Part shown: positions 1 to 64,000 of the stretch, piece after piece
How the letters are laid out: each line of letters begins with the position of its first letter
How positions within the stretch are numbered: position 1 is the stretch's first letter
Origin: Hasllibacter halocynthiae
GTDB lineage: Bacteria > Pseudomonadota > Alphaproteobacteria > Rhodobacterales > Rhodobacteraceae
Assembly (NCBI RefSeq): GCF_003003095.1
Contig: NZ_PVTT01000002.1
Location: 1,037,501-1,101,500, forward strand
Direction of reading: 5' to 3'
DNA length: 64,000 nt
Program-made: the position numbers and the translations under genes
The notes under the pieces: model-generated
Seen by the model: only the letters and a program-made list of their open reading frames with translations
What the model was told of the DNA's origin: nothing
The model's database searches: none

Positions 1-355
<355 letters not shown>

Positions 356-427
356 TTGATCCAGTGGAGGCTAGGCCTTCCCTGATCGAGAGCATACGCC
401 AGTATGACTTGGATACGTTCCTTTTTC

Positions 428-545
428 GATCCGGTGATAATAGCGCGAGCGAAACACCCGATCCCATCCCGAACTCGGCCGTTAAGCGCCGCTGCGCCGA
501 TGGTACTGCGTCTTAAGACGTGGGAGAGTAGGTCATCGCCGGATC
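428..545 (+). rRNA. rrf: 5S ribosomal RNA
   Basis: The conserved 5S core GCGAAACACCCGATCCCAT...CGAACTCGGCCGTTAAGCGCC is present and is followed by GATGGTACTGCGTCTTAAGACG and GGGAGAGTAGGTC. The ends pair (GATCCGG at 428-434 with CCGGATC at 539-545), which sets the boundaries. It lies about 70 bases after the 23S gene and 41 bases before tRNA-fMet. Confidence 0.95.
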
Positions 546-586
546 TAGAAAGGAACGTGCGTATCTCTCCAGTATGATGTCGATGG

Positions 587-663
<77 letters not shown>

Positions 664-731
664 GACCGCCCTGATGAGGGGTTTAGTCCTTTCGAGGGCG
701 TGGTTCCGCTTCCCCACCGTTGGTTGCGCCG

Positions 732-746
732 TTAACCTCCGGCTAA
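732..746 (+). promoter_or_regulatory. CtrA-like box upstream of the secreted repeat protein
   Basis: TTAA-N7-CTAA lies at 732-735 and 743-746, one base from the alphaproteobacterial CtrA consensus TTAA-N7-TTAA. It sits 39 bases upstream of the ATG at 785, where it could overlap a promoter. Short AT motifs stand out in 70 % GC DNA but can also occur by chance. Binding is inference. Confidence 0.35.
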
Positions 747-784
747 CCCGCCCACTCGGCGGAGGGCCGTTTCCCGGAGGATCC

Positions 785-2014
785 ATGTTCATCAGACCTG
801 TTCCCATCGCCGCCGCAATCCTTGGTGCAACTGCCATGCCCGTCTCAGCGCAGGAGCAGCAGGAGGTCGCCTGCGGCGCAGGCGCCTTGTGGATCAACGG
901 CACCGAGGATGCGTCGAACGTCACCTCCTTCGAGGAGCCCGTGCAGCAGGTCACGCTTGTGCCGCAGAACGGCGCTGCGGTGACGCTGTTCACCCTGTCC
1001 GAGCAGACCGGCGTGCGGCTGGAGGCCGAGGGTGCAGATGGCGGGGACACGGTGATCGACCTGCTGGACGCGTCCGGCAACCTGATCGGCAATGACGACG
1101 ATGGTGGCGGCGCCCTTTCCTCGCGGTTGGAAGTCGATCTTCCTGCGGGGACCTATTGCCTTCAGACCCGCAGCTTCGGCGGCTCTCTGATCCCGGCGAC
1201 CGTCAGCATCGGCCTGCAGAGCCAGGAAGCGATGACGGAGGGACTGGGCGCGGTCGGCGGGGGCGGGGCATTCGGCGCGCCCGAATGCGGCCCCGACACC
1301 GAGGCGCAGACGCTGGGCGAGGGGGCTCTGGCGCCAGGCGGCTCTTTGCAGGCGACGGCCCCCATCGGCGCCGTGCCTTTCTACCGCTTCACCTTGGAAT
1401 CGGAGACGCCCATCGTCGTCACGGCCGAGAACCCCGACGCGGACCCATACGTCTATCTCTACGACGAGCGCGGTGGACTGATGGGGCAGAACGACGATTT
1501 CGACGGCCTCAACAGCCGGCTCGAGATGATGGAGCCCCTTTCGGCGGGCAGCTACTGCGTGGCGCTGGAAGCGCTGTCCGACGAGACGCAACCCGTGACC
1601 GTCACCGTGGCGGAATTCGACGCCGCCGCCGCCCAGCAGGCGCTGATAGAACGGGGCGAGATCGCGCCGCCCCTCGACGGAAGCTATCAGGTCGAGCCGC
1701 TCGGTCCCTTGCAGACGCGGCTGCGCGCCTCCGCCGATGCCGTGGACGCGTATCGGTATTATACTTTCGACATGCCGCAGTTCGGCCTCGCCACCGTCGA
1801 GGCGATCGGGCAGGGCGGGGCCGATCCCATCGTCGTCCTTTATGACGAGTTCGGCCGCGAAATCGGCTGGAATGACGACGGCCCTCAAGGTCTCGACAGC
1901 TTCCTCGCGCTGGAGCTGGCGCCCGGAACCTACATCCTTGGCGTGGGCCAGTATGGCCAAGCGGCGGCGGGCGGGATCACCGTGGCGATGACGCGCTACG
2001 TTCCCGCGCAGTAG
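785..2014 (+). CDS. secreted protein with three PPC-like beta-sandwich repeats
   Basis: This is a 409-aa exported protein of unknown role. A signal peptide (about residues 1-22, hydrophobic core then AMPVSA before QE) predicts release to the periplasm or outside. Three related units follow, centred near residues 87-125, 218-258 and 345-385. Each has the pattern D-x-hydrophobic-LYD-x-x-G-x-x-I/M-G-x-NDD...L/S-R/F-LE...L-x-AG-x-Y. This resembles the bacterial pre-peptidase C-terminal (PPC) type fold, in which Asp/Asn turns often bind calcium. No catalytic domain is visible. I chose the ATG at 785 because GGAGG (776-780) precedes it and the signal peptide begins there; an upstream in-frame ATG at 674 would spoil the signal. 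A CtrA-like box precedes the gene and a strong terminator follows. Confidence 0.8.
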   Translation: MFIRPVPIAAAILGATAMPVSAQEQQEVACGAGALWINGTEDASNVTSFEEPVQQVTLVPQNGAAVTLFTLSEQTGVRLEAEGADGGDTVIDLLDASGNLIGNDDDGGGALSSRLEVDLPAGTYCLQTRSFGGSLIPATVSIGLQSQEAMTEGLGAVGGGGAFGAPECGPDTEAQTLGEGALAPGGSLQATAPIGAVPFYRFTLESETPIVVTAENPDADPYVYLYDERGGLMGQNDDFDGLNSRLEMMEPLSAGSYCVALEALSDETQPVTVTVAEFDAAAAQQALIERGEIAPPLDGSYQVEPLGPLQTRLRASADAVDAYRYYTFDMPQFGLATVEAIGQGGADPIVVLYDEFGREIGWNDDGPQGLDSFLALELAPGTYILGVGQYGQAAAGGITVAMTRYVPAQ

Positions 2015-2051
2015 GGCGCTTGCCCGCGCAGGGCCGCACGCCCCCTGTTCG

Positions 2052-2080
2052 CGCCGCCGGCCTCGCGCCGGCGGCGTTTT
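2052..2080 (+). terminator. rho-independent terminator
   Basis: A perfect 10-bp GC stem (CGCCGCCGGC 2052-2061 with GCCGGCGGCG 2067-2076) with a 5-base loop is followed by TTTT. It ends transcription of the secreted repeat protein just before the ABC exporter genes. Confidence 0.85.
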
Positions 2081-2098
2081 CGTGTCAGGGCGAGCGGC

Positions 2099-3040
2099 AT
2101 GAGCGGAATTGTGGAAGTGGACGGGCTGGCCAAGCGTTATGATGGCGGGTTCGAAGCGTTGAAGGGCGTGGACCTTTCGATCCGAGAGGGCGAGATCCTC
2201 GCCCTTCTGGGACCGAACGGCGCGGGCAAGACGACGCTGATCTCGACCATATGCGGGATCACGGTGCCGACGGATGGGGCGGTGCGCGTGGGCGGGCATG
2301 ACGTGGTGCGCGACTTCCGCGCCGCCCGCAGGATGATCGGCCTCGTCCCGCAGGAGATCAATCTCGAGCCGTTCGAGAAGGTGCGCGACACGGTCGCCTT
2401 CTCGCGCGGGCTGTTCGGCGCGCCGCGGGACGACGCGAAGGTCGCGGCGGTGCTCGAGGCGCTGTCGCTGACGGACAAGGCCGGCAGCCAGATCAAGGAA
2501 CTGTCCGGCGGCATGAAGCGGCGGGTGCTGATCGCCAAGGCGCTGTCGCACGACCCTAAGGTCCTCTTCCTCGACGAGCCGACGGCCGGCGTCGACGTCG
2601 AGCTGCGCCGCGGCATGTGGGAGGTGGTGGCCGAGCTGAAGCGCCGGGGCGTTACGATCATCCTGACCACCCATTACATCGAGGAGGCCGAGGCCATCGC
2701 CGACCGGATCGCCGTCATCTCGAAGGGGCGGATCCTCCTCGTCGAGGAGAAGGACGCGCTCATGGCGCGGATGGGCCGCAAGGAGATGGTGCTGGAGCTG
2801 TCCGAACCCCTGGACGCGCTCCCCCCGGCACTTCGCGCGAGCGGGCTCGCCCTCGGTGCGGACGGAAGCAGCCTGCGCTACGTCTACGACGTGCATGCCG
2901 AACGAACCGGGATCACGCGGCTCCTGTCGGACCTGCAGGCTGCGGGCATCCGGGTGCGGGACGTCACGACGCGGCAGTCCAGCCTGGAGGAGATATTCAC
3001 CGGCCTCGTGGACCACGACGCGCGGGAGGCGGCGGAATGA
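2099..3040 (+). CDS. ABC transporter ATP-binding protein (YadG-like)
   Basis: This 313-aa ATPase is the cytoplasmic motor of an ABC-2 type exporter. It shows Walker A GPNGAGKT at residues 38-45, signature LSGGMKRR near 135, Walker B VLFLDE at 155-160, and the switch histidine in TTHYIEEAE. The Met and spacing of the Q-loop (VPQE) fit the YadG/CcmA group. The ~100-residue C-terminal extension is usual for this group. Its stop overlaps the permease start by four bases (ATGA), so the two are translationally coupled. The substrate cannot be read from sequence; the E. coli homologue YadGH is also uncharacterised. A terminator immediately upstream makes this the first gene of its unit. Confidence 0.9.
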
Positions 3041-3798
3041 ACTGGTCCGCCGTCGCCGCCATCTACCGCTTCGAGATGGCCCGCTTCTTTCGCACGATCA
3101 CGCAATCGCTCGTCTCGCCCGTCCTCTCGACCTCGCTCTACTTCGTGGTGTTCGGGGCGGCGATCGGCTCCCGCATCGATCAGGTCGAGGGGGTTCCCTA
3201 TGGCGCCTTCATCGTGCCCGGCCTCATCATGCTGACGGTTCTGACGCAGGCGACGTCGAACGCCAGCTTCGGCATCTACTTCCCGAAGTTCATCGGCACC
3301 ATGTACGAGATCCTGTCGGCCCCGATCGGCTACGTCGAGATCGTGCTGGGCTACGTGGGCGCGGCGGCGACCAAGGCGCTGTTCATCGGCGTGATCATCC
3401 TCGTCACCTCCTTCTTCTTCGTGGATATGACGATCCTGCATCCGTTGGTGATGGTCGCCTTCCTGATCCTCACCTGCGTCAGCTTCGCGCTCCTGGGGTT
3501 CATCATCGGGATCTGGGCGAAGAACTTCGAGCAGCTGCAGCTCGTCCCGCTCCTCGTGATCACGCCGCTCGTGTTCCTCGGAGGCTCGTTCTACTCGATC
3601 TCGATGCTGCCGCCGTTCTGGCAGGGGGTGACGCTGTTCAACCCGGTGGTCTACCTCGTCTCGGGGTTCCGCTGGTCCTTCTTCGGGACCGCCGACGTGC
3701 CCGTGGCGATCAGCCTCGTGGCGATCGCGGCCTTCCTCGGCATCATGCTGGCGGTGACGGCGTGGATATTCCGCACCGGATGGCGGCTGAAACAGTAG
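3037..3798 (+). CDS. ABC-2 type permease (YadH-like)
   Basis: This 253-aa inner-membrane protein has about six hydrophobic segments. The ABC-2 pattern is present, including the amphipathic N-terminus ([13 protein letters not shown]) and the segment [16 protein letters not shown] before the last helices, typical of the YadH/NodJ group. The start ATG overlaps the ATPase stop, which fixes it. With the upstream ATPase it would form a homodimeric-permease exporter for an unknown lipid, glycan or drug. glpD begins only 22 bases further on, so the two units may be co-transcribed even though no functional link is obvious. Confidence 0.9.
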
Positions 3799-3820
3799 CG
3801 GAGCGGAGGCGTTGGACGGC

Positions 3821-5365
3821 ATGACGGATACCGACATCCTGGTCATCGGCGGCGGCGTGAACGGCTGCGGCATCGCCCGCGACGCAGCCGGGCGGGGCCT
3901 TTCCGTCACCCTCTGCGAGATGGGGGACCTGGCCGGCGCCACCTCCTCGGCTTCCACCAAGCTCTTCCATGGGGGGCTGCGCTATCTCGAGTTCTTCGAG
4001 TTCGGCCTCGTCCGCAAGGCGCTGGTCGAGCGGGGAACGCTCCTCGAGGCGATGCCCCATATCGCCTGGCCGATGCGCTTCGTGCTGCCCTACGACCCCG
4101 AGGCGCGGTTCGAAGGGGACACACCGACCTCGAAGCTCCTGTCCCGGGCGATGCCCTGGATGAAGGGGCGGCGGCCGGACTGGCTGATCCGAACGGGGCT
4201 GTTCCTCTACGACCGGATGGGCGGGCGGGGGCATTTCCCCGGGACGAAGACGATCCGACTGGCGGACGATCCGGCTGGCGCCTCCCTGAAGCCGCGATTC
4301 GAGAAGGCGTTCGAGTATTCGGACGCCTGGGTCGAGGACAGCCGCCTCGTCGCGCTGAACGCCCGCGACGCGGCCCAGCGGGGTGCCGACGTGCGCACGC
4401 GCTGCAAGGTCTTCTCGGCCGAGCGGCGGGAGGGGCGCTGGCACGTCGAGACCACGGACGGCCCCGTCCGCGCGCGCGCCCTGGTGAACGCCGCCGGTCC
4501 CTGGGTCGAGGAGGTGCTGACCGGCACGCTCAGGCGGAACACCGAAGCCGGCGTCCGGCTGGTCCGCGGCAGCCACGTCGTCACCCGCAAGCTCTTCGAC
4601 CACGGCAAGTGCTACTTCTTCCAGGGCCGCGACGGGCGGATCATCTTCGCCATCCCCTACGAGTACGACTTCACCCTGATCGGCACCACTGACGCCGAGC
4701 ACGACGACCTCCACGCCAAGCCCGAGGCAACGGAGGAGGAGGTCGACTACCTCCTCGCCTTCGCGTCCGAATACTTCGCCGACCCTGTCACGCGCGAGGA
4801 CGTCGTGCACACCTATTCGGGGGTTCGCCCGCTCTATGACGACGGGGCGAAATCGGCCACGGCGGCGACGCGGGACTACGTCCTCCTGATGGACGAGGGG
4901 GGGGGCGCGCCGCTCCTGTCGGTGTTCGGGGGCAAGATCACGACCTACCGGACGCTGGCGCAGTCGGCGACGGACCAGGTGGCCGGCGCCCTGGGGAACG
5001 ACAGTCCCGCCTGGACCGAAGGCGCGCCCCTGCCGGGCGGCGACTTCCCCGTGGGCGGGCACCTGAAGCTGATCGCGGACCTGAAGGCGGCGCACCCGTT
5101 CCTGTCGGACCGCTGGGCGCACCGCCTCGTGCGGGCCTACGGCACGGAGGCGGCCGAGTTGCTGGAGGGGGGCGAGGCCGCGCTTGGCCGGCGCTTCGGC
5201 GCCGACCTGACGGAGTGCGAGATCGATTGGCTGCGGACGCGCGAGTTCGCGCGCACCGCCGAGGACGTGCTCTGGCGCCGCTCGAAGCTGGGGCTGCACA
5301 TGACCGAAGGCGAGCGGGCGGAGGTCGGCGCCTTCATGGGCGAGGCGCGCGAGGCCGCCGAGTAG
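3821..5365 (+). CDS. glpD: aerobic glycerol-3-phosphate dehydrogenase
   Basis: This 514-aa FAD enzyme oxidises sn-glycerol-3-phosphate to dihydroxyacetone phosphate at the membrane and passes electrons to ubiquinone. The FAD dinucleotide fold GGGVNGCG is at residues 10-17. The family motif ATSSASTKLFHGGLRYLE follows, with FAIPYE..FTLIGTTD and SGVRPLYDD further on, and the C-terminal helical domain is present. The length matches the family. I prefer the ATG at 3821 (GGAGG at 3805-3809); an in-frame TTG at 3812 is only two bases from that site. glpK lies 51 bases downstream. No glpF or glpR is nearby. Confidence 0.95.
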   Translation: MTDTDILVIGGGVNGCGIARDAAGRGLSVTLCEMGDLAGATSSASTKLFHGGLRYLEFFEFGLVRKALVERGTLLEAMPHIAWPMRFVLPYDPEARFEGDTPTSKLLSRAMPWMKGRRPDWLIRTGLFLYDRMGGRGHFPGTKTIRLADDPAGASLKPRFEKAFEYSDAWVEDSRLVALNARDAAQRGADVRTRCKVFSAERREGRWHVETTDGPVRARALVNAAGPWVEEVLTGTLRRNTEAGVRLVRGSHVVTRKLFDHGKCYFFQGRDGRIIFAIPYEYDFTLIGTTDAEHDDLHAKPEATEEEVDYLLAFASEYFADPVTREDVVHTYSGVRPLYDDGAKSATAATRDYVLLMDEGGGAPLLSVFGGKITTYRTLAQSATDQVAGALGNDSPAWTEGAPLPGGDFPVGGHLKLIADLKAAHPFLSDRWAHRLVRAYGTEAAELLEGGEAALGRRFGADLTECEIDWLRTREFARTAEDVLWRRSKLGLHMTEGERAEVGAFMGEAREAAE

Positions 5366-5416
5366 CTTGCGCGTCCCGCCCTGCCGGGCCAGCCTCCGCC
5401 CAAAGGGGAGGGGCCA

Positions 5417-6874
5417 TTGTCCGTCATCGCCATCGATCAGGGCACCACGTCCTCGCGCGCCATCCGCTTCGGGCCCGACCTCGCGCCCGAGGCGACCGCG
5501 CAGGAGGAGTTCGAGCAGTACTTCCCCGCCTCCGGCTGGGTCGAGCACGAGGCCGCCGACCTTTGGGAGACGACGCGCCGCGTCACGGCCGAGGTGATGG
5601 ACAGCTCCGTCCGGGCGATCGGCATCACCAACCAGCGCGAGACCACCGTGGTATGGGACCGCCGCACGGGCGAGCCGATCCACCGCGCGATCGTCTGGCA
5701 GGACCGGCGCACCGCCGACCGCTGCGCCGCGCTGAAGAAGGAGGGCCTGGAGGAGCGGGCGACCGAGGTGACGGGTCTGCTGCTCGACCCCTACTTCTCG
5801 GGCACCAAGCTGGCCTGGATCCTCGACGAGGTCGAAGGCGCGCGCGAGCGGGCCGAGGCGGGCGAGCTGCTCTTCGGCACGGTCGACACCTGGCTGATCT
5901 GGAACCTGACGGAAGGCCGGGTCCATGCGACGGACCACACCAACGCTTGCCGGACGCTGCTCTACGACATCCGGGCCGGGGACTGGTCGGACGAGATGCT
6001 GGAGATGCTGGACGTTCCCCGCGCCGTCCTCCCCGAGATCCGGGACTGCGACGGCGATTTCGGCGAGACGACGCTCTTCGGCGACCCGGTCCCGATCCGG
6101 GGCGTGGCGGGCGACCAGCAGGCGGCCACGGTGGGCCAGGCCTGCTTCGAGCCGGGGATGCTGAAGTCGACCTACGGCACGGGGTGCTTCGCGCTCCTGA
6201 ACACCGGGGACGCGCCGCAGTTCTCGAAGAGCCGGCTGCTGACCACCGTGGCCTACCGCCTGGGGGGCAGGACCACCTACGCCCTGGAAGGGGCCATCTT
6301 CATCGCGGGCGCGGCCGTGCAGTGGCTGCGCGACGGCCTCGGGATCGTCGAGGCGGCGCACGAGACGGCGCGCATGGCGGCGAGGGCGGACCCCAAGCAG
6401 GACGTGCTGCTGGTGCCGGCCTTCACCGGCCTCGGCGCGCCGCATTGGGTGCCGGAGGCGCGCGGCGCGCTCTTCGGGCTGACGCGGGGCACGGGGCGCG
6501 ACGAGGTGGCGAAGGCGGCTCTGGAATCGGTGGGCTACCAGACGCTGGATCTGATCCGCGCCATGCAGGCGGACCATGGCGGGGACACGGGCGCGGTGAT
6601 CCGGGTGGACGGGGGCATGACGGCCTCGGACCCGGCGATGCAGTTCCTGGCCGACATCACCGGGGGGCGGGTGGACCGGCCCACCATCCTCGAGACGACG
6701 GCGCTGGGCGTCGCGTGGATCGCGGGGCACGCGGTCGGCCTCTACCCCGGCGCGGAGGGCTTCGCGGCGCGCTGGGCGCTCGACCGCAGCTTCGAGCCCG
6801 CGATGGACGAGGCCGAGCGTGCGGCGCGGACCGAGCGATGGGACCGGGCGGTGGCGGCGACGCGGGGCGTCTGA
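5417..6874 (+). CDS. glpK: glycerol kinase
   Basis: This 485-aa FGGY-family kinase phosphorylates glycerol with ATP and supplies the substrate for glpD next door. The N-terminal DQGTTSSR phosphate-binding motif is at residues 7-14. [23 protein letters not shown], the glycerol-binding region, [12 protein letters not shown] and [22 protein letters not shown] are all conserved. The start is TTG at 5417, because it places [11 protein letters not shown] exactly where the family begins and a GGGGAGG stretch precedes it; no ATG fits. The gene ends nine bases before the convergent uvrC stop. Allosteric control cannot be judged here. Confidence 0.95.
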
Positions 6875-6883
6875 AGCCTTCCC

Positions 6884-8755
6884 TCAGCCCGCCTGGAAGT
6901 GGTCGTAGATCTTCTGCGCGAGGCTCTTCGAGATGCCCGGCACCGCCTGAAGGTCCTTCAGGTTCGCGCGCGAGACCGCCTTGGCGCTGCCGAAATGGCG
7001 CAGAAGGGCTGACTTGCGCCCCTGCCCGACGCCCGGCACGTCGTCCAAGGGGTTGGCCATGAAGCCCTTCGACCGCTTGGCCCGGTGGGTGCCGATGGCG
7101 AAGCGGTGCGCCTCGTCGCGCATCCGCTGCACGAAGTAGAGGACGGGGTCCTGCCGGCGCAGGGCGAAGGACGGCCTGCCCGGGACGTGGAAGACCTCCT
7201 TGCCGGCGTCGCGGTCGACGCCCTTGGCGACGCCGACCACCGGGACGTCGTCCACGCCCATCTCGCGCAGGACCTTCGCGACGGCCGAGACCTGGCCCGC
7301 GCCGCCGTCGATCAGCAGAAGGTCCGGCCAGCCCTGCCCCTCGCGGTCCGGGTCCTCCTTCAGCAGGCGCGTGAAGCGGCGGGTCAGCACCTCGGTCATC
7401 ATGCCGAAATCGTCGCCCGCGGTGATGCCGTCGCCCTTGATGTTGAACTTGCGGTACTGGCCCTTCTCGTAGCCGTCCGGGCCGACGACGACGAAGGCGC
7501 CGACCGCGTCCGCGCCCATGATGTGCGAGTTGTCGTAGACCTCGATCCGGCGAGGCGTCTCCGGCAGACCGAACGCCTCGGCCAGCCCCTCCAGCAGCTT
7601 GGCCTGCGCGGCGCCCTCGGACATGCGGCGGGTCAGCGATTCCCTCGCGTTGCGCAGGGCGAAGGCCACCAGCTCGGCCTTCTCGCCCTTCTGGGGAACG
7701 CCGATGCGAACCTTGCGCCCGGCCTTCTCGCCCAGGGCCTTCTCCATGAGGGCGGTGTCCTCCAGCCCGTGCGAGACGAGGAGGAGGGAGGGCGCCTCCC
7801 GGTTCTCGTAGAACTGTCCGACGAAGGCCTCCATGACCTCCGCCGGGTCCTCCTCGCCCGAGACCTTGGGATAATAGTCGCGGTTGCCCCAGTTCTGGCC
7901 AGCGCGGATGAAGAAGACCTGCACGCAGGCCTGCCCGCCGGCGGTGTGCAGCGCGATCACGTCCGCCTCGGGCGTCGACTTGGGGTTCACGCCCTGCACG
8001 GACTGCACCATCGTCAGCGCCTTGATCCGGTCGCGCAGGGCGGCCGCGCGCTCGAACTCCATGGCTTCGGCGGCCTCCTCCATCTGGTGGGCGAGGTTCT
8101 CCTGCACCTTGGTGGTCTTTCCCTGCAGGAAGCGGGCGGCGTCGCGGACGCTCTCGGCGTACTCCTCCTCGGAGACGAGGCCGACGCAGGGCCCCGAGCA
8201 GCGCTTGATCTGGTAGAGCAGGCAGGGCCGCGAGCGCGAGTCGAACATCGCATCCGAGCAGTTCCGCAGGAGGAACACCTTCTGCAGCTGCGTCAGCACG
8301 CGGTTCACCGCGCCCGCGGACGCGAACGGACCGAAATACTGCCCGCCCGGCGCCTTGCGGCCGCGGTGCTTGGCGATGCGCGGGAAATCGTGGTCGGCGG
8401 TGAACATGATGTTCGGGAACGACTTGTCGTCCCGCAGCAGCACGTTGAACTTCGGCTTGAGCTGCTTGATCAGGTTCTGCTCGAGCAGCAGCGCCTCGGT
8501 CTCGGTCCGGGTCGTGAGGAACATCATCGACGCCGTCTCGCAGATCATGCGCCGGATGCGGGGGCTGTGGCCCGAGAGGCGGGCGTAGGACGAGACCCGC
8601 GCCTTCAGGTTCTTCGCCTTACCGACATAGAGGACGCGGCTCTCGGCGTCGAGCATCCGGTACACGCCGGGCGAGCCGTCGATCTGGCGCAGGTGGCGCT
8701 TGATGACCTCGGGGCCGGTGGCGGGCTTGGGCATGTCGGGGTTCAGCTGGTTCAT
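6884..8755 (-). CDS. uvrC: excinuclease ABC subunit C
   Basis: This 623-aa nuclease makes both incisions in nucleotide excision repair after UvrA and UvrB load on damage. The GIY-YIG-type domain is N-terminal (GVYRM 30-34 and VLYVGKAKNL 41-50). The UVR motif follows (LAHQMEEAAEAMEFERAAALRD), then the RNase H-like 5' nuclease domain (EVYDNSHIMG, DLLLIDGGAGQ), and a helix-hairpin-helix pair at the C-terminus (DDVPGVGQGRKSALLRHFGS). The start at 8755 gives the usual family N-terminus; an ATG ten codons upstream lacks a ribosome site. The gene is convergent with glpK and separated from its upstream neighbour by 312 bases. Confidence 0.96.
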   Translation of the reverse strand: MNQLNPDMPKPATGPEVIKRHLRQIDGSPGVYRMLDAESRVLYVGKAKNLKARVSSYARLSGHSPRIRRMICETASMMFLTTRTETEALLLEQNLIKQLKPKFNVLLRDDKSFPNIMFTADHDFPRIAKHRGRKAPGGQYFGPFASAGAVNRVLTQLQKVFLLRNCSDAMFDSRSRPCLLYQIKRCSGPCVGLVSEEEYAESVRDAARFLQGKTTKVQENLAHQMEEAAEAMEFERAAALRDRIKALTMVQSVQGVNPKSTPEADVIALHTAGGQACVQVFFIRAGQNWGNRDYYPKVSGEEDPAEVMEAFVGQFYENREAPSLLLVSHGLEDTALMEKALGEKAGRKVRIGVPQKGEKAELVAFALRNARESLTRRMSEGAAQAKLLEGLAEAFGLPETPRRIEVYDNSHIMGADAVGAFVVVGPDGYEKGQYRKFNIKGDGITAGDDFGMMTEVLTRRFTRLLKEDPDREGQGWPDLLLIDGGAGQVSAVAKVLREMGVDDVPVVGVAKGVDRDAGKEVFHVPGRPSFALRRQDPVLYFVQRMRDEAHRFAIGTHRAKRSKGFMANPLDDVPGVGQGRKSALLRHFGSAKAVSRANLKDLQAVPGISKSLAQKIYDHFQAG

Positions 8756-9067
8756 CGGTCGAATCGGGCCTCCCCCGCGCTGCATCCCATGGCAAGACGG
8801 GAACGATCCCCAGGACTGTGGGTAACTCGGTGGGTGAAATGGTCCCTCGCCCCCCTCGGGGTCAAGGATTCAAGGCCCGGGGGTCGAATGCCCAAATCTT
8901 GGGCGAAATATAGCCCATTGATATCGAACGAAAGATAAATACAGCCCTGCCGGGCGGCCGGTTCCTTGACGGTTCGATGACGCGGTCTAGCCCGTGCGCT
9001 CCCTTCGTGCACAACTCCCGCGTCTCGGCGGCGCCGGGCCTGCGTCCCTTGCCGGGCCGCCGCTTCG
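8756..9067. other. intergenic region upstream of uvrC with an AT-rich island
   Basis: No convincing gene lies in these 312 bases. The segment 8885-8945 is far richer in A/T than anything around it and includes CCCAAATCTTGGG (8891-8903, a 5-bp inverted repeat) and several TATA-like hexamers on both strands. It is the natural place for the uvrC promoter (minus strand, for example TATATT just upstream), but no -35 element at correct spacing is clear. I see no LexA-type box that I would defend. Confidence 0.4.
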
Positions 9068-9838
9068 TCAGCCCCCGCCCAGGACGTCCCGCGTCCGCCA
9101 TCCCAGATGCTGGCCGCCATCGACGCAGATCACCTGCCCCGTCACGGCCCGTGCGCCGAGGAGGTAGTCGAGCGCGTCCGCGATCCCCTCGGGGTCGCCG
9201 CCCCGTCCGAGGATCGTGGCGGCGCGCTGGGCGGCGAAATGCGCCTCGGACTGGCGGCTCGCGCGCAGGGTAGGGCCGGGGGCGATGGCGTTGACCCGGA
9301 TGGCGGGGGCCAGCGCTTGGGCGCCCGTCCGCGTCAGCCACCACAGCCCCGCCTTCGCGAGCGAGTATGTCGCGAACTCCGGCGTGGGCTTGAGGACGCG
9401 CTGGTCGACCATGTTGACGACGAGGCCGGAGGCGAGCGGCTCGCCGTCCCCCCCGGGCTCCAGCCCCTGCTCGGCCATGGCCTGCATCAGCCAGAACGGC
9501 GCCTCGAGGTTCGATCCCAGATGGCGGTCCCAGCCTTCGGGCGTCGCGGTGCGAATGTCGTCGCGCTCGAAGATCGAGGCGTTGTTCACGAGGACGGTGA
9601 CCGGCCCGCCGAGCGCCCCGGCCGCGCGCGGCAGAAGGGCGCGGGCCACGTCCCGGTCGAGGAGGTCGCCGCGTACCGTCTCGGCCACCGCGCCCTCGGC
9701 CTGGACCATGGCGGCCGTCTCCTCCGCGCCCGCGGCGCTCTCGTGGTAGTGGACCGCGACCGCATGACCCCTGCGTGCCAGCCGCACGGCCATCGCGCGC
9801 CCCAGCCGCCCGCCCGCCCCGGTGACCAGCGCCCTCAC
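9068..9838 (-). CDS. SDR family oxidoreductase, pteridine reductase (FolM)-like
   Basis: This 256-aa short-chain dehydrogenase has the NAD(P) motif TGAGGRLG near the N-terminus, NNAS at the end of strand beta-4, and the catalytic YSLAK. The sequence LVNNASIF and the late VDGGQHLG resemble the pteridine reductase / dihydromonapterin reductase (FolM) branch, so reduction of a pterin is the best guess; the substrate is not proven by sequence. The GTG at 9838 is preferred because it gives the standard SDR start (VRALVTGAGG) and overlaps the stop of the exchanger gene upstream by four bases (GTGA), implying coupled translation. Confidence 0.8.
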   Translation of the reverse strand: MRALVTGAGGRLGRAMAVRLARRGHAVAVHYHESAAGAEETAAMVQAEGAVAETVRGDLLDRDVARALLPRAAGALGGPVTVLVNNASIFERDDIRTATPEGWDRHLGSNLEAPFWLMQAMAEQGLEPGGDGEPLASGLVVNMVDQRVLKPTPEFATYSLAKAGLWWLTRTGAQALAPAIRVNAIAPGPTLRASRQSEAHFAAQRAATILGRGGDPEGIADALDYLLGARAVTGQVICVDGGQHLGWRTRDVLGGG

Positions 9839-10791
9839 GTCAGGACGAACGCGACGTAGAGGACGTAGAGCGCCGTCAGTATGCCCCCGGTGGCCCGCCC
9901 CATGTCCCGCCTGCCGAAGACGAAGGGCACCAGCACCAGGGACGCCCCCGCCATGACCCACAGATCCGAGCGTAGGACCTGCGGATCCACCGGGATCGGC
10001 CCGACCAGCGAGGCGACGCCGATGATCGCCAGGAGGTTGAACATGTTCGACCCGATGACGTTGCCCAGCGCCACGTCAACTTGTCTGCGATGTGCGGCGG
10101 AGATGGTGGTCGCCAATTCGGGCAGGGAGGTCCCGAGGGCCACCAGCGTGAGCCCGATCACCTCGTCGGAGAAGCCGAAGGAGCGCGCGATGCCCGAGGC
10201 GCCGTCCACGAGGAGGTTCGCGCCGATCGGCAGGGCGACGAGGCCGATCGCCAGCGCGCCGAGGATCTTCGGCCAGCCGAGCGAGGGGTCCGCGCCCTCG
10301 ACCTCCTCCTCGTGGTCCTCGGCCGCGCGGTGGGCGGCCGCCGCGGCGCGGTAGGCCCAGAGCAGCATCGCCGCCAGCCCGGCCAGGAGGATCAGCCCGT
10401 GCCACCAGGTGAACGGGCCGAAGAAGGCCAGCAGGATGAACAGCGCCGTCGCCGCCAGCATCTGCACGTAGGAGCGGCGGGTGTCGAACCCTGAGGTGGC
10501 GAGGCCCGTCATCAGCGCCGGCACCCCCAGGACCAGGAGGACGTTCGCCGTGTTCGAGCCGACGACGTTGCCGAGCGCCAGCCCGGCCACCCCGTCCAGG
10601 ATCGCCTGGATCGAGATCAGCAGCTCGGGCGCGGAGGTGCCGAAGGCCACGATCGTGAGCGACACGATCAGCGCCGGCACCCCGAGCCGCAGCGAGAGGT
10701 TCACCGCCCCCTTCACGAGAAAGTCGCCCCCCACCAGCAGAAGGGCGAGGCCGCCCCCGACCATGACCCAGTCGAGGATCACGCGCGGCAT
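9835..10791 (-). CDS. CaCA family calcium/sodium antiporter (YrbG-like)
   Basis: This 318-aa inner-membrane exchanger has ten predicted helices in two inverted halves. The two alpha repeats are clear: VAFGTSAPELLISIQA and VALGTSLPELATTISA. Each carries the ion-binding Pro-Glu, and each half has a GNVVGSN / GNVIGSN motif. An acidic cytosolic loop (EDHEEEVEGAD) separates the halves, as in YrbG and archaeal NCX. The start ATG at 10791 lies inside the end of the small zinc-finger gene (13-base overlap). The stop overlaps the SDR start. Calcium is the usual ion of this family; transport direction is unknown. Confidence 0.9.
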   Translation of the reverse strand: MPRVILDWVMVGGGLALLLVGGDFLVKGAVNLSLRLGVPALIVSLTIVAFGTSAPELLISIQAILDGVAGLALGNVVGSNTANVLLVLGVPALMTGLATSGFDTRRSYVQMLAATALFILLAFFGPFTWWHGLILLAGLAAMLLWAYRAAAAAHRAAEDHEEEVEGADPSLGWPKILGALAIGLVALPIGANLLVDGASGIARSFGFSDEVIGLTLVALGTSLPELATTISAAHRRQVDVALGNVIGSNMFNLLAIIGVASLVGPIPVDPQVLRSDLWVMAGASLVLVPFVFGRRDMGRATGGILTALYVLYVAFVLT

Positions 10792-10934
10792 CCGCAGCCG
10801 GCGTCGCCGATGCGCAAGCGCCCGCATCCGCGGCAGCGACCGACGCGCCTGACGCCGCGCCCCGGCACCCAGATCCGGCCCCACATCGCCATGAGCGCCA
10901 TGAACACCAGAAAGAGGGTGACGATCTTCAGCAC
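10779..10934 (-). CDS. 51-aa membrane-anchored CxxC/CxC zinc-finger-like protein
   Basis: This small gene lies between the S49 peptidase and the CaCA exchanger. It starts at GTG 10934, one base after the peptidase stop (TGA-C-GTG), and ends at TGA 10779-10781 inside the exchanger's first codons. The product has one N-terminal hydrophobic helix (about residues 1-18, rich in L, V, F and M). An Arg-rich linker follows, then CRGC and CGC near residues 34-37 and 47-49, a plausible zinc-binding knuckle. I recall similar tiny proteins (membrane helix plus CPxCG...GxGPC) next to S49 peptidases in other Rhodobacteraceae, so it is probably a real conserved gene. Its function is unknown. Confidence 0.75.
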   Translation of the reverse strand: MLKIVTLFLVFMALMAMWGRIWVPGRGVRRVGRCRGCGRLRIGDAGCGCRA

Positions 10935-10935
10935 G

Positions 10936-11742
10936 TCAGAGGCCGAACCGCGCGAGCATCGCGCGTTCCGCCAGCATCGCGTCGAGCCGGCCGGCCGCCC
11001 CGTCCGCGAGGCCCGCGCCGAAGCGCCGCAGGAAGGGCCGGCGCTGGCCGTAGCGGCGGAAGCGGATGTCCTTGCCGTAGAGCGCGCGCATCTTCGGCTC
11101 CAGATGGGCGACGCCGTCGGTCAGCCCGACCGCATGGGCGGTCTCGCCGACCCATATCTCGCCCGTGAAGAGGCGCGGATCGTCCGACAGGCGGGCGCCG
11201 CGGCGGGCCTTCACGTGCGCGATGAAGCTCTGGTGGATCTGCTCGAGAAGCTCGCGCAGGCGGGCGACGTCCTGGGGGTCCTCCGGCCGGAACGGGTCCA
11301 GCTTGGACTTCGACTCGCCGGCGGTGTGGACGCGCCGCTCGATGCCGTAGCGTCCGATCAGCCCCTCCAAGCCGAAACCCGCCGAGATCACCCCGATGGA
11401 CCCGGTGATGCTGCTGGCGTCGGTCCAGATGTCGTCCGCGGCGCAGGCCAGCCAGTAGCCGCCCGAGGCGGCGACGTCCTCGACGAAGGCATGGACGGGA
11501 ACGCCGTGCTTCTCCGAGAGGCGCCGGATGCGCGCGCCGATCAGCGACGACTGGACCGGGCTGCCCCCGGGCGAGTTGATCTGCAGCGCCACGGCCTTCG
11601 GTTTGCCCTTCGCGAACGCCCGCTCGAGCACCGGCCCGATCCCGGCGTCGTTCAGGGTGCCGCGCGTGCCCTGCGCGATGGCCCCCGAAAGGCGCACGAC
11701 CGCGACGATGGGCTTTGGGGCGGCGAACGGGTTCCAGCGCAT
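10936..11742 (-). CDS. S49 family serine peptidase (SppA/SohB-like)
   Basis: This 268-aa single-domain peptidase is related to signal peptide peptidase A. INSPGGSP (about residues 56-62) forms the oxyanion region. Ser93 in AASGGYW is the predicted nucleophile, and a lysine in ESKSKLD (145 or 147) is the predicted base, about 52-54 residues later as in Bacillus SppA. SITGSIGVI is also conserved. There is no N-terminal membrane anchor, unlike classical SppA, so it may act in the cytosol or be held at the membrane by a partner. The 51-aa membrane protein encoded one base downstream is an obvious candidate, though that is inference. Confidence 0.88.
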   Translation of the reverse strand: MRWNPFAAPKPIVAVVRLSGAIAQGTRGTLNDAGIGPVLERAFAKGKPKAVALQINSPGGSPVQSSLIGARIRRLSEKHGVPVHAFVEDVAASGGYWLACAADDIWTDASSITGSIGVISAGFGLEGLIGRYGIERRVHTAGESKSKLDPFRPEDPQDVARLRELLEQIHQSFIAHVKARRGARLSDDPRLFTGEIWVGETAHAVGLTDGVAHLEPKMRALYGKDIRFRRYGQRRPFLRRFGAGLADGAAGRLDAMLAERAMLARFGL

Positions 11743-11829
11743 GGCCCCGGACTAGGCCGGGGGCGGAGGGGCCGCAAGGCGCGCCGACCCCCGCTTTCGC
11801 CCACCCGCGCGCCGTCCTACACCCACCCC

Positions 11830-12477
11830 ATGAAGTGGAACCTCCCCAACGTCCTGACCTTCGGCCGGCTCGTCGCGGCGCCGGCGCTGCCGCTGGCCTA
11901 CGTCCTCCTCCCGGCGCCCTGGGCGGACCTCGTGGGGCTGATCCTCTTCTCGGCGGCCGCGATCACGGACTACGTCGACGGTCAGCTCGCCCGCCGCTGG
12001 GGTCAGGTCAGCCGTTTCGGCGCCATGCTGGACCCGATCGCGGACAAGGCGATGGTGGTGACGGCCGTCGCGATCCTCTTCGGCCTCTACGGGCTAGACC
12101 TCGCCATCGTGGTCCCCGCGACCCTGATCCTCTTCCGCGAGGTTTTCGTCTCCGGCCTGCGCGAGTTCCTCGGCGCGGATGCCGGCAAGCTGGCGGTCAC
12201 GCGGCTGGCCAAGTGGAAGACGACCGCGCAGCTCGTCTCGATCGGGTTCCTCCTCGCCGCCCGCATGTTCGAGGGCGCGCTCGGCCTTCAGATCGACGCG
12301 GCCGAGGCGCGCGGCGCGCTGGAGGAGCTGCCCTTCCTCGTCGACGCGACGGCATGGCTGGCGACGGCGACGTTCTGGATCGGCCTCGCCCTCTTCTGGG
12401 TGGCGGGCATCCTGACCGCGGTCACCGGCTGGGACTACTTCGCCAAGGCCCGCCCCTTCCTGACGGAGGCACCATGA
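11830..12477 (+). CDS. pgsA: CDP-diacylglycerol-glycerol-3-phosphate 3-phosphatidyltransferase
   Basis: This 215-aa integral membrane enzyme makes phosphatidylglycerol phosphate from CDP-diacylglycerol and glycerol-3-phosphate. The CDP-alcohol phosphotransferase signature D-G-x2-A-R-x8-G-x3-D-x3-D is exact (DGQLARRWGQVSRFGAMLDPIADK). The N-terminal MKWNLPNVLTFGRL is typical of PgsA, and about five hydrophobic helices are visible. The start at 11830 fits the family. The stop overlaps the moaD start (ATGA). The pgsA-moaD-moaE order is common in alphaproteobacteria. Confidence 0.93.
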   Translation: MKWNLPNVLTFGRLVAAPALPLAYVLLPAPWADLVGLILFSAAAITDYVDGQLARRWGQVSRFGAMLDPIADKAMVVTAVAILFGLYGLDLAIVVPATLILFREVFVSGLREFLGADAGKLAVTRLAKWKTTAQLVSIGFLLAARMFEGALGLQIDAAEARGALEELPFLVDATAWLATATFWIGLALFWVAGILTAVTGWDYFAKARPFLTEAP

Positions 12478-12719
12478 GGATCCTCTACTTCGCCTGGCTG
12501 CGCGAGCGGATCGGAATCTCGTCGGAGGAGGTCGAGACCGCCGCCCCGACGCCCGCCGCCCTCGTCGAGGAACTGCGCGCGCGCGAGCCGCGCTATGCCG
12601 CCGCCTTCGCCGACACGAAGGCGGTCCGCGTCGCCGTGGACCAGGAGATGCGCGGCTGGGACGCCGACCTCGCCGGCGCGCGGGAGGTGGCGTTCTTCCC
12701 GCCGATGACGGGCGGCTAG
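12474..12719 (+). CDS. moaD: molybdopterin synthase sulfur carrier subunit
   Basis: This 81-aa ubiquitin-fold protein ends in the essential Gly-Gly, whose thiocarboxylate donates sulfur to precursor Z. It starts MRILYFAWLRERIG, the typical beta-grasp N-terminus, and has FFPPMTGG at the end. It overlaps pgsA by four bases and is followed three bases later by moaE, its partner subunit. Confidence 0.93.
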   Translation: MRILYFAWLRERIGISSEEVETAAPTPAALVEELRAREPRYAAAFADTKAVRVAVDQEMRGWDADLAGAREVAFFPPMTGG

Positions 12720-12721
12720 AG

Positions 12722-13156
12722 ATGGCGATCGAGGTCCGCGTCCAGCGCGAGCCGTTCGATCCGGCGGCGCTGCTGCCCGCAGGCGACGGCGCGGCGGGGG
12801 CCGCCGTCCTCTTCGCGGGGCAGGTGCGGGCCGATGACGGCCTCTCGGAGATGGAGATCGAGCACTGGCCCGGGGTGACGGAGGAGAGGCTGCGCCTCTT
12901 CGCCGCCGAGGCGGCCGAGCGGTTCGGCCTGCTGCGCGCCTGCATCGTGCATCGCCACGGCCCCCTGCGCCCGGGCGAGACGATCATGGCCGTCGCCTGC
13001 ACGGCGCCGCATCGCCGCGCGGCCTTCGACGGGGCCGCCTTCCTGATGGACTGGCTGAAGTCCCGCGCGCCCTTCTGGAAGAAGGAGCGGGGTCCCTGGG
13101 GCGAGCGATGGGTCGAGGCCGCCCCGGAGGACGAGGACGCGCTGGGGCGCTGGTGA
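12722..13156 (+). CDS. moaE: molybdopterin synthase catalytic subunit
   Basis: This 144-aa large subunit of molybdopterin synthase binds the C-terminus of MoaD and inserts two sulfurs into cyclic pyranopterin monophosphate. The motifs include VLFAGQVR near the N-terminus, HRHGPLRPGE, HRRAAFDGAAFLMDWLKSRAPFWKKE with the catalytic lysines, and a tryptophan-rich tail. Length is normal. It is the last gene of the pgsA-moaD-moaE unit. A palindrome lies just downstream. Confidence 0.95.
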   Translation: MAIEVRVQREPFDPAALLPAGDGAAGAAVLFAGQVRADDGLSEMEIEHWPGVTEERLRLFAAEAAERFGLLRACIVHRHGPLRPGETIMAVACTAPHRRAAFDGAAFLMDWLKSRAPFWKKERGPWGERWVEAAPEDEDALGRW

Positions 13157-13162
13157 CGGGCG

Positions 13163-13196
13163 GTTGCCCATGGGCAACACGTTAACAATGGGTTAG
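13163..13196. promoter_or_regulatory. perfect 16-bp palindrome followed by a CtrA-like box, between convergent genes
   Basis: GTTGCCCATGGGCAAC (13163-13178) is a perfect palindrome that can form a short hairpin on either strand. It lies between the end of moaE and the end of the minus-strand coiled-coil gene, so a bidirectional terminator is possible, but there is no T run. Immediately after comes TTAA-N7-TTAG (13182-13196), close to the CtrA consensus although no start codon is near. Confidence 0.35.
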
Positions 13197-13212
13197 CGGG
13201 CTGGGCAGCGGG

Positions 13213-13539
13213 TCAGCCCGCGCTCACCCGCTCGATGTAGGCGCGCAGCTCGGACGCCTCGGCGCGGGCGTCGCGCAGCCCCTCCATGGCGGCCCGCAGC
13301 TCGGCCTCGGTCTGCTGGGCGCGGCTCTGCAGCTCGGCCTCGCGCTGCTGGTAGTAGGCGACGGCCTCGTCGCGCTGCTCCTCGGCCTCGTGGACCTGCT
13401 GGGCCAGGCGGTCGAGCTCGCCGATGTCGGCCTTCGTCACCCGCGTGAACCGGTTCAAGAGCCACGAGACGAACCATCCCAGCGCGAAGGCCACGAAGAG
13501 GATGATCGCGGTCGCGACGATGAACTCCGTGCGGTTCAT
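13213..13539 (-). CDS. membrane-anchored coiled-coil protein of unknown function
   Basis: This 108-aa protein has one N-terminal transmembrane helix (about residues 7-28, IVATAIILFVAFALGWFVSWLL) followed by a long heptad-rich helix full of Glu, Gln, Arg and Ala. I do not recognise a named family. The start ATG at 13539 overlaps the stop of the large OmpA-family gene by four bases and sits behind GGAGGAGG, so the two are made together. A role as an envelope scaffold or partner of that protein is inference. Confidence 0.75.
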   Translation of the reverse strand: MNRTEFIVATAIILFVAFALGWFVSWLLNRFTRVTKADIGELDRLAQQVHEAEEQRDEAVAYYQQREAELQSRAQQTEAELRAAMEGLRDARAEASELRAYIERVSAG

Positions 13540-15434
13540 TCCGCCTCCTCCTCCTGATCCTCTTCGGGGGCGCCGACCTCTGGCGGGCCTGCTGCGTCCT
13601 CCTCCTCCTCGCCGTCCTCGCCTGCGTCGTCCCGCGCGCCCTCGAGGGGGAGGAGGCCGAAGACGATGCGGCGGTTCTCCTCCCGGCCCTCGGCGGTCTC
13701 GTTGTCCGCGAGGGGGTCGGTCTCGCCGTAGCCTTGCGCGACCAGCTCGGCGTTGACCACCCGCCGCTGGAGGAGGGCGTCGACCACGGCGTCCGCACGC
13801 TCCTGGCTGAGCTCTAGGTTCATCTCCTCGCGGCCCTGGCTGTCCGTGTGGCCCGCCACCTCGAGGCGCATGGGCGGACAGCCGCCGATGATCTCGGCGA
13901 TCTCGCCCAGGGTGCGGATGCCGCCCGGCTCGATGTCGTCGCTGCCGGGGGCGAAGGTGATCTTGCGCGCCTCGTTGGCGGTCCGGATGCGGGCGAGGCA
14001 TTCCTCGGGCGTGGGAAGGGCGGCGGCGGGGTCCAGCGCCTCGACGTACTCGACCGCGATCTCGAAGTCGCCGCGCCCGAGACGCTCGGCCAGAAGGGCA
14101 GCGATGCGCTCGCGCGTGCTGGCGTCCCCCGTGCGGCCCGAGACGGAGAGCCCGTCCTCCGTCACCTCCAGGGCGCCCGAATCGAGCATCCCCAGCGCGT
14201 CGATCCCGGCCAGCACCCGCATCGGCCATCCCGCCGGCAGGTCCTCGGCCACCCGCACCCCGAACTCGACCCCGGTGCCGAGGCGCGCCTGCGCCAAGGT
14301 GCGCGCCGTCTCCCGCGCGCGGGCGTCCGGCAGCACGCCGGTGACGCGGGCGGCGCCCTCCTCGTCCAGGGTGGCGATGATGCGGGCGATGGTCGGCGGC
14401 GCGTTCGGATCGACGGCGACGGGCAGCGTCGCCGTCAGCTCGAACACCGGCGGCAGCGCCTGCTCGAGCCGTCCGACCACCGCGTCGAAGGCCGCCCGGT
14501 CGGTGCCCTCGGGCGCGGTCAGCGCGACCGCGCCGTCGGCGAAGGTCGCCTCGCCGCCGCCGAGGTCGCCCAGGGCGCGGATGGTCATCGCCACGGCCTC
14601 GCCCCAGCGGGGCGAAGGGCGCCCGAGCGCGAGCGTGCAGTCGACCCGCCCCTCGGCGCCCATCGAGGCTGCGGCCTCGCGGATCGCGGCCACGTCGCCC
14701 TCGTCGCCCGCCGAGCAGGCGTCGAAGCGCGCCCCGCCCGCGTCCTTCGAGAAGCGCAGCACGAACGGCGTGACCACGGGGCGGGGCGCGGTGACGCCCA
14801 GCACGAGCCGCACGCCGCCCGGGACGGCGGCGTTCAGCGCCCGCTCGGCGGCCTGGCGCTCGCGCTCGGAAGGGGCGGCGGCGGTGACGGCAACCCGGTC
14901 GGCGGAGACGGAGACCTTGGATCGGTCGAGGCGTCCGACCGCTTCCACCGCGAAGCCCAGCGCCGCGTCCCAGCCGGAGGGGGCGGGCCAGTCCGCCGTC
15001 TGCAGAAGGTCCGCGACCGGATCGCCCGTCGCGTCGCCGATGGCCGCGAGGAGCGCCTCGCGGTCCTCGCCCGCCGGAACGAGGCCGATCAGCGAGACGC
15101 CCGAGGCGTTGCGCAGCATCTCGACGGCGAAGCGGGGGGCGGGGATGGCGGCGGCGTCGGCCACGTCGAGCATGTCGACGACGCGGGCGCTGTCCACCAC
15201 CTGCCCCGCGACCGTGAGCGCGCGGAAGCGGCGGGCCTCCGTGGGGGCGGTGCCGGTCAGGACGACCTGAAGCCCGTCGGTCGCCACCTCGGCGAAGTCG
15301 ATCTCCGAGAGGAGGAGGGCGCGGCGCACGTCCTCGGCGGAGCGCGCCTCGATGGTCCGCGCGAGGACGGCCGCCGCGCCGAAGGAGGCCGCGAGGGCGA
15401 TCAGGAGCGCGGCGATGACGGGGAGCTGTCTCAT
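13536..15434 (-). CDS. large OmpA-family periplasmic protein with BON-like repeats
   Basis: This 632-aa envelope protein has an N-terminal hydrophobic signal or anchor (residues about 5-24). A long middle part consists of repeated alpha/beta units with the pattern V-x-L-T-G-x-x-P and A-R-x-L. These resemble BON-type repeats and each ends in phrases such as VTGVLPDARAR or LTGTAPTEARR. The C-terminal OmpA peptidoglycan-binding domain is clear (ITFAPGSDDI, LEVAGHTDSQGREEMNLELSQERADAV, GYGETDP, ENRRIVF). It should tether the envelope to peptidoglycan. The very C-terminus is a Glu/Asp-rich tail of about 30 residues, unusual after an OmpA domain. The gene is followed by the coupled coiled-coil membrane protein. 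Confidence 0.85.
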   Translation of the reverse strand: MRQLPVIAALLIALAASFGAAAVLARTIEARSAEDVRRALLLSEIDFAEVATDGLQVVLTGTAPTEARRFRALTVAGQVVDSARVVDMLDVADAAAIPAPRFAVEMLRNASGVSLIGLVPAGEDREALLAAIGDATGDPVADLLQTADWPAPSGWDAALGFAVEAVGRLDRSKVSVSADRVAVTAAAPSERERQAAERALNAAVPGGVRLVLGVTAPRPVVTPFVLRFSKDAGGARFDACSAGDEGDVAAIREAAASMGAEGRVDCTLALGRPSPRWGEAVAMTIRALGDLGGGEATFADGAVALTAPEGTDRAAFDAVVGRLEQALPPVFELTATLPVAVDPNAPPTIARIIATLDEEGAARVTGVLPDARARETARTLAQARLGTGVEFGVRVAEDLPAGWPMRVLAGIDALGMLDSGALEVTEDGLSVSGRTGDASTRERIAALLAERLGRGDFEIAVEYVEALDPAAALPTPEECLARIRTANEARKITFAPGSDDIEPGGIRTLGEIAEIIGGCPPMRLEVAGHTDSQGREEMNLELSQERADAVVDALLQRRVVNAELVAQGYGETDPLADNETAEGREENRRIVFGLLPLEGARDDAGEDGEEEEDAAGPPEVGAPEEDQEEEAE

Positions 15435-15493
15435 GGGCGTCTGGGGTCCACCTTTGCGGGCGCGGTGCTAGCCGCCCGGGGGCGCGGGCGCAA

Positions 15494-16474
15494 TCACGCC
15501 GGCAGCGCCGCGGCGACGATCAGGCCGGCCCCGAGCGCGGCGGCGGGGATCAACCCTGCGTCGCGGTTCGACCGGAAGGCCCGGAGGGCGGAGGCGGGGT
15601 CCTCCTCGCGCAGGTTCCGCATCTGCCAGGCCATGTGCCAGCCCATCGCCCAGGGCCCCGCGAGGGCGAGGACGGCGGCGAGAGGGTTCAGCCCCGGCGG
15701 CAGCGCGAGGACGAGGGCGACGGCCAGCAGGATCACCGTCAGGGCAAGGAACCCCCTCAGCCAGCCGCGCGCGCGGGCCCCGAAGAGGCGGGCGGTGCTC
15801 TTCACGCCGATCAGGGCGTCGTCCTCGACGTCCTGCAGCGCGTAGATGGTGTCGTAGTAGAGCGTCCAGGCGATCCCCGCGGCGTAGAGGGCCACCGGCG
15901 CGGGCGAGAGCGTCCCGGCATGCGCCGCCCAGGCGAGGAGCGCGCCCCAGTTGAACGCGAGCCCGAGGAAGACCTGCGGCCACCAAGTGAAGCGCTTGGC
16001 GAAGGGGTAGACGCCCACGAGCCCCAGCGAGGCAATCCCGAGAAGGACCGCGAGCGGGTGGAAGGTCAGGAGGATCGCGAAGGCGACGAGCGCCTGCGCC
16101 CCCATCCAGAGGAGCGCGCCCCGCACCGTGACCTGCCCCGAGGGGATGGGCCGCGACCGGGTCCGCGCGACGGCCGCGTCGATCCGACGGTCGGTGACGT
16201 CGTTCCAGGTGCATCCCGCGCCCCGCATCAGGAAGGCCCCGAGGGCGCAGCCCGCCGCGATCCAGAGGTCGCCGGGCCGCGGGTCGCCCCCTGCCAGCAT
16301 CGCCAGGAGCAGCCCCCACCAGCAGGGAATCAGGAGGAGCCACGTCCCGATGGGCCGGTCCGCGCGCGAGAGGCGCAGGAAGGGACGCAGGGCAGGCGGG
16401 GCGAAGCGGTCGACCCAGTTGTCCGGCGGGGCGTCGGCGACGCTTCCCTCTGGCGGCGTTCCGGCCTCGGCCAT
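15494..16474 (-). CDS. ubiA: 4-hydroxybenzoate polyprenyltransferase
   Basis: This 326-aa integral membrane enzyme attaches the polyprenyl tail to 4-hydroxybenzoate in ubiquinone synthesis. Both Asp-rich prenyl diphosphate sites are present: NDVTDRRID (first) and YDTIYALQDVEDD (second). There are about eight hydrophobic helices. The ~60-residue N-terminus before the first helix is a little long, so the true start could be further in. Only 13 bases separate its ATG from the divergent rsmE ATG. The polyprenyl synthetase that makes its co-substrate is encoded at 48.3-49.3 kb. Confidence 0.92.
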   Translation of the reverse strand: MAEAGTPPEGSVADAPPDNWVDRFAPPALRPFLRLSRADRPIGTWLLLIPCWWGLLLAMLAGGDPRPGDLWIAAGCALGAFLMRGAGCTWNDVTDRRIDAAVARTRSRPIPSGQVTVRGALLWMGAQALVAFAILLTFHPLAVLLGIASLGLVGVYPFAKRFTWWPQVFLGLAFNWGALLAWAAHAGTLSPAPVALYAAGIAWTLYYDTIYALQDVEDDALIGVKSTARLFGARARGWLRGFLALTVILLAVALVLALPPGLNPLAAVLALAGPWAMGWHMAWQMRNLREEDPASALRAFRSNRDAGLIPAAALGAGLIVAAALPA

Positions 16475-16487
16475 ATCTGCGGCTCCG

Positions 16488-17225
16488 ATGGGACAGTTGC
16501 GCCTCTTCCTAGACCGGACCCTCGCGGAGGGCGAGGCGGTCGCCCTCGAGCCGCCCCAGGCGCACTGGCTGTTCAACGTGATGCGCGCGGGCGAGGGCGC
16601 CCCGGTCGAGGTGTTCGACGGCCGAACGGGGGTCTACGACGCCTCGGTCGCGAAGGCGGGCAGGAAGGGCGCGCTGCTCGTGGGCGCGCGGACCGGGCCC
16701 GTGGTGGTGCCGCCGGATCTCTGGCTGATGTTCGCGCCCGTCAAGAAGGCGCGCACGGACTTCATCGCGGAGAAGGCGACCGAGCTGGGCGCGCGCCGTA
16801 TCCTGCCCGTTCGGACGGACCACACGAACTCGGAACGGGTGCGGGCGGATCGGTTGCGCGGCCTCGCCGTTGAGGCGGCCGAGCAGTGCGGCGGCTCCTT
16901 CGTGCCCGAGGTCGCCGAGCTGGCGCCGCTGGCGAAGCTGCTGGAGGCATGGCCCACAGGCCGCGCCTTGGTGTTCTGCGACGAGACGGCGGCGGGCTTC
17001 GGCGGGCGCACCGAGCCGCCCGGCTGGGACAGGGTCCCGCCGGGCCCCGCGGCGGTGCTGATCGGGCCCGAAGGGGGCTTCTCGCCGCCCGAACGGGACC
17101 GCCTGCGCCGGATCGCCCATCCCGTCGGCCTCGGCCCCCGGGTCCTGCGCGCGGACACCGCCGCCGTCGCCGCGCTGACGCTCTGGCAGGCGCGGCACGG
17201 GGACTGGCAAGGGGACGGCACGTGA
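16488..17225 (+). CDS. rsmE: 16S rRNA (uracil(1498)-N(3))-methyltransferase
   Basis: This 245-aa SPOUT-class enzyme methylates U1498 in the 30S decoding centre with S-adenosylmethionine. The N-terminal PUA-like domain begins MGQLRLFLD. The catalytic knot carries VKKARTDFIAEKATELG, VLIGPEGGFSPPERD and LGPRVLRADTAAVAAL, which form the SAM pocket. Length is normal. The gene is divergent from ubiA and overlaps the next gene by four bases (GTGA). Confidence 0.95.
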   Translation: MGQLRLFLDRTLAEGEAVALEPPQAHWLFNVMRAGEGAPVEVFDGRTGVYDASVAKAGRKGALLVGARTGPVVVPPDLWLMFAPVKKARTDFIAEKATELGARRILPVRTDHTNSERVRADRLRGLAVEAAEQCGGSFVPEVAELAPLAKLLEAWPTGRALVFCDETAAGFGGRTEPPGWDRVPPGPAAVLIGPEGGFSPPERDRLRRIAHPVGLGPRVLRADTAAVAALTLWQARHGDWQGDGT

Positions 17226-17746
17226 TCCGGCCCGAGCTGCGCGATGCCCTCCGGCGCTGGCGCGAGGTGCTGGCGGGCGCCGCGCTCGCCGTGCTGGGCC
17301 TCTGGATGACGGCCGGGATCGACACCGCGCGCTGGCTGGGCTTCGCGGTCGCGCTGGGCGGGGGCGCGCTTGCGGTGGCGGGGCTGCGGCTGGGCCGGTT
17401 CCGCCGAGGCGGCGAGGGACCGGGGATCGTCAGCGTGGACGAGCGGCGGATCGCCTACATGGGTCCGCTGACGGGCGGGACGGCAGCGGTGGACGGCATC
17501 CGGCGCCTCGACCTCGACCCCTCGGCGCGGCCCGATCCGGCCTGGGTCGTCACCACGCGGGACGGCGCATTGCACATTCCCGTGACGGCGAAGGGGGCGG
17601 ACGCGCTCTACGATGCGTTCGCGGCGCTGCCGGGGATCGACACGGGCCGGATGCTCGCCGAGCTGGACAAGCGCGACGGGGCCGCCGTCGCGATATGGGA
17701 GCACCCGGACGAGGCCCGCGCCCGCCGCCGCCTGCCCGCGCACTGA
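17222..17746 (+). CDS. hypothetical membrane protein, coupled to rsmE
   Basis: This 174-aa protein of unknown function starts with GTG inside the rsmE stop. Two hydrophobic helices (about residues 16-34 and 38-56) are followed by a soluble domain with IVSVDERRIAYMGPLTGG and an Arg-rich C-terminus. The soluble part suggests a small beta-rich PH-like or YcxB-like domain, but I cannot assign it. Overlap with rsmE argues it is real. Confidence 0.7.
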   Translation: MIRPELRDALRRWREVLAGAALAVLGLWMTAGIDTARWLGFAVALGGGALAVAGLRLGRFRRGGEGPGIVSVDERRIAYMGPLTGGTAAVDGIRRLDLDPSARPDPAWVVTTRDGALHIPVTAKGADALYDAFAALPGIDTGRMLAELDKRDGAAVAIWEHPDEARARRRLPAH

Positions 17747-17792
17747 GCCCCCGGCGGGGCGGGGCGCCGAACCTCTTCCCCCGCTTCGTGCG

Positions 17793-17821
17793 TTGACAGC
17801 GCCCCCTCCCCGGAACAGGTC
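17793..17821 (+). promoter_or_regulatory. candidate gshA promoter (-35 TTGACA)
   Basis: A perfect -35 hexamer TTGACA (17793-17798) stands in the only non-coding gap before gshA, about 55 bases ahead of its start. At 17-base spacing the -10 position reads CAGGTC, a poor match. This is acceptable for Rhodobacteraceae, where -10 elements are often weak, but it makes the call uncertain. Confidence 0.3.
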
Positions 17822-17852
17822 CGGGGGACGCCCGGCGAGGAGGCCCGAAACG

Positions 17853-19223
17853 ATGTCAGTCCCCCAGTCAGGCGGAACCCCTGTGGAATCGCGCGAGGAT
17901 CTCGCCCGCTGGATGGAGGAGGGCTGCAAGCCCGAGGCCGAATGGCGCATCGGCACCGAGCACGAGAAGCTCGGCTACACGGAGAAGGGATACCGCCCGA
18001 TCCCCTACGAAGGCCCCGCCTCGGTCCACGCGGTCCTCTCGGGCCTCCGCGACCAGTTCGGCTGGTCCCCCGTGGAGGAGGAGGGCAACCTGATCGGCCT
18101 GACGCGCGGCGCGGCGGGCATCTCGCTCGAGCCGGGCGGCGCGCTGGAGCTGGCGGGCGCGCCGCTGGAGACGATCCACGAGACCTGCGACGAGGTGAAC
18201 GGCCACCTGCGCGAGGTGCAGCAAGTGGCCAAGGGACTCGGGGTCGAGTTCATCGGCCTCGGCTTCGCGCCCGAATGGCGTCACGAGGACATGCCCCTCA
18301 TGCCCAAGGGCCGGTACCGGCTGATGGACGCCTACATGGACACGGTCGGCACCACGGGAAAGGAGATGATGCGCCGCTCCTGCACGGTGCAGGTCAACCT
18401 CGACTTCGCGTCCGAGCGGGACATGGTCCGCAAGCTGCGGGTCGCGCTGAACCTGCAGCCCGTGGCCACCGCGCTCTTCGCCAACTCGCCCTTCAAGGAG
18501 GGCGAGCCGACGGGGCTGAAGTCCTATCGCGCGAAGATCTGGCGCTATCTCGACCCCGCGCGCACGGGGATGCCCGCCTTCGTCTTCGAGGAGGGCTTCG
18601 GCTTCGAGCGGTGGGTCGACTGGGCCTTGGACGTGCCGATGTACTTCGTCCACCGGGACGGGGTCTATCACGACGCGCTGGGCAAGTCCTTCCGCGACTT
18701 CCTGGACGGCCGGCTCGACGTCCTGCCGGGCGAGCGGCCCACCACCGCCGACTGGGCCGACCATCTGACCACCCTCTTCCCCGAGGCCCGCGTGAAGCGC
18801 TTCATGGAAATGCGCGGCGCGGATGGCGGGCCGTGGCGGCGGCTCTGCGCGCTGCCCGCGCTATGGGTCGGGCTGCTCTACGACGAGGGCGCGCTGTCGG
18901 CGGCCGAGGACCTGACGCGGGACTTCACGCAGGCCACCCGCGACGGCCTGCGCCGCGCCGCCGCGGAGGACGGGCTTCAGGGCGAGGCCGAGGGGGTCGG
19001 GCTGCACGACCTTTGCCGCCGTGCGGTGGAGATCGCGGACGTGGGCCTGAAGGCGCGCGCGAAGCCCGGCGCGGGCGGGCTGATCCCGGACGAGACGCAT
19101 TTCCTCAACGCCCTGCACGAGAGCGTCGAGACCGGCATGGCGCCCGCGGACGTCCTTCTGGAGCGGTACCGCGGCGAATGGCACGGCGACCTCTCCCGCA
19201 TCTATCCCGAGTTCCGCTACTGA
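17853..19223 (+). CDS. gshA: glutamate-cysteine ligase (plant/alphaproteobacterial type)
   Basis: This 456-aa ATP-dependent enzyme joins glutamate and cysteine, the first step of glutathione synthesis. It belongs to the GCS2/plant-like group: WRIGTEHEKLGY near residue 31, LEPGGALELAGAPLETIHETCDEVNGHL, FAPEWRHEDMPLMPKGRY, SCTVQVNLDF and WRYLDPARTGMP are typical. Plant members are redox-regulated by disulfides; I cannot tell whether this one is. GAGGAGG precedes the ATG. The gene ends seven bases into the convergent small gene. Confidence 0.94.
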   Translation: MSVPQSGGTPVESREDLARWMEEGCKPEAEWRIGTEHEKLGYTEKGYRPIPYEGPASVHAVLSGLRDQFGWSPVEEEGNLIGLTRGAAGISLEPGGALELAGAPLETIHETCDEVNGHLREVQQVAKGLGVEFIGLGFAPEWRHEDMPLMPKGRYRLMDAYMDTVGTTGKEMMRRSCTVQVNLDFASERDMVRKLRVALNLQPVATALFANSPFKEGEPTGLKSYRAKIWRYLDPARTGMPAFVFEEGFGFERWVDWALDVPMYFVHRDGVYHDALGKSFRDFLDGRLDVLPGERPTTADWADHLTTLFPEARVKRFMEMRGADGGPWRRLCALPALWVGLLYDEGALSAAEDLTRDFTQATRDGLRRAAAEDGLQGEAEGVGLHDLCRRAVEIADVGLKARAKPGAGGLIPDETHFLNALHESVETGMAPADVLLERYRGEWHGDLSRIYPEFRY

Positions 19224-19480
19224 TCCGCCCGCCAGCCGCGCAGGAAGGCGGCGACGCGGGCGGCGGGCATCTCGCACGGGAAAGCGCGGGGGCCCGAGGC
19301 CAGGCGGTAGAGGTTGCAGGAGACGGTGCTGCCTTCGGTCTCGGCGACGATCTTCTCGGAGCGCCCGCCGGCGAAGACCGTACGCGCCGCGCGCCACCGG
19401 CGGCCGCCGCTCGTCCCCGTGGAGGCGCCCGGGGGCACCCGGTCCCAGAGGGCGGCGATCTCTTCCTCGACCGGGGTCAT
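19217..19480 (-). CDS. 87-aa hypothetical protein downstream of plsY
   Basis: This small soluble protein begins MTPVEEEIAALWDRVPPG. It contains a basic region (GGRRWRAARTVFAGGRSEKIVAE), then SCNLYRLASG and FPCEM with two cysteines about 18 residues apart. I do not recognise it. Its ATG overlaps the plsY stop by four bases, and its end overlaps the convergent gshA end by seven bases. Coupling to plsY supports it being expressed. Confidence 0.65.
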   Translation of the reverse strand: MTPVEEEIAALWDRVPPGASTGTSGGRRWRAARTVFAGGRSEKIVAETEGSTVSCNLYRLASGPRAFPCEMPAARVAAFLRGWRADQ

Positions 19481-20085
19481 CCGGCGCCGATGCGCGGCTC
19501 CTCCCCGCGCAGGATGCGGGCGATGTTGGGGCGGTGCCGCCACCAGACCAGCGCGCCGAGAAGGGCGAAGAGGACGACCGCGTCCGGTCGCCCGAGGAGA
19601 AGCGCCCAGACCGGGGCCAGTGCGGCCGCAAGAAGCGCCGCCGCGGAGGAGATGCGCGTGAGCGCCGCCCCCGCGAGCCATGTCGCGCAGGCGGCGAGGC
19701 CCACCGGCCAGGCGAGGGCCAGCGCCGTACCGAGGAAGGTCGCCACCCCCTTGCCCCCCCGGAACCGCAGCCAGACCGGCGCGCAGTGCCCGAGGAAGGC
19801 GAAGAAGCCCGCGACCTGCGCCGCGTCCCCGGCCCCCAAGAGGGCGCGGGCCGCGAGGACCGCGATGGCGCCCTTTCCCGCGTCGAGGACCAGCGTCAGG
19901 AACGCCGCCAGCCTGTTGCCCGTCCGCAGGACGTTGGTCGCGCCGATGTTGCCCGACCCGATCCGGCGCAGATCGCCCAGGCCGAAGAGACGGGCCATGA
20001 CGATGCCGAACGGCACGGACCCGAGGAGGTAGGCCAGCGCCCCCGTCGCGATCAGTAGCCAGAGAGGCGTCACCGGATCGGGCAT
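19477..20085 (-). CDS. plsY: glycerol-3-phosphate acyltransferase
   Basis: This 202-aa membrane enzyme uses acyl-phosphate to acylate glycerol-3-phosphate, the first step of phospholipid synthesis. The three PlsY motifs are present: LGSVPFGIVMARLFG with GSGNIGATNVLRTG, GHCAPVWLRFRGGKGVATFLG, and a C-terminal WRHRPNIARILRGEEPRIG. Five hydrophobic helices are visible. The start at 20085 sits behind a strong GGGGGAGG. A 12-bp hairpin ends directly against that ribosome site. Confidence 0.95.
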   Translation of the reverse strand: MPDPVTPLWLLIATGALAYLLGSVPFGIVMARLFGLGDLRRIGSGNIGATNVLRTGNRLAAFLTLVLDAGKGAIAVLAARALLGAGDAAQVAGFFAFLGHCAPVWLRFRGGKGVATFLGTALALAWPVGLAACATWLAGAALTRISSAAALLAAALAPVWALLLGRPDAVVLFALLGALVWWRHRPNIARILRGEEPRIGAG

Positions 20086-20098
20086 CGCGCGCCTCCCC

Positions 20099-20130
20099 CT
20101 CGCTTCGCCGCCGCCCTTCGGCGAGGCGAG
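20099..20130 (-). promoter_or_regulatory. 12-bp stem-loop abutting the plsY ribosome-binding site
   Basis: CTCGCTTCGCCG (20099-20110) pairs with CGGCGAGGCGAG (20119-20130), one wobble, with an 8-base loop. On the minus-strand transcript it lies between pyrC' and plsY and its 3' arm touches the GGGGGAGG site. There is no U run, so an mRNA processing or translation-control element is likelier than a terminator. Confidence 0.45.
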
Positions 20131-20197
20131 CCGCATGAAGGCGCGGCCGGAGCGCGCGACGGGGTCGGGCGCGGCCGCTCCGCCGGTCCCTCCGCCC

Positions 20198-21484
20198 TCA
20201 CGCCGGGCGCTCCGGCTCGGGCCAGACGCGGGCCCCGCCGACCCAGGTGCCGAGGACGCGGCCCTGAAGGAGCGCGCCGTCGAAGGGCGTGTTCTTGGAC
20301 TTGGAGAGGAGCGTCCAGCGGTCCAGCCGCCAGGGCGCGTCCGGGTCGAAGAGCGTCAGGTCCGCCGGCGCCCCCTCCGCCAGCCGCCCTCCGGCGAGGC
20401 CGAGGCGGCGCGCGGGGTTCAGGGACATCGCGCGGAAGAGGGCCGGCAGGTCGGCCAGCCCCTCATGATGGAGGCGCAGCGCCGCCGGCAGGAGGGTCTG
20501 CAGCCCCACCGCGCCCGAGGCGGCGGCCTCGAAGGGCAGGCGCTTGCTCTCCTCGTCCTGGGGGGTGTGCCAGGAGGAGAGGACGTCGATCGTGCCGTCC
20601 AGCAGCGCCTCGACGACCGCGACGCGGTCCTCCTCGGGGCGCAGGGGGGGCTTCACCTTGAAGAAGGTCCGCCACGGCCCGACGTCGAGCGCGTTGAGGC
20701 AGAGATGGTGGATCGAGGTCCCGGCCGTCAGGTCCGCGCCGCCGCCCTTGGCGCGTCGCAGCGCGGGAAGCGCGGCGCGGCAGGTGATCTGGTCGGCGTG
20801 GACGGGCGCGCCGGTCATCTCCGCGAGGGCGATCAGCCGCTCCAGCCCCATCCGCTCGGCCATGGGGGAGACGCCCGGCAGGCCCCGCAGGGTCGCGAAG
20901 GCGCCCGATGTCGCCGCCGCGCCGGCCGACAGGATCGGCTCCTGCACGTGGGCGACGGTGAGCGCGCCGAGCGATCCGGCATAGGAGAGCGCGCGGGAGA
21001 GGACGCGCGTGTCCTCCGCCACCCGGTCGCAGTCGGTGAAGGCGACCGCGCCCGCGTCGCGCAGGAAGCCGATCTCCGTCATCTCGCGGCCCTCGCGCCC
21101 CTTGGTCAAGGCGGCCATGGGGGCGACGTTCACCCCGCAGCGGTCCCGCGCGCGCGAGCGCAGGAAGACCAGCGCCTCGGGCGTGTCGAGCGCGGGCGCC
21201 GTGTCGGGGCGGGTGACGATCGTCGTCACGCCCCCCGCCGCCGCCGCCCGCCCGGCGGAGCGGAAGCCCTCCTTGTGGCGCTCGCCCGGCTCGCCGACCT
21301 TCACGCCGAGATCGACGATCCCCGGCGCGAGCGGCAGCCCCCCGCAGTCGAGACGCTCGCCCGTGGCGGGGCGGGGGCCGTTCACCTGCACGATGACGCC
21401 GCCCCTCACGACCAGCATCCCCGGCGCGTCGGTGCCCGCGTCGGGGTCGATCAGGCGGGCGTTCTCGAAGGTGATGACGGTCAA
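20198..21484 (-). CDS. pyrC: dihydroorotase-like protein, probably non-catalytic (PyrC'/PyrX)
   Basis: This 428-aa protein is a clear class I dihydroorotase homologue over its whole length (APGIVD..., AGGVTTIVTRPDT, TKGREGREMTEIGFLRDAGAVAFTD, KVKPPLR, SLNPARRLGL, KSKNTPFDG). However, key metal and catalytic residues are missing. The HxHxR metal site reads LGVKVGEP, the second histidine pair reads HADQITCRA, and the catalytic Asp region DHAPH reads WHTPQ. Known relatives such as Pseudomonas PyrC' are structural partners of aspartate carbamoyltransferase, and pyrB lies three genes upstream in the same direction. An active dihydroorotase should therefore be encoded elsewhere. The start is TTG 21484, twelve bases past the previous stop. 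Confidence 0.85.
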   Translation of the reverse strand: MTVITFENARLIDPDAGTDAPGMLVVRGGVIVQVNGPRPATGERLDCGGLPLAPGIVDLGVKVGEPGERHKEGFRSAGRAAAAGGVTTIVTRPDTAPALDTPEALVFLRSRARDRCGVNVAPMAALTKGREGREMTEIGFLRDAGAVAFTDCDRVAEDTRVLSRALSYAGSLGALTVAHVQEPILSAGAAATSGAFATLRGLPGVSPMAERMGLERLIALAEMTGAPVHADQITCRAALPALRRAKGGGADLTAGTSIHHLCLNALDVGPWRTFFKVKPPLRPEEDRVAVVEALLDGTIDVLSSWHTPQDEESKRLPFEAAASGAVGLQTLLPAALRLHHEGLADLPALFRAMSLNPARRLGLAGGRLAEGAPADLTLFDPDAPWRLDRWTLLSKSKNTPFDGALLQGRVLGTWVGGARVWPEPERPA

Positions 21485-21495
21485 GCGGCCCCCTA

Positions 21496-22038
21496 TCAGG
21501 AGAAGATCCAGGTCAGGAGCAGCACCAGCACCACCGTTCCGGCGAGCGCTAGGCCCCATGGCAGCGCCGGCGGCGTCTTGACCTCAGGGTCCTCGGCCGC
21601 GTCCACCTCGCCTCCGGCAGGCAGGGTGTCGGCCTTGGGCATGACGGGCGGCAGCCCCGGCTCCCAGCCGCCTTCGGTGAAGGCGCCGTGATAGCGCAGC
21701 CGATCGGGCACGCGCAGCACGCCGCCCCCGTCGCCCAGCACGCGGGGGTGCAGGACCACCACCGCTTCGCCGACCTCGTCGAGCGGCGCGCCCGCCAGCC
21801 GGTCGAGCGGGACGCCCAGCCCCTCCTCGAGGTAGCCGGCGAGGCCGAGCTCGCCGAGGTCGCGCCGCATGAACGCCTCGACCCGCCCGGGATCCATCTC
21901 GGCCCCCGCCTCCTCGGCGAGCGGCCAGCCTTCGGGCCCGGGCAGGGCGTAGGCCTTCAGGGCCGCGGCGCTGGGGAACGTGCCCGACAGGAGGCGGATG
22001 GTCGGGGTCTCGTGAGGGGGGATCGCGATCTCGGTCAT
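21496..22038 (-). CDS. hypothetical tail-anchored protein in the pyrB-pyrC' locus
   Basis: This 180-aa protein has no family I recognise. The first ~150 residues are soluble and acidic, with RLRYHGAFTEGGWEPGLPPVMPKADTLPAG near the end. A Pro-rich linker then leads to one C-terminal membrane helix (about 160-178, LPWGLALAGTVVLVLLLTWIF) ending three or so residues later. That architecture suggests a tail-anchored inner-membrane protein. GGAGG lies six bases before the ATG at 22038. It sits between a secreted protein gene and pyrC' in the same direction, so it could tether the pyrimidine enzymes; that is speculation. Confidence 0.7.
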   Translation of the reverse strand: MTEIAIPPHETPTIRLLSGTFPSAAALKAYALPGPEGWPLAEEAGAEMDPGRVEAFMRRDLGELGLAGYLEEGLGVPLDRLAGAPLDEVGEAVVVLHPRVLGDGGGVLRVPDRLRYHGAFTEGGWEPGLPPVMPKADTLPAGGEVDAAEDPEVKTPPALPWGLALAGTVVLVLLLTWIFS

Positions 22039-22061
22039 GGGAGCCTCCGGCGTTGTGCGTG

Positions 22062-22646
22062 TCATGCCAAGCCCTCCACGCAGCGGAGCGTTCCCGCCGC
22101 CGGCAGTCCGGGGGGGATCGCCGCGGCCTCGGCGCGCAGGCCCTCGAGGGCGGCGCGCGCGGCCGGATCGGCGCCGGGGGCCCCGGGGTCGTTGAGGATC
22201 AGGACGGTCATGGGGCCTGCGTCCGGCGCGGCGGGGCAGGCGACGGCGAGCAGCCGCCCGTCCGCGAGGAGGAAATGGTCCGCCCGCGGGTCCGCCATCC
22301 CGGCGAGGTGCCGCGCGCCCGCCAGGACGTCCGCCAGCGCGGCCCGCGCCTCGCCCGGGGGCGGCGCGCCGAAGATCGCCGCGCAGTAGAGCGGGCGGGG
22401 CGCGTCGCCCATCAGGACGAGGTGCGGGCCCGGCCCGCCCGCGCCGTAGCCCTCCGGGTCCTCCGACAGGAGGACGGCCGCACCCTCGGGGTGGAGGGCC
22501 ACGTCCGGCGGAGCGTCGAGCGGCACGGGCCCGATGCCGTGAAGGGCGGCCGAGCCGGCTCCTTCCAGGCAGGCCACGCGGAAGAGGTCCGGCGCGTCGG
22601 CGGCGGCGGGCAGGGCGGCGAGGAGGCAGAGCGCGAGCGTTCTCAT
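22062..22646 (-). CDS. hypothetical secreted protein coupled to pyrB
   Basis: This 194-aa protein starts with a cleavable signal peptide ([18 protein letters not shown], residues about 1-18). The mature part has three cysteines (ACLEG, LYCAA, LRCVEG and VACPA in order of appearance give possible disulfides) and is rich in Ala, Gly and Pro. I do not recognise it. Its ATG overlaps the pyrB stop by four bases, an odd partner for a cytosolic biosynthetic enzyme. It is probably periplasmic. Confidence 0.65.
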
Positions 22647-23581
22647 CCGCCGGTGACCAGCATGTCCATTGCGGCCATCCGCACGGCGACCCCCATCTCG
22701 ACCTGGGTCTGGATGACGGAGCGGTTGATGTCGTCTGCGATGACGCCGTCGATCTCGACGCCGCGGTTCATCGGGCCGGGATGCATGACGATGGCGTCGG
22801 GCTTCGCGCGCGCCAGCTTCGCGGCGTCGAGGCCGAAGCGATGGAAGTACTCGCGCTCGGAGGGGATGAAGCCGCCGTCCATCCGCTCGCGCTGGAGGCG
22901 CAGCATCATGACGACGTCGGCCCCCTCCAGGCCCCGTTCCATGTCGTCCGTGACCTCGACCCCCAGCTCGGCCACGCCGGGGGGGATCAGGGTCGGGGGG
23001 GCGATCAGGCGCACCCGGCTCTCCATCTTGCCCAGGAGGAGGATGTTGGAGCGCGCGACGCGGGAATGGGCGATGTCGCCGCAGATCGCGACCGTCAGCC
23101 GGTGCAGCCGGCCCTTCGCGCGCCGGATGGTCAGCGCGTCGAGAAGCGCCTGGGTCGGATGCTCGTGCCGCCCATCGCCCGCGTTCAGGACGTGGCAGTC
23201 CACCTTCTGCGCCAAGAGGTCCACCGCGCCAGAATGCGGATGGCGCACCACGAGGAGATCGGGGCGCATCGCGTTCAGCGTCAGCGCGGTGTCGATCAGC
23301 GTCTCGCCCTTGGCGACGGAGCTGGTCCGCATCTCCATGTTCATGACCTCGGCGCCGAGGCGCTTTCCGGCGATCTCGAAGCTCGCCTGGGTGCGGGTCG
23401 AGTTCTCGAAGAACATGTTGATCTGGGTGCGGCCCTCCAGGGCCTCGCCATGCCGGCTCTCGGCATGGGCGTCGGCCCGGTCGAGGATCGCCTCGATCGC
23501 CGCGGGGGGCAGCGTCTCGATCCCGAGGAGGTCCTTGCCGAGCATGGCGGCGAGGTAGGGCGCGGGGGCCGGGGGCGTCAA
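22643..23581 (-). CDS. pyrB: aspartate carbamoyltransferase catalytic subunit
   Basis: This 312-aa enzyme condenses carbamoyl phosphate and aspartate, the committed step of pyrimidine synthesis. The carbamoyl-phosphate motif FFENSTRTQ is at about residues 57-65. [42 protein letters not shown] and [11 protein letters not shown] are all intact, so it should be active. The listed start is a TTG (23581) with no strong ribosome site; an ATG twelve codons in (23545) is a fair alternative. It heads a minus-strand locus with two unknown genes and a degenerate dihydroorotase, and no pyrI regulatory subunit. Confidence 0.93.
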
Positions 23582-23723
23582 CAGCGGGAGAGGACGCCGA
23601 CGGAGGGGCCGCGGTGGCGGTCGACGTCGCGGGCCTGCCGAAGGCCGCGCGGGCGGCTACCGGCTTGGGGGCGGAAGCCGCGCCCGGCTGGCGGCGGCGC
23701 GGCGACGGGCGTATCCTGCCGCC

Positions 23724-24581
23724 ATGGAACCCGAGGCCCTCGATCCCGCGACCGCGCGCGCGCTTCTCGAATGGCAGGCCGAGATGGGTGTGACCGACGC
23801 CATCGGCGAGGAGGCGGTCGACCGCTACGCGCTGGAGGCCGCCCCGCCGCCCGCCGCCAAGCCTACCCCCGTGCCCGGTCCGGAGGGCGACGCGAAGCCC
23901 GCCCCCGCGGCCCCGCCGGCGTCCCCCGTATCCCCGGCGTCCCGGACCGCCCCCGCGCTCGACCTCGGGTTGCCCGCCGATCCCGTCGCGGAGGCCGAGG
24001 CCGCCGCCGGGGCCGCGGGCGACCTCGCCGCGCTGCGCGCCGCGATCGAGGCCTTCCCCCACATCCGCCACCGCGAGGGCGCGCGGCGGATCGTCTTCTC
24101 GGGCGGCACCCCCGGCGCGCCACTGATGATCGTGGGCGAGGCTCCGGGCCGCGACGAGGACGTCGAGGGCGAGCCCTTCGTCGGCGTCTCGGGCCAGCTC
24201 CTCGACCGGATGCTCGGGGCGATCGGGCGCGACCGCCGCGACCCGGGCGCCGATCGCGGGGTCTACCTGACCAACGTCCAGCACTACCGCCCCCCGGGCA
24301 ACGCCACCCCCGAGCCCGAGGAGGTCGCCATGCTCGCCCCGTTCCTGAGGCGCCACATCGCGCTGGCTGCGCCGCGGATCGTGGTCGCGATGGGCAACAC
24401 GCCCCTGCGCGCGCTTACGGGACAGGCCGGCATCACCCGCCGCCGGGGCACCTGGATCGAGGACGGGCCCGTCCCCGTGATGCCGACCTTCCATCCCGCC
24501 TACCTTCTGCGCCGGCCGGAGGGTAAGGCGGGCGCCTGGGCGGACCTTCAGGCGATCCGCGACCGGCTGGCGGCCGGATGA
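23724..24581 (+). CDS. uracil-DNA glycosylase, family 4-like, lacking Fe-S cysteines
   Basis: This 285-aa protein would remove uracil from DNA. The C-terminal ~190 residues carry the superfamily motifs: GEAPGRDEDVEGEPFVGVSGQLLD (active site and DNA contact), YLTNVQHYRPPGNATPEPEE, VVAMGNTPLRAL and FHPAYLLR. Family 4 enzymes use four cysteines to hold a 4Fe-4S cluster; this protein contains no cysteine at all, so it belongs to the cluster-free branch seen in some alphaproteobacteria. The first ~90 residues are a low-complexity Ala/Pro linker after a short helical N-terminus. It overlaps the next gene by four bases. Confidence 0.88.
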   Translation: MEPEALDPATARALLEWQAEMGVTDAIGEEAVDRYALEAAPPPAAKPTPVPGPEGDAKPAPAAPPASPVSPASRTAPALDLGLPADPVAEAEAAAGAAGDLAALRAAIEAFPHIRHREGARRIVFSGGTPGAPLMIVGEAPGRDEDVEGEPFVGVSGQLLDRMLGAIGRDRRDPGADRGVYLTNVQHYRPPGNATPEPEEVAMLAPFLRRHIALAAPRIVVAMGNTPLRALTGQAGITRRRGTWIEDGPVPVMPTFHPAYLLRRPEGKAGAWADLQAIRDRLAAG

Positions 24582-25168
24582 AGGTCGTCGCCGTCTCCGA
24601 CCTCCATCTCGACCCCGTATGCCTCGAGGCGCTGCTCCTGGCTGCGGAAGGGGCGGACCTAGTGCTGAACGCCGGCGACCTCGCCCGGCGGCACGAGGGC
24701 CTCGGGGCATACGCCGCCGGGCTCGCCCCTCTGGAGGGGCGGCTGGTCTCGGTTCCCGGCAACAACGAGACGTTGGGGGCCGCGCGGGCCGCCTTGCCGG
24801 GCACCGTGCTGCATGGCGAGGCCGTTGAGGTCGCGGGCCTCGTCGTCGCGGGGCTGGGCGGCGGGGTGCCGCCCCTTCAGGGAGCGCCGTTCCCCTCCTG
24901 GGATCTCTCGGAGGAGGAGGCCGAGACCCTGCTCGCCCCCCTGGAGGGGGCCGACATCCTCCTGACCCATTCCCCGCCCCTCGGCGTGGGCGACCGTCTT
25001 TCTGGGCGCTCCGCCGGCTCCTCCGCGATCCGCGGCGCGGTCCAGCGCATGGCCCCGTCTCTCCATCTCTTCGGACACGTCCATTCCTCCTGGGGCGCGC
25101 GGGGACGAATCGGGGAGACGCTCTGCGCCAATCTCGGCCCCGTCCCCGTCCTATTCGAGGTCCCATGA
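24578..25168 (+). CDS. metallophosphoesterase (calcineurin-like)
   Basis: This 196-aa binuclear metal phosphoesterase has the five family motifs in order: SDLHLD, NAGDL, GNNE, THSPP and GHVH. The GNNE and small size place it with the YfcE/Icc-related group that hydrolyses phosphodiesters or nucleotides. The substrate cannot be told from sequence. It overlaps the udg gene upstream and moaB downstream by four bases each. Confidence 0.85.
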   Translation: MKVVAVSDLHLDPVCLEALLLAAEGADLVLNAGDLARRHEGLGAYAAGLAPLEGRLVSVPGNNETLGAARAALPGTVLHGEAVEVAGLVVAGLGGGVPPLQGAPFPSWDLSEEEAETLLAPLEGADILLTHSPPLGVGDRLSGRSAGSSAIRGAVQRMAPSLHLFGHVHSSWGARGRIGETLCANLGPVPVLFEVP

Positions 25169-25707
25169 GCCGCATCGACGAATCCCGCGCGTTCGTCTCG
25201 CTGAACGTCGCTATCCTGACGGTCAGCGACACGAGGACCGAGGCCGACGACCGCTCCGGCGACGCCCTCGCCGAGCGGCTGGGGCGCGCGGGCCACCGGA
25301 TCGCCGCCCGCCGGATCGTCCGGGACGACCGCCCGGCCATCGCCGCCGCGCTTCGGGAATGGTGCGCCGATCCCGGGGTGGACGTCGTCCTCTCCACCGG
25401 CGGCACAGGCCTGACCGGGCGCGACGTGACCATCGAGGCGCACCGCGACGTCTACGAAAAGGAGATCGACGCCTTCGGCCCCCTCTTCGCGCAGCTCTCG
25501 GCGACCAAGATCGGCACCTCGGCGGTGCAGTCGCGGGCCACGGGCGGCGTGGCGAAGGGCACGTACCTCTTCGCGCTTCCCGGCTCGCCTTCGGCCTGCC
25601 GGGATGCCTGGGACGGGCTTCTGGGGCCGCAGCTCGACTACCGCCACCGGCCCTGCAACTTCGTGGAGATCATGCCCCGGCTGGAGGAGCACCTGCGCCG
25701 GAAGTGA
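25165..25707 (+). CDS. moaB: molybdenum cofactor biosynthesis protein B
   Basis: This 180-aa MogA/MoaB-family protein adenylylates molybdopterin before metal insertion. It shows LTVSDTRTEADDRSGD, LSTGGTGLTGRDVTIEA (the MPT-binding loop), the acidic ...EKEIDAFGPLFAQLS region and LPGSPSACRDAWD. The short trimer-forming core is of normal length. It overlaps the phosphoesterase stop (ATGA). Confidence 0.92.
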   Translation: MSRIDESRAFVSLNVAILTVSDTRTEADDRSGDALAERLGRAGHRIAARRIVRDDRPAIAAALREWCADPGVDVVLSTGGTGLTGRDVTIEAHRDVYEKEIDAFGPLFAQLSATKIGTSAVQSRATGGVAKGTYLFALPGSPSACRDAWDGLLGPQLDYRHRPCNFVEIMPRLEEHLRRK

Positions 25708-25805
25708 CCCGCGCGGGGCCGCATGACGAGGGCGTGACCGGACGGCGCGTTTCGGATCCGCCCGCGCCGTCCTATCTGGAGCGGGGCAGACCCGGGGACC
25801 GAGCC

Positions 25806-27263
25806 ATGCGCTTTCTAGCCAGATCCCTTTCGGGCGTCGCCCTGACGCTCGCCGCGCTGGGCCTTCTCGCCTGGGGCGCGCTCATGGTGCGCGACGCGCG
25901 CACGGCAGGCGGGGAAGGGGGCTTCGGCGGGCGTCCGGCGGCCGAACGGGCCTATGCCGCCCGCGTCCTTCCCGTCCTGCCGGAGACCATCGCGCCCACC
26001 CTCGCCGCCTTCGGAGAGGTGCGCGCCGCCCGCACGGTCGAGCTGCGCGCGCCCGCCCAGGGCCGGGTGGTCGAGCTGGCGCCCGGCTTCGCCGAAGGGG
26101 GCATCGTCGCGTCGGGCGACGTCCTCCTGCGGGTCGATCCCGCCGACGCACGGGCCGCGCTGGCCCGTGCGGAGGCCGCCGAGGCCGAGGCCGAGGCCGA
26201 GACGCGCGACGCCCGGCGCGCCGAGGTCCTCGCCCGGGCCGAGCTGGAGGCCGCCGAAGCCCAGGCCGCGACGCAGCGGCGCGCGCTGGATCGCGCGGAG
26301 GATCTCCTGGGTCGCGGCACGGGCACCGCCGCGGCTCGGGAGACGGCCGAGATCGCGGTCCAGTCCGCCGAGCAGGCCGTGCTCGCCCGCAGGCAGGCCC
26401 TCGCCGCCGCCGAGGCCCGCATCGACCGCGCCGCCCTGGCCGAGCGCCGCGCCGCGCTCGACCTCGCGGAGGCGCGGCGGGGGGCCGAGGACACGGTCCT
26501 CGCCGCGCCGTTCGGCGGAATTCTGCAGTCGGTCGCCGTGGCCGAGGGGGTCCTTCTCACCCCGAACGAGCGGCTGGCCACCCTCGTGGACGCCTCCGCG
26601 CTCGAGGTGGCGTTCCGCCTCTCGACAGCCGCCCATGCCCGCCTCTCGGCGGCGGGCCCGCTCTCCGAGCGGCCGGTCTTGGTGACGCTGGGCGTCGATG
26701 GGCTCGACCTCGAGGCGGAGGCCGTCATCACGCGCGAGGCGGCCGCCACGGGCGAGGGCGGGTCCGGCCGCCTCGTCTTCGCCGCCGTGGAGGACGCGCC
26801 ATGGCTGCGCCCGGGCGACTTCGTCGAGGTCCGCGTGCGCGAGCCCGCGCTCGAAGGCGTCGCCCGCCTGCCGGGCGCGGCCGTCGCCTCCGACGGGACG
26901 GTGCTGATCCTCGGCGCGGAGGATCGGATGGAGGAGCGGCCCGCCCCGATCCTGCGGCGGGAGGGGGACGACGTGATCGTGGACGCCGCCCGCATCGCCG
27001 GCGAGGAGGTCGTGGCGGAGCGGACGCCGCTACTCGGGCCCGGCATCGTCCTGCGCCCCATCCGCCCGGAGGGGGCCGCCCGCCCCCCGGCCGGACCCGA
27101 GACCGTGCGGCTGGACGAGGGCCGCCGCGCCGCGCTCATCGCCTTCGTCGAGGACTCCGACCGCATCCCCTCCGAGGCCAAGGAGCGGGTGCTCGCTCAG
27201 CTGCGGGCGGACCGTGTCCCCCTTCAGGTGGTCGAGCGGATCGAACGGCGGATGGGCGGATGA
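25806..27263 (+). CDS. RND efflux periplasmic adaptor (membrane fusion protein)
   Basis: This 485-aa adaptor links an inner-membrane RND pump to an outer-membrane channel. An N-terminal membrane anchor (residues about 7-27) is followed by the lipoyl half (RTVELRAPAQGRVVELAPGFAEGGIVASGDVLLRVDP). A long Ala/Glu/Arg coiled-coil hairpin of about 130 residues comes next, then the second lipoyl half and beta-barrel (VLAAPFGGILQSVAVAEGVLL). The ~60-residue C-terminal extension after the barrel is longer than usual. No lipobox is seen. It overlaps the pump gene by four bases; no outer-membrane channel gene is next to it. Confidence 0.88.
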   Translation: MRFLARSLSGVALTLAALGLLAWGALMVRDARTAGGEGGFGGRPAAERAYAARVLPVLPETIAPTLAAFGEVRAARTVELRAPAQGRVVELAPGFAEGGIVASGDVLLRVDPADARAALARAEAAEAEAEAETRDARRAEVLARAELEAAEAQAATQRRALDRAEDLLGRGTGTAAARETAEIAVQSAEQAVLARRQALAAAEARIDRAALAERRAALDLAEARRGAEDTVLAAPFGGILQSVAVAEGVLLTPNERLATLVDASALEVAFRLSTAAHARLSAAGPLSERPVLVTLGVDGLDLEAEAVITREAAATGEGGSGRLVFAAVEDAPWLRPGDFVEVRVREPALEGVARLPGAAVASDGTVLILGAEDRMEERPAPILRREGDDVIVDAARIAGEEVVAERTPLLGPGIVLRPIRPEGAARPPAGPETVRLDEGRRAALIAFVEDSDRIPSEAKERVLAQLRADRVPLQVVERIERRMGG

Positions 27264-30200
27264 GGCGGCTGCCCGGCGCGGGCCTCCTCGGCTACTTCGC
27301 CCGGCACCGGACGGCGGCGAACCTACTCCTGCTCGTGCTGCTCGCGGCGGGCGTCGCCGTGCTGCCGCGGATGCGGGCGCAGTTCTTCCCCGACGTCGTG
27401 CTGGAGACGGCGACCGTCTCGGTCGCGTGGGAGGGGGCTGGCGCCGAGGAGGTCGACGCCGGCATCCTCCAGGCGCTCGAGCCCGCGCTCCTGCGCGTCG
27501 AAGGGGTCGAGGGCACCCGCGCCCGGGCCACCGAAGGGCTCGCCTCTGTCTTCCTCGAGTTCGAGCCGGGCACCGACATGGCCCGCGCCATGTCCGACCT
27601 GGAGCGCGCGGCCGAGGCCGCCGGCCCCCTTCCGGAGGAGGCCGAGGAGCCCGAGACCGTGCGCGGCGTCTGGCGGGACCGGGTGACGGACCTCGTGATC
27701 TCGGGGCCCGTCGCGCCGGATACCCTCGCCCGGATCGGGGACGAGCTGGTCCTGCGCCTCTTCGCCGAAGGGGTGACGCGCGCCGACATCCGCGGGGTCG
27801 CCGCGCCCGAGATCCTCCTGGAGACCACGGGCGCCGAGCTGATCCGCCACCGCACCACCCTGCGGGAGATCGCGGAGGTGGCGCGCGCGGGCGCGGCCTC
27901 CGCCCCGGCAGGCGCCGTTGGCGGATCGGCGCGCCTGCGCGCGGGCGAGCAGGCGCGCGACGCCGCCGCCATCGCCGCGCTGCCCCTCAGGCTTGAGGCG
28001 GACGGCACCGTCCTTCGCGTCGGCGACGTGGCCCGGGTCGAGACGCTGGGCGCAGACCGCGCGCGAGCCTACTTCGTCGGGGACGAGCCCGCCGTCACCA
28101 TCCGCATCGAGCGCGACGCCGCAGGCGACGCCCTGGGCATCCAGGCCACGGTCGAGGAGGTGATCGCCGAGGTCGGGCCGACCTTGCCCGAGGGCGTGCG
28201 GATCGAGCCCATCCGCACGCTGGCCGATTCCATCTCCGGCCGGATCGGCATCCTGACGGAGAACGGCCTCTTCGGCCTTGTCCTCGTGGTGGGGCTTCTC
28301 TTCCTCTTCCTCAACGCCCGCACCGCGTTCTGGGTGGCCGCGGGCATCCCCGTCGCCATGCTGACGGCCGTGGCCTTGATGTGGGCGGGAGGGCTCACGA
28401 TCAACATGATCTCGCTCTTCGCGCTGATCATCACGCTTGGGATAGTGGTGGACGACGCCATCGTGGTGGGCGAGCATTCCGACTACCGCGCCCGCACGCT
28501 GGGCGAGGGCGCCACCGAGGCCGCCGAGAACGCCGCCGTGCGCATGTTCCCCCCGGTCTTCGCCGCGACCCTGACCACGGTGATCGCCTTCGCCGCGCTC
28601 GTCGTGGTGGGCGGGCGCTTCGGCACGCTGATCGCGGACATCCCCTTCACCGTGATCGCGGTGCTCGTGGCCTCGCTGGTCGAGTGCTTCCTGATCCTGC
28701 CCCGCCACATGGCCCATGCGCTGAAGGAGCGACCCCGCCGCGGCTTCTCGCCTCTCAGGGCCGGGGTCGGGGCGCTCGCGCTGCTCCTCCTCTTCGCGGG
28801 GATCGGCGCGGGGCTCTGGATCGGGGGGGTCCTCCTCGCCGGGCGCCTGGGGCTTCTCGCGGACGGCTGGGGGCTGGCTCTCGCCTCCGCGCCGCTGGGG
28901 GCCGTCTGGGGCCTCGTCCTCGCGCTCGGCCTCTACGGCCTGCGCCCGGCATCCGAACGGGCGGCGACCTGGGGCCGCCTCTCGGACCATGGGATCGACA
29001 GCGTCCCGCAGGCCGTGAACGCCGCGTTCGACCGGGTGCGCGCTGGCCTCTTCGTGCCCTTGATGCGGGCCGTGGTCGCGGCGCGCTACGTCGTCCTCGC
29101 GGCCATGGTCGCCCTTCTCGCCTCGCAGGCGGCGTCGTTCATGCGCGGCGACGTCACGTGGCGCTTCTTCAACGCGCCCGAGCAGGGCAGCGTCTCGGGC
29201 AACTTCGCCATGCTGCCCGGCGCGACCCGCGAGGACGCGCTGGAGATGATGGCCGAGCTGCAGCGCGCCACCGAGGCCGTCGCGGGGCGCTACGAGGCCG
29301 AGCATGACCGGAACCCGGTCCTCCACGCCCTCGCGGAGGTGGGGGGTAACTCGGGCCAGGGCCTCGGCGGCGACCGCGACGCCGAGCTCCTGGGCTCCAT
29401 CGCGATCGAGCTGATCAACGCGGACCTGCGCCCGTACTCCTCGTTCGAGTTCACGGCCGCCCTGCAGGACGAGGTCCGCGACCATCCGCTACTCGAGACG
29501 GTCTCCTTCCGGCGCTGGGGCTCGGGCCCCGGGGGCGATTCGCTCTCCGTGGACCTGGTCGGGGCCGAACCGGACGTCCTGAAGGCCGCCGCCGAGGAGG
29601 TGAAGGCCGCGCTGGGGGCGTTCCCGGCCGTCTCGGGCCTCGGCGACAGCCTGACCTTCGACAAGGAGGAGCTGGTCCTCGCCGTCACGCCGCAGGGCCG
29701 TGCCCTCGGCTTCGACGAGGCCGCCGTCGGCGCCACCCTGCGCGACCGCCTCTCGGGGATCGAGGCCGCCTCCTGGCCCGTCGGCCCCCGCTCGGCCACC
29801 GTGCGGGTCGAGCTGGCGCCCGGCGACCGCGCCGGCGACTTCCTCGAACGCACCCTCCTGCGTACCCCGGCAGGCGAATACGTCCCCCTCTCGGATGTCG
29901 TCACCGTGCGGTCCGAGGCGGGGTTCGGCACGATCACGCGCCAGGACGGCGTCCGCATCGCGCAGGTGACGGGCGAGCTCTCCGAGGACGACCCGGAGGC
30001 CGCGGCCGCCGTCATGCAGGCCCTGCGCGACGCCATCCTTCCGGATGTGGAGGAGCGGTTCGGCGTGGGGACCCGCCTCTCCGGCCTCGCCGAGCAGGAG
30101 CGCGAGTTCCTCCTCGACGCGCTGATCGGCTTCCTCCTCTGCGTCCTGGGCATCTATCTCGTGCTGGCCTGGATATTCGCGTCCTTCACCCGGCCGCTCG

Positions 30201-30889
30201 TCATCATGGCGATCATCCCCTTCGGCCTCGTCGGCACCATCTGGGGCCACGCCGCATGGGACGTGCCGCTGTCGATGTTCACCGTGGTGGGGCTGATCGG
30301 GATGACCGGGATCATCATCAACGACTCGATCGTCCTCGTGACAACGATCGATGGCAAGGCCGAAAGCCGCGGCCTCCTTCCATCCATCGTCGAGGGCACG
30401 GCCGAGCGGCTGCGACCGGTCTTCCTGACCACCGCCACCACCGTCCTCGGGCTCGCCCCGCTCCTCTTCGAGCGCTCGCAGGACGCGCAGTTCCTCAAGC
30501 CCACGGTGATCACGCTGGTCTACGGCCTGGGCTTCGGCATGGCGATCGTCCTCCTCCTGGTGCCGGCGCTCATGGCGGTGCAGCGCGACTTCGGGCGCAT
30601 GGGCGCGGCGATGCGCCGGGCGCTCGCCGGGCGTCGCGCCGGGCCGGCCTTCGCCCTCGCCTGGGCGCTCGGGGCGCTCGGCCTGCTCTGGGGCGGGGCG
30701 ACGCTCGGCACGGCGGCGGTGGGCGAGCCGCTGATCGACGGGGGCGCGGCGGGCGCGGCGGCCGCGTTCCTCGCCGGCGTCGGCGCGCTGCTCGCGCTGT
30801 TCCTTCTCGCCGGTGCGGCGGCGATCCGCGCGCGACGCCGCGTCGGGCGACCCCCCCGGGTGGACGGCGGGGTGCGCCCCGGCGCATAG
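27260..30889 (+). CDS. efflux RND transporter permease with extra membrane segments
   Basis: This 1209-aa AcrB-superfamily pump is driven by the proton gradient. RND signatures include FFPDVVLETATVSV near the N-terminus, the TM4 acidic motif GIVVDDAIVVGEH, and the second-half repeat GMTGIIINDSIVLVTTID. Usual RND pumps are 1020-1060 residues. The excess lies in two places: an added hydrophobic pair in the middle (around residues 495-555, LLLLFAGIGAGLWIGG and LGAVWGLVLALGLYGL) and a C-terminal pair of helices with an Arg-rich tail (last ~100 residues). The substrate is unknown. It is coupled to the adaptor gene upstream. Confidence 0.88.
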   Translation: MRRLPGAGLLGYFARHRTAANLLLLVLLAAGVAVLPRMRAQFFPDVVLETATVSVAWEGAGAEEVDAGILQALEPALLRVEGVEGTRARATEGLASVFLEFEPGTDMARAMSDLERAAEAAGPLPEEAEEPETVRGVWRDRVTDLVISGPVAPDTLARIGDELVLRLFAEGVTRADIRGVAAPEILLETTGAELIRHRTTLREIAEVARAGAASAPAGAVGGSARLRAGEQARDAAAIAALPLRLEADGTVLRVGDVARVETLGADRARAYFVGDEPAVTIRIERDAAGDALGIQATVEEVIAEVGPTLPEGVRIEPIRTLADSISGRIGILTENGLFGLVLVVGLLFLFLNARTAFWVAAGIPVAMLTAVALMWAGGLTINMISLFALIITLGIVVDDAIVVGEHSDYRARTLGEGATEAAENAAVRMFPPVFAATLTTVIAFAALVVVGGRFGTLIADIPFTVIAVLVASLVECFLILPRHMAHALKERPRRGFSPLRAGVGALALLLLFAGIGAGLWIGGVLLAGRLGLLADGWGLALASAPLGAVWGLVLALGLYGLRPASERAATWGRLSDHGIDSVPQAVNAAFDRVRAGLFVPLMRAVVAARYVVLAAMVALLASQAASFMRGDVTWRFFNAPEQGSVSGNFAMLPGATREDALEMMAELQRATEAVAGRYEAEHDRNPVLHALAEVGGNSGQGLGGDRDAELLGSIAIELINADLRPYSSFEFTAALQDEVRDHPLLETVSFRRWGSGPGGDSLSVDLVGAEPDVLKAAAEEVKAALGAFPAVSGLGDSLTFDKEELVLAVTPQGRALGFDEAAVGATLRDRLSGIEAASWPVGPRSATVRVELAPGDRAGDFLERTLLRTPAGEYVPLSDVVTVRSEAGFGTITRQDGVRIAQVTGELSEDDPEAAAAVMQALRDAILPDVEERFGVGTRLSGLAEQEREFLLDALIGFLLCVLGIYLVLAWIFASFTRPLVIMAIIPFGLVGTIWGHAAWDVPLSMFTVVGLIGMTGIIINDSIVLVTTIDGKAESRGLLPSIVEGTAERLRPVFLTTATTVLGLAPLLFERSQDAQFLKPTVITLVYGLGFGMAIVLLLVPALMAVQRDFGRMGAAMRRALAGRRAGPAFALAWALGALGLLWGGATLGTAAVGEPLIDGGAAGAAAAFLAGVGALLALFLLAGAAAIRARRRVGRPPRVDGGVRPGA

Positions 30890-30899
30890 CGTCGGGCGA

Positions 30900-31451
30900 A
30901 TGAGCGACAATCTCGCAGGTCACCTCCTCATCGCGCTGCCCTCCATGCGCGATCCGCGCTTCGACCGCGCCGCGATCCTCCTGTGCGAGCATGGGTCCGG
31001 GGGGGCGATGGGCCTCGTGGTGAACAAGCCCGCCGTCGACGTCTCCTTTTCCGAGATAGCCGAGCAGCTCGACCTGCCCGTCGCCGGCACGGGCGGCGTG
31101 CCGGTGCGCGTGGGCGGCCCCTGCGAGACCGAGCGCGGCTTCCTCCTCCATGCCGGGCCGCCCGTGCAGGGCGGGCAGGCGGTGTCGCGGGAGCTGTCCA
31201 TGTGCGCGACGGTCGACCTTCTGCGCGCGGTCGCCGCGGGCGAGGGGCCCGAACCCTGCGTCCTGCTGCTGGGCTATGCCGGCTGGGGACCCGGCCAGCT
31301 CGAGGACGAGCTGGCCCAGAACGTGTGGCTCACCACCCCGGCCGATCCCGCCCTGGTCCTCTCGGACGATCCGGGCGGCGTCTGGGCGACGGGCCTTCGA
31401 GGCCTCGGCGCCGCGCCCGGCGTCCTGTCGGGGCATTCCGGCCAGGCCTGA
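30900..31451 (+). CDS. YqgE/AlgH family protein
   Basis: This 183-aa member of the UPF0301 family begins with LAGHLLIALPSMRDPRFDRAAILLCEH, followed by GAMGLVVNKP, VGGPCETERGFLLH and LLGYAGWGPGQLEDEL. These are all hallmark stretches. The biochemical function is unsettled; the Pseudomonas homologue AlgH affects alginate and other traits. The ATG at 30900 lies ten bases after the RND stop. Confidence 0.92.
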   Translation: MSDNLAGHLLIALPSMRDPRFDRAAILLCEHGSGGAMGLVVNKPAVDVSFSEIAEQLDLPVAGTGGVPVRVGGPCETERGFLLHAGPPVQGGQAVSRELSMCATVDLLRAVAAGEGPEPCVLLLGYAGWGPGQLEDELAQNVWLTTPADPALVLSDDPGGVWATGLRGLGAAPGVLSGHSGQA

Positions 31452-31472
31452 CGGGATCCGTCCAGGCCGCCG

Positions 31473-32402
31473 TCAGCCTTGCGGCGCCGCGGCGCGCGTC
31501 AGGCGGTCGCGGATCGCCCGGCCAAGCCCTCGGTCCGGTATCGGCGCGACGGCGAGGGGACGCCCGTCGTCGAGCGCCCGCATCATGGCGAAGAGGTTCG
31601 CCGCCGCCTCGCCCAGGTCGCCCGAAGGCGAGAGGTTCGCCTCCCCCCCCACCGCGCCGAAGCCGAGCATCCGCTCGCCCGCACGGGGGGCGTCCGCGTC
31701 CAGCCGCACCGCGCCCCGCGGCGCGTAGTGCGAGAGGGTCATCCCCGGCGCCTCGACCGCCCCCCCGCCGCCCGCGCCGAGCGGCCCGGCGACCCGCTCG
31801 AGCGCCTCGCGCGGCACGCCCCCCTCGCGCAGGAGGCGCGGGGGGCCGCCCGTGCAGGCGACGATCGTGCTCTCCACGCCGACGGGGCAGGGGCCGGCGT
31901 CGAACACCGCGTCGATCCGCCCCTCCAGACCTTCCAGGACGTGGGCCGCCGCCGTCGGGCTGATCCGGCCCGATGGGTTCGCGCTCGGCGCGGCGACGGG
32001 CACCCCCGCCGCCTCGATGAGGGCCCGCGCCACCGGATGCCCGGGCACCCGCAGCCCCACCGTGCCCAGGCTGGCCCGCGCGAGGTCGGACACGCCGGCC
32101 CTGTGCGGCGCCACCAGCGTCAGCGGCCCGGGCCAGAACGCCGCGGCCAGCAGCCCAGCCCGGTCGTCCAAGCGGCCGATGCTAAATGCGTCCTCCGCTG
32201 CGGAGACGTGGCAGATGAGGGGGTTGAACGTCGGCCGGCCCTTGGCCTCGAAGATCCGCGCCACCGCCCGGTCGTCGTCCGCCCGTGCTCCGAGGCCGTA
32301 GACCGTCTCCGTCGGGAAGGCGACGAGGCCGCCCGACCGCAGGATCGCCGCGCCCGCCTCGATCCCCGCCGCATCGGGCTTCAGCAGCTGTGTCGCACCC
32401 AT
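31473..32402 (-). CDS. L-threonylcarbamoyladenylate synthase (Sua5 type)
   Basis: This 309-aa enzyme makes the threonylcarbamoyl-AMP used for the t6A37 modification of ANN-decoding tRNAs. The YrdC domain has GGLVAFPTETVYGLGA with KGRPTFNPLICHV and a serine-rich ATP loop (APSANPSGRISPT). It also has the C-terminal Sua5 domain (LSHYAPRGAVRL onward), which separates it from the shorter TsaC. I chose the ATG at 32402 because the family begins there; an ATG thirteen codons upstream is possible. It is divergent from the acyl-CoA dehydrogenase. Confidence 0.92.
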   Translation of the reverse strand: MGATQLLKPDAAGIEAGAAILRSGGLVAFPTETVYGLGARADDDRAVARIFEAKGRPTFNPLICHVSAAEDAFSIGRLDDRAGLLAAAFWPGPLTLVAPHRAGVSDLARASLGTVGLRVPGHPVARALIEAAGVPVAAPSANPSGRISPTAAAHVLEGLEGRIDAVFDAGPCPVGVESTIVACTGGPPRLLREGGVPREALERVAGPLGAGGGGAVEAPGMTLSHYAPRGAVRLDADAPRAGERMLGFGAVGGEANLSPSGDLGEAAANLFAMMRALDDGRPLAVAPIPDRGLGRAIRDRLTRAAAPQG

Positions 32403-32445
32403 GTCGTCGTGACGCCGCGTTGCTGTGGATCGGACCGCCATGTCC

Positions 32446-32451
32446 TATACC
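32446..32451 (+). promoter_or_regulatory. candidate -10 element for the acyl-CoA dehydrogenase
   Basis: TATACC (32446-32451) in the 81-base divergent gap lies 32 bases ahead of the ATG at 32484. No -35 at the right distance is convincing (TTGCTG is 20 bases away), so this is weak. Confidence 0.25.
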
Positions 32452-32483
32452 CTGCCCGCGACATCCGAAAGCCGAGCCGCCCC

Positions 32484-34187
32484 ATGCCCTATCGTGCCCC
32501 CACGTCCGAGTTCGCATTCCTCCTCAGCCACGTTGCCGGGCTGCCCGAGGTCAGCGGGACGGAACGTTTCGCCCATGCCGACGAGGATACGGTGGCCGCC
32601 ATCCTCGAGGAGGCCGGCAAGCTCTCGGAGGAGGCGCTCGCCCCGCTCCAGCGCATCGGCGACGTCCAGGGCTCGCGCCTCGAGAACGGGGTGGTCCGTA
32701 CGCCGGACGGCTTCCCGGAGGCGTTCCGCGCCGTCGCGGAGGGCGGCTGGATCGGCATCGCCGCCCCGGAGGAATACGGCGGCATGGCCCTGCCCATGGC
32801 GGTGACGACGGCGGTGAACGAGATGATGTCCTCGGCCTGCCTCTCGCTCCAGCTCAACCCGCTGATGACCCAGGGCCAGATCGAGGCGCTGGAGGCCCAT
32901 GCCTCGGAGGAGATCAAGGCGCTCTACATCCCCAAGCTGATCTCGGGCGAGTGGACGGGCACCATGAACCTGACCGAGCCGCAGGCCGGGTCCGACGTGG
33001 GCGCGCTGCGCACCCGCGCCGAGCCCAAGGACGACGGCACCTACGCGGTCACCGGCCAGAAGATCTACATCTCCTGGGGCGATCACGACATGGCCGAGAA
33101 CGTCTGCCACCTCGTCCTCGCCCGGCTGCCGGACGCGGTGGAGGGCACGAAGGGCATCAGCCTCTTCATGGTGCCGAAGAAGCTGCCGGACGCGGAAGGG
33201 AAGGCCGGCGTCGCGAACGGGCTCAAGGTCGTCTCGCTCGAGCACAAGCTGGGCCTTCACGCCTCGCCCACCGCGGTGATGGAGTACGACGGCGCGACCG
33301 GCTGGCTGGTGGGCGAGCCGCATAAGGGGATGGCGGCCATGTTCACCATGATGAACAACGCCCGCCTCGGGGTCGGCGTGCAGGGCATCGGCGTTGCCGA
33401 AGGGGCGTACCAGCATGCGCTGGCCTATGCCCTCGACCGCCGGCAGGGGAAGGCCGAAGGTTCGGGGTCCATCGCCGAGCATGCGGACGTCCGGCGGATG
33501 CTGACCCGTATGAAGGCCGATACTCAGGCCGCGCGCATGATCGCGCTGGCGAACGCGGTCGCAATCGACATGGCCGCCGCGACGGGCGACGCCGCCTGGA
33601 AGGCCCGCGCCGCCTTCCTGACGCCGATCACCAAAGCCTTCGGCACCGATGTCGGGATCGACGTCGCCTCCGAGGGGATCCAGGTCCACGGCGGCATGGG
33701 CTTCGTGGAGGAGACGGGCGCCGCCCAGTACGCCCGCGACGTGCGCGTGACGGCCATCTACGAGGGCACGAACGGCATCCAGGCGATGGACCTCGTCGGG
33801 CGCAAGATGCTCGACGGTGGCGAGGCGGCCTTCGCCCTGATCGAGGAGATGGTCGAGGGCGCCGGCCGCGCCAGGGCCCGCTTCCCGGAGGAGGCCGCCG
33901 CCCTTCGCGACGCGGCCGAGGACCTGCGCGAGGCCACCGAGTTCCTCGTCGCGCAGGAGCTTCGCGACCGCTTCGCCGGCGCCGTGCCCTTCCTTCGGGC
34001 CTTCGCCCGCGTGCTGGGCGGGCATTTCCACCTCAAGGCCGCGCTCGCGGACGAGGGGCCGGCGCGCGAGCACCTCGCGCGGTTCTACGTCCAGCGCCTG
34101 ATGCCCGAGTATCGCGGCCTGCTCGAGCAGGCGCGCGCGGGCGCCGAAGGGCTCTACGCGCTCTCGCTCGACGACCTCGCAGCGTGA
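32484..34187 (+). CDS. acyl-CoA dehydrogenase (large, DmdC/FadE-like)
   Basis: This 567-aa flavoenzyme introduces a 2,3 double bond into an acyl-CoA and gives electrons to ETF; the ETF-ubiquinone oxidoreductase at 43.9 kb would be downstream. MNLTEPQAGSDVGALRT, YISWGDHD, LGLHASPTAVMEYDG and the catalytic-base region YEGTNGIQAMDLVGRK are present. The N-terminal YRAPTSEFAFLL and the extra C-terminal helical domain mark the ~590-aa group that includes methylthiopropanoyl-CoA dehydrogenase DmdC. Chain length or substrate cannot be fixed from sequence. A hairpin follows the stop directly. Confidence 0.92.
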   Translation: MPYRAPTSEFAFLLSHVAGLPEVSGTERFAHADEDTVAAILEEAGKLSEEALAPLQRIGDVQGSRLENGVVRTPDGFPEAFRAVAEGGWIGIAAPEEYGGMALPMAVTTAVNEMMSSACLSLQLNPLMTQGQIEALEAHASEEIKALYIPKLISGEWTGTMNLTEPQAGSDVGALRTRAEPKDDGTYAVTGQKIYISWGDHDMAENVCHLVLARLPDAVEGTKGISLFMVPKKLPDAEGKAGVANGLKVVSLEHKLGLHASPTAVMEYDGATGWLVGEPHKGMAAMFTMMNNARLGVGVQGIGVAEGAYQHALAYALDRRQGKAEGSGSIAEHADVRRMLTRMKADTQAARMIALANAVAIDMAAATGDAAWKARAAFLTPITKAFGTDVGIDVASEGIQVHGGMGFVEETGAAQYARDVRVTAIYEGTNGIQAMDLVGRKMLDGGEAAFALIEEMVEGAGRARARFPEEAAALRDAAEDLREATEFLVAQELRDRFAGAVPFLRAFARVLGGHFHLKAALADEGPAREHLARFYVQRLMPEYRGLLEQARAGAEGLYALSLDDLAA

Positions 34188-34242
34188 GGCCCGCCCTTCG
34201 CGTGGCCCCTGAGCGGGCGCTTCGCCGCGTGAGGGGCGGGCC
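34188..34242 (+). terminator. long GC hairpin after the acyl-CoA dehydrogenase
   Basis: GGCCCGCCC (34188-34196) begins one base after the stop and pairs perfectly with GGGCGGGCC (34234-34242). The interior also pairs in part (CCCCT with AGGGG). There is no T run after it, so it may be an mRNA-stabilising end or a weak terminator. Confidence 0.5.
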
Positions 34243-34289
34243 AAGTCCCGCCGCCCGGACGGTTGGGGAACCCGGCCCCACGTCCGCGT

Positions 34290-35345
34290 ATGCCGAGCGC
34301 GCGCCGATTGGCTGAAGGGGTGCGCCATCCCTTCGAGCCGCCAGCCGAGGGCGAGGCGGTGGAGGTGGCGGACGGCGTCCTGTGGATGCGCCTGCCCCTG
34401 CCGATGGCGCTGGACCATGTCGACGTCTACGCCTTCGACGAGGGCGATGGCTGGGCGCTGGTCGATACCGGCTTCGACACCGGCCGCACCCGCGCGATCT
34501 GGGAGCGGCTCCTGAACGGTCCGCTGGGCGGCAGGCCCGTCACGCGCCTTCTGCTGACCCACCACCACCCGGACCATCTGGGGCTCGCGGGATGGTTCGC
34601 CGCGCGGGGGGCCGAGGTGCTGACCTCGCGCACCGCATGGCTGATGGGCCGGATGCTGACCCTCGACGTGCAGGACGCGCCGCCGCCCGAGACGCTGCGC
34701 TTCTGGCGCCGCGCGGGGATGATCCCCGTCATCTACGAGGAGCGGAAGGCGGCCCGGCCCTGGAACTTCGCGGACGTCGTCCATCCGATCCCGCTCGGCT
34801 TCACCCGGCTGGAGGAAGGGGACGCCCTTTCGTTCGGGGGGCGTGTCTGGACCGTGCGGCTCGGCGGGGGCCACGCGCCGGACCACGTGACGCTCTGGTC
34901 GGACGACATCGTCGTGGGGGGCGACCAGCTCCTCTCGGGCATCTCGCCCAATCTCGGCACCTATCCGACCGAGCCGGAGGCCGATCCCGTCGCGGACTGG
35001 ATCGCCACCTGCCGGCGCCTCGCGCCGCACGCGGCGGAGGGGCAGCTCGTCCTCGCCGGGCACAAGCGCCCCTTCCGGGGGCTGCCCGTCCGGCTGCGCC
35101 AGCTGGAGGAGAACCATCACGCCGCCCTGGCGCGCCTGGAGGGCTGGCTCGCCGAGCCGCGCAGCGCGGCGGAGTGCTTCCCGCCGCTCTTCCGCCGGAG
35201 CATCGGGCTGGAGGAGTACGGGCTGGCGCTCGTCGAGGCGGTGGCGCACTGCGTCCATCTGTGGAAGGCCGGTCGCGCCGCGCGCACGCTTCGGGGGGAG
35301 GCATGGGTCTACAGGGCGACGGAAGTCGGGGAGGCGGCGGCGTGA
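34290..35345 (+). CDS. MBL-fold metallo-hydrolase
   Basis: This 351-aa hydrolase has the metallo-beta-lactamase metal motif THHHPDHLG at about residues 90-98, LGGGHAPDHV with the next histidine, the bridging Asp in VVGGDQLLSG, and AGHKRPFRGL with the last histidine. The C-terminal ~80 residues form a helical domain typical of the larger glyoxalase-II-like/thioesterase-like members. The substrate is unknown. The start is either ATG 34290 or TTG 34263; neither has a good ribosome site. It overlaps the DUF6173 gene by four bases (GTGA). Confidence 0.85.
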   Translation: MPSARRLAEGVRHPFEPPAEGEAVEVADGVLWMRLPLPMALDHVDVYAFDEGDGWALVDTGFDTGRTRAIWERLLNGPLGGRPVTRLLLTHHHPDHLGLAGWFAARGAEVLTSRTAWLMGRMLTLDVQDAPPPETLRFWRRAGMIPVIYEERKAARPWNFADVVHPIPLGFTRLEEGDALSFGGRVWTVRLGGGHAPDHVTLWSDDIVVGGDQLLSGISPNLGTYPTEPEADPVADWIATCRRLAPHAAEGQLVLAGHKRPFRGLPVRLRQLEENHHAALARLEGWLAEPRSAAECFPPLFRRSIGLEEYGLALVEAVAHCVHLWKAGRAARTLRGEAWVYRATEVGEAAA

Positions 35346-35830
35346 CCGAATCCACCCTCGCCAGCGCGGCCGAGGAGGCGGCCCTTCCACCCGACCCGGC
35401 GCGCGCCCACGCGGTCCGCATGGACGGGCTGCGCGGCGTGGAGGACGAGAAGACGCCCGACCCCTCGAAGCGTCGTCCCCGCAGCCCCGCCGAATGGGCC
35501 TACCGGCGCCTCGCCCTCTACATGGCGAAGTTCGAGGAAGGGCTAGCCGAGGGCGAGGAGATGGCGATGACCGCCTCCGCCGGGGGGGCGTCCGCGATCC
35601 GCATCCGCGGCATGGGCCATTTCGACCCCGACATCGTCACCTTCTACGGGATCGATCCCGCCGGGGTGAAGGTCCAGCTGATCCAGCACGTCTCGCAGCT
35701 CTCCGTTCTCCTGCGGGCGCTGCCGAAGGCCGGGCGGGGCCGGCCGTACCGGATCGGCTTCGACCTGCGCCGCGACCTCGAGGAAGGCCCCGAACCGGGG
35801 ACGGCTCCGGCGGACGGCGTCGCGCCCTGA
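35342..35830 (+). CDS. DUF6173 family protein
   Basis: This 162-aa soluble protein has an N-terminal Pro/Arg-rich segment. A domain follows with AYRRLALYMAKFEEGL, the acidic EGEEMAMT, RGMGHFDPDIVTFYGIDPAGVKVQLIQHVSQLSVLLRALPKA and YRIGFDLRRDLEEG. This matches what I remember of DUF6173, a Rhodobacterales-enriched family without known function. It starts with GTG inside the stop of the MBL hydrolase gene. Confidence 0.75.
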   Translation: MTESTLASAAEEAALPPDPARAHAVRMDGLRGVEDEKTPDPSKRRPRSPAEWAYRRLALYMAKFEEGLAEGEEMAMTASAGGASAIRIRGMGHFDPDIVTFYGIDPAGVKVQLIQHVSQLSVLLRALPKAGRGRPYRIGFDLRRDLEEGPEPGTAPADGVAP

Positions 35831-35890
35831 GCCCTTCACAGCCCGCGCGGGCCGCGCTACGCGCCTGCCGATCAATCCAGGAGGACGGGC

Positions 35891-36031
35891 ATGGCCGATC
35901 AGGAGTACCAGGAAGGGACGATGGACATCACCGAGCAGGAGAAGACGTTCGCGAGGTTCGTCCGCATCAGCACCCGCGCGGTGATGGTGATCGTCGGACT
36001 CCTGATCCTCCTCTACATCGTGAACGGCTGA
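35891..36031 (+). CDS. aa3-type cytochrome c oxidase subunit IV
   Basis: This 46-aa protein has a short acidic N-terminus with MDITEQEKTFARFVR followed by one transmembrane helix (about residues 29-44, VMVIVGLLILLYIV). This is the single-helix bacterial subunit IV of aa3 oxidases known from Paracoccus and Rhodobacter. GGAGG lies seven bases before the ATG. It stands alone here; the main ctaCDE genes are not in the window. Confidence 0.88.
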   Translation: MADQEYQEGTMDITEQEKTFARFVRISTRAVMVIVGLLILLYIVNG

Positions 36032-36033
36032 CG

Positions 36034-36058
36034 GCGCGGCCCGGGCCGCCGGCCGTCT
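36034..36058 (+). terminator. weak hairpin after cytochrome oxidase subunit IV
   Basis: GCGGC and GCCGC around CCGG, with outer ACGGC/GCCGT pairing through a bulge, can fold just after the stop. There is no clear T run. Low-confidence terminator. Confidence 0.3.
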
Positions 36059-36118
36059 TGCGGGCGCGCGCGCCCCGCGCCAAGGTTCCTCGCAACGACC
36101 CCTCCGGGAGCACGTAGG

Positions 36119-36733
36119 ATGATCCGCATACTGGCCGCGCTGGCCCTCGCCGCGACGCTCTCGGCCTGCGGCGGCGCCGAAGAGGTCGGCGCCCCGCCCG
36201 AGGACGTGACGCGCGCCACCTACGTCCACGGCGGCCAGCCCTCGCTGACGCTGCTGACGGTGATCTCCAACGGGTCGAATTCGGGGGCCCACACGGGGCT
36301 GATGGTGAACGGCAGCCAGCGGGTGATGTGGGACCCCGCGGGCACGTTCAACACCTCGCGCGCCATGGTCGAGCGGGGTGACGTACTCTACGGGATGACG
36401 CCGGCCTATTACGCAGCCTATGTCGACTTCCACACCCGGACCACCTTCCGCACCGTCGAGCAGACGATCCCCGTCTCGCCCGAGGTGGCCGAGACGGCGC
36501 TGCGGCTGGTGCGGTCGCAGGGGGCCGTCCCGAAGGCGCAATGCGCGCTCGCCACCTCGCGTATTTTGGCGCGGCTCCCGGGCTTCGAGGGGGTGGACAC
36601 CGGCTGGTTCCCGACCGACCTCATGGAGGAGGTGCGCGCCCTGCCGGGCGTGGTCGAGCGGGTCTATTACGACGATGACGACGACGACAACTCCACCCTC
36701 GTCGCGCGTCCCCTCACGCGGGCGGACGGCTGA
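36119..36733 (+). CDS. putative lipoprotein with an aspartate run
   Basis: This 204-aa protein has a lipoprotein signal peptide: hydrophobic residues 4-15 then the lipobox LSAC, acylated Cys17. The mature domain has LLTVISNGSNSGAHTGLMVNGSQRVMWDPAGTF, ending with a run of six aspartates after YY near residue 180. The phrase HTGLMVNG...WDPAGTF and later QCALATSRIL, holding the only mature Cys, resemble papain-like NlpC/P60 or permuted circular lipid hydrolases. I cannot confirm a catalytic set. The gene ends one base before the fdhD start, so it may lead the Moco operon. Confidence 0.7.
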   Translation: MIRILAALALAATLSACGGAEEVGAPPEDVTRATYVHGGQPSLTLLTVISNGSNSGAHTGLMVNGSQRVMWDPAGTFNTSRAMVERGDVLYGMTPAYYAAYVDFHTRTTFRTVEQTIPVSPEVAETALRLVRSQGAVPKAQCALATSRILARLPGFEGVDTGWFPTDLMEEVRALPGVVERVYYDDDDDDNSTLVARPLTRADG

Positions 36734-36734
36734 G

Positions 36735-37577
36735 GTGGCACCCCACATCGCGCCGGACCCCGGCGCGTCGGGGCTGACCCGCCGGGTCCGGGGCACCGAC
36801 CACGCGGGCCGGCCGGTCGACCTGCCCGTGGTCGAGGAGCGGCCCCTCACCGTCTTCCTCAACTCGCGCGAGATCGTGACCGCCATGACCGTGGGCGACC
36901 ATCCCCGCTGGCTGGCGCTGGGGTTCCTCCTGAATCAGGGGATGCTGGCCCCTGAGGACGAGATCACGGGGATCGATTTCGACGCCGAGCTGGAGGCGGT
37001 CGTGGTCCGCACCGCCCACGAGACCGACCACGAGGCGAAGCTCTCGCGCAGAACCCGCACGTCGGGCTGCGCGGTGGGCACGGTGTTCGGCGACATGATG
37101 GAGGGGGTCGAGGGGCTGCGCGCGCCGGACGGGGCTCTGCGGACCTCCGACCTCTATGCCCTCGCCACGCGCATCAACACGATGCCGTCGCTCTACCTCG
37201 AGGCGGGGGCGATCCACGGCACCTGTCTTTGCGAGGGCGCGGAGGTGCTGGCCTATTTCGAGGACGTGGGCCGCCACAACGCCGTCGACAAGCTGGCCGG
37301 CTGGATGCGCGCCGAAAGGGTAGGGCCAGAAGGCAAGACGATGTACACGACGGGTCGCCTGACCTCCGAGATGGTGCTGAAATGCGCGCGTATGGGCGTG
37401 CCGATCCTCGCCTCGCGCTCAGGGTTCACGGCTTGGGGGGTGGATTTGGCGCGGCAGGTGGACCTGACGCTGATCGGGCGCCTGCGGGGGCGGCGGTTCG
37501 TCTGCCTCTCGGGCGAGGGGCGGCTGGTGCGGGACGCGGACCCGAAGGGCGCCCCGCGCGAGGAGGGCGGCGCGTGA
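36735..37577 (+). CDS. fdhD: formate dehydrogenase accessory sulfurtransferase
   Basis: This 280-aa protein moves sulfur to the molybdenum of Mo-bis-MGD enzymes, chiefly formate dehydrogenase. It shows VEERPLTVFLNSREIVTAMTVGDHPRWLALGFL, YFEDVGRHNAVDKLAGWM, TTGRLTSEMVLKCARMGVPILASRSGFTAWGVDLA. The usual CxxC sulfur-transfer loop reads SGCAVGT with only one cysteine. The GTG start at 36735 is one base after the preceding lipoprotein stop. It overlaps the deaminase-like gene by four bases. Confidence 0.92.
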   Translation: MAPHIAPDPGASGLTRRVRGTDHAGRPVDLPVVEERPLTVFLNSREIVTAMTVGDHPRWLALGFLLNQGMLAPEDEITGIDFDAELEAVVVRTAHETDHEAKLSRRTRTSGCAVGTVFGDMMEGVEGLRAPDGALRTSDLYALATRINTMPSLYLEAGAIHGTCLCEGAEVLAYFEDVGRHNAVDKLAGWMRAERVGPEGKTMYTTGRLTSEMVLKCARMGVPILASRSGFTAWGVDLARQVDLTLIGRLRGRRFVCLSGEGRLVRDADPKGAPREEGGA

Positions 37578-37969
37578 GCCTGCCGCCCCGCGCCGAGGCC
37601 GCCCTGGCCGCCGCCCGCGCGCTGATCGCCGAGCGCTACGAGGAAGGGCGCCATCACGTCGCCTCCGCCGCCGCGACGGCCGCGGGGGTGCACCTGGGCG
37701 TGAACCTCGAATGCACGCTGCCCCGCGCCACGATCTGCGCCGAGCCGGGGGCCTTGGCCGCTGCCCGGGTGGCCGATCCCGCCTCGCCCATCGAGGTCGT
37801 CGTCGCCGTGAACCGCCGGGGCGAGGTGATCCCCCCCTGCGGCGTCTGCCGCGAGCTTCTCGTGGATTACGCCCCGGGCTGCCATGTCATCGTCCCCGGA
37901 GAGCGTCTCGTCCCCCTCCGCGCGCTCCTTCCGGAGGCTTGGAAGGAGGCCGAGAGATGGGGTCGGTGA
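37574..37969 (+). CDS. cytidine deaminase-like protein in the Moco cluster
   Basis: This 131-aa protein has the zinc deaminase fold. CAEPGAL supplies the Zn cysteine and catalytic Glu, and PPCGVCRELL the other two Zn cysteines. In true cytidine deaminases the first motif is usually CAER; here it is CAEP. Substrate could be cytidine or another amino-pyrimidine or pterin-like ring, and the company of Moco genes makes a cofactor-linked role imaginable, but that is inference. Start GTG overlaps the fdhD stop. Confidence 0.8.
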   Translation: MSLPPRAEAALAAARALIAERYEEGRHHVASAAATAAGVHLGVNLECTLPRATICAEPGALAAARVADPASPIEVVVAVNRRGEVIPPCGVCRELLVDYAPGCHVIVPGERLVPLRALLPEAWKEAERWGR

Positions 37970-38508
37970 GCGAGGTCCAAGAGGGCCGCTTCATGCCGGA
38001 TGTCGCGTTCCTCCTGCGCGTGGCCGAGGCGTGCGAGGCCGCCGCGCCCCTCGCGCCCGGCGAGCGGCTTCGGCTCCAGGCGCTGATCTGGCCGGGCACG
38101 ATCCTCGTGATCGTCGGGATCGTCGCCCTGATCTGTGCGGCATGGATCGGGCTGGGCGCGGATAGGGCGCCTCCTGTCTGGCTCCTGGCGCTGGCCGGCG
38201 GGGTCTGCGGGTCTCTGACGATCCGGCTCCCGCCGGTGCTGGGACGGGCCTTCGACCAAGTATCCGCGCGCCGGACGCTGCGGCTTTGCGGCGGCGAGAC
38301 GCGCTTCGCGATCGGCCCCAAGGGCATCGCGGTTGATCGCGGCGCCCTTGGGCACCGGATCGGATGGGTCGCCGTTCGGGAGGTAATGGAGACGCCCGAG
38401 CTGATCGGCGTCGTGGCGGACGGTGGCGCATGGGCCGCGCCACGGGGCGCGTTCCCGGACCCCGGCGCCGCGCTGGCCGCGATCGGGAGGAGGACGGATC
38501 ATGGATGA
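37957..38508 (+). CDS. YcxB-like membrane protein (first of a pair)
   Basis: This 183-aa protein has two hydrophobic helices (about residues 48-66 and 73-90) followed by a small soluble domain with TRFAIGPKGIAVDRGALGHRIGWVAVREVMETPEL. That layout resembles YcxB-like C-terminal domains. GGAGG precedes the ATG by eight bases, and the gene starts inside the end of the deaminase-like gene. It overlaps the next gene, which has the same layout. Function unknown. Confidence 0.65.
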   Translation: MGSVSEVQEGRFMPDVAFLLRVAEACEAAAPLAPGERLRLQALIWPGTILVIVGIVALICAAWIGLGADRAPPVWLLALAGGVCGSLTIRLPPVLGRAFDQVSARRTLRLCGGETRFAIGPKGIAVDRGALGHRIGWVAVREVMETPELIGVVADGGAWAAPRGAFPDPGAALAAIGRRTDHG

Positions 38509-39013
38509 GGCCGTCGAGGACCGATTCCAGACACCCCGGGGGGACCTTCACGCTGCGATGGTCGTCGCCGGGCGGCAGGCATCGGATCGGAGGCTTCACG
38601 CGATCTTTCTCCTCGCCGTCCCGCTGTCGGTGCTCGCGCTCGCGGGGGCCGTGGGAATGGGCTCACGCCTGGGTTCGGACGATATGCCGCTCTGGTCCAT
38701 CCTCGCGGTTGCCCTCCTCTGCTGCGTGCCCCTCTGGAGGGTGGTCGCGCCGCCCGGGCGCGTCATGGCGGGGCGGCTCGTGCGGACGCCGCGCCTTGCC
38801 AGGGAGCAGGGCTTCCGCGCGGACCCCCGCGTAATGGAGGTCGCGTCCGGCGGCTCGCTCTTCCGGGCGGGTTGGGATGCGGTGGACGGCGTGATCCTGA
38901 CGCGCCGGATCCTCGCCATCTCGTCGGGGGGCGTGGTGCTTTGGGTGCCCCGCCGGGTGCTGGCGGACCCGGTGACCGCGCGGGACTGGCTTCTCCGCTG
39001 GTGGCGGGCGTGA
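38501..39013 (+). CDS. YcxB-like membrane protein (second of a pair)
   Basis: This 170-aa protein has two hydrophobic helices (about 34-52 and 66-83) and a soluble C-terminal part with SLFRAGWDAVDGVILTRRILAISSGGVVLWVPRRVL, the pattern of YcxB-like domains (W-x-x-V near a strand, then PRR). It overlaps the first member of the pair by eight bases and ends in a GTGA overlap with mobA. The pair may have arisen by duplication. Function unknown. Confidence 0.65.
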   Translation: MDEAVEDRFQTPRGDLHAAMVVAGRQASDRRLHAIFLLAVPLSVLALAGAVGMGSRLGSDDMPLWSILAVALLCCVPLWRVVAPPGRVMAGRLVRTPRLAREQGFRADPRVMEVASGGSLFRAGWDAVDGVILTRRILAISSGGVVLWVPRRVLADPVTARDWLLRWWRA

Positions 39014-39594
39014 GGCCGCCGCTCGTCATCCTCGCGGGCGGCGCGGCGCGGCGGATGGGGGGCGGGCTGAAGGGCCTCCTGCCGCTAGGCGACACGACGT
39101 TGATCGGCTCCGCTCTGGCCCGCCTGGCGCCGCAGGCCGAGGCGGTGGCGTTGAACGCGAACGACCCGGGCCTCGAGGCGATGAACCTGCCGATCCTACG
39201 CGATACGGTGCCGGGCCGTCCCGGCCCCCTCGCCGGGGTTCTCGCAGCGATGCGCTGGGCTGGCGGGCTAGGCGCCGCGCGGGTGGCCACGGCCGCCGCC
39301 GACACGCCCTTCCCGCCCAAGGACCTGCTCGCCCGGCTCGCGGAAGCCCGTGCGCCCGTCGCCATGGCCGCCACCTCGGACCCGGCGCGGGGCCGCCTGC
39401 GGCATCCGGTCTTCGCTCTCTGGGACGTCACCCTCGCCGAGGCGCTGGAGGAGGCGCTGGAGAGAGGCACCCGGCGGGTCGTCGCCTTCGCAGACGCCCA
39501 CGGCAATCGCGACGTGGACTTCCCGGACGAGGCGACGTTCTTCAACGTGAACACCCCCGAGGATCTGGTGGCCGCGCGAAGGATGCTGCCGTGA
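39010..39594 (+). CDS. mobA: molybdenum cofactor guanylyltransferase
   Basis: This 194-aa nucleotidyltransferase attaches GMP to molybdopterin to make the MGD cofactor. LVILAGGAARRMGGGLKGLLPLG is the GTP-binding signature near the N-terminus. DTVPGRPGPLAGVLAAM, AADTPFPPKDL and FFNVNTPEDL follow, all typical. It starts with GTG 39010, overlapping the previous stop, and overlaps mobB by four bases. Confidence 0.94.
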   Translation: MRPPLVILAGGAARRMGGGLKGLLPLGDTTLIGSALARLAPQAEAVALNANDPGLEAMNLPILRDTVPGRPGPLAGVLAAMRWAGGLGAARVATAAADTPFPPKDLLARLAEARAPVAMAATSDPARGRLRHPVFALWDVTLAEALEEALERGTRRVVAFADAHGNRDVDFPDEATFFNVNTPEDLVAARRMLP

Positions 39595-40076
39595 CCCGGA
39601 TAGTCGGCGTGGTGGGCCGCAAGAACGGCGGCAAGACCGGCCTCGTCGAGCGGCTGGTCGGCGTGCTGGCCGCGCGGGGGCTGGAGGTCGCGACGATGAA
39701 GAACGCCCATCACGACGCACGCCTCGACGTGCCGGGGACCGACAGCGATCGGCACCGGAGGGCGGGGGCCGCGCGGGTGCTGCTGGCCACGCCGGAGGGC
39801 TGGGCGATGACGGGCGGCGCCCCCGAGGGTCCCGAGGCGCTGGCGCGGCGCCTCGCCGGGGCGGATGTCGTCCTCGCGGAAGGGTTCAAGGCCGCACCCT
39901 GGCCGAAGATCGAGGCTTGGCGCCCCGAATGCCGGGAAGGTCCGCTGGCGCCGGCGCACGGAATCGCGGCGGTCGCCTCGACAGGCGCGCCGCAGGTTCC
40001 GTTGCCCGTGCTGCCCCTGGACGACACGGAGGCGCTGGCCGGCTTCGCGCTGAAGCTCGCGGTCCGGCTGCTGTGA
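39591..40076 (+). CDS. mobB: molybdopterin-guanine dinucleotide biosynthesis protein B
   Basis: This 161-aa GTP-binding adaptor assists MobA. The P-loop GRKNGGKT lies at residues 9-16, followed by VATMKNAHHDARLDVPGTDSDRHRRAGA (the KH...D...D region typical of MobB) and VVLAEGFKAAPWPKIEAWR. It starts with GTG inside the mobA stop and overlaps the moeA fusion gene the same way. Confidence 0.93.
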   Translation: MTRIVGVVGRKNGGKTGLVERLVGVLAARGLEVATMKNAHHDARLDVPGTDSDRHRRAGAARVLLATPEGWAMTGGAPEGPEALARRLAGADVVLAEGFKAAPWPKIEAWRPECREGPLAPAHGIAAVASTGAPQVPLPVLPLDDTEALAGFALKLAVRLL

Positions 40077-42202
40077 AGCGGTTCGACGCGGTGATCGCGG
40101 TGGACTGGTCCGCCACGTCGGGCCGCACCCGCCCCGGCCCCGACACGATCTGGATCGCCGAGGCGGGTGCGGGAGGCGTGGGCGAGGCCCGCCACTTCCC
40201 GACGCGGCACGCGGCGACCGAATGGCTGATCGCGCGCCTCTCTTGCGGGGAAGGGCGCGTCCTCGTGGTGTTTGATGTCTCCTTCGGGTGGCCGGAGGGC
40301 GCGGCGCGCGCGGTGACGGGCATGGACGATCCGCTCGCGCTCTGGGACTGGGTGGCGGAGCGGCTCTCCGACGGGCCGGACGGGCGGAACGACCGCTACG
40401 ACCTCGCGGCGCGGCTGAACGCGATGCTCCCGGGCGAGGGGCCGTTCTGGGGCCGGCCCCCGAAGCTGGACCTGCCCGGCCTCCCGGCGCGCAAGGTGAC
40501 GGGCGGTGCCTATCCCGAATGGCGCGGGACGGAGGAGGCGCTGATCGCCGCAGGCGGTCCGGCGGGGCGGCCGAAATCGGTCTGGCAGCTCGCCTACAAT
40601 GGTGCGGTCGGCTCGCAGACCTTGACGGCCATGGCAGCCCTCTCGCGCCTGCGGGCGGCCCTCGGGGGGCGCTGCGCGACCTGGCCCTTCGAGGTCGCCA
40701 GCGAGGCCCCGGTGGTGCTGGCCGAGGTCTACCTCGCGCATGCCGATCCCGCGGAGGCCGCCTTGCGATGCGGTGGGCCGAAGGATGCGGGGCAGGTCCG
40801 GGCGATGGCGGCGGGCCTCATGGGCGCCCAAGAGGAGTGCGACCTTCTCGCCCCGCCGCAGGATCCGCGGGCCCTCGCGGAAGGCTGGGTCCTGGGGATC
40901 GGTCACGAGTCGGCGATCGAGGCGGCCGCGAAGGCCGCGGCAGGGAGCGGGCCGGAGAAGGGCACGCGGCAGGGCAACGACTGCTTCGCCCTGCCGCCGG
41001 GTATCGACTGGACGCCGGTGGACGTGGCGCTCGCGGCGTTGCGCGCCTCCTGCGGGGCCGTGGGCGCCCCGGAGGCGCTGGAGCTTTCCGAAGCCGCGGG
41101 CCGGGTGCTGGTCGAACCGGTCGTGGCCGCCCGGGCGAATCCACCAGGGGCCAACGCCGCCGTGGACGGCTGGGGCTTCCGGCACCCGGGGGGCGTGGGT
41201 GGGGCGTCCTTTCCGGTTCATCCCGGCATGGCGGCCGCGGGCCGGCCGCTTCCGGGAGGGGTGCCGGCGGGCGCTGCCGTGCGGATCATGACCGGCGCGC
41301 TCCTGCCCGAGGGCGTCGACACGGTCTGCCTTCAGGAGGACGCGGAGAAAGCCGGCGACGCCGTGCGGCTGCGCCTGCCGAAGCCCGGCGCTAACGTCCG
41401 CGCGGCCGGCGAGGACGTCGCTTCCGGGCACGAAGCCCTTGCCGCGGGACGTCGCCTAGACGCGCCCGCATTGGCGCTGGCTACCGCCGTGGGCGCGGCG
41501 AGGGTCCGGGTGCGCCCGGTGCTGCGGGTCGGCGTCCTCTCCACCGGGGACGAGCTGGCGGACCCCGCCCCGGACGCGTCGCCCGACCGGACGTTCGACG
41601 CGAACCGGCCCATGCTCCTGTCGCTCGCGGGGCGCTGGGGGCACGAAGCAGTCGACCTGGGCCGTGCGCCCGACGACCGGGACGCGCTTCGCGCCGCGAT
41701 GGACGGGGGCGCGGCGCGGTGCGACGCGATCCTGACCTCGGGCGGGGCCTCCGCCGGGGTGGAGGATCACCTCTCAGCCCTGATGCAGGCCGAGGGCAGC
41801 GTGGCCGAATGGCGGATCGCGATGAAGCCGGGGCGCCCCCTCATCCTGGGTCGTTGGCGCGGCGTGCCGGTCTTCGGCCTGCCGGGGAATCCGGTCGCGG
41901 CATTCACTTGCGCGCTGGTCTTCTCGCGCCCCGCGCTGGGTGCCCTCGCGGGCGAGCCCTGGGGGGAACCGGCGGGCTTCGAGGTGCCGGCCGCCTTCGC
42001 CCGGCGCAAGAAGGCTGGCCGGCGCGAGTTCCTGCGGGCCCGGCTGCGCGGTGGCCGCGCGGAGGTCTTCGCCACCGAAGGGTCCGGCCGGGTCTCCGGT
42101 CTCGCCTGGGCCGAGGGCTTCGTCGAGCTGCCCGACCGTGCGCTCGACCTGCGGGAGGGCGATCCGGTCCGCTACCTGCCCTTCGGATCATTCGGCCTCT
42201 AG
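40073..42202 (+). CDS. moeA: MoeA-type molybdenum insertase fused to an N-terminal DUF429-like domain
   Basis: This 709-aa two-part protein carries MoeA from about residue 305 onward (ordinary MoeA is ~400 aa). That part includes ANPPGANAAVDGWGF, TGALLPEGVDTVCLQEDA with the conserved Glu, LSTGDEL, TSGGASAGVEDHL and GLPGNPVAAF. This half inserts molybdate into adenylylated molybdopterin. The N-terminal ~300 residues begin FDAVIAVDWSATSGRTRPGPD and contain VLVVFDVSFGWPEG and PKSVWQLAYNGAVGSQTL. This looks like a ribonuclease H-fold DUF429-type domain of unknown role. I recall the same fusion in other Rhodobacteraceae. GTG start overlaps mobB. Confidence 0.88.
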   Translation: MKRFDAVIAVDWSATSGRTRPGPDTIWIAEAGAGGVGEARHFPTRHAATEWLIARLSCGEGRVLVVFDVSFGWPEGAARAVTGMDDPLALWDWVAERLSDGPDGRNDRYDLAARLNAMLPGEGPFWGRPPKLDLPGLPARKVTGGAYPEWRGTEEALIAAGGPAGRPKSVWQLAYNGAVGSQTLTAMAALSRLRAALGGRCATWPFEVASEAPVVLAEVYLAHADPAEAALRCGGPKDAGQVRAMAAGLMGAQEECDLLAPPQDPRALAEGWVLGIGHESAIEAAAKAAAGSGPEKGTRQGNDCFALPPGIDWTPVDVALAALRASCGAVGAPEALELSEAAGRVLVEPVVAARANPPGANAAVDGWGFRHPGGVGGASFPVHPGMAAAGRPLPGGVPAGAAVRIMTGALLPEGVDTVCLQEDAEKAGDAVRLRLPKPGANVRAAGEDVASGHEALAAGRRLDAPALALATAVGAARVRVRPVLRVGVLSTGDELADPAPDASPDRTFDANRPMLLSLAGRWGHEAVDLGRAPDDRDALRAAMDGGAARCDAILTSGGASAGVEDHLSALMQAEGSVAEWRIAMKPGRPLILGRWRGVPVFGLPGNPVAAFTCALVFSRPALGALAGEPWGEPAGFEVPAAFARRKKAGRREFLRARLRGGRAEVFATEGSGRVSGLAWAEGFVELPDRALDLREGDPVRYLPFGSFGL

Positions 42203-42211
42203 CGGCGACGC

Positions 42212-43050
42212 TCAGCCGAAGATGCCCGCCGCCCCGGCGAGAAGCATGAACGTTTTCGCGGTGCGGGTGCGCGACATGCCGGTGACCTCCTCGCCGTTCG
42301 CGCCGGCCTCGAGGCACGCGAAGCCGAGGTCGAACTGCCGCAGGAAAGTGGTGCACGGCGTCACGGAATATCATGTCCGACTGCATCCTGGTCGCCGCCA
42401 CATCCAGCGCCGATCGGTCGTCGTCCGCCGCCAGCCCTGCGCCCGCCCGCGCGGGCCGGCGGCGAAGGCGCGCCACGGCTCGGGCGGGGCGGGCTCCGCG
42501 GGGATGTCGTCGATGTAGATGCCGTCCTGCGCCAGCAGCGTCAGCACGTCCTGCGCCGCGCGCACCAGCTTGGCCATCCCGCGGTCCCGAAGCACCCGGC
42601 GCAGCGCCGAGAACCCTTCCGCGTCCGCAGGGTCGTCGGGAAAGTTCAGCGCCTGGACCAGATCCGAAGGGACGTGCGGCTCCGCGTTCCCATCCGCCGG
42701 CAGATCGCGGGGGAGCGCGCGCCGAGACTCCCGCGCGGCAAGGGCCTTCTCAGGCTCCGGCGCGGCGGAGGGCGAGGCAGCGGCCCGGACGGCAGCGAAT
42801 GTCGGGGCGGCGCGGTCGGCATCGGCGGCACATCCGGCCGCCCCTCCCGCCGCACCTGTTCTGCGTACCTTCCCAAGTTCGCCCCCGCAGGGGACTGGCG
42901 GCGCAGCGTCTCGACCGCGTCCGCGAGCCGGGCGTTCTCCTCCCGGAGGGCGCACAGCGTGCAGGCCGAAGCTGCCGCGAGCCAGATCGTCGCGACGGGC
43001 AGCAACGCCGTGACGAAGGCCGCGAGGAACGTCGCCCTCCGCGCGCGCAC
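42212..43050 (-). pseudogene. frameshifted conserved Rhodobacterales membrane protein
   Basis: Read on the minus strand, three consecutive frames give one protein-like path. First comes MRARRATFLAAFVTALLPV... with a membrane helix and coiled coil (43050 to about 42870). A second frame carries DLVQALNFPDDPADAEGFSA and AQDVLTLLAQDGIYIDDIP (to about 42450), a third has DDDRSALDVAATRMQSDMIF (to about 42350), and the second frame again supplies FLRQFDLGFACLEAGANGEE and RTRTAKTFMLLAGAAGIFG to the stop at 42212. The last shift looks like one extra base in the AAA run at 42345-42347; the one near 42440-42455 like one missing base; the first (about 42780-42900) is not pinned. The intact form is familiar to me from other Rhodobacterales. 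It is either a decayed gene or sequencing error. Confidence 0.75.
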
Positions 43051-43145
43051 CCGGGAACGTCGCCGTGTGCAGCGCCAGCCACGCCATGGTCAGCAGTGCG
43101 GCGGCCCACTCGCCTCAGCTGACCCTTCCGAGTCGCGTCATCAGA

Positions 43146-43616
43146 CTAGGCGTAGACGACCTTCACCACCTCGTAGGACTTCTCGCCCCGCGGGGTCCGC
43201 ACCTCCACGGAGTCCCCTTCCTCCTTGCCGATCAGGGCACGGGCGAGGGGCGACTTGAGGTTCAACCGCCCCTCCTCCGTGTTGGCCTCGGGCTCGCCCA
43301 CGATCTGCCAGGTCACCTCCTCGTCGGTGTCCTCGTCGGCGACGGTCACGGTGGCGCCGAACTTGATGGGTCCGGACTGCTTGGCCGGATCGATGACATC
43401 TGCGCGCGAGAGGATGCCCTCAATCTCCTTGATGCGGCCCTCGATGAAGGACTGCTTCTCGCGCGCGGAATGGTACTCGGCGTTCTCGGAGAGGTCGCCG
43501 TGCTCTCGCGCCTCCGCGATGGCGCGGATGATGGCCGGCCGCTCCTCGGACTTGAGGTGCTTCAGCTCGGCCTCCAGCCGCTTGGCGCCGGCGGGGGTGA
43601 GGGGGATCTTTTCCAT
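43146..43616 (-). CDS. greA: transcription elongation factor GreA
   Basis: This 156-aa factor rescues backtracked RNA polymerase by stimulating transcript cleavage. The N-terminal coiled coil carries the acidic tip [27 protein letters not shown], including the essential Asp and Glu. The C-terminal FKBP-like domain has FGATVTVAD and [32 protein letters not shown]. Length and start are standard. The frameshifted gene lies downstream of it on the same strand. Confidence 0.96.
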
Positions 43617-43817
43617 GGGCTTCGTCCCGCTTGGGATGTCCGGGCCTTGATGCAGGGCGTGGCGGCCCGCCGCAAGCGGGGGGCGCCGAAGGGGGCGCCG
43701 GCGGGCGGCAAACCGGCCCGGCCGCCGGCGCATCCGCGCCGTTCGGCGCCGGCGCCCCGCGCCCGGCCGCACCCGCCACCGCGACGACGCGTCCGCCCGA
43801 ATGACGCGGCGGCGCGA

Positions 43818-43846
43818 TTGACGGCCCCCGCCTGCATGGCCACATC
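43818..43846 (+). promoter_or_regulatory. candidate promoter for ETF-QO
   Basis: TTGACG (43818-43823) with CACATC at 17-base spacing (43841-43846) would start transcription about 25 bases before the ATG. The -35 is good and the -10 weak. The 260-base gap between greA and ETF-QO is otherwise very GC-rich and shows no gene. Confidence 0.3.
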
Positions 43847-43876
43847 GGGGCCGGTTGACGCGAAGGGAAGGCAGTC

Positions 43877-45523
<1,647 letters not shown>

Positions 45524-45639
45524 AGGCCGGCTGGCAGATAACCCACATGTGACATCGCAGCCGCGTCCGTTTCTAGAGGGCTTGCGCGGCGCGGCCGGCC
45601 CCTCCTAGCGTGGTCCGCGGGACAGGCAAGGACGGGATC

Positions 45640-47334
45640 ATGCAGCGACGGGACCTGCGCCGGATCTTCGGCGCGGCCGCCATGGCGGCCATGGGCACGG
45701 GCGCGCTAGCCGAAGGGCTCGCGTCGGCCTATCTCCAGGCGCGGACGGCGGCCTACAGGGGCGACTATGCCATGGCGGCCACCGCTTATGCCGAAGCGCT
45801 CCGTCACGATCCGGGGAACCGAATGCTGCTGGAGGCGACCATGTCGGTCCAGCTCAACGCCGGACGGCCCGAGCGGGCGGCCCTGACGGCCGCGCATTTC
45901 GCCGAGGCCGGTGGGGACAGCCAGATCGCCGACATGATCCTGCTGGTCGACGCTGCCCAGAAGGGCGACTGGGCGGGCATCCTCGCCCGGCTGGAGGCGG
46001 GGGGAAGCGTGGGTCCGCTGGTCGACGGGCTCGCCGCCGGATGGGCGCATTTCGGGCGCGGCGACGTCGGGGCCGCGCTCGCGGCTTTCGATCGCACCGC
46101 CGCGCGGCCGGGGCTCGCGCGGTTCGGACGGCTGCACCGCGCGTATGCGCTGGCCGCCGCCGGTCGCCATGCGGAGGCCGAGATCGCGTTCTCGGGCGAG
46201 GGGAGCGAGGCCGGGCCGCTCCGACTGACGCGCCGCAGCGCCGTTGCCCGGATCGAGAACCTGTCGCGGGCCGGCAACGGCTCCGGCGCCCTTGCGCTGC
46301 TCGACCGCCTTTTCGGGAAGGACCTCGACCCGCGCCTCGCCCGCATGCGCGCCGTCCTCACCGATGGCGGGACCCTCGCCTTCGAGACAGTGGCCGATGC
46401 CCGCGAAGGCATGGGCGAAAGCCTCTTCACCGTGGCCTCCGCCCTCTCGGGAGAGGCGGCGGACGGCTACACGCTCCTCTATGCCCGCGCGGCAGAGCAC
46501 CTCGCCCCAGACCACACGGACGCGCTGATGCTGTCGGCGCGCCTCCTGATGCGCCTCGAGCGGCACGACTTGGCGATCCGCGCCTATGGCCGCGTCGCCG
46601 CGGACGATCCGGCCCATCCCGCCGCGACGATCGGGCGGGCCCGGGGCCTGCTGGCCGCCGGCAACGCCCGCGCCTCGGTCGAGGTGATGGACGCCCTCGC
46701 GGAGCGTTATGGCGCGATGCCGCGCGTGCAGGTGGCGCTTGGCGATGCGCGCCGGGCCGTGGGCGACTGGGGCGGGGCGGCGGACGCCTATGCGGCCGCG
46801 CTGACGCTGCATGGTGGGCGTGACGAGGCGCCCTGGCGCACGCTCTACGCTTCGGGGGTGGCGCACCACCGGGCCGGGAACTGGGGCGCTGCCCGGGCCG
46901 ACCTGCGCGCTGCCCTCGCGCAGCGCCCGGAAGAGGCGAACATCCTGAACTATCTTGGCTATTCGATGGTCGAGGCGGGCGAGGCGCTTCCCGAGGCACT
47001 CGCCATGATCGAGCGCGCCGCCGCCGCCGAGCCGGAGGACGGATTCATCGCCGACAGCCTCGGCTGGGCGCTCTTCAAGCTGGGTCGCGCCGAGGAGGCC
47101 ATCCCCCATCTCGAGCGTGCCGCGGCGCTGGAGGCGGGTGACGCGACGATCAACGATCATCTCGGCGACGTCCTCTGGGCGGTGGGCCGCACGCGCGAGG
47201 CACGCTTCCAGTGGGCCCGTGCGCTGACCCTCGGTGCCGAGGACCCCGTCCGCATCGAGCGCAAGCTCGCCGTCGGCCTCGACGAGGTGATGGCGGAGGA
47301 GGCCCGGATCGAGCAGGCGCGGCTCTCCGATTGA
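45640..47334 (+). CDS. periplasmic tetratricopeptide repeat protein
   Basis: This 564-aa protein has a signal peptide (residues about 1-26, ending GTGALA before EG). It is then almost entirely helical with TPR units, clearest near the C-terminus (NILNYLGYSMVEAGEALPEALAMIERAAAAEPEDGFIADSLGWALFKLGRAEEAIPHLERAAAL). Earlier repeats are degenerate but keep the A-x-x-Y/L-x-x-A-L spacing. It should act as a scaffold in the periplasm or outer membrane; the partner is unknown. ATG 45640 is preferred to one ten codons earlier because the signal peptide begins there. It overlaps ispE (TTGA). Confidence 0.85.
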   Translation: MQRRDLRRIFGAAAMAAMGTGALAEGLASAYLQARTAAYRGDYAMAATAYAEALRHDPGNRMLLEATMSVQLNAGRPERAALTAAHFAEAGGDSQIADMILLVDAAQKGDWAGILARLEAGGSVGPLVDGLAAGWAHFGRGDVGAALAAFDRTAARPGLARFGRLHRAYALAAAGRHAEAEIAFSGEGSEAGPLRLTRRSAVARIENLSRAGNGSGALALLDRLFGKDLDPRLARMRAVLTDGGTLAFETVADAREGMGESLFTVASALSGEAADGYTLLYARAAEHLAPDHTDALMLSARLLMRLERHDLAIRAYGRVAADDPAHPAATIGRARGLLAAGNARASVEVMDALAERYGAMPRVQVALGDARRAVGDWGGAADAYAAALTLHGGRDEAPWRTLYASGVAHHRAGNWGAARADLRAALAQRPEEANILNYLGYSMVEAGEALPEALAMIERAAAAEPEDGFIADSLGWALFKLGRAEEAIPHLERAAALEAGDATINDHLGDVLWAVGRTREARFQWARALTLGAEDPVRIERKLAVGLDEVMAEEARIEQARLSD

Positions 47335-48227
47335 CGACCTTCGACCAGGGGGAGGGCCCCCGTCCCCTGCGTCGCCTCGCGCCGGCCAAGGTCAACCTCT
47401 CCCTCGCGGTGACGGGGCGGCGGGCGGACGGCTACCACCTCCTCGACAGCCTCGTGGTGTTTGCGGACCTCGGCGAGACGCTCGAGGCGCGCGCCGCGGA
47501 GGACCTGACGCTCGCCGTGACGGGGCCGCGGTCCGGGGGCGTGCCGACGGACGGGCGGAACCTGGTTTTGAAAGCGGCCGCCCTCCTGCGCGAGCGGCGG
47601 GACGTGAGGACGGGGGCGGCCCTCTCGCTTCGCAAGGCTCTGCCGCACGGCGGCGGGGTCGGTGGGGGGTCCTCGGACGCGGCGGCGGCCCTTGCCCTCC
47701 TCGCCCGCCTCTGGGGCGTCGAACCCCTGTCCCCGAAGGAGGCATTGATTCTCGGCGCGGACGTGCCGGTCTGCATGGCCGCGCCCGGCCCGCAGCGGAT
47801 GCGCGGGGTAGGCGATGAGGTCGCGCCCCTCGCAGCGCTGCCACGTGCCGCGCTCTGGATCGTCGCGCCGCCCCTGCATCTCTCGACCCCGGCGGTCTTC
47901 GCCGAGCGGGCGCGGATCGGCACGGCCGGACCCGGCGCGATGCCCCCCGCAGGCGCGGACCTTTCCGATCTAGCCGTCTGGCTTCGGGCGGAGGAGCGCA
48001 ACCATCTTGCCGAAGCCGCCTATTCCCTCGCCCCTGAGTTGCGCGACGTCCGGGCTGTGCTGGAGGGGACGGACGCGCTGGCGGTCGGCCTCTCGGGCTC
48101 GGGCGCGGCGCATTGGGCGCTGTGCCGCGAAGGGGGCGCCTCCCTTGCCCGATTGCGGGAGGCGCACCCGGAATGGATAGTTCTGGGCGGACCGATCCTG
48201 ACGCCGGACGCTCCGCTGGACGCCTGA
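47331..48227 (+). CDS. ispE: 4-diphosphocytidyl-2-C-methyl-D-erythritol kinase
   Basis: This 298-aa GHMP kinase phosphorylates CDP-methylerythritol in the non-mevalonate isoprenoid pathway. APAKVNLSLAVTGRRADGYH is the substrate region, LPHGGGVGGGSSDAAAAL the GHMP ATP loop, and GLSGSGAAHWAL the C-terminal glycine loop. The start is a TTG overlapping the TPR stop, since no ATG or GTG fits the family N-terminus. Its product feeds the polyprenyl synthetase encoded next, on the opposite strand. Confidence 0.93.
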   Translation: MTTFDQGEGPRPLRRLAPAKVNLSLAVTGRRADGYHLLDSLVVFADLGETLEARAAEDLTLAVTGPRSGGVPTDGRNLVLKAAALLRERRDVRTGAALSLRKALPHGGGVGGGSSDAAAALALLARLWGVEPLSPKEALILGADVPVCMAAPGPQRMRGVGDEVAPLAALPRAALWIVAPPLHLSTPAVFAERARIGTAGPGAMPPAGADLSDLAVWLRAEERNHLAEAAYSLAPELRDVRAVLEGTDALAVGLSGSGAAHWALCREGGASLARLREAHPEWIVLGGPILTPDAPLDA

Positions 48228-48253
48228 AGGCGTCGCGGCGAAGGGCCTGGCCT

Positions 48254-49273
48254 TCAGGCGATGCGCGCCACCACGTAGTCCGCCAGATCCGCGAGCGCGT
48301 CCCGGACCGGCCCCTCCGGAGCCCCGTTCAGCATCGCCTTGGCGCGGGCCGACCAGCCCAGCGCCTCGGTCCGCGTCTCATCCAGCGCGCCGGCTGCGCG
48401 CACGAGGTCGAGCGCCTGCTCGAAGTCGCCGGCATCCACGCGCCCGAGCTCGATCGTGCGGTGCCAGAACTCGCGGCTCCCGCTGGCGACGGCCTTGATG
48501 ACGGGCAGCGACATTTTCCCCTCGCGCAGGTCGTCGCCGGGATTCTTGCCGATCTCGGCCCCCCCCTCCCAGTCGAGAAGGTCGTCCGCGATCTGGAAGG
48601 CGATCCCCAATGCGTCGCCGTAATCGCGCAGCGCCGCCACCGTTCCGGCGTCCGCGCCGGCCAGCTCGGCCCCTGCCTCCGTCGCGGCCGAGAAGAGGGC
48701 CGCGGTCTTGCCGCGAACGACCCTGAGATAGGTCGCCTCGTCCGTGGCGAGGTTGCGCGAGGCGGTGAGCTGCAGCACCTCGCCTTCGGCGATGGTGGCG
48801 GCGGCGTTGGACAGAATGCCGAGGACGCGCAGCGAGCCGGGCTCGACCATAAGCTGGAAGGCGCGTGCGAAGAGGTAGTCGCCGACGAGCACGCTCGACT
48901 GGTTGTCCCAGAGCAGGTTCGCCGAAGGGCGACCACGGCGCTGGCGCGATTCGTCCACCACGTCGTCGTGCAGCAGCGTGGCAGTGTGGATGAACTCGAC
49001 CGTCGCGGCCAGCTTGGCGGCGTCCTCGCCGGTCTCGCCGCAGAGGGCGGCCGAGGCGAGGACCAGCACGGGGCGCACCCGCTTGCCGCCCGCGCCGACG
49101 AGGTGGGCGGTGACTTCGGGGATCCGCGGCGCGGCATCCGAGGCCATGCGCCCCTCGATGATCGCGGCCGTCCGCGAGAGGCCAGGCGCGAGCAGGGCGT
49201 TCAGCCGGTCGAGCGGCCGGCCGGCAGCGGCGGGGTTACGGGCGGCGGCGGGCGCGCCTAGATCGGTCGCCAT
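48254..49273 (-). CDS. polyprenyl (probably decaprenyl/octaprenyl) diphosphate synthase
   Basis: This 339-aa trans-prenyltransferase builds the ubiquinone side chain. The first Asp-rich motif is LLHDDVVDE and the second IADDLLDW. GGKRVRPVLVLASA, GDYLFARAFQLM, GEVLQL and KTAALFSAA are conserved. Residues next to the first motif suggest a long chain product, but exact length cannot be read. GGAGGAG precedes the ATG. That ATG (49273-49271) overlaps the DUF2007 ATG (49272-49274) on the other strand. Confidence 0.92.
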   Translation of the reverse strand: MATDLGAPAAARNPAAAGRPLDRLNALLAPGLSRTAAIIEGRMASDAAPRIPEVTAHLVGAGGKRVRPVLVLASAALCGETGEDAAKLAATVEFIHTATLLHDDVVDESRQRRGRPSANLLWDNQSSVLVGDYLFARAFQLMVEPGSLRVLGILSNAAATIAEGEVLQLTASRNLATDEATYLRVVRGKTAALFSAATEAGAELAGADAGTVAALRDYGDALGIAFQIADDLLDWEGGAEIGKNPGDDLREGKMSLPVIKAVASGSREFWHRTIELGRVDAGDFEQALDLVRAAGALDETRTEALGWSARAKAMLNGAPEGPVRDALADLADYVVARIA

Positions 49274-49502
49274 GAAGGAACTCCTCCGCACCACCGACCC
49301 GACGGTCATCGCGTTCGCCACGGCCCTGCTGGACGGCGAGGGGATAGAAGCGGTCACGCTCGATGTAAACATGAGCATCCTCGAGGGCGGGATCGGGCTG
49401 TTTCCCCGCCGGCTGATGGTGCGGCGGCAGGATCACTTCCGCGCAGCCGCGATCCTGCGCGACAACGACATCGAGTTGAGCGAGCCCGGCCCCTGGACAT
49501 GA
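49272..49502 (+). CDS. DUF2007 domain protein
   Basis: This 76-aa protein has the fold of the putative prokaryotic signal-transducing DUF2007 family: MKELLRTTDPTVIAFATALLDGEGIEA, then NMSILEGGIGLFPRRLMV, then a final helix. The role is unknown. It is the usual divergent neighbour of the polyprenyl synthetase in Rhodobacteraceae. No strong ribosome site precedes the start, and the two genes share no intergenic base. Confidence 0.85.
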   Translation: MKELLRTTDPTVIAFATALLDGEGIEAVTLDVNMSILEGGIGLFPRRLMVRRQDHFRAAAILRDNDIELSEPGPWT

Positions 49503-49532
49503 GGCGTCCGCCTTTCCCGCCGGCGGTAGGGC

Positions 49533-49563
49533 GCCCGGATCCGGGCCGTTAACGATTTTTTAG
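49533..49563 (+). promoter_or_regulatory. hairpin plus T run (possible terminator) overlapping a CtrA-like box
   Basis: The palindrome GCCCGGATCCGGGC (49533-49546) is followed by CGTTAACGA and six T (49556-49561), which could terminate the DUF2007 transcript. The same stretch contains TTAA-N7-TTAG (49549-49563), close to the CtrA consensus, 92 bases upstream of the YdcH start. The two readings cannot be separated by eye. Confidence 0.4.
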
Positions 49564-49600
49564 GAGGGTATCGGAGAGGGTCGTGCTACCATTCCGGGAT

Positions 49601-49629
49601 GGGCCCCGCGCCCTGCGGCGCAGGGGCCC
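49601..49629 (+). other. stem-loop in the YdcH gene leader
   Basis: GGGCCCC (49601-49607) pairs with GGGGCCC (49623-49629) around a GC loop, 25 bases before the YdcH start codon. It could stabilise the leader or end an upstream transcript; no T run follows. Confidence 0.35.
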
Positions 49630-49654
49630 GTCTCGCAAAGAGAGGAGGACCTTC

Positions 49655-49819
49655 ATGACGACAGACGCGCATATCTCCGCCCTTCGGAAGAAGCACCAGT
49701 CCCTTTCGCAGCAGGTGGAGGCCGCGCAGCGATCGCCCTCCGCGGACGATCTCGCGATCGCGCAGATGAAGAAGCAGAAGCTCGCCCTCAAGGAGCAGAT
49801 GGTGCGGCTGAGCGGCTAG
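49655..49819 (+). CDS. YdcH family (DUF465) small protein
   Basis: This 54-aa protein is two short helices: MTTDAHISALRKKHQSLSQQVEAAQRSPSADDLAIAQMKKQKLALKEQM. The H-x-x-L...LK-K-x-K-L-x-x-K-x-x pattern is that of DUF465/YdcH. Its function is unknown. AGAGGAGGA lies just before the ATG. Its 3' end overlaps the convergent EamA gene by 32 bases. Confidence 0.88.
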   Translation: MTTDAHISALRKKHQSLSQQVEAAQRSPSADDLAIAQMKKQKLALKEQMVRLSG

Positions 49820-50681
49820 ACCGCGCCGCCAGAAAGGCGCCGGCGGCGATCAGCGCCGCCGCGCCTCCGAGGCGCCAGTTCGGCTCCGCGACTCCCGCGA
49901 TGACGAGCGACGCGGTCGACAGGACGGGCGCCGCGTAGCTCGCCGTGCCGAGGAGTTGGATGTCGCCCCGCTTCATGCCGATGTCCCAGACGTAGAAGGC
50001 CGCGCCGACCGGGCCCGCGCCGAGCGCCAGCAGCGCCGCCCAGCCCACATTCGTGTCCGGCCAGGCCGCTTCTTCCAGCGCCAGGTGCAGCGGCAGCGAA
50101 AGGGCCGCCGTTGCGAGGCAGAACACCGCGACGGAGGCGGTCGGTACGTCGCCGAGCCGCCGCGAGGCGACCGAGTAGCCCGCCCATACCAGCGCGCAGA
50201 GCCCCGCGAGCGCGTAGGAGGGCAGCGCCCCCGCGCCCGTCCCGCCAACCTCCGTCCCCGGAATCAGGAGCGTCGCCCCCGCAAGGGCCAGAACCGCGCC
50301 GAGGAGGTGGCCCGCTCGCAGCCGCTCCCCCGGCAGCAGGCCGGAGAGAAGGACGATGAGCAGCGGCCAGAGATATGCGATCAGCCCCGCCTGCGCCTCG
50401 GCCCCGTGCGGTGCGGCAAGCCGCAAGGCCGAGAAGTAGAGGAGATGATATCCGAAGAGGCCTGCCGTCCCGAAGGCATAGACCCGCAGCGGCACAGCCC
50501 GCAACGCCCCGGTATCGTCGGTCAGCAGCATCCAGATGATCCCGACGACCCCGCCGATGCCGAAGCAAACGACGTTCAGCAGCAGGGGCGGCACCGGCGC
50601 GGCGCGCGTCGTCAGAAGCGCGAGGAGCGACCAGAGAAGGACCGCGACGAAGCCCGTGGCGTTGGCGCCGCGCCGCGTCAT
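49788..50681 (-). CDS. EamA family drug/metabolite transporter
   Basis: This 297-aa membrane protein has ten helices in two EamA halves (GFVAVLLWSLLALLTTRAAP... and ALPSYALAGLCALVWAGYSV...). LIAYLWPLLIVLLSGLLPGERLRAGHLLGAVLALAGATLL is typical. The substrate is unknown; family members export amino acids, purines or other metabolites. The C-terminus is a short Arg/Ser tail that overlaps the convergent YdcH gene. No good ribosome site is seen before the ATG at 50681. The 228-base gap to phaB upstream holds no gene. Confidence 0.85.
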   Translation of the reverse strand: MTRRGANATGFVAVLLWSLLALLTTRAAPVPPLLLNVVCFGIGGVVGIIWMLLTDDTGALRAVPLRVYAFGTAGLFGYHLLYFSALRLAAPHGAEAQAGLIAYLWPLLIVLLSGLLPGERLRAGHLLGAVLALAGATLLIPGTEVGGTGAGALPSYALAGLCALVWAGYSVASRRLGDVPTASVAVFCLATAALSLPLHLALEEAAWPDTNVGWAALLALGAGPVGAAFYVWDIGMKRGDIQLLGTASYAAPVLSTASLVIAGVAEPNWRLGGAAALIAAGAFLAARSSRSAAPSAP

Positions 50682-50909
50682 CCCGAGGAGCGGCCGGCGC
50701 AACAGCCGGCGGTCATGCGCGCACCCGCACCGAATGGCGCGCGGCATGGGGCGGCAGGTCTTCGCAAGATCGGCCGACGCGGGACGGGCCTACGCGGTTT
50801 CCTGTCCGCCGGCCGTGCGGCGGGCGATCTCGTCGCGGCCTGGGAAGCGCCGGCCCTGCCGCCGAGGAAGGCAGGCCCGCGGCCTGCGCCACCCCTGCAG
50901 TCCAAAGGG

Positions 50910-51635
50910 TCAACACATGTACTGGCCGCCATTGGCCGACAAGGTCGATCCCGTGACGAAACCCGCCTCGTCCGAGGCGAGGAAGGCCACGCAACGGGCT
51001 ATCTCCTTCGTGCGGCCAAGGCGTCCGACGGGGATGGCGGGCAGGATCACGTCGTCCATGACCTCGGGCTTCACGCCCTTCATCATGTCCGTGTCGACGT
51101 AGCCGGGCGCCACCACGTTCACCGTAATCCCCGCCCGCGCTCCCTCCTGCGCCAGCGCCTTGGTGAAGCCGATGTCGCCCGCCTTCGCAGCGGCGTAGTT
51201 CGCCTGGGCGAACTGCCCCTTCTGCCCGTTGATCGACGAGATCGTGATGACGCGGCCGAACCGCCGCTCGCGCATGCCGGGCCAGACCGCGTGGGTCATG
51301 TTGAACACCCCCGTGAGGTTGGTCTCGATCACCTCGGACCACTGTGCGGGGGTCATTCGGTGGAAGGGCGCATCGCGGGTGATGCCGGCGTTGTTCACGA
51401 GGATGTCGACGGGGCCGATGTCGCCCTCGACCTGTGCGACGCCGTTCCTGCAGGCGTCGTACTCGCCCACGGGCCATCTGTAGGCGGCGATCCCGGTCTC
51501 GTCGGTGAAGGCCTTCGCAGCCTCGTCGTTGCCGCCATACGTCGCTGCGACCTCGCGGCCTTCGGCGTGCAGCGCCTTGGCGATCGCGGCGCCGATGCCG
51601 CGGGTTCCTCCGGTGACGAGCGCGACGCGGGCCAT
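50910..51635 (-). CDS. phaB: acetoacetyl-CoA reductase
   Basis: This 241-aa NADPH-dependent SDR reduces acetoacetyl-CoA to (R)-3-hydroxybutyryl-CoA for polyhydroxybutyrate. Motifs are TGGTRGIG near the N-terminus, NNAGITRDAPFHRMTPAQWSEVIETNL, catalytic Ser in ISSINGQKGQ, YAAAK, and APGYVDTDM. These are diagnostic of PhaB. GAGGAAGGA precedes the start. It is the last gene of the phaA-patatin-phaB unit. Confidence 0.95.
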   Translation of the reverse strand: MARVALVTGGTRGIGAAIAKALHAEGREVAATYGGNDEAAKAFTDETGIAAYRWPVGEYDACRNGVAQVEGDIGPVDILVNNAGITRDAPFHRMTPAQWSEVIETNLTGVFNMTHAVWPGMRERRFGRVITISSINGQKGQFAQANYAAAKAGDIGFTKALAQEGARAGITVNVVAPGYVDTDMMKGVKPEVMDDVILPAIPVGRLGRTKEIARCVAFLASDEAGFVTGSTLSANGGQYMC

Positions 51636-51639
51636 GGTT

Positions 51640-52494
51640 TCATCCTTCCTCGGGGCTATCCAGCCAGGCCTCGCCGTCGCGGCGGCCCTGATCCCAGGCC
51701 TGGCGCAGCAGGCCCGGATCCGTGAAGTCCAGCTTCGATCCATCGAGCACCGGCTCCGACGGCTGGACGTAATGCACGCCCGCCTCGTCGGGTAGCGCTT
51801 CGAACCGCTTGGTCAGCAGCACCAGCGTCGAACCCTCGTTCGGTTCGGGCAGGGGGGCCTTGTCGACCATGCCGCCGTCGTAGATCGGCTCGTCCCCGTC
51901 CGTTTCGGGCCCGTGCCACGTGTCCGGCCGGAACGCCGGCGGCACCGTGGCCGCCATACGGACGAGGTCCGGCAGCGTGCCGTCGCGGGCGGCGCCGCGC
52001 GCGTCGATCAGCCGTTGCTCGACCCCGCCGGCGGCCGAGAGACGCGGACGAGGCGTGGGGGCGAGCACTTGCTCGACCTGATAGATGGCGCCGGCGGCGA
52101 GGGCACGCAGCGTGGCGCCACCGCCACCGCCCGTCGTCGAGACGCTGATCTGGAAGGCCGGTCCTTCGGCGATCCGGGCTTGCGCCTCGGCGTCCAGCAC
52201 GTCCTCCACGATGGTATCGTAGATCCGCTGATGGGGCGAGCGGCCATCCTCTTCGTCCAGGTCGCGCAGGGTCACGTTCCGGTCGTTCCGCATCGCCGCG
52301 CGGGCGAACCGCTCGAACAGTCGGGTCTCGGCGCCCGCGATCCAGGCCGCCGCCGAGAGCGCGCCGCCCGACACGCCGGTCACGCGCCGGGGCCGGGGCT
52401 CGGCGCCCGCCTCGGAGAGGGCGGCCATCCATCCGCCGTGCCAGAAGCAGCGCAGCCCACCGCCCGAGAAGACGATCTGCTTGATGCCGTCCAT
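51640..52494 (-). CDS. patatin-like phospholipase inside the PHB operon
   Basis: This 284-aa serine hydrolase has the patatin oxyanion loop GGGLRCFWHGG at residues 11-21, the nucleophile Ser42 in GVSGG, and the dyad Asp in YDGGMVDKAP. There is no signal peptide, so it should act in the cytosol. Such enzymes cleave acyl esters of lipids; here, 4 bases before phaB and 14 after phaA, a role at the PHB granule surface or in granule lipid turnover is plausible but unproven. The gene runs with phaA and phaB on the minus strand. Confidence 0.88.
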   Translation of the reverse strand: MDGIKQIVFSGGGLRCFWHGGWMAALSEAGAEPRPRRVTGVSGGALSAAAWIAGAETRLFERFARAAMRNDRNVTLRDLDEEDGRSPHQRIYDTIVEDVLDAEAQARIAEGPAFQISVSTTGGGGGATLRALAAGAIYQVEQVLAPTPRPRLSAAGGVEQRLIDARGAARDGTLPDLVRMAATVPPAFRPDTWHGPETDGDEPIYDGGMVDKAPLPEPNEGSTLVLLTKRFEALPDEAGVHYVQPSEPVLDGSKLDFTDPGLLRQAWDQGRRDGEAWLDSPEEG

Positions 52495-52508
52495 GCCGCC
52501 CGGACCTC

Positions 52509-53681
52509 TCAACGCTCGACGCACATGGCGACGCCCATGCCGCCGCCGATGCATAGCGTGGCGAGGCCGCGCTTCGCGTCCCGTCGGCGCATCTCGTAGA
52601 GCAGGGTGCTGAGCACGCGCGCGCCGGACGCGCCGATCGGATGGCCTATGGCGATGGCGCCGCCGTTGACGTTCACGATCGCTGGATCCCAGCCCATCTC
52701 CTTGTTCACGGCGCAGGCCTGGGCGGCGAAGGCCTCGTTCGCCTCGACGAGGTCGAGATCCGCGACCGTCCAGCCCGCCTTCTCGAGCGCCCTGCGCGAG
52801 GCATGGACGGGGCCCATCCCCATGACCGCGGGGTCGAGGCCTGCCGTTGCGTGAGACGCGATCCGCGCCAGCGGCTCGATCCCCCGGCGCGCGGCCTCCC
52901 CCTCGGACATGACGAGGGCGGCCGCCGCGCCGTCGTTGATCCCCGAAGCGTTGGCAGCCGTCACGCTGCCGTCCTTCGCGAAGGCGGGGCGCAGCTTCTG
53001 CATGGCTTCCAGCGTCGCGCCGTGGCGAATGTACTCGTCCTTCTCGACGACCGTGTCGCCCTTCCGGCCCTTCACCGTGAAGGGGACGATCTCGTCCTTG
53101 AAGCGCCCCTCCTCCTGCGCGGCCTCGGCTTTGTTCTGCGATCGGACGGCGAACTCGTCCTGCTGGTCGCGGGTGATCTGCCAGCGCGTCGCGACGTTCT
53201 CTGCCGTCTGGCCCATGTGGTAGTCGCCGAACGCGTCCCAGAGACCGTCGCGGATCATAGTGTCGACGAGCTTCACGTCGCCCATCCTGTGCCCCTGCCG
53301 GATGGACTGGGCATGGGGCGAGAGGGACATGTTCTCCTGTCCGCCGGCGGCGACCACCTTCGCGTCGCCGAGCTGCACGTGCTGCGAGGCCAGCGCCACC
53401 GCCCGGAGACCCGAGCCGCAGACTTGGTTGATGCCCCAGGCCGCGCTCTCCTGCGGAAGGCCGGCCCCGACATGGGCTTGCCGGGCCGGGTTCTGGCCCT
53501 GCGCGGCCGTCAGGACCTGGCCCAGGATCGTCTCCTCGACCTCGGCTTTCTCGATGCCCGCCCTCCCGACCACCGCCCGCAGCACAGCGGCGCCGAGATC
53601 GTGGGCGGGGGTGCGCGCGAACGCGCCCCCGAAGCTGCCGACGGGGGTGCGGGCGGCTGAAACGATGACGGTGCCGGTCAT
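52509..53681 (-). CDS. phaA: acetyl-CoA acetyltransferase (beta-ketothiolase)
   Basis: This 390-aa thiolase condenses two acetyl-CoA to acetoacetyl-CoA, the first step of PHB synthesis. The acylated Cys88 lies in [11 protein letters not shown]. The catalytic His is in [17 protein letters not shown], and the second Cys in LCIGGGMG. Length and order are those of biosynthetic PhaA. GAGGAAAGG precedes the start. A candidate promoter lies about 60 bases upstream, making it the first gene of the unit. Confidence 0.95.
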
Positions 53682-53746
53682 AGGGGTCCTTTCCTCGGAA
53701 GGATGCCCCGCCGGACGGTGGGCAGGCGGAGCCGGGTCGCCGCCCG

Positions 53747-53775
53747 GCATAGGATGCCATATGCCCGCTGGGCAA
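53747..53775 (-). promoter_or_regulatory. candidate sigma-70-like promoter of the PHB operon
   Basis: On the minus strand, TTGCCC (53775-53770) and CTATGC (53752-53747) are 17 bases apart, about 66 bases before the phaA start. The inverted repeat GGCAT-AGG-ATGCC (53746-53758) overlaps the -10 and could be an operator. Confidence 0.4.
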
Positions 53776-53827
53776 GATCGCGCCTGCGGCCCGCTGCACC
53801 CGCCCCGCCCCCGGAGCGATCCCCCGT

Positions 53828-54652
53828 TCAGGCAGCGGAGCGGGAGCCCGGCGGGTTGGGGCGCCCCAAAACCGGCGGGCCAGCCAGGAACCCCTGGACG
53901 CAGTCGACGCCCATCGCGGCGAGGACCTCTGCGTCCTCCTCGGCCTCGACCCCCTGGGCCACGCTGAGCATCCCGAACCGCGCCGCGACGCCTTGCAGCG
54001 CCCGTGCGAGGACGCGCGCCTCGGGGTCCGCGGCGACGCCGCGCGACGCGCGCCCGTCGATCTTGACGAGGTCGAAGCCGAGGTCGCGCACCCCCCGGAG
54101 GTCCGTTGCGCCCGCGCCGAAGCCGTCGAGTGCGAAGCAGACGCCCGCCTGTTGCCAGTGGGCGGCGAAGGGCGCGATCACCTCGCGCATGGCCAAAGCG
54201 GACCGTTCCTCGATCTCGAGGATGAGGCGTTCGGCACTGGCGGGGTCGGCGGCGGTGCCCGCCTCCAGCGCGGCGGTCCAGGGGCGGTAGCCGATCGAGC
54301 GGGCCGAGAGGTTCACCGAGAGCGCGAGACCCGGGTCGGATCGCAGCGCCGCCAACCCCATCTCGAGCGCGAGGACGTCGACCCGGCGCCCGGTCTCGGT
54401 CCGCTCGATCCGGTCGATGAAGTCGCGTGCGGGCACCACGCGGCCAGCCGGGTCGATCACGCGCACCAGCGCCTCGTGGAAGGCGGGCGGCCCTGTTCGC
54501 TCGTCCGCGCGCCGGACCGGCTGGAAGGCCAGCGCGACGTGGCGCGCGGCCACGGCCTGCGCCACCAAGTCGAGGATCCCGTGCGAACGGGCGGCGTCGG
54601 CCACCGCCAGCGGGCTGGCGCCGGTATCGGGTTCGGATGCGTCGCGCGTCAC
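53828..54652 (-). CDS. EAL domain protein, probably catalytically inactive
   Basis: This 274-aa single EAL domain has no GGDEF partner or signal. Several c-di-GMP phosphodiesterase residues are present: Glu60 (EALVR), Asn114 (SVNLSARS), Glu146 (LILEIEE) and Lys197 (DLVKIDG). Two are lost: the DDFGTG loop reads LDGFGAG (second metal Asp is Gly177) and AEGVE reads AQGVE (Glu is Gln233). It may bind rather than cleave c-di-GMP, or bind another protein. The GTG start at 54652 has GGAGG eleven bases upstream. Confidence 0.85.
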
Positions 54653-54694
54653 GGGGGGCGGCCCTCCTTTCCGGACCGCTCTAGGGGACGGACC

Positions 54695-55225
54695 TTAAGA
54701 AACCGTGTCCGCGAGCGCGCGGATCGTGGCCAGCGCGTCCGCTCCATCCCATCTGGCGGTCCCGGGCAGGCGCGCGACCTCATCCCCGCCCGGCCCGAGG
54801 ATCAGCGTGGTGGGCAGCCCTGCCGCCCCCGCGGCCCGGCGCAGCGCGCCGTCGGGGTCGGGCACGTTGGGCAGCGCCCCGGCGCCCGCATCCGCGAGAA
54901 AGGCCTCGATCCGTTCGGGCGGCGAGCGGTCCGAGGCGACGAGCACCACGCCGATCCCCTTGGGTGCGAGCATCCCGTGCGCGCGGGCGAGGGCGGGCAT
55001 CTCCTCGCGGCAGGGCGCGCACCAGGTGGCCCAGAAGTTCACCAGCGTCAGCCGAGGCGCCAGCGGCACCGCGCCGGCGGGCAGCGCGCCCTCCGGGCCG
55101 GGCGGGCGCAGCTTGGCCATGTCGCCCCTGCGCGGGATCCCATCGCTCGGCCAGAGCGTCCAGGCCCCCGCCACGGCGATCAGCGCGGCGCCCCCCCCGG
55201 CGATCAGCAGCGCGCGCCGCCTCAT
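54695..55225 (-). CDS. membrane-anchored TlpA/ResA-like thiol-disulfide oxidoreductase
   Basis: This 176-aa protein has one N-terminal membrane helix (about residues 6-25) and a periplasmic thioredoxin fold with NFWATWCAPCREEMPAL (Cys69 and Cys72), GLPTTLILG with the cis-Pro, and VLVASDR. It should reduce disulfides in envelope proteins, for example for cytochrome c or oxidase assembly. The partner is unknown. It is divergent from argH, with 58 bases between starts. Confidence 0.9.
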   Translation of the reverse strand: MRRRALLIAGGGAALIAVAGAWTLWPSDGIPRRGDMAKLRPPGPEGALPAGAVPLAPRLTLVNFWATWCAPCREEMPALARAHGMLAPKGIGVVLVASDRSPPERIEAFLADAGAGALPNVPDPDGALRRAAGAAGLPTTLILGPGGDEVARLPGTARWDGADALATIRALADTVS

Positions 55226-55283
55226 GCTGGCCCCCCGGGGGCGGAGCGGCTAAGGGCGCATGGGACGGGCAAGGAGAACTCCC

Positions 55284-56672
55284 TTGGGCGATGCGAACGA
55301 CATGTGGGGCGGCCGATTCGCCGCCGGCCCCTCCGCGATCATGGAGGCGATCAACGCCTCGATCGGCTTCGACCGGCGCCTCGCCCGCCAAGACGTGGAG
55401 GGCAGCCGCGCCCATGCCGCCATGCTGGCGGCGACGGGCATCGTCACCCCTAGCGACGCGGAGGCGATCCGAGAAGGCCTCGCCGCCGTGCTCGCCGAAA
55501 TCGAGGGAGGGCGCTTCGCCTTCCGCACCGACCTCGAGGACATCCACATGAACGTCGAGGCCCGTCTGCGCGAACTGATAGGCGAGCCGGCGGGACGGCT
55601 GCACACCGCGCGCTCGCGCAACGACCAGGTGGCGACGGACCTGCGCCTCTGGGTCCGCGAGCAGTGCGACCAGGCGGCGGACGGGATAGCCGCGCTGCAG
55701 CGCGCGCTCCTCGATCAGGCGGAGGCGGGGGCGGACTGGCCGATGCCGGGCTTCACCCATCTGCAGGTCGCGCAGCCCGTCACCTGGGGCCACCACATGC
55801 TCGCCTATGTCGAGATGCTGGGCCGCGACGCCGGGCGTTTCCGCGACGCCCGCGCGCGCATGAACGAATCCCCCCTCGGCGCCGCTGCGCTGGCCGGCAC
55901 GGGCTTTCCCGTCGACCGCGAGATGACCGCGGATGCATTGGGCTTCGATCGGCCCATGGCCAACAGCCTTGATGCCGTGGCGGCCCGCGACTTCGCGCTG
56001 GAGTACCTCGCCGCCGCCTCGATCTGCGCCACCCACCTCTCGCGCCTCGCGGAGGAGCTGGTGATCTGGTCCTCCGCCCAGTTCGGCTTCGTCCTCATGT
56101 CCGACCAGTGGTCGACCGGCAGCTCGATCATGCCGCAGAAGAAGAACCCCGACGCGGCCGAGCTGATCCGCGCCAAGGTCGCGCGCGTGAACGGGGCGTT
56201 CGTGGCGCTGGCGACGGTGATGAAGGGGCTTCCGATGACCTATTCGAAGGACATGCAGGAGGATAAGGAGCAGGTCTTCGACGCCGCCGACACCTTGGCC
56301 CTCTCGCTGGCGGCGATGGCGGGGATGGTGGCCACCATGACCCCCCGGGCCGAAGCCATGCGCGCCGCGGCCGCGACCGGGTTCTCGACCGCGACGGACC
56401 TCGCCGACTGGCTGGTGCGCGAGGCAGGCCTGCCCTTCCGCGAGGCGCATCACGTGACCGGCGCGCTCGTCGCGAGGGCGGAAGGCAAGGGCTGCGACCT
56501 CTCGGACCTCTCGCTGGAGGAGATGCGCGAGGCGCACCCGGCCATCGGCGAAGGCGTGTTCGACGTCCTCACGGTCGAGGCGTCGGTCGCCTCGCGCCGC
56601 TCCTACGGCGGCACGGCGCCCGAGAACGTTCGCGCGCAGGTGGGCCGATGGCGCGAGCGCCTGGGCGGATGA
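55284..56672 (+). CDS. argH: argininosuccinate lyase
   Basis: This 462-aa fumarase-superfamily enzyme splits argininosuccinate into arginine and fumarate. [49 protein letters not shown], the catalytic His region [17 protein letters not shown], and the signature [15 protein letters not shown] are intact. I chose TTG 55284, seven bases after AAGGAG and close to the usual N-terminus; an upstream ATG at 55260 would add eight residues. Lipoprotein and lysA genes follow. Confidence 0.94.
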
Positions 56673-56760
56673 AGCCGCCGCGCCCGCCTTCGGACGCCCC
56701 CGCCGGGCGGCGCTTGCCGGGGCGCCGCCGCACCCTGACCATGCCTCCAGGAGATTTGCC

Positions 56761-56904
56761 ATGAAGCCGCTCTTCCACGTTCTCGCCCTTGCGTTCCTTG
56801 CCGCCTGCGGCGCCGATGCCCCGCTTACCCCGGGCGGTGCCGGGCCGACCTTCACCGCCGGCGGCGAGGCTCGCATCGGCGTCGTCTTCTCCGAAGGCGG
56901 CTGA
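56761..56904 (+). CDS. small LptM/YifL-like lipoprotein
   Basis: This 47-aa precursor has a lipoprotein signal: MKPLFHVLALAFLAAC with the lipobox LAAC and acylated Cys16. The mature peptide is ~32 residues, Gly/Pro/Ala-rich. AGGAG lies eight bases before the ATG. Small lipoproteins at this spot, before lysA or dapF, are common in proteobacteria; the E. coli one (LptM, formerly YifL) helps LptD assembly, and a like role here is inference from position and form. Confidence 0.75.
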   Translation: MKPLFHVLALAFLAACGADAPLTPGGAGPTFTAGGEARIGVVFSEGG

Positions 56905-57034
56905 CGCGCGCCGCGGCGGTCCCTTCCTTCTTCAGGCGCTGCGGGAGACGGCCATCTCTGCCCTCCGTGCGGACGCCTCGGGCGACGCCACCCCTACCGG
57001 CACCTGCCGGCTCCACCCCTTCCGAGGCCCATCC

Positions 57035-58315
57035 ATGGATCATTTCCTCTACCGCGGCGGCGCGCTCCATGCCGAGGACGTGCCCCTCTCGGAGATCGCC
57101 GAGGGCGCGGGCACGCCGACCTTCGTCTACTCGGCCGCGACCCTGCGCCGGCACTACCGCCTCTTCACGGAGGCGCTGGACTGGGCTGAGGCGTCTCTCG
57201 TCTGCTTCGCGGTGAAATCCTGCAGCAACCAGGCGGTGCTCTCGGTACTCGCCGCCGAGGGGGCCGGCATGGACGTGGTGTCGGGGGGCGAATACGCGCG
57301 CGCCCGCACCGCCGGCGTGCCGGGCGAACGGATCGTCTTCTCCGGCGTGGGCAAGACCCGCGACGAGATGCGTGCCGCGCTCGAAGGCGGGGTGCGCCAG
57401 TTCAACGTCGAGTCCGAGCCCGAGATGCGCGCCCTCTCGGAGGTCGCCTCCTCCTTGGGCGTCGAGGCCCCCGTGGCGCTGCGCGTGAACCCCGACGTCG
57501 ATGCCCGCACGCACGAGAAGATCGCGACCGGGAAGGCCGAGAACAAGTTCGGCGTCCCCATCGCCCGCGCGCGCGAGGTCTATACCGAGATGGCCCGCCT
57601 GCCGGGCCTGCGCGTCAGGGGCGTCGACGTGCACATCGGCTCGCAGCTCACGGACCTCGAGCCCTTCGAGGAGGCGTACGGCAAGGTCGCGGACCTGACG
57701 CGGGCGCTGCGCGGGGACGGCCATTCCATAGACCGCCTCGACCTCGGCGGGGGTCTCGGCATCCCCTACGAGACCTCCAACGAGGCGCCGCCCCTGCCGT
57801 TGGAGTACGGCGCGCTGATCCGGCGCACGGTCGGCGATCTCGGCTGCGAGATCGAGATCGAGCCCGGGCGCCTCGTCTCGGGCAACGCGGGGCTGCTGCT
57901 GTCGCGGGTAATCTGGCTGAAGGAGGGGGAGGGGCGGGACTTCCTCATCCTCGACGCGGCGATGAACGACCTGATCCGCCCCGCCATGTACGGCGCCTGG
58001 CACGACATAGTACCCGTGCGGGAGGCCGAACCGGGCGCCGAGCGCCGTCCCTTCGACGTCGTAGGCCCCGTCTGCGAGAGCGGCGACACCTTCGCCCGCC
58101 AGCGCCCGCTGCCGCCCATGGGCGAAGGCGACCTCGTCGCCTTCCGCTCGGCCGGGGCCTACGGCGCGGTCATGTCCTCGGAGTACAACACGCGGCCCCT
58201 CGCCGCCGAGGTGCTGGTTGACGGGGATCGCTGGGCCGTGGTCCGCCCCCGGCCGACCGTGGAGGCGATGATCGCCCGCGAGCGCGTGCCCGACTGGCTG
58301 GACGCGCACGGCTGA
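57035..58315 (+). CDS. lysA: diaminopimelate decarboxylase
   Basis: This 426-aa PLP enzyme makes lysine from meso-diaminopimelate. The PLP lysine sits in FAVKSCSNQAVL (about residue 61). HIGSQLTDLEPF, LDLGGGLGIPYE, EPGRLVSGNAG, GPVCESGDTFARQ and AGAYGAVMSSEYNTRP follow in order. Length is standard. It is separated by 130 bases from the lipoprotein gene upstream. Confidence 0.96.
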   Translation: MDHFLYRGGALHAEDVPLSEIAEGAGTPTFVYSAATLRRHYRLFTEALDWAEASLVCFAVKSCSNQAVLSVLAAEGAGMDVVSGGEYARARTAGVPGERIVFSGVGKTRDEMRAALEGGVRQFNVESEPEMRALSEVASSLGVEAPVALRVNPDVDARTHEKIATGKAENKFGVPIARAREVYTEMARLPGLRVRGVDVHIGSQLTDLEPFEEAYGKVADLTRALRGDGHSIDRLDLGGGLGIPYETSNEAPPLPLEYGALIRRTVGDLGCEIEIEPGRLVSGNAGLLLSRVIWLKEGEGRDFLILDAAMNDLIRPAMYGAWHDIVPVREAEPGAERRPFDVVGPVCESGDTFARQRPLPPMGEGDLVAFRSAGAYGAVMSSEYNTRPLAAEVLVDGDRWAVVRPRPTVEAMIARERVPDWLDAHG

Positions 58316-58616
58316 CGATGCCCCGGAAGGGCGCAGCCACGCCGCCGGCGGCAGGCCGGAAGTCCATCGAGGGTGGCCGGCGTCGAAGGCCGGGCATCGG
58401 CGGAGGCGGGGCGGCCCGCGCCGGCCTTCACCCCTTCCTGAGCAGCCGCCGAATGCCCCAACCCCGGCATGGGCGGGTCACGAAAGGACCTCGGCACGGG
58501 CGGGGGGAACCCGCTCACGGGCGCGTCAACGGGACCTTTGACGCCCATGCGGGAGGGGTTACGTTGCCCCCGTGGCAGCCGTGCGATCCCGTGCGGACCC
58601 TCAGCCGGACGCCCCC
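58316..58616. other. non-coding gap between lysA and the TIGR02302 gene
   Basis: I see no gene in these 301 bases; the open frames have no ribosome site or protein-like composition. GTCAACGGGACCTTTGACGCC (in two halves, 58515-58545) is a loose inverted motif. A promoter for the next gene presumably lies here but no good -35/-10 pair is visible. Confidence 0.4.
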
Positions 58617-61214
58617 ATGACCTTCGACGTGGCCAGCACCGACCGCGCCCTGAGGCGCAAGATCGCCCTGACCCGCCTCGGGATGACGGCCGAACGGGCG
58701 GTCCGGGCCTTCTGGCCGCTCTGGACGGTGACCGCGCTGACCCTCGCGGCGGCCTTGTTCAACCTCCACGCCACCGCGCCGATCGAGGCGTTCTGGATCG
58801 GCGCGCTGGCCTTCCTCGTCGCCTTCATCACCGCGCTGGTCCATGGCGCCCGCCGCTTTCGCAGCCCCACCTGGGCCGAGGCCGCCGCGCGCCTCGATGC
58901 GACCCTTCCGGGCCGCCCGCTCGGCACGCTCGCCGACGCGCCCTCCATGAGCCCCTCCGATCCGGCGACCTCCGCCATCTGGGCCGCGCACCAGCGGCGC
59001 ATGGCCGCCCGCCTGAAGGGCGCGCGTGCGGTGCCGGGCGATCTGCGGGCCTCCGCCCGCGACCCCTTCGCCCTGCGCTACGTCGCGATGCTCGCCCTCG
59101 CGCTGGGATTGCTCTTCGGCCCGGCGCTGCGCCTCGGGGCCGCGCCCGACCTGCCGCCCCTTGCGCTCGGGCCGTCGGACGGCCCGCCCCCCGGCCCCGC
59201 TTGGGAGGGGTGGATCGCGCCTCCCGCCCATACCGGCCTGCCGGTGCTCTACCTCGCCGACCAGGATGCCCAGGTCCTTCGCGTGCCCGAAGGTTCGGAG
59301 ATCACGCTGCGCCTCTACGGTGAGGGGCTGACTCTCGACGAGACGATCGATGCCGACGGGCCCGAAGGGGGCGAGGGGGCCTTCGCCCTCACCGCCGACG
59401 GGCCCGGCCTTCTGGCGATCCGCGGCCCCGGGGGGCGCGAATGGGGGGTCGAGCCGCTGCCCGACGCCCCGCCGGAGGTCGCCTCCGCCGGTCCGATGGA
59501 GCGCACCCCCGAGGGCGAGACACAGTTGCCCTTCGCCCTTCGGGACGACTACGCCGTCACCGCGGGGACGGCGCGCATCGCGCTCGACCTTCCCGCCGTC
59601 GACCGGATCTTCCACCTCGCCCCCGAGCCCGAGCCGCGCGAAGCCTTCGTCCTCGACCTGCCGCTGCCCATCTCCGGCGATCGCGGCGCCTTCGAGGAGA
59701 TCCTCGTCGCCGATCTGGCTCGTCATCCGTTCGCGGGGCTTCCCGTCGTGGTCACCCTTCGGGCCGAGGACGGCGCCGGGCAGCTCTCCGCGCCCTTTTC
59801 GATCGAGGGCTCGCTGCCGCAGCGCCGCTTCTTCGACCCGCTCGCCCGCGCGGTGATCGAGCAGCGGCAGGCTCTCTTGTGGAACCGCGAGGTCAACGCC
59901 GCGGATGCGCGCCTCCTCCTGCGGGCCGTGTCCCATCGCCCGCAGGACGCCTTCTCCAACGAGGTGACCTATCTGCGCCTGCGGACGGTGATCCGCCGGC
60001 TCGAGGCGTTCCTGGCCGCCGGGCCGCTCACCGCCGAGCGGCGCGACGAGGTCACCGATGCCCTCTGGGATGTCGCCGTCGAGATCGAGGAGGGGCGCCT
60101 CTCGGACGCGCTCGCGCGGATGCAGGCGGCGCAGGAACGCCTCGCCGACGCGATCGAGAACGGCGCCACGGAGGAGGAGATCGCCGAGCTGATGCAGGAG
60201 CTGCGCGAGGCCACGCGGGAATACATGCGCCAACTCGCCCAGCAGGGCATGGATCCGGGCGAGCAGGACTTCGCGGAGCAGGGCGGCGAGGGTCAGCGCG
60301 TCACCGGAAGCGAAATCCAGGAGATGATGGACCGCATCCAGGAGCTGATGGAGGAGGGCCGCACCGAGGAGGCGATGCAGCTCCTCCAGGAGTTCCAGGA
60401 AATGATGGAGAACCTGCGCATCACCGAAGGCGAGGGCGGCGAGGGCGATCCCCTGATGGGCGACCTCGGCGACACCCTGCGCGAGCAGCAGGAGCTTTCG
60501 GACGAAGCCTTCCGCTCGCTCCAGGAGCGGCAGGAGGGCCAGGACCAGCAGGGTCAGCAGCCGAGCCCCGAAGGGCAGCCGGGCCAGCAGCGAGGCCAGC
60601 CGCAGGCGGGTCAGGGCCAGTCCGGCCAGCAGCAGCCGGGCAGCCGCGAAGGTGACGGGTCGGACACCGAGCGGCAGGGCGCGGAAGGCGGCGGCGAGCG
60701 CGAGGGGCAAGGCACCTCGTCCCGCGATCTTGCCGAACGGCAGGGGCGGCTGCGCCGCGATCTGGAGGACCGGCGCGGGCAGCTTCCGGGCGACGGATCG
60801 GAGGCGGACGAGCGGGCGAGCCGCGCCCTCGACCGGGCCGAGGGAGCCATGGACGAGGCCGAGCGCGCGCTGCGCCAGGGCGACGTGCCCCGCGCGCTGG
60901 ACCGGCAGGCCGACGCGATCGAGGGGCTGCGCGAGTCCATGCGCGCCCTGCGCGAGCAGTTCGAGCGGGACGACGAGACGCGGCAGGCCGACCGCGGCGG
61001 CGATGGCGAGGATACGATCAGCGGTCAGGGCGCCGACCCGCTGGGGCGTATGGCAGGCACGGATGGGCGCCTCGGCGGCGACGGCGACGTGCCGGGCGCG
61101 GAGGCCGAAAGCCGCGCGAACGAGTTGCTGGAGGAGCTGCGCCGACGCGCTGCCGACCGGAACCGCCCGGCGGACGAGCGAGACTACTACGAGCGTCTGC
61201 TGAATCGATTTTGA
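58617..61214 (+). CDS. TIGR02302 family membrane protein
   Basis: This 865-aa protein of unknown function is typical of alphaproteobacteria. Two hydrophobic helices (about residues 35-75) and a third near 155-175 are followed by a periplasmic beta domain. A long, extremely charged, helical C-terminal half comes last, with Met/Gln/Glu-rich repeats (EIQEMMDRIQELMEEGRTEEAMQLLQEFQEMMENL) and a Gln/Gly/Pro/Ser low-complexity stretch around residues 640-690. The C-terminus DERDYYERLLNRF is the family ending. ATG 58617 is preferred to a GTG fifteen codons upstream. It is convergent with the zinc-ribbon gene. Confidence 0.88.
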   Translation: MTFDVASTDRALRRKIALTRLGMTAERAVRAFWPLWTVTALTLAAALFNLHATAPIEAFWIGALAFLVAFITALVHGARRFRSPTWAEAAARLDATLPGRPLGTLADAPSMSPSDPATSAIWAAHQRRMAARLKGARAVPGDLRASARDPFALRYVAMLALALGLLFGPALRLGAAPDLPPLALGPSDGPPPGPAWEGWIAPPAHTGLPVLYLADQDAQVLRVPEGSEITLRLYGEGLTLDETIDADGPEGGEGAFALTADGPGLLAIRGPGGREWGVEPLPDAPPEVASAGPMERTPEGETQLPFALRDDYAVTAGTARIALDLPAVDRIFHLAPEPEPREAFVLDLPLPISGDRGAFEEILVADLARHPFAGLPVVVTLRAEDGAGQLSAPFSIEGSLPQRRFFDPLARAVIEQRQALLWNREVNAADARLLLRAVSHRPQDAFSNEVTYLRLRTVIRRLEAFLAAGPLTAERRDEVTDALWDVAVEIEEGRLSDALARMQAAQERLADAIENGATEEEIAELMQELREATREYMRQLAQQGMDPGEQDFAEQGGEGQRVTGSEIQEMMDRIQELMEEGRTEEAMQLLQEFQEMMENLRITEGEGGEGDPLMGDLGDTLREQQELSDEAFRSLQERQEGQDQQGQQPSPEGQPGQQRGQPQAGQGQSGQQQPGSREGDGSDTERQGAEGGGEREGQGTSSRDLAERQGRLRRDLEDRRGQLPGDGSEADERASRALDRAEGAMDEAERALRQGDVPRALDRQADAIEGLRESMRALREQFERDDETRQADRGGDGEDTISGQGADPLGRMAGTDGRLGGDGDVPGAEAESRANELLEELRRRAADRNRPADERDYYERLLNRF

Positions 61215-61277
61215 GGCAAGGCAAGGCGCCTCCCGGCGACGGCCGGAGCGGACCGTGGCGCCCTTCGTCCCGCCGGA

Positions 61278-61310
61278 CAAAGGGGGCAGCGGCCCGCTGT
61301 TGGCCCCTTG
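61278..61310. terminator. hairpin between convergent genes (possible bidirectional terminator)
   Basis: CAGCG (61287-61291) pairs with CGCTG (61295-61299) around GCC, and CAAAGGGGG pairs outward with CCCCTTG across a small bulge. It lies in the 136-base gap between the TIGR02302 stop and the zinc-ribbon stop. The A and T flanks give a short U tract on either strand. Confidence 0.5.
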
Positions 61311-61350
61311 GAACGGCCGGAACTACGAGGGGCGGGAAACCATATGGACC

Positions 61351-62175
61351 CTAGTCGTCAGCTAGCCCGGACAGGCGAGCGGCGAGGTCGCGTGCGCCGG
61401 CGTCCAGCGTCGCCCGCCGTCCGTTCACCCAGCCGACATACCCGTCCATCGGCCCGGCGAGCGCTGGCACGGCCCGTCCGATGTCCGGGGCGAACCCGTA
61501 GAACAGCACGGCCAGCGCGAAGACGAGGACCGAGCCGATGAACCCCGCGCGGAACCCGCTCCGCTCGCGGTCCCGGGGTGCGGGGGCGCCGTCCTCCTCG
61601 CCCGGTTCGGCGGGCCGCAGGGACGAGTTGATCTCGTCCACGTCGGGCAATGCCTCGCGTCCGCGGCCCTTCGGCCCGGTGGCGATGCGATCCTCCGCCG
61701 GCACGGAAGGCGGCTCCACCAGGCCGACGGGCGCGGCCGGCGGCGCGCCAGGGGTCGGGTCCACCTGCGACCCGGCCGCGGATGCTGCGGCACGCCGTTC
61801 GGCCGCGCGGGCGCGACGCTCGCGCTCGGCCTCCTCGCGCAGAAGGTCGATGTCGGCCACGTCCGCCGGGGTGCGGAGGCGCGGGCCGTCATGCGCCGTC
61901 GGCGCGGCCTCGCTGGCTTTCCGTGGCCATTCGATGCCCTCGTCCCACCCCTCCGGCATCTCCCCGGCGGCGGCGTCCGTCCCCTCCCGCGCGGCGGAGA
62001 CAGGTGGCGCCTCGACCTCCTCTTGGTCTCCTTTGGGCGCTGGATCGTCCGCGCGCGCGCCCTCCTGGAACCAGAGATGGTCGCAGTTCGTGCACTGCAC
62101 GTCGCGCCCCTCCGGCGGCACGGCGCCCTCGGGCACGTCGTAGACCGCATCGCAACTCGGGCACCTCAGACGCAT
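61351..62175 (-). CDS. zinc-ribbon (MJ0042-type) membrane protein
   Basis: This 274-aa protein starts with a treble of MRLRCPSCDAVYDVPEGAVPPEGRDVQCTNCDHLWF, a CxxC...CxxC MJ0042-type zinc ribbon. A long disordered, charged middle follows, then one transmembrane helix near residues 210-228 (FIGSVLVFALAVLFYGFA) and a short periplasmic end. Proteins of this form are common beside ftsEX in alphaproteobacteria; the role is unknown. The start is divergent from ftsE across 126 bases. Confidence 0.85.
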   Translation of the reverse strand: MRLRCPSCDAVYDVPEGAVPPEGRDVQCTNCDHLWFQEGARADDPAPKGDQEEVEAPPVSAAREGTDAAAGEMPEGWDEGIEWPRKASEAAPTAHDGPRLRTPADVADIDLLREEAERERRARAAERRAAASAAGSQVDPTPGAPPAAPVGLVEPPSVPAEDRIATGPKGRGREALPDVDEINSSLRPAEPGEEDGAPAPRDRERSGFRAGFIGSVLVFALAVLFYGFAPDIGRAVPALAGPMDGYVGWVNGRRATLDAGARDLAARLSGLADD

Positions 62176-62301
62176 TCCATCTCCCGCCCCACCTTTTCCC
62201 CGAACTTGGCCCGTGTAACACCCGCGCCGGATCGGCAACAGTCCGCCGGGAAGGAGCGATCCCGTTTCGCGGGGACGCGGCAACAGCGGAGGCGCGGGAT
62301 C

Positions 62302-62970
62302 ATGATCGAGCTGCAGGACGTGAGCTATGCCTACGGGGGCGAGGCTGTTCTGCGCGGCATGGACCTGACGTTGGCGCCCGGCAGCTTCCACTTCCTGACC
62401 GGTCCCTCGGGTAGCGGCAAGACGACCTTCCTGCGCCTCCTCGCGCGCCAGCTCGTGCCGACGGGCGGCACGCTGCGGATCTTCGGCGACGACGCGGCGG
62501 CCATGGATCGCGACGCCGTGGCGGGCGTCCGGCGGCGCATCGGCGTGGTGCACCAGGACCTCGCCTTTCTCGACCACCTCTCCGTGGCCGAGAACGTCGC
62601 CCTGCCGCTGACGGTCGCGGGCCGCTCGGACCCCGAGGCCGTGCGCGAGCTTCTCGCCTGGACCGGCCTCGGATCGCGCGCACGGGCCTTGCCGCCCCAG
62701 CTCTCGGGGGGCGAGCGGCAGCGCATGGCCCTTGCCCGGGCCGTGGTCATGTCCCCCGACGTGGTCCTCGCCGACGAGCCGACGGGAAACGTCGACTGGG
62801 AGATGTCGATGCGCCTGATGACCCTCCTCGTGGAGCTGAACCGCATGGGCAAGACGGTGCTGATCGCGACCCACGACCTCGGGTTGATCCGCGCGATGAA
62901 GGGCCGCGCCTCGGCCCGAACACTGCGCATCAGGGACGGCGCCCCCGAACTGGCGGGGGCCGGCTTGTGA
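62302..62970 (+). CDS. ftsE: cell division ATP-binding protein FtsE
   Basis: This 222-aa ABC ATPase works with FtsX to control peptidoglycan hydrolases at the septum. Walker A GPSGSGKTT lies near residue 34. Q-loop VHQD, signature LSGGERQR, Walker B VVLADEPTGNVD and switch ATHD follow. IELQDVSYAYGGEAVL at the start is typical. Coupled to ftsX by a GTGA overlap. Confidence 0.93.
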   Translation: MIELQDVSYAYGGEAVLRGMDLTLAPGSFHFLTGPSGSGKTTFLRLLARQLVPTGGTLRIFGDDAAAMDRDAVAGVRRRIGVVHQDLAFLDHLSVAENVALPLTVAGRSDPEAVRELLAWTGLGSRARALPPQLSGGERQRMALARAVVMSPDVVLADEPTGNVDWEMSMRLMTLLVELNRMGKTVLIATHDLGLIRAMKGRASARTLRIRDGAPELAGAGL

Positions 62971-63860
62971 GGCGCGTCCTCACGCTGTTGCGGGGCGAGA
63001 GCGGCGCGGGGCGCATGGTTCCGCGCACCGGTGCGGCCGCCACGCTGACCCTGGGGGCGTCGGCCGCGATGGGGTTCCTCGCGATGTTCGCCCTGGCGCT
63101 GACCTTCGCGTCGGGACGGCTGGCCGACCGCTGGTCCGACGGCCTTGCCGGCACCGCCACCGTGCGGATCGAAGCCCCCCGGGCCCAGGTCGAGCCCCAG
63201 ATGCGTGCCGCCCTGACGGTGCTGCGGCAGACCCCCGGCGTCGCGGAGGTTCGCGCGCTCTCGGCAGAGGAGCGGGCCGCGCTCGTCGCGCCTTGGTTCG
63301 GCGAGGACGTGCCGGTCGCCGACCTGCCGCTGCCAATTCTCATCGCCGTGACCGAGGCAGTGCCCGGCTATGATGCCGAAGGGCTGCGTCTGCGTCTCGC
63401 AGCAGAGGCGCCGGGCGCGGTGCTCGACGACCACGCCCGCTGGCGCGGACCCCTCGTGGCGGCCGCGAGACGGCTACGGCTCTTGGGTTGGCTCTCGATG
63501 GGGATCATCGCGCTTTCGTCGGCGGCGATCGTGACGCTCGCGGCGAACGCGGCGCTCGCGGCGAACGCGCGCGTGATCGAGGTGCTGCGCCTGAACGGCG
63601 CGCGCGACGACTACGTCGCCCGCGCTTTCGTGCGCCGATTCACTCTGCGTGCCTTCATCGGCGCGGCGGGGGGCACGGCGCTCGGTGCCATGGCCATCGC
63701 GCTCCTGCCGTCGGCGGACGCGGCAGGCGGTTTCCTGACGGGCCTGGGCTTTCGGGGGGCGGGCTGGCTCTGGCCGCTGCTGATCCCGCCCGTCGCGGGC
63801 GCGGTGGCCTTCGCCGCGACCCGCGCGGCGGCCATGCGCCAGCTTCGGGCCGTGAGTTGA
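62967..63860 (+). CDS. ftsX: cell division protein FtsX
   Basis: This 297-aa membrane partner of FtsE has one N-terminal helix (about residues 24-50), a periplasmic loop of about 110 residues, and three helices at the end with the FtsX pattern ANARVIEVLRLNGARDDYVARAFVRRF. The periplasmic loop would activate a murein hydrolase or adaptor. GTG start inside the ftsE stop. Its own stop (63858-63860) shares one base with the next gene's ATG. Confidence 0.92.
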   Translation: MRRVLTLLRGESGAGRMVPRTGAAATLTLGASAAMGFLAMFALALTFASGRLADRWSDGLAGTATVRIEAPRAQVEPQMRAALTVLRQTPGVAEVRALSAEERAALVAPWFGEDVPVADLPLPILIAVTEAVPGYDAEGLRLRLAAEAPGAVLDDHARWRGPLVAAARRLRLLGWLSMGIIALSSAAIVTLAANAALAANARVIEVLRLNGARDDYVARAFVRRFTLRAFIGAAGGTALGAMAIALLPSADAAGGFLTGLGFRGAGWLWPLLIPPVAGAVAFAATRAAAMRQLRAVS

Positions 63861-64000
63861 TGCAGCTCCTCCGCAGCCTTCTCTTCAACCTTTCGGTCTA
63901 TGTCGTGATCGCGGCGGTCGGCCTCTGGTACGCACCGCAGGCCGTGTTCAGGCGTGACAAGGCCGTCGCGGCCTGCAAGGCCGTCTGCCGCTACGTCCGC
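63860..64000 (+). CDS. lysophospholipid acyltransferase (PlsC-like), N-terminal fragment
   Basis: Only the first 47 residues lie in the window. They show a membrane segment (LLRSLLFNLSVYVVIAAVGLWYAPQAVF) and then basic residues, with no stop before the window ends. Position directly after ftsEX and this N-terminus resemble the 1-acyl-sn-glycerol-3-phosphate acyltransferases found there in related genomes. The catalytic HX4D motif would be further on, so the call is tentative. Confidence 0.6.
   Translation, partial: MQLLRSLLFNLSVYVVIAAVGLWYAPQAVFRRDKAVAACKAVCRYVR

Follow-up and report, generated by a model that had tools for sequence, protein, structure and literature searches.

In the stretch of 64,000 nucleotides from Hasllibacter halocynthiae analysed here (the window), an open reading frame of only 51 codons lies between the genes for an S49 peptidase, SppA, and a CaCA exchanger. 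Is this frame a conserved gene, and with which of its neighbours, if either, does its product work?

The small gene and its product

On the minus strand, the gene order runs from sppA (11742..10936) through the small gene (10934..10779) and the CaCA exchanger gene (10791..9835) to an SDR oxidoreductase gene (9838..9068). The stop codon of sppA (10938–10936) is separated from the GTG start codon of the small gene at 10934 by the single base 10935, and the stop codon of the small gene (10781–10779) falls within the exchanger frame, giving a 13-nt overlap (10779..10791) if the exchanger starts at ATG 10791, a start chosen from relatives where the mechanical ORF opens earlier, at GTG 10884. These coordinates agree with the earlier note on this DNA, which had the small gene begin one base past the peptidase stop and end inside the exchanger start. 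The exchanger is calcium/sodium antiporter-like (TIGR00367, 231.1 bits; cut-off 179.65), and the SDR gene (PF13561, E = 8.2e-33; start assumed at GTG 9838) occupies a position in the cluster that is conserved in relatives. The small gene is present as a single copy in the genome, with the next-best match at E = 0.02. Direct reading of the sequence revealed no obvious Shine–Dalgarno motif upstream of its GTG, so translational coupling to sppA is likely.

The 51-residue product (MLKIVTLFLVFMALMAMWGRIWVPGRGVRRVGRCRGCGRLRIGDAGCGCRA) combines a hydrophobic N-terminal segment with four cysteines. A membrane helix is predicted at codons 2–22 (10869..10931, minus strand) both by AlphaFold2 (block means of 94 and 88 for residues 1–20) and by hydropathy, with a best 17-residue value of 2.37 in the window protein and 2.18–3.19 across 27 aligned sequences (alignment A1). 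The CxxC-x9-CxC motif at codons 34–49 (10788..10835, minus strand) is loosely modelled by AlphaFold2 (mean pLDDT of 73, 67 and 56 in the blocks from residue 31 on), and the model contains no metal. Residues F8, C34, C37, C47 and C49 are invariant in A1, from which two further loci with a four-cysteine small gene (L020 and L023) were omitted because the start-finding script missed them. The membrane helix and the CRGC...CGC cysteines had thus been described correctly in the earlier note, and its zinc finger is a reading of that cysteine pattern, which probably forms a zinc-binding ribbon. Pfam and NCBIfam scans of the window protein gave nothing above cut-off, A1 found no significant counterpart among solved structures, and no paper on the gene was found in the open-licence PubMed Central literature.

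A profile HMM of the 27 relatives matched 130 of 139 genomes of the same family at E ≤ 1e-3 (one genome per genus, the window genome included), and all 139 genomes encode SppA. In 129 of the 130 matching genomes the small gene lies directly 3' of sppA on the same strand; in the single exception the two matches are on separate contigs, each near a contig end. Nine family genomes gave no match. In six of them sppA is immediately followed by a divergent ORF with four cysteines, and in one (G023) by an ORF with only the helix; in the remaining two, G082 and G113, SppA is kept and no small gene was seen behind sppA by ORF inspection that included a helix-only scan. A second draw from the order, overlapping the first set, gave matches in 141 of 149 genomes, two of them (G214 and G256) only by a truncated or weak match. 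The same HMM matched none of 140 genomes drawn from the rest of the class. Among 80 named loci fetched through SppA, 70 have the strict cysteine pattern, another eight (L276 being short) show a ribbon when inspected, and two, both from Paracoccus (L272 and L274), are helix-only. At one locus, L161 of genome G246, the ribbon is a variant whose second knuckle is longer (CPTCKRVNFSNQPTPCERPDCGNR), resembling forms found elsewhere in the class.

For the ribbon form the median dN/dS is 0.37 (1264 pairs from 78 genes), and for the helix-only form (29 genes) it is 0.49, by a simple Nei–Gojobori count in which the pairs are not independent. As a rough control, none of 223 stop-to-stop frames of 45–75 codons in the window has a similar cysteine pattern together with a hydrophobic stretch; the small gene's own open frame is longer and lies outside this set. 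The 51-codon ORF is a real, conserved gene.

Gene neighbourhoods and relatives beyond the family

The pairing of sppA with a small gene extends well beyond the Rhodobacteraceae. SppA was found at E ≤ 1e-40 in 64 genomes of the class outside the family, and a small gene lies behind sppA in 39 of them, 37 by search match and two more by eye. Several of the class matches are weak, and these were counted only when adjacent to sppA, with at most 438 nt between match ends, and inspection by eye covered ORFs with a CxxC motif or of at least 90 residues, with a separate scan for helix-only ORFs. Among the 25 class genomes scored as having no adjacent ribbon gene, eight (G294, G317, G332, G342, G348, G354, G357 and G366) are not clean absences, as they carry a match elsewhere, in some cases a weak one, to the PP0621 family or to a mixed alignment of small proteins (A2). 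The proposal that a small conserved protein is tied to the S49 gene was thus borne out by adjacency in the family and in the class alike.

The searches that reached these genomes connect the small protein to the PP0621 family (PP0621_fam, NF041023). For all eight divergent members examined, PP0621_fam is the first or only NCBIfam match (E from 7.7e-08 to 0.074; 13.3–32.5 bits, none reaching the 45-bit cut-off); this model gave no match to the window protein. At E ≤ 0.01, PP0621_fam matched 56 of 142 class genomes, one above the cut-off, a loose search in which two of 14 control genomes matched too, neither above the cut-off. Alignment A2 matched 52 of the 142, two of them in the window's own family. 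Judged by these profiles, the small protein and the PP0621 family are distantly related. Neither this kinship nor the reach of the pairing beyond the Rhodobacteraceae had been noticed in the earlier note. The literature passages found describe no function for PP0621, and one paper lists PP0621 of Pseudomonas putida as hypothetical.

The surroundings of the pair differ between the two groups. The glyQ gene is in the fetched flank of 30 of 39 class loci outside the family versus none of 45 family loci, in which an SDR gene and usually also a CaCA gene follow the small gene; the identities of the glyQ and methyltransferase probes were checked. The sppA–small-gene pair therefore occurs in two different neighbourhoods. 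CaCA is present in 34 of the 45 family loci (33 in the tally plus L044). Consistent with these observations, the link to the peptidase claimed in the earlier note held up, and the link to the exchanger proved weaker than claimed. The link to sppA is well supported, and that to the exchanger is secondary.

SppA, its C-terminal tail and ribbon-less small proteins

The sppA gene (10936..11742, minus strand) encodes an S49 peptidase of 268 residues that scores above cut-off with Pfam PF01343 (101.4 bits, E = 6e-29; cut-off 24.9) and below cut-off with TIGR00706 (120.3 bits; cut-off 155.45). The closest solved structures are the SppA proteins of B. subtilis and E. coli, and the predicted structure best matches that of B. 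subtilis. Ser93 (11464..11466, minus strand), the probable nucleophile, is invariant in 28 aligned SppA sequences and aligns with the ASGGY serine of B. subtilis and E. coli SppA, which we take to be the nucleophile of these enzymes. Lys145 (11308..11310, minus strand), likewise invariant in the 28 sequences, is the probable general base, and together the two would form the Ser–Lys catalytic dyad of the window SppA; in our reading of the structure alignment Lys145 is probably equivalent to K199 of B. subtilis SppA, a residue named in PMC7568657. In one genome of the survey, G009, the sppA match falls into two pieces that meet near residue 95 (loci L008 and L052), as if by a frameshift or an assembly error.

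The best 19-residue hydropathy in the N-terminal part of the window SppA is 0.43, and an anchor of the B. subtilis type was not found. The absence of a membrane anchor from the peptidase, asserted in the earlier note, is supported by N-terminal hydropathy and by structure comparison. From this absence the note had argued that the small protein could recruit the peptidase; the premise stands, and the argument is weakened because SppA is anchorless throughout the sampled class loci, with the small gene present or absent. Among 144 loci, a count that contains duplicates, only two came up to the hydropathy threshold for an anchor, and these two represent one gene whose start is uncertain. Since SppA is anchorless either way, the idea that the small gene makes up for an anchor that SppA lost was not supported.

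At its C terminus, SppA ends in the tail RFGL (10939..10950, minus strand), which is conserved in the class sample and is predicted, at low confidence, to follow a helix. Scored as a basic or similar residue, an aromatic residue or Leu, Gly, and Leu or a similar residue, with at most one extra residue, the tail motif is found in 104 of 106 family SppA proteins with a ribbon partner, and in only one of 30 from a genus that lost the ribbon. Outside the family, it is found in 37 of 39 class SppA proteins with the small gene and in 22 of 25 without an adjacent ribbon gene. In genome G231 the ribbon is lost and the SppA tail is kept as RLGL. A strict rule by which tail and ribbon are lost together was rejected on account of G231 and of the 22 class proteins.

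The four cysteines are kept in all 27 sequences of A1 and all 14 of A2, and were lost, with the helix kept, in three family lineages, namely one genus, G231 and G214. In the ribbon-less genus, 39 of 41 genomes have this SppA, and all 30 loci fetched are helix-only, the same form as in the two named Paracoccus loci. Together, these loci (L289–L318, L272 and L274; Paracoccus by the names of the last two) encode helix-only proteins of 36–65 residues, often with a GPGxRR motif, and their SppA tail has drifted. In two family genomes, G214 and G256, the small gene is kept and an orthologue of this SppA was not found; the G214 gene has no cysteines.

In other families of the class, six of the 25 genomes without an adjacent ribbon gene have behind sppA a short, ribbon-less ORF with a hydrophobic stretch near its N terminus (L115, L119, L121, L145, L149 and L153). 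Because the background for such an ORF on the same strand is 22 in 500 control places, about one would be expected among 25 genomes. In L115, L121, L145 and L153 the helix is kept and the ribbon is absent, which looks like a renewed loss of the cysteines; in our reading, L115 and L121 look like the ribbon form with its cysteines replaced. The helix outlasted the ribbon in three family lineages and probably in some class genomes, which fits a picture in which docking would be the more durable part of the function.

Possible roles and comparison with known systems

We propose that the small protein is a single-pass inner-membrane protein with a cytoplasmic zinc ribbon, acting as a dedicated partner that docks and/or restrains the anchorless SppA, a reading to which we give an even chance of being right. 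It would be translated directly after SppA, probably by termination–reinitiation, and would span the inner membrane once with its N terminus outside, so that the four-cysteine ribbon would face the cytoplasm; from there it would hold the SppA assembly at the membrane and/or keep it restrained. A net positive charge C-terminal of the helix in all 27 small proteins suggests that the ribbon faces the cytoplasm, where anchorless SppA would be, a call that is not clean since a conserved Lys3/4 sits inside the hydrophobic stretch. The proposed topology, zinc binding, physical interaction with SppA and effect on it are what we infer from these features, and the adaptor mechanism put forward earlier from the sequence remains plausible. 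In favour of the proposal are the adjacency in 129 of 130 genomes plus divergent forms in six of the other nine, the persistence of the pair in two neighbourhoods, the presence of the gene in 39 of 64 other class genomes with this SppA, the helix-only ORFs in excess of expectation among the rest, the anchorless state of SppA, the net positive charge C-terminal of the helix, the retention of the helix where the ribbon was lost and, by analogy, the SppI precedent discussed below. Against it stand the anchorless SppA proteins without a small gene, G214 and G256, which lack this SppA orthologue, G082 and G113, which lack the small gene, and the looseness of the class search.

Two further observations weaken the proposal, and each belongs to an explanation of its own. 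The small protein may instead be a PP0621-type membrane zinc-ribbon protein with its own function, whose place behind sppA is an inherited class gene order (methyltransferase, sppA, PP0621-like gene, glyQ) kept through cluster rearrangement. PP0621_fam matches occur in 74 of 249 genomes of the phylum, and in none of the 30 phylum loci fetched did a tblastn search with the window SppA alone, which distant S49 genes could escape, find a match within about 1.5 kb. One of these genes (L179) adjoins a PilS-like sensor kinase gene (Pfam 6TM_PilS), and in class genomes without the SppA neighbour the PP0621-like gene can lie beside glyQ, as in L055. The below-cut-off matches of all eight divergent members and the small genes of G214 and G256 point the same way. 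The family surroundings differ from the class order, yet the sppA–small-gene pair stayed together, and we consider this explanation somewhat unlikely. The second observation is that distance-matrix co-variation (mirrortree, 89 loci) does not tell SppA and CaCA apart as partner, with a partial r of 0.30 for each and 0.09 for SDR. The small gene could accordingly serve the exchanger, as an accessory or as a leader for translation of CaCA, the gene that it overlaps at the start in the window; CaCA is present in 75 of the 80 named loci, and G256 keeps the small gene and CaCA without SppA. A leader, however, would not need conserved cysteines, in L016, L021, L025 and L026 the small gene and the SDR gene have no CaCA between them, and CaCA was not seen in the fetched flanks of the 39 small-gene loci outside the family. 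An exchanger-specific partner is set back by these absences, and we regard it as improbable, the least probable of the explanations considered here.

A narrower form of the preferred reading, whose probability overlaps with that of its parent, is that the membrane partner is an SppA inhibitor guarding the conserved C-terminal tail, as SppI does in B. subtilis. The tail counts in the family (104 of 106 with a ribbon partner versus one of 30 in the ribbon-less genus) favour it, whereas the RLGL tail of G231 speaks against it, as do the 22 class SppA proteins that keep the tail with no ribbon gene next to them, including all six followed by a helix-only ORF, and tail loss in the ribbon-less genus may be a single event. 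We hold this form to be unlikely. Comparably doubtful is a fuller version, in which a cytoplasmic SppA would work with a separate miniature anchor and control protein whose helix docks the enzyme and whose ribbon gates its tail, several lineages would have kept the anchor only, and in one or more of these the SppA tail would have decayed.

The substrates and control of SppA are poorly understood in Gram-negative bacteria. A conserved membrane partner, if that is what the small protein is, would account both for the arrival of an anchorless SppA at the membrane and for its restraint. The gene is present in nearly all the Rhodobacteraceae genera sampled, and many other families of the class carry it behind sppA. 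The natural ribbon-less forms offer ready-made test variants.

Our comparison with known proteins reveals likenesses at several levels. Like the window protein, PP0621 family members have an N-terminal hydrophobic helix followed by a cysteine ribbon of the CxxC type; unlike the window gene, the 30 fetched phylum members are not beside this SppA. The cysteine part has a weak, non-significant profile similarity to the zinc ribbons of Nop10 and ribosomal protein bL32 (best E = 0.11), and the CxC second knuckle of most family small proteins sets them apart from these ribbons. Nop10 and bL32 are not known to have a membrane helix. In proposed function, the closest parallel is SppI (YteJ) of B. subtilis, a membrane protein that, like the small protein here, is encoded in an operon with sppA. 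According to PMC7568657, sppA and sppI are co-encoded in an operon, an SppA–SppI complex and inhibition were shown, and SppI keeps SppA from self-cleavage at its C terminus. For SppI, of about 19 kDa, two or three helices are predicted and the passages on it mention no zinc ribbon, whereas the small protein has one predicted helix and a probable ribbon; likewise, B. subtilis SppA has its own membrane anchor, whereas the SppA here is anchorless. The likeness would be one of function and not of homology, the two proteins having been compared by description and not by sequence. Like sppI, the small gene is encoded directly with sppA, and it is conserved in this place; by analogy its product may likewise form a physical complex with SppA and inhibit it.
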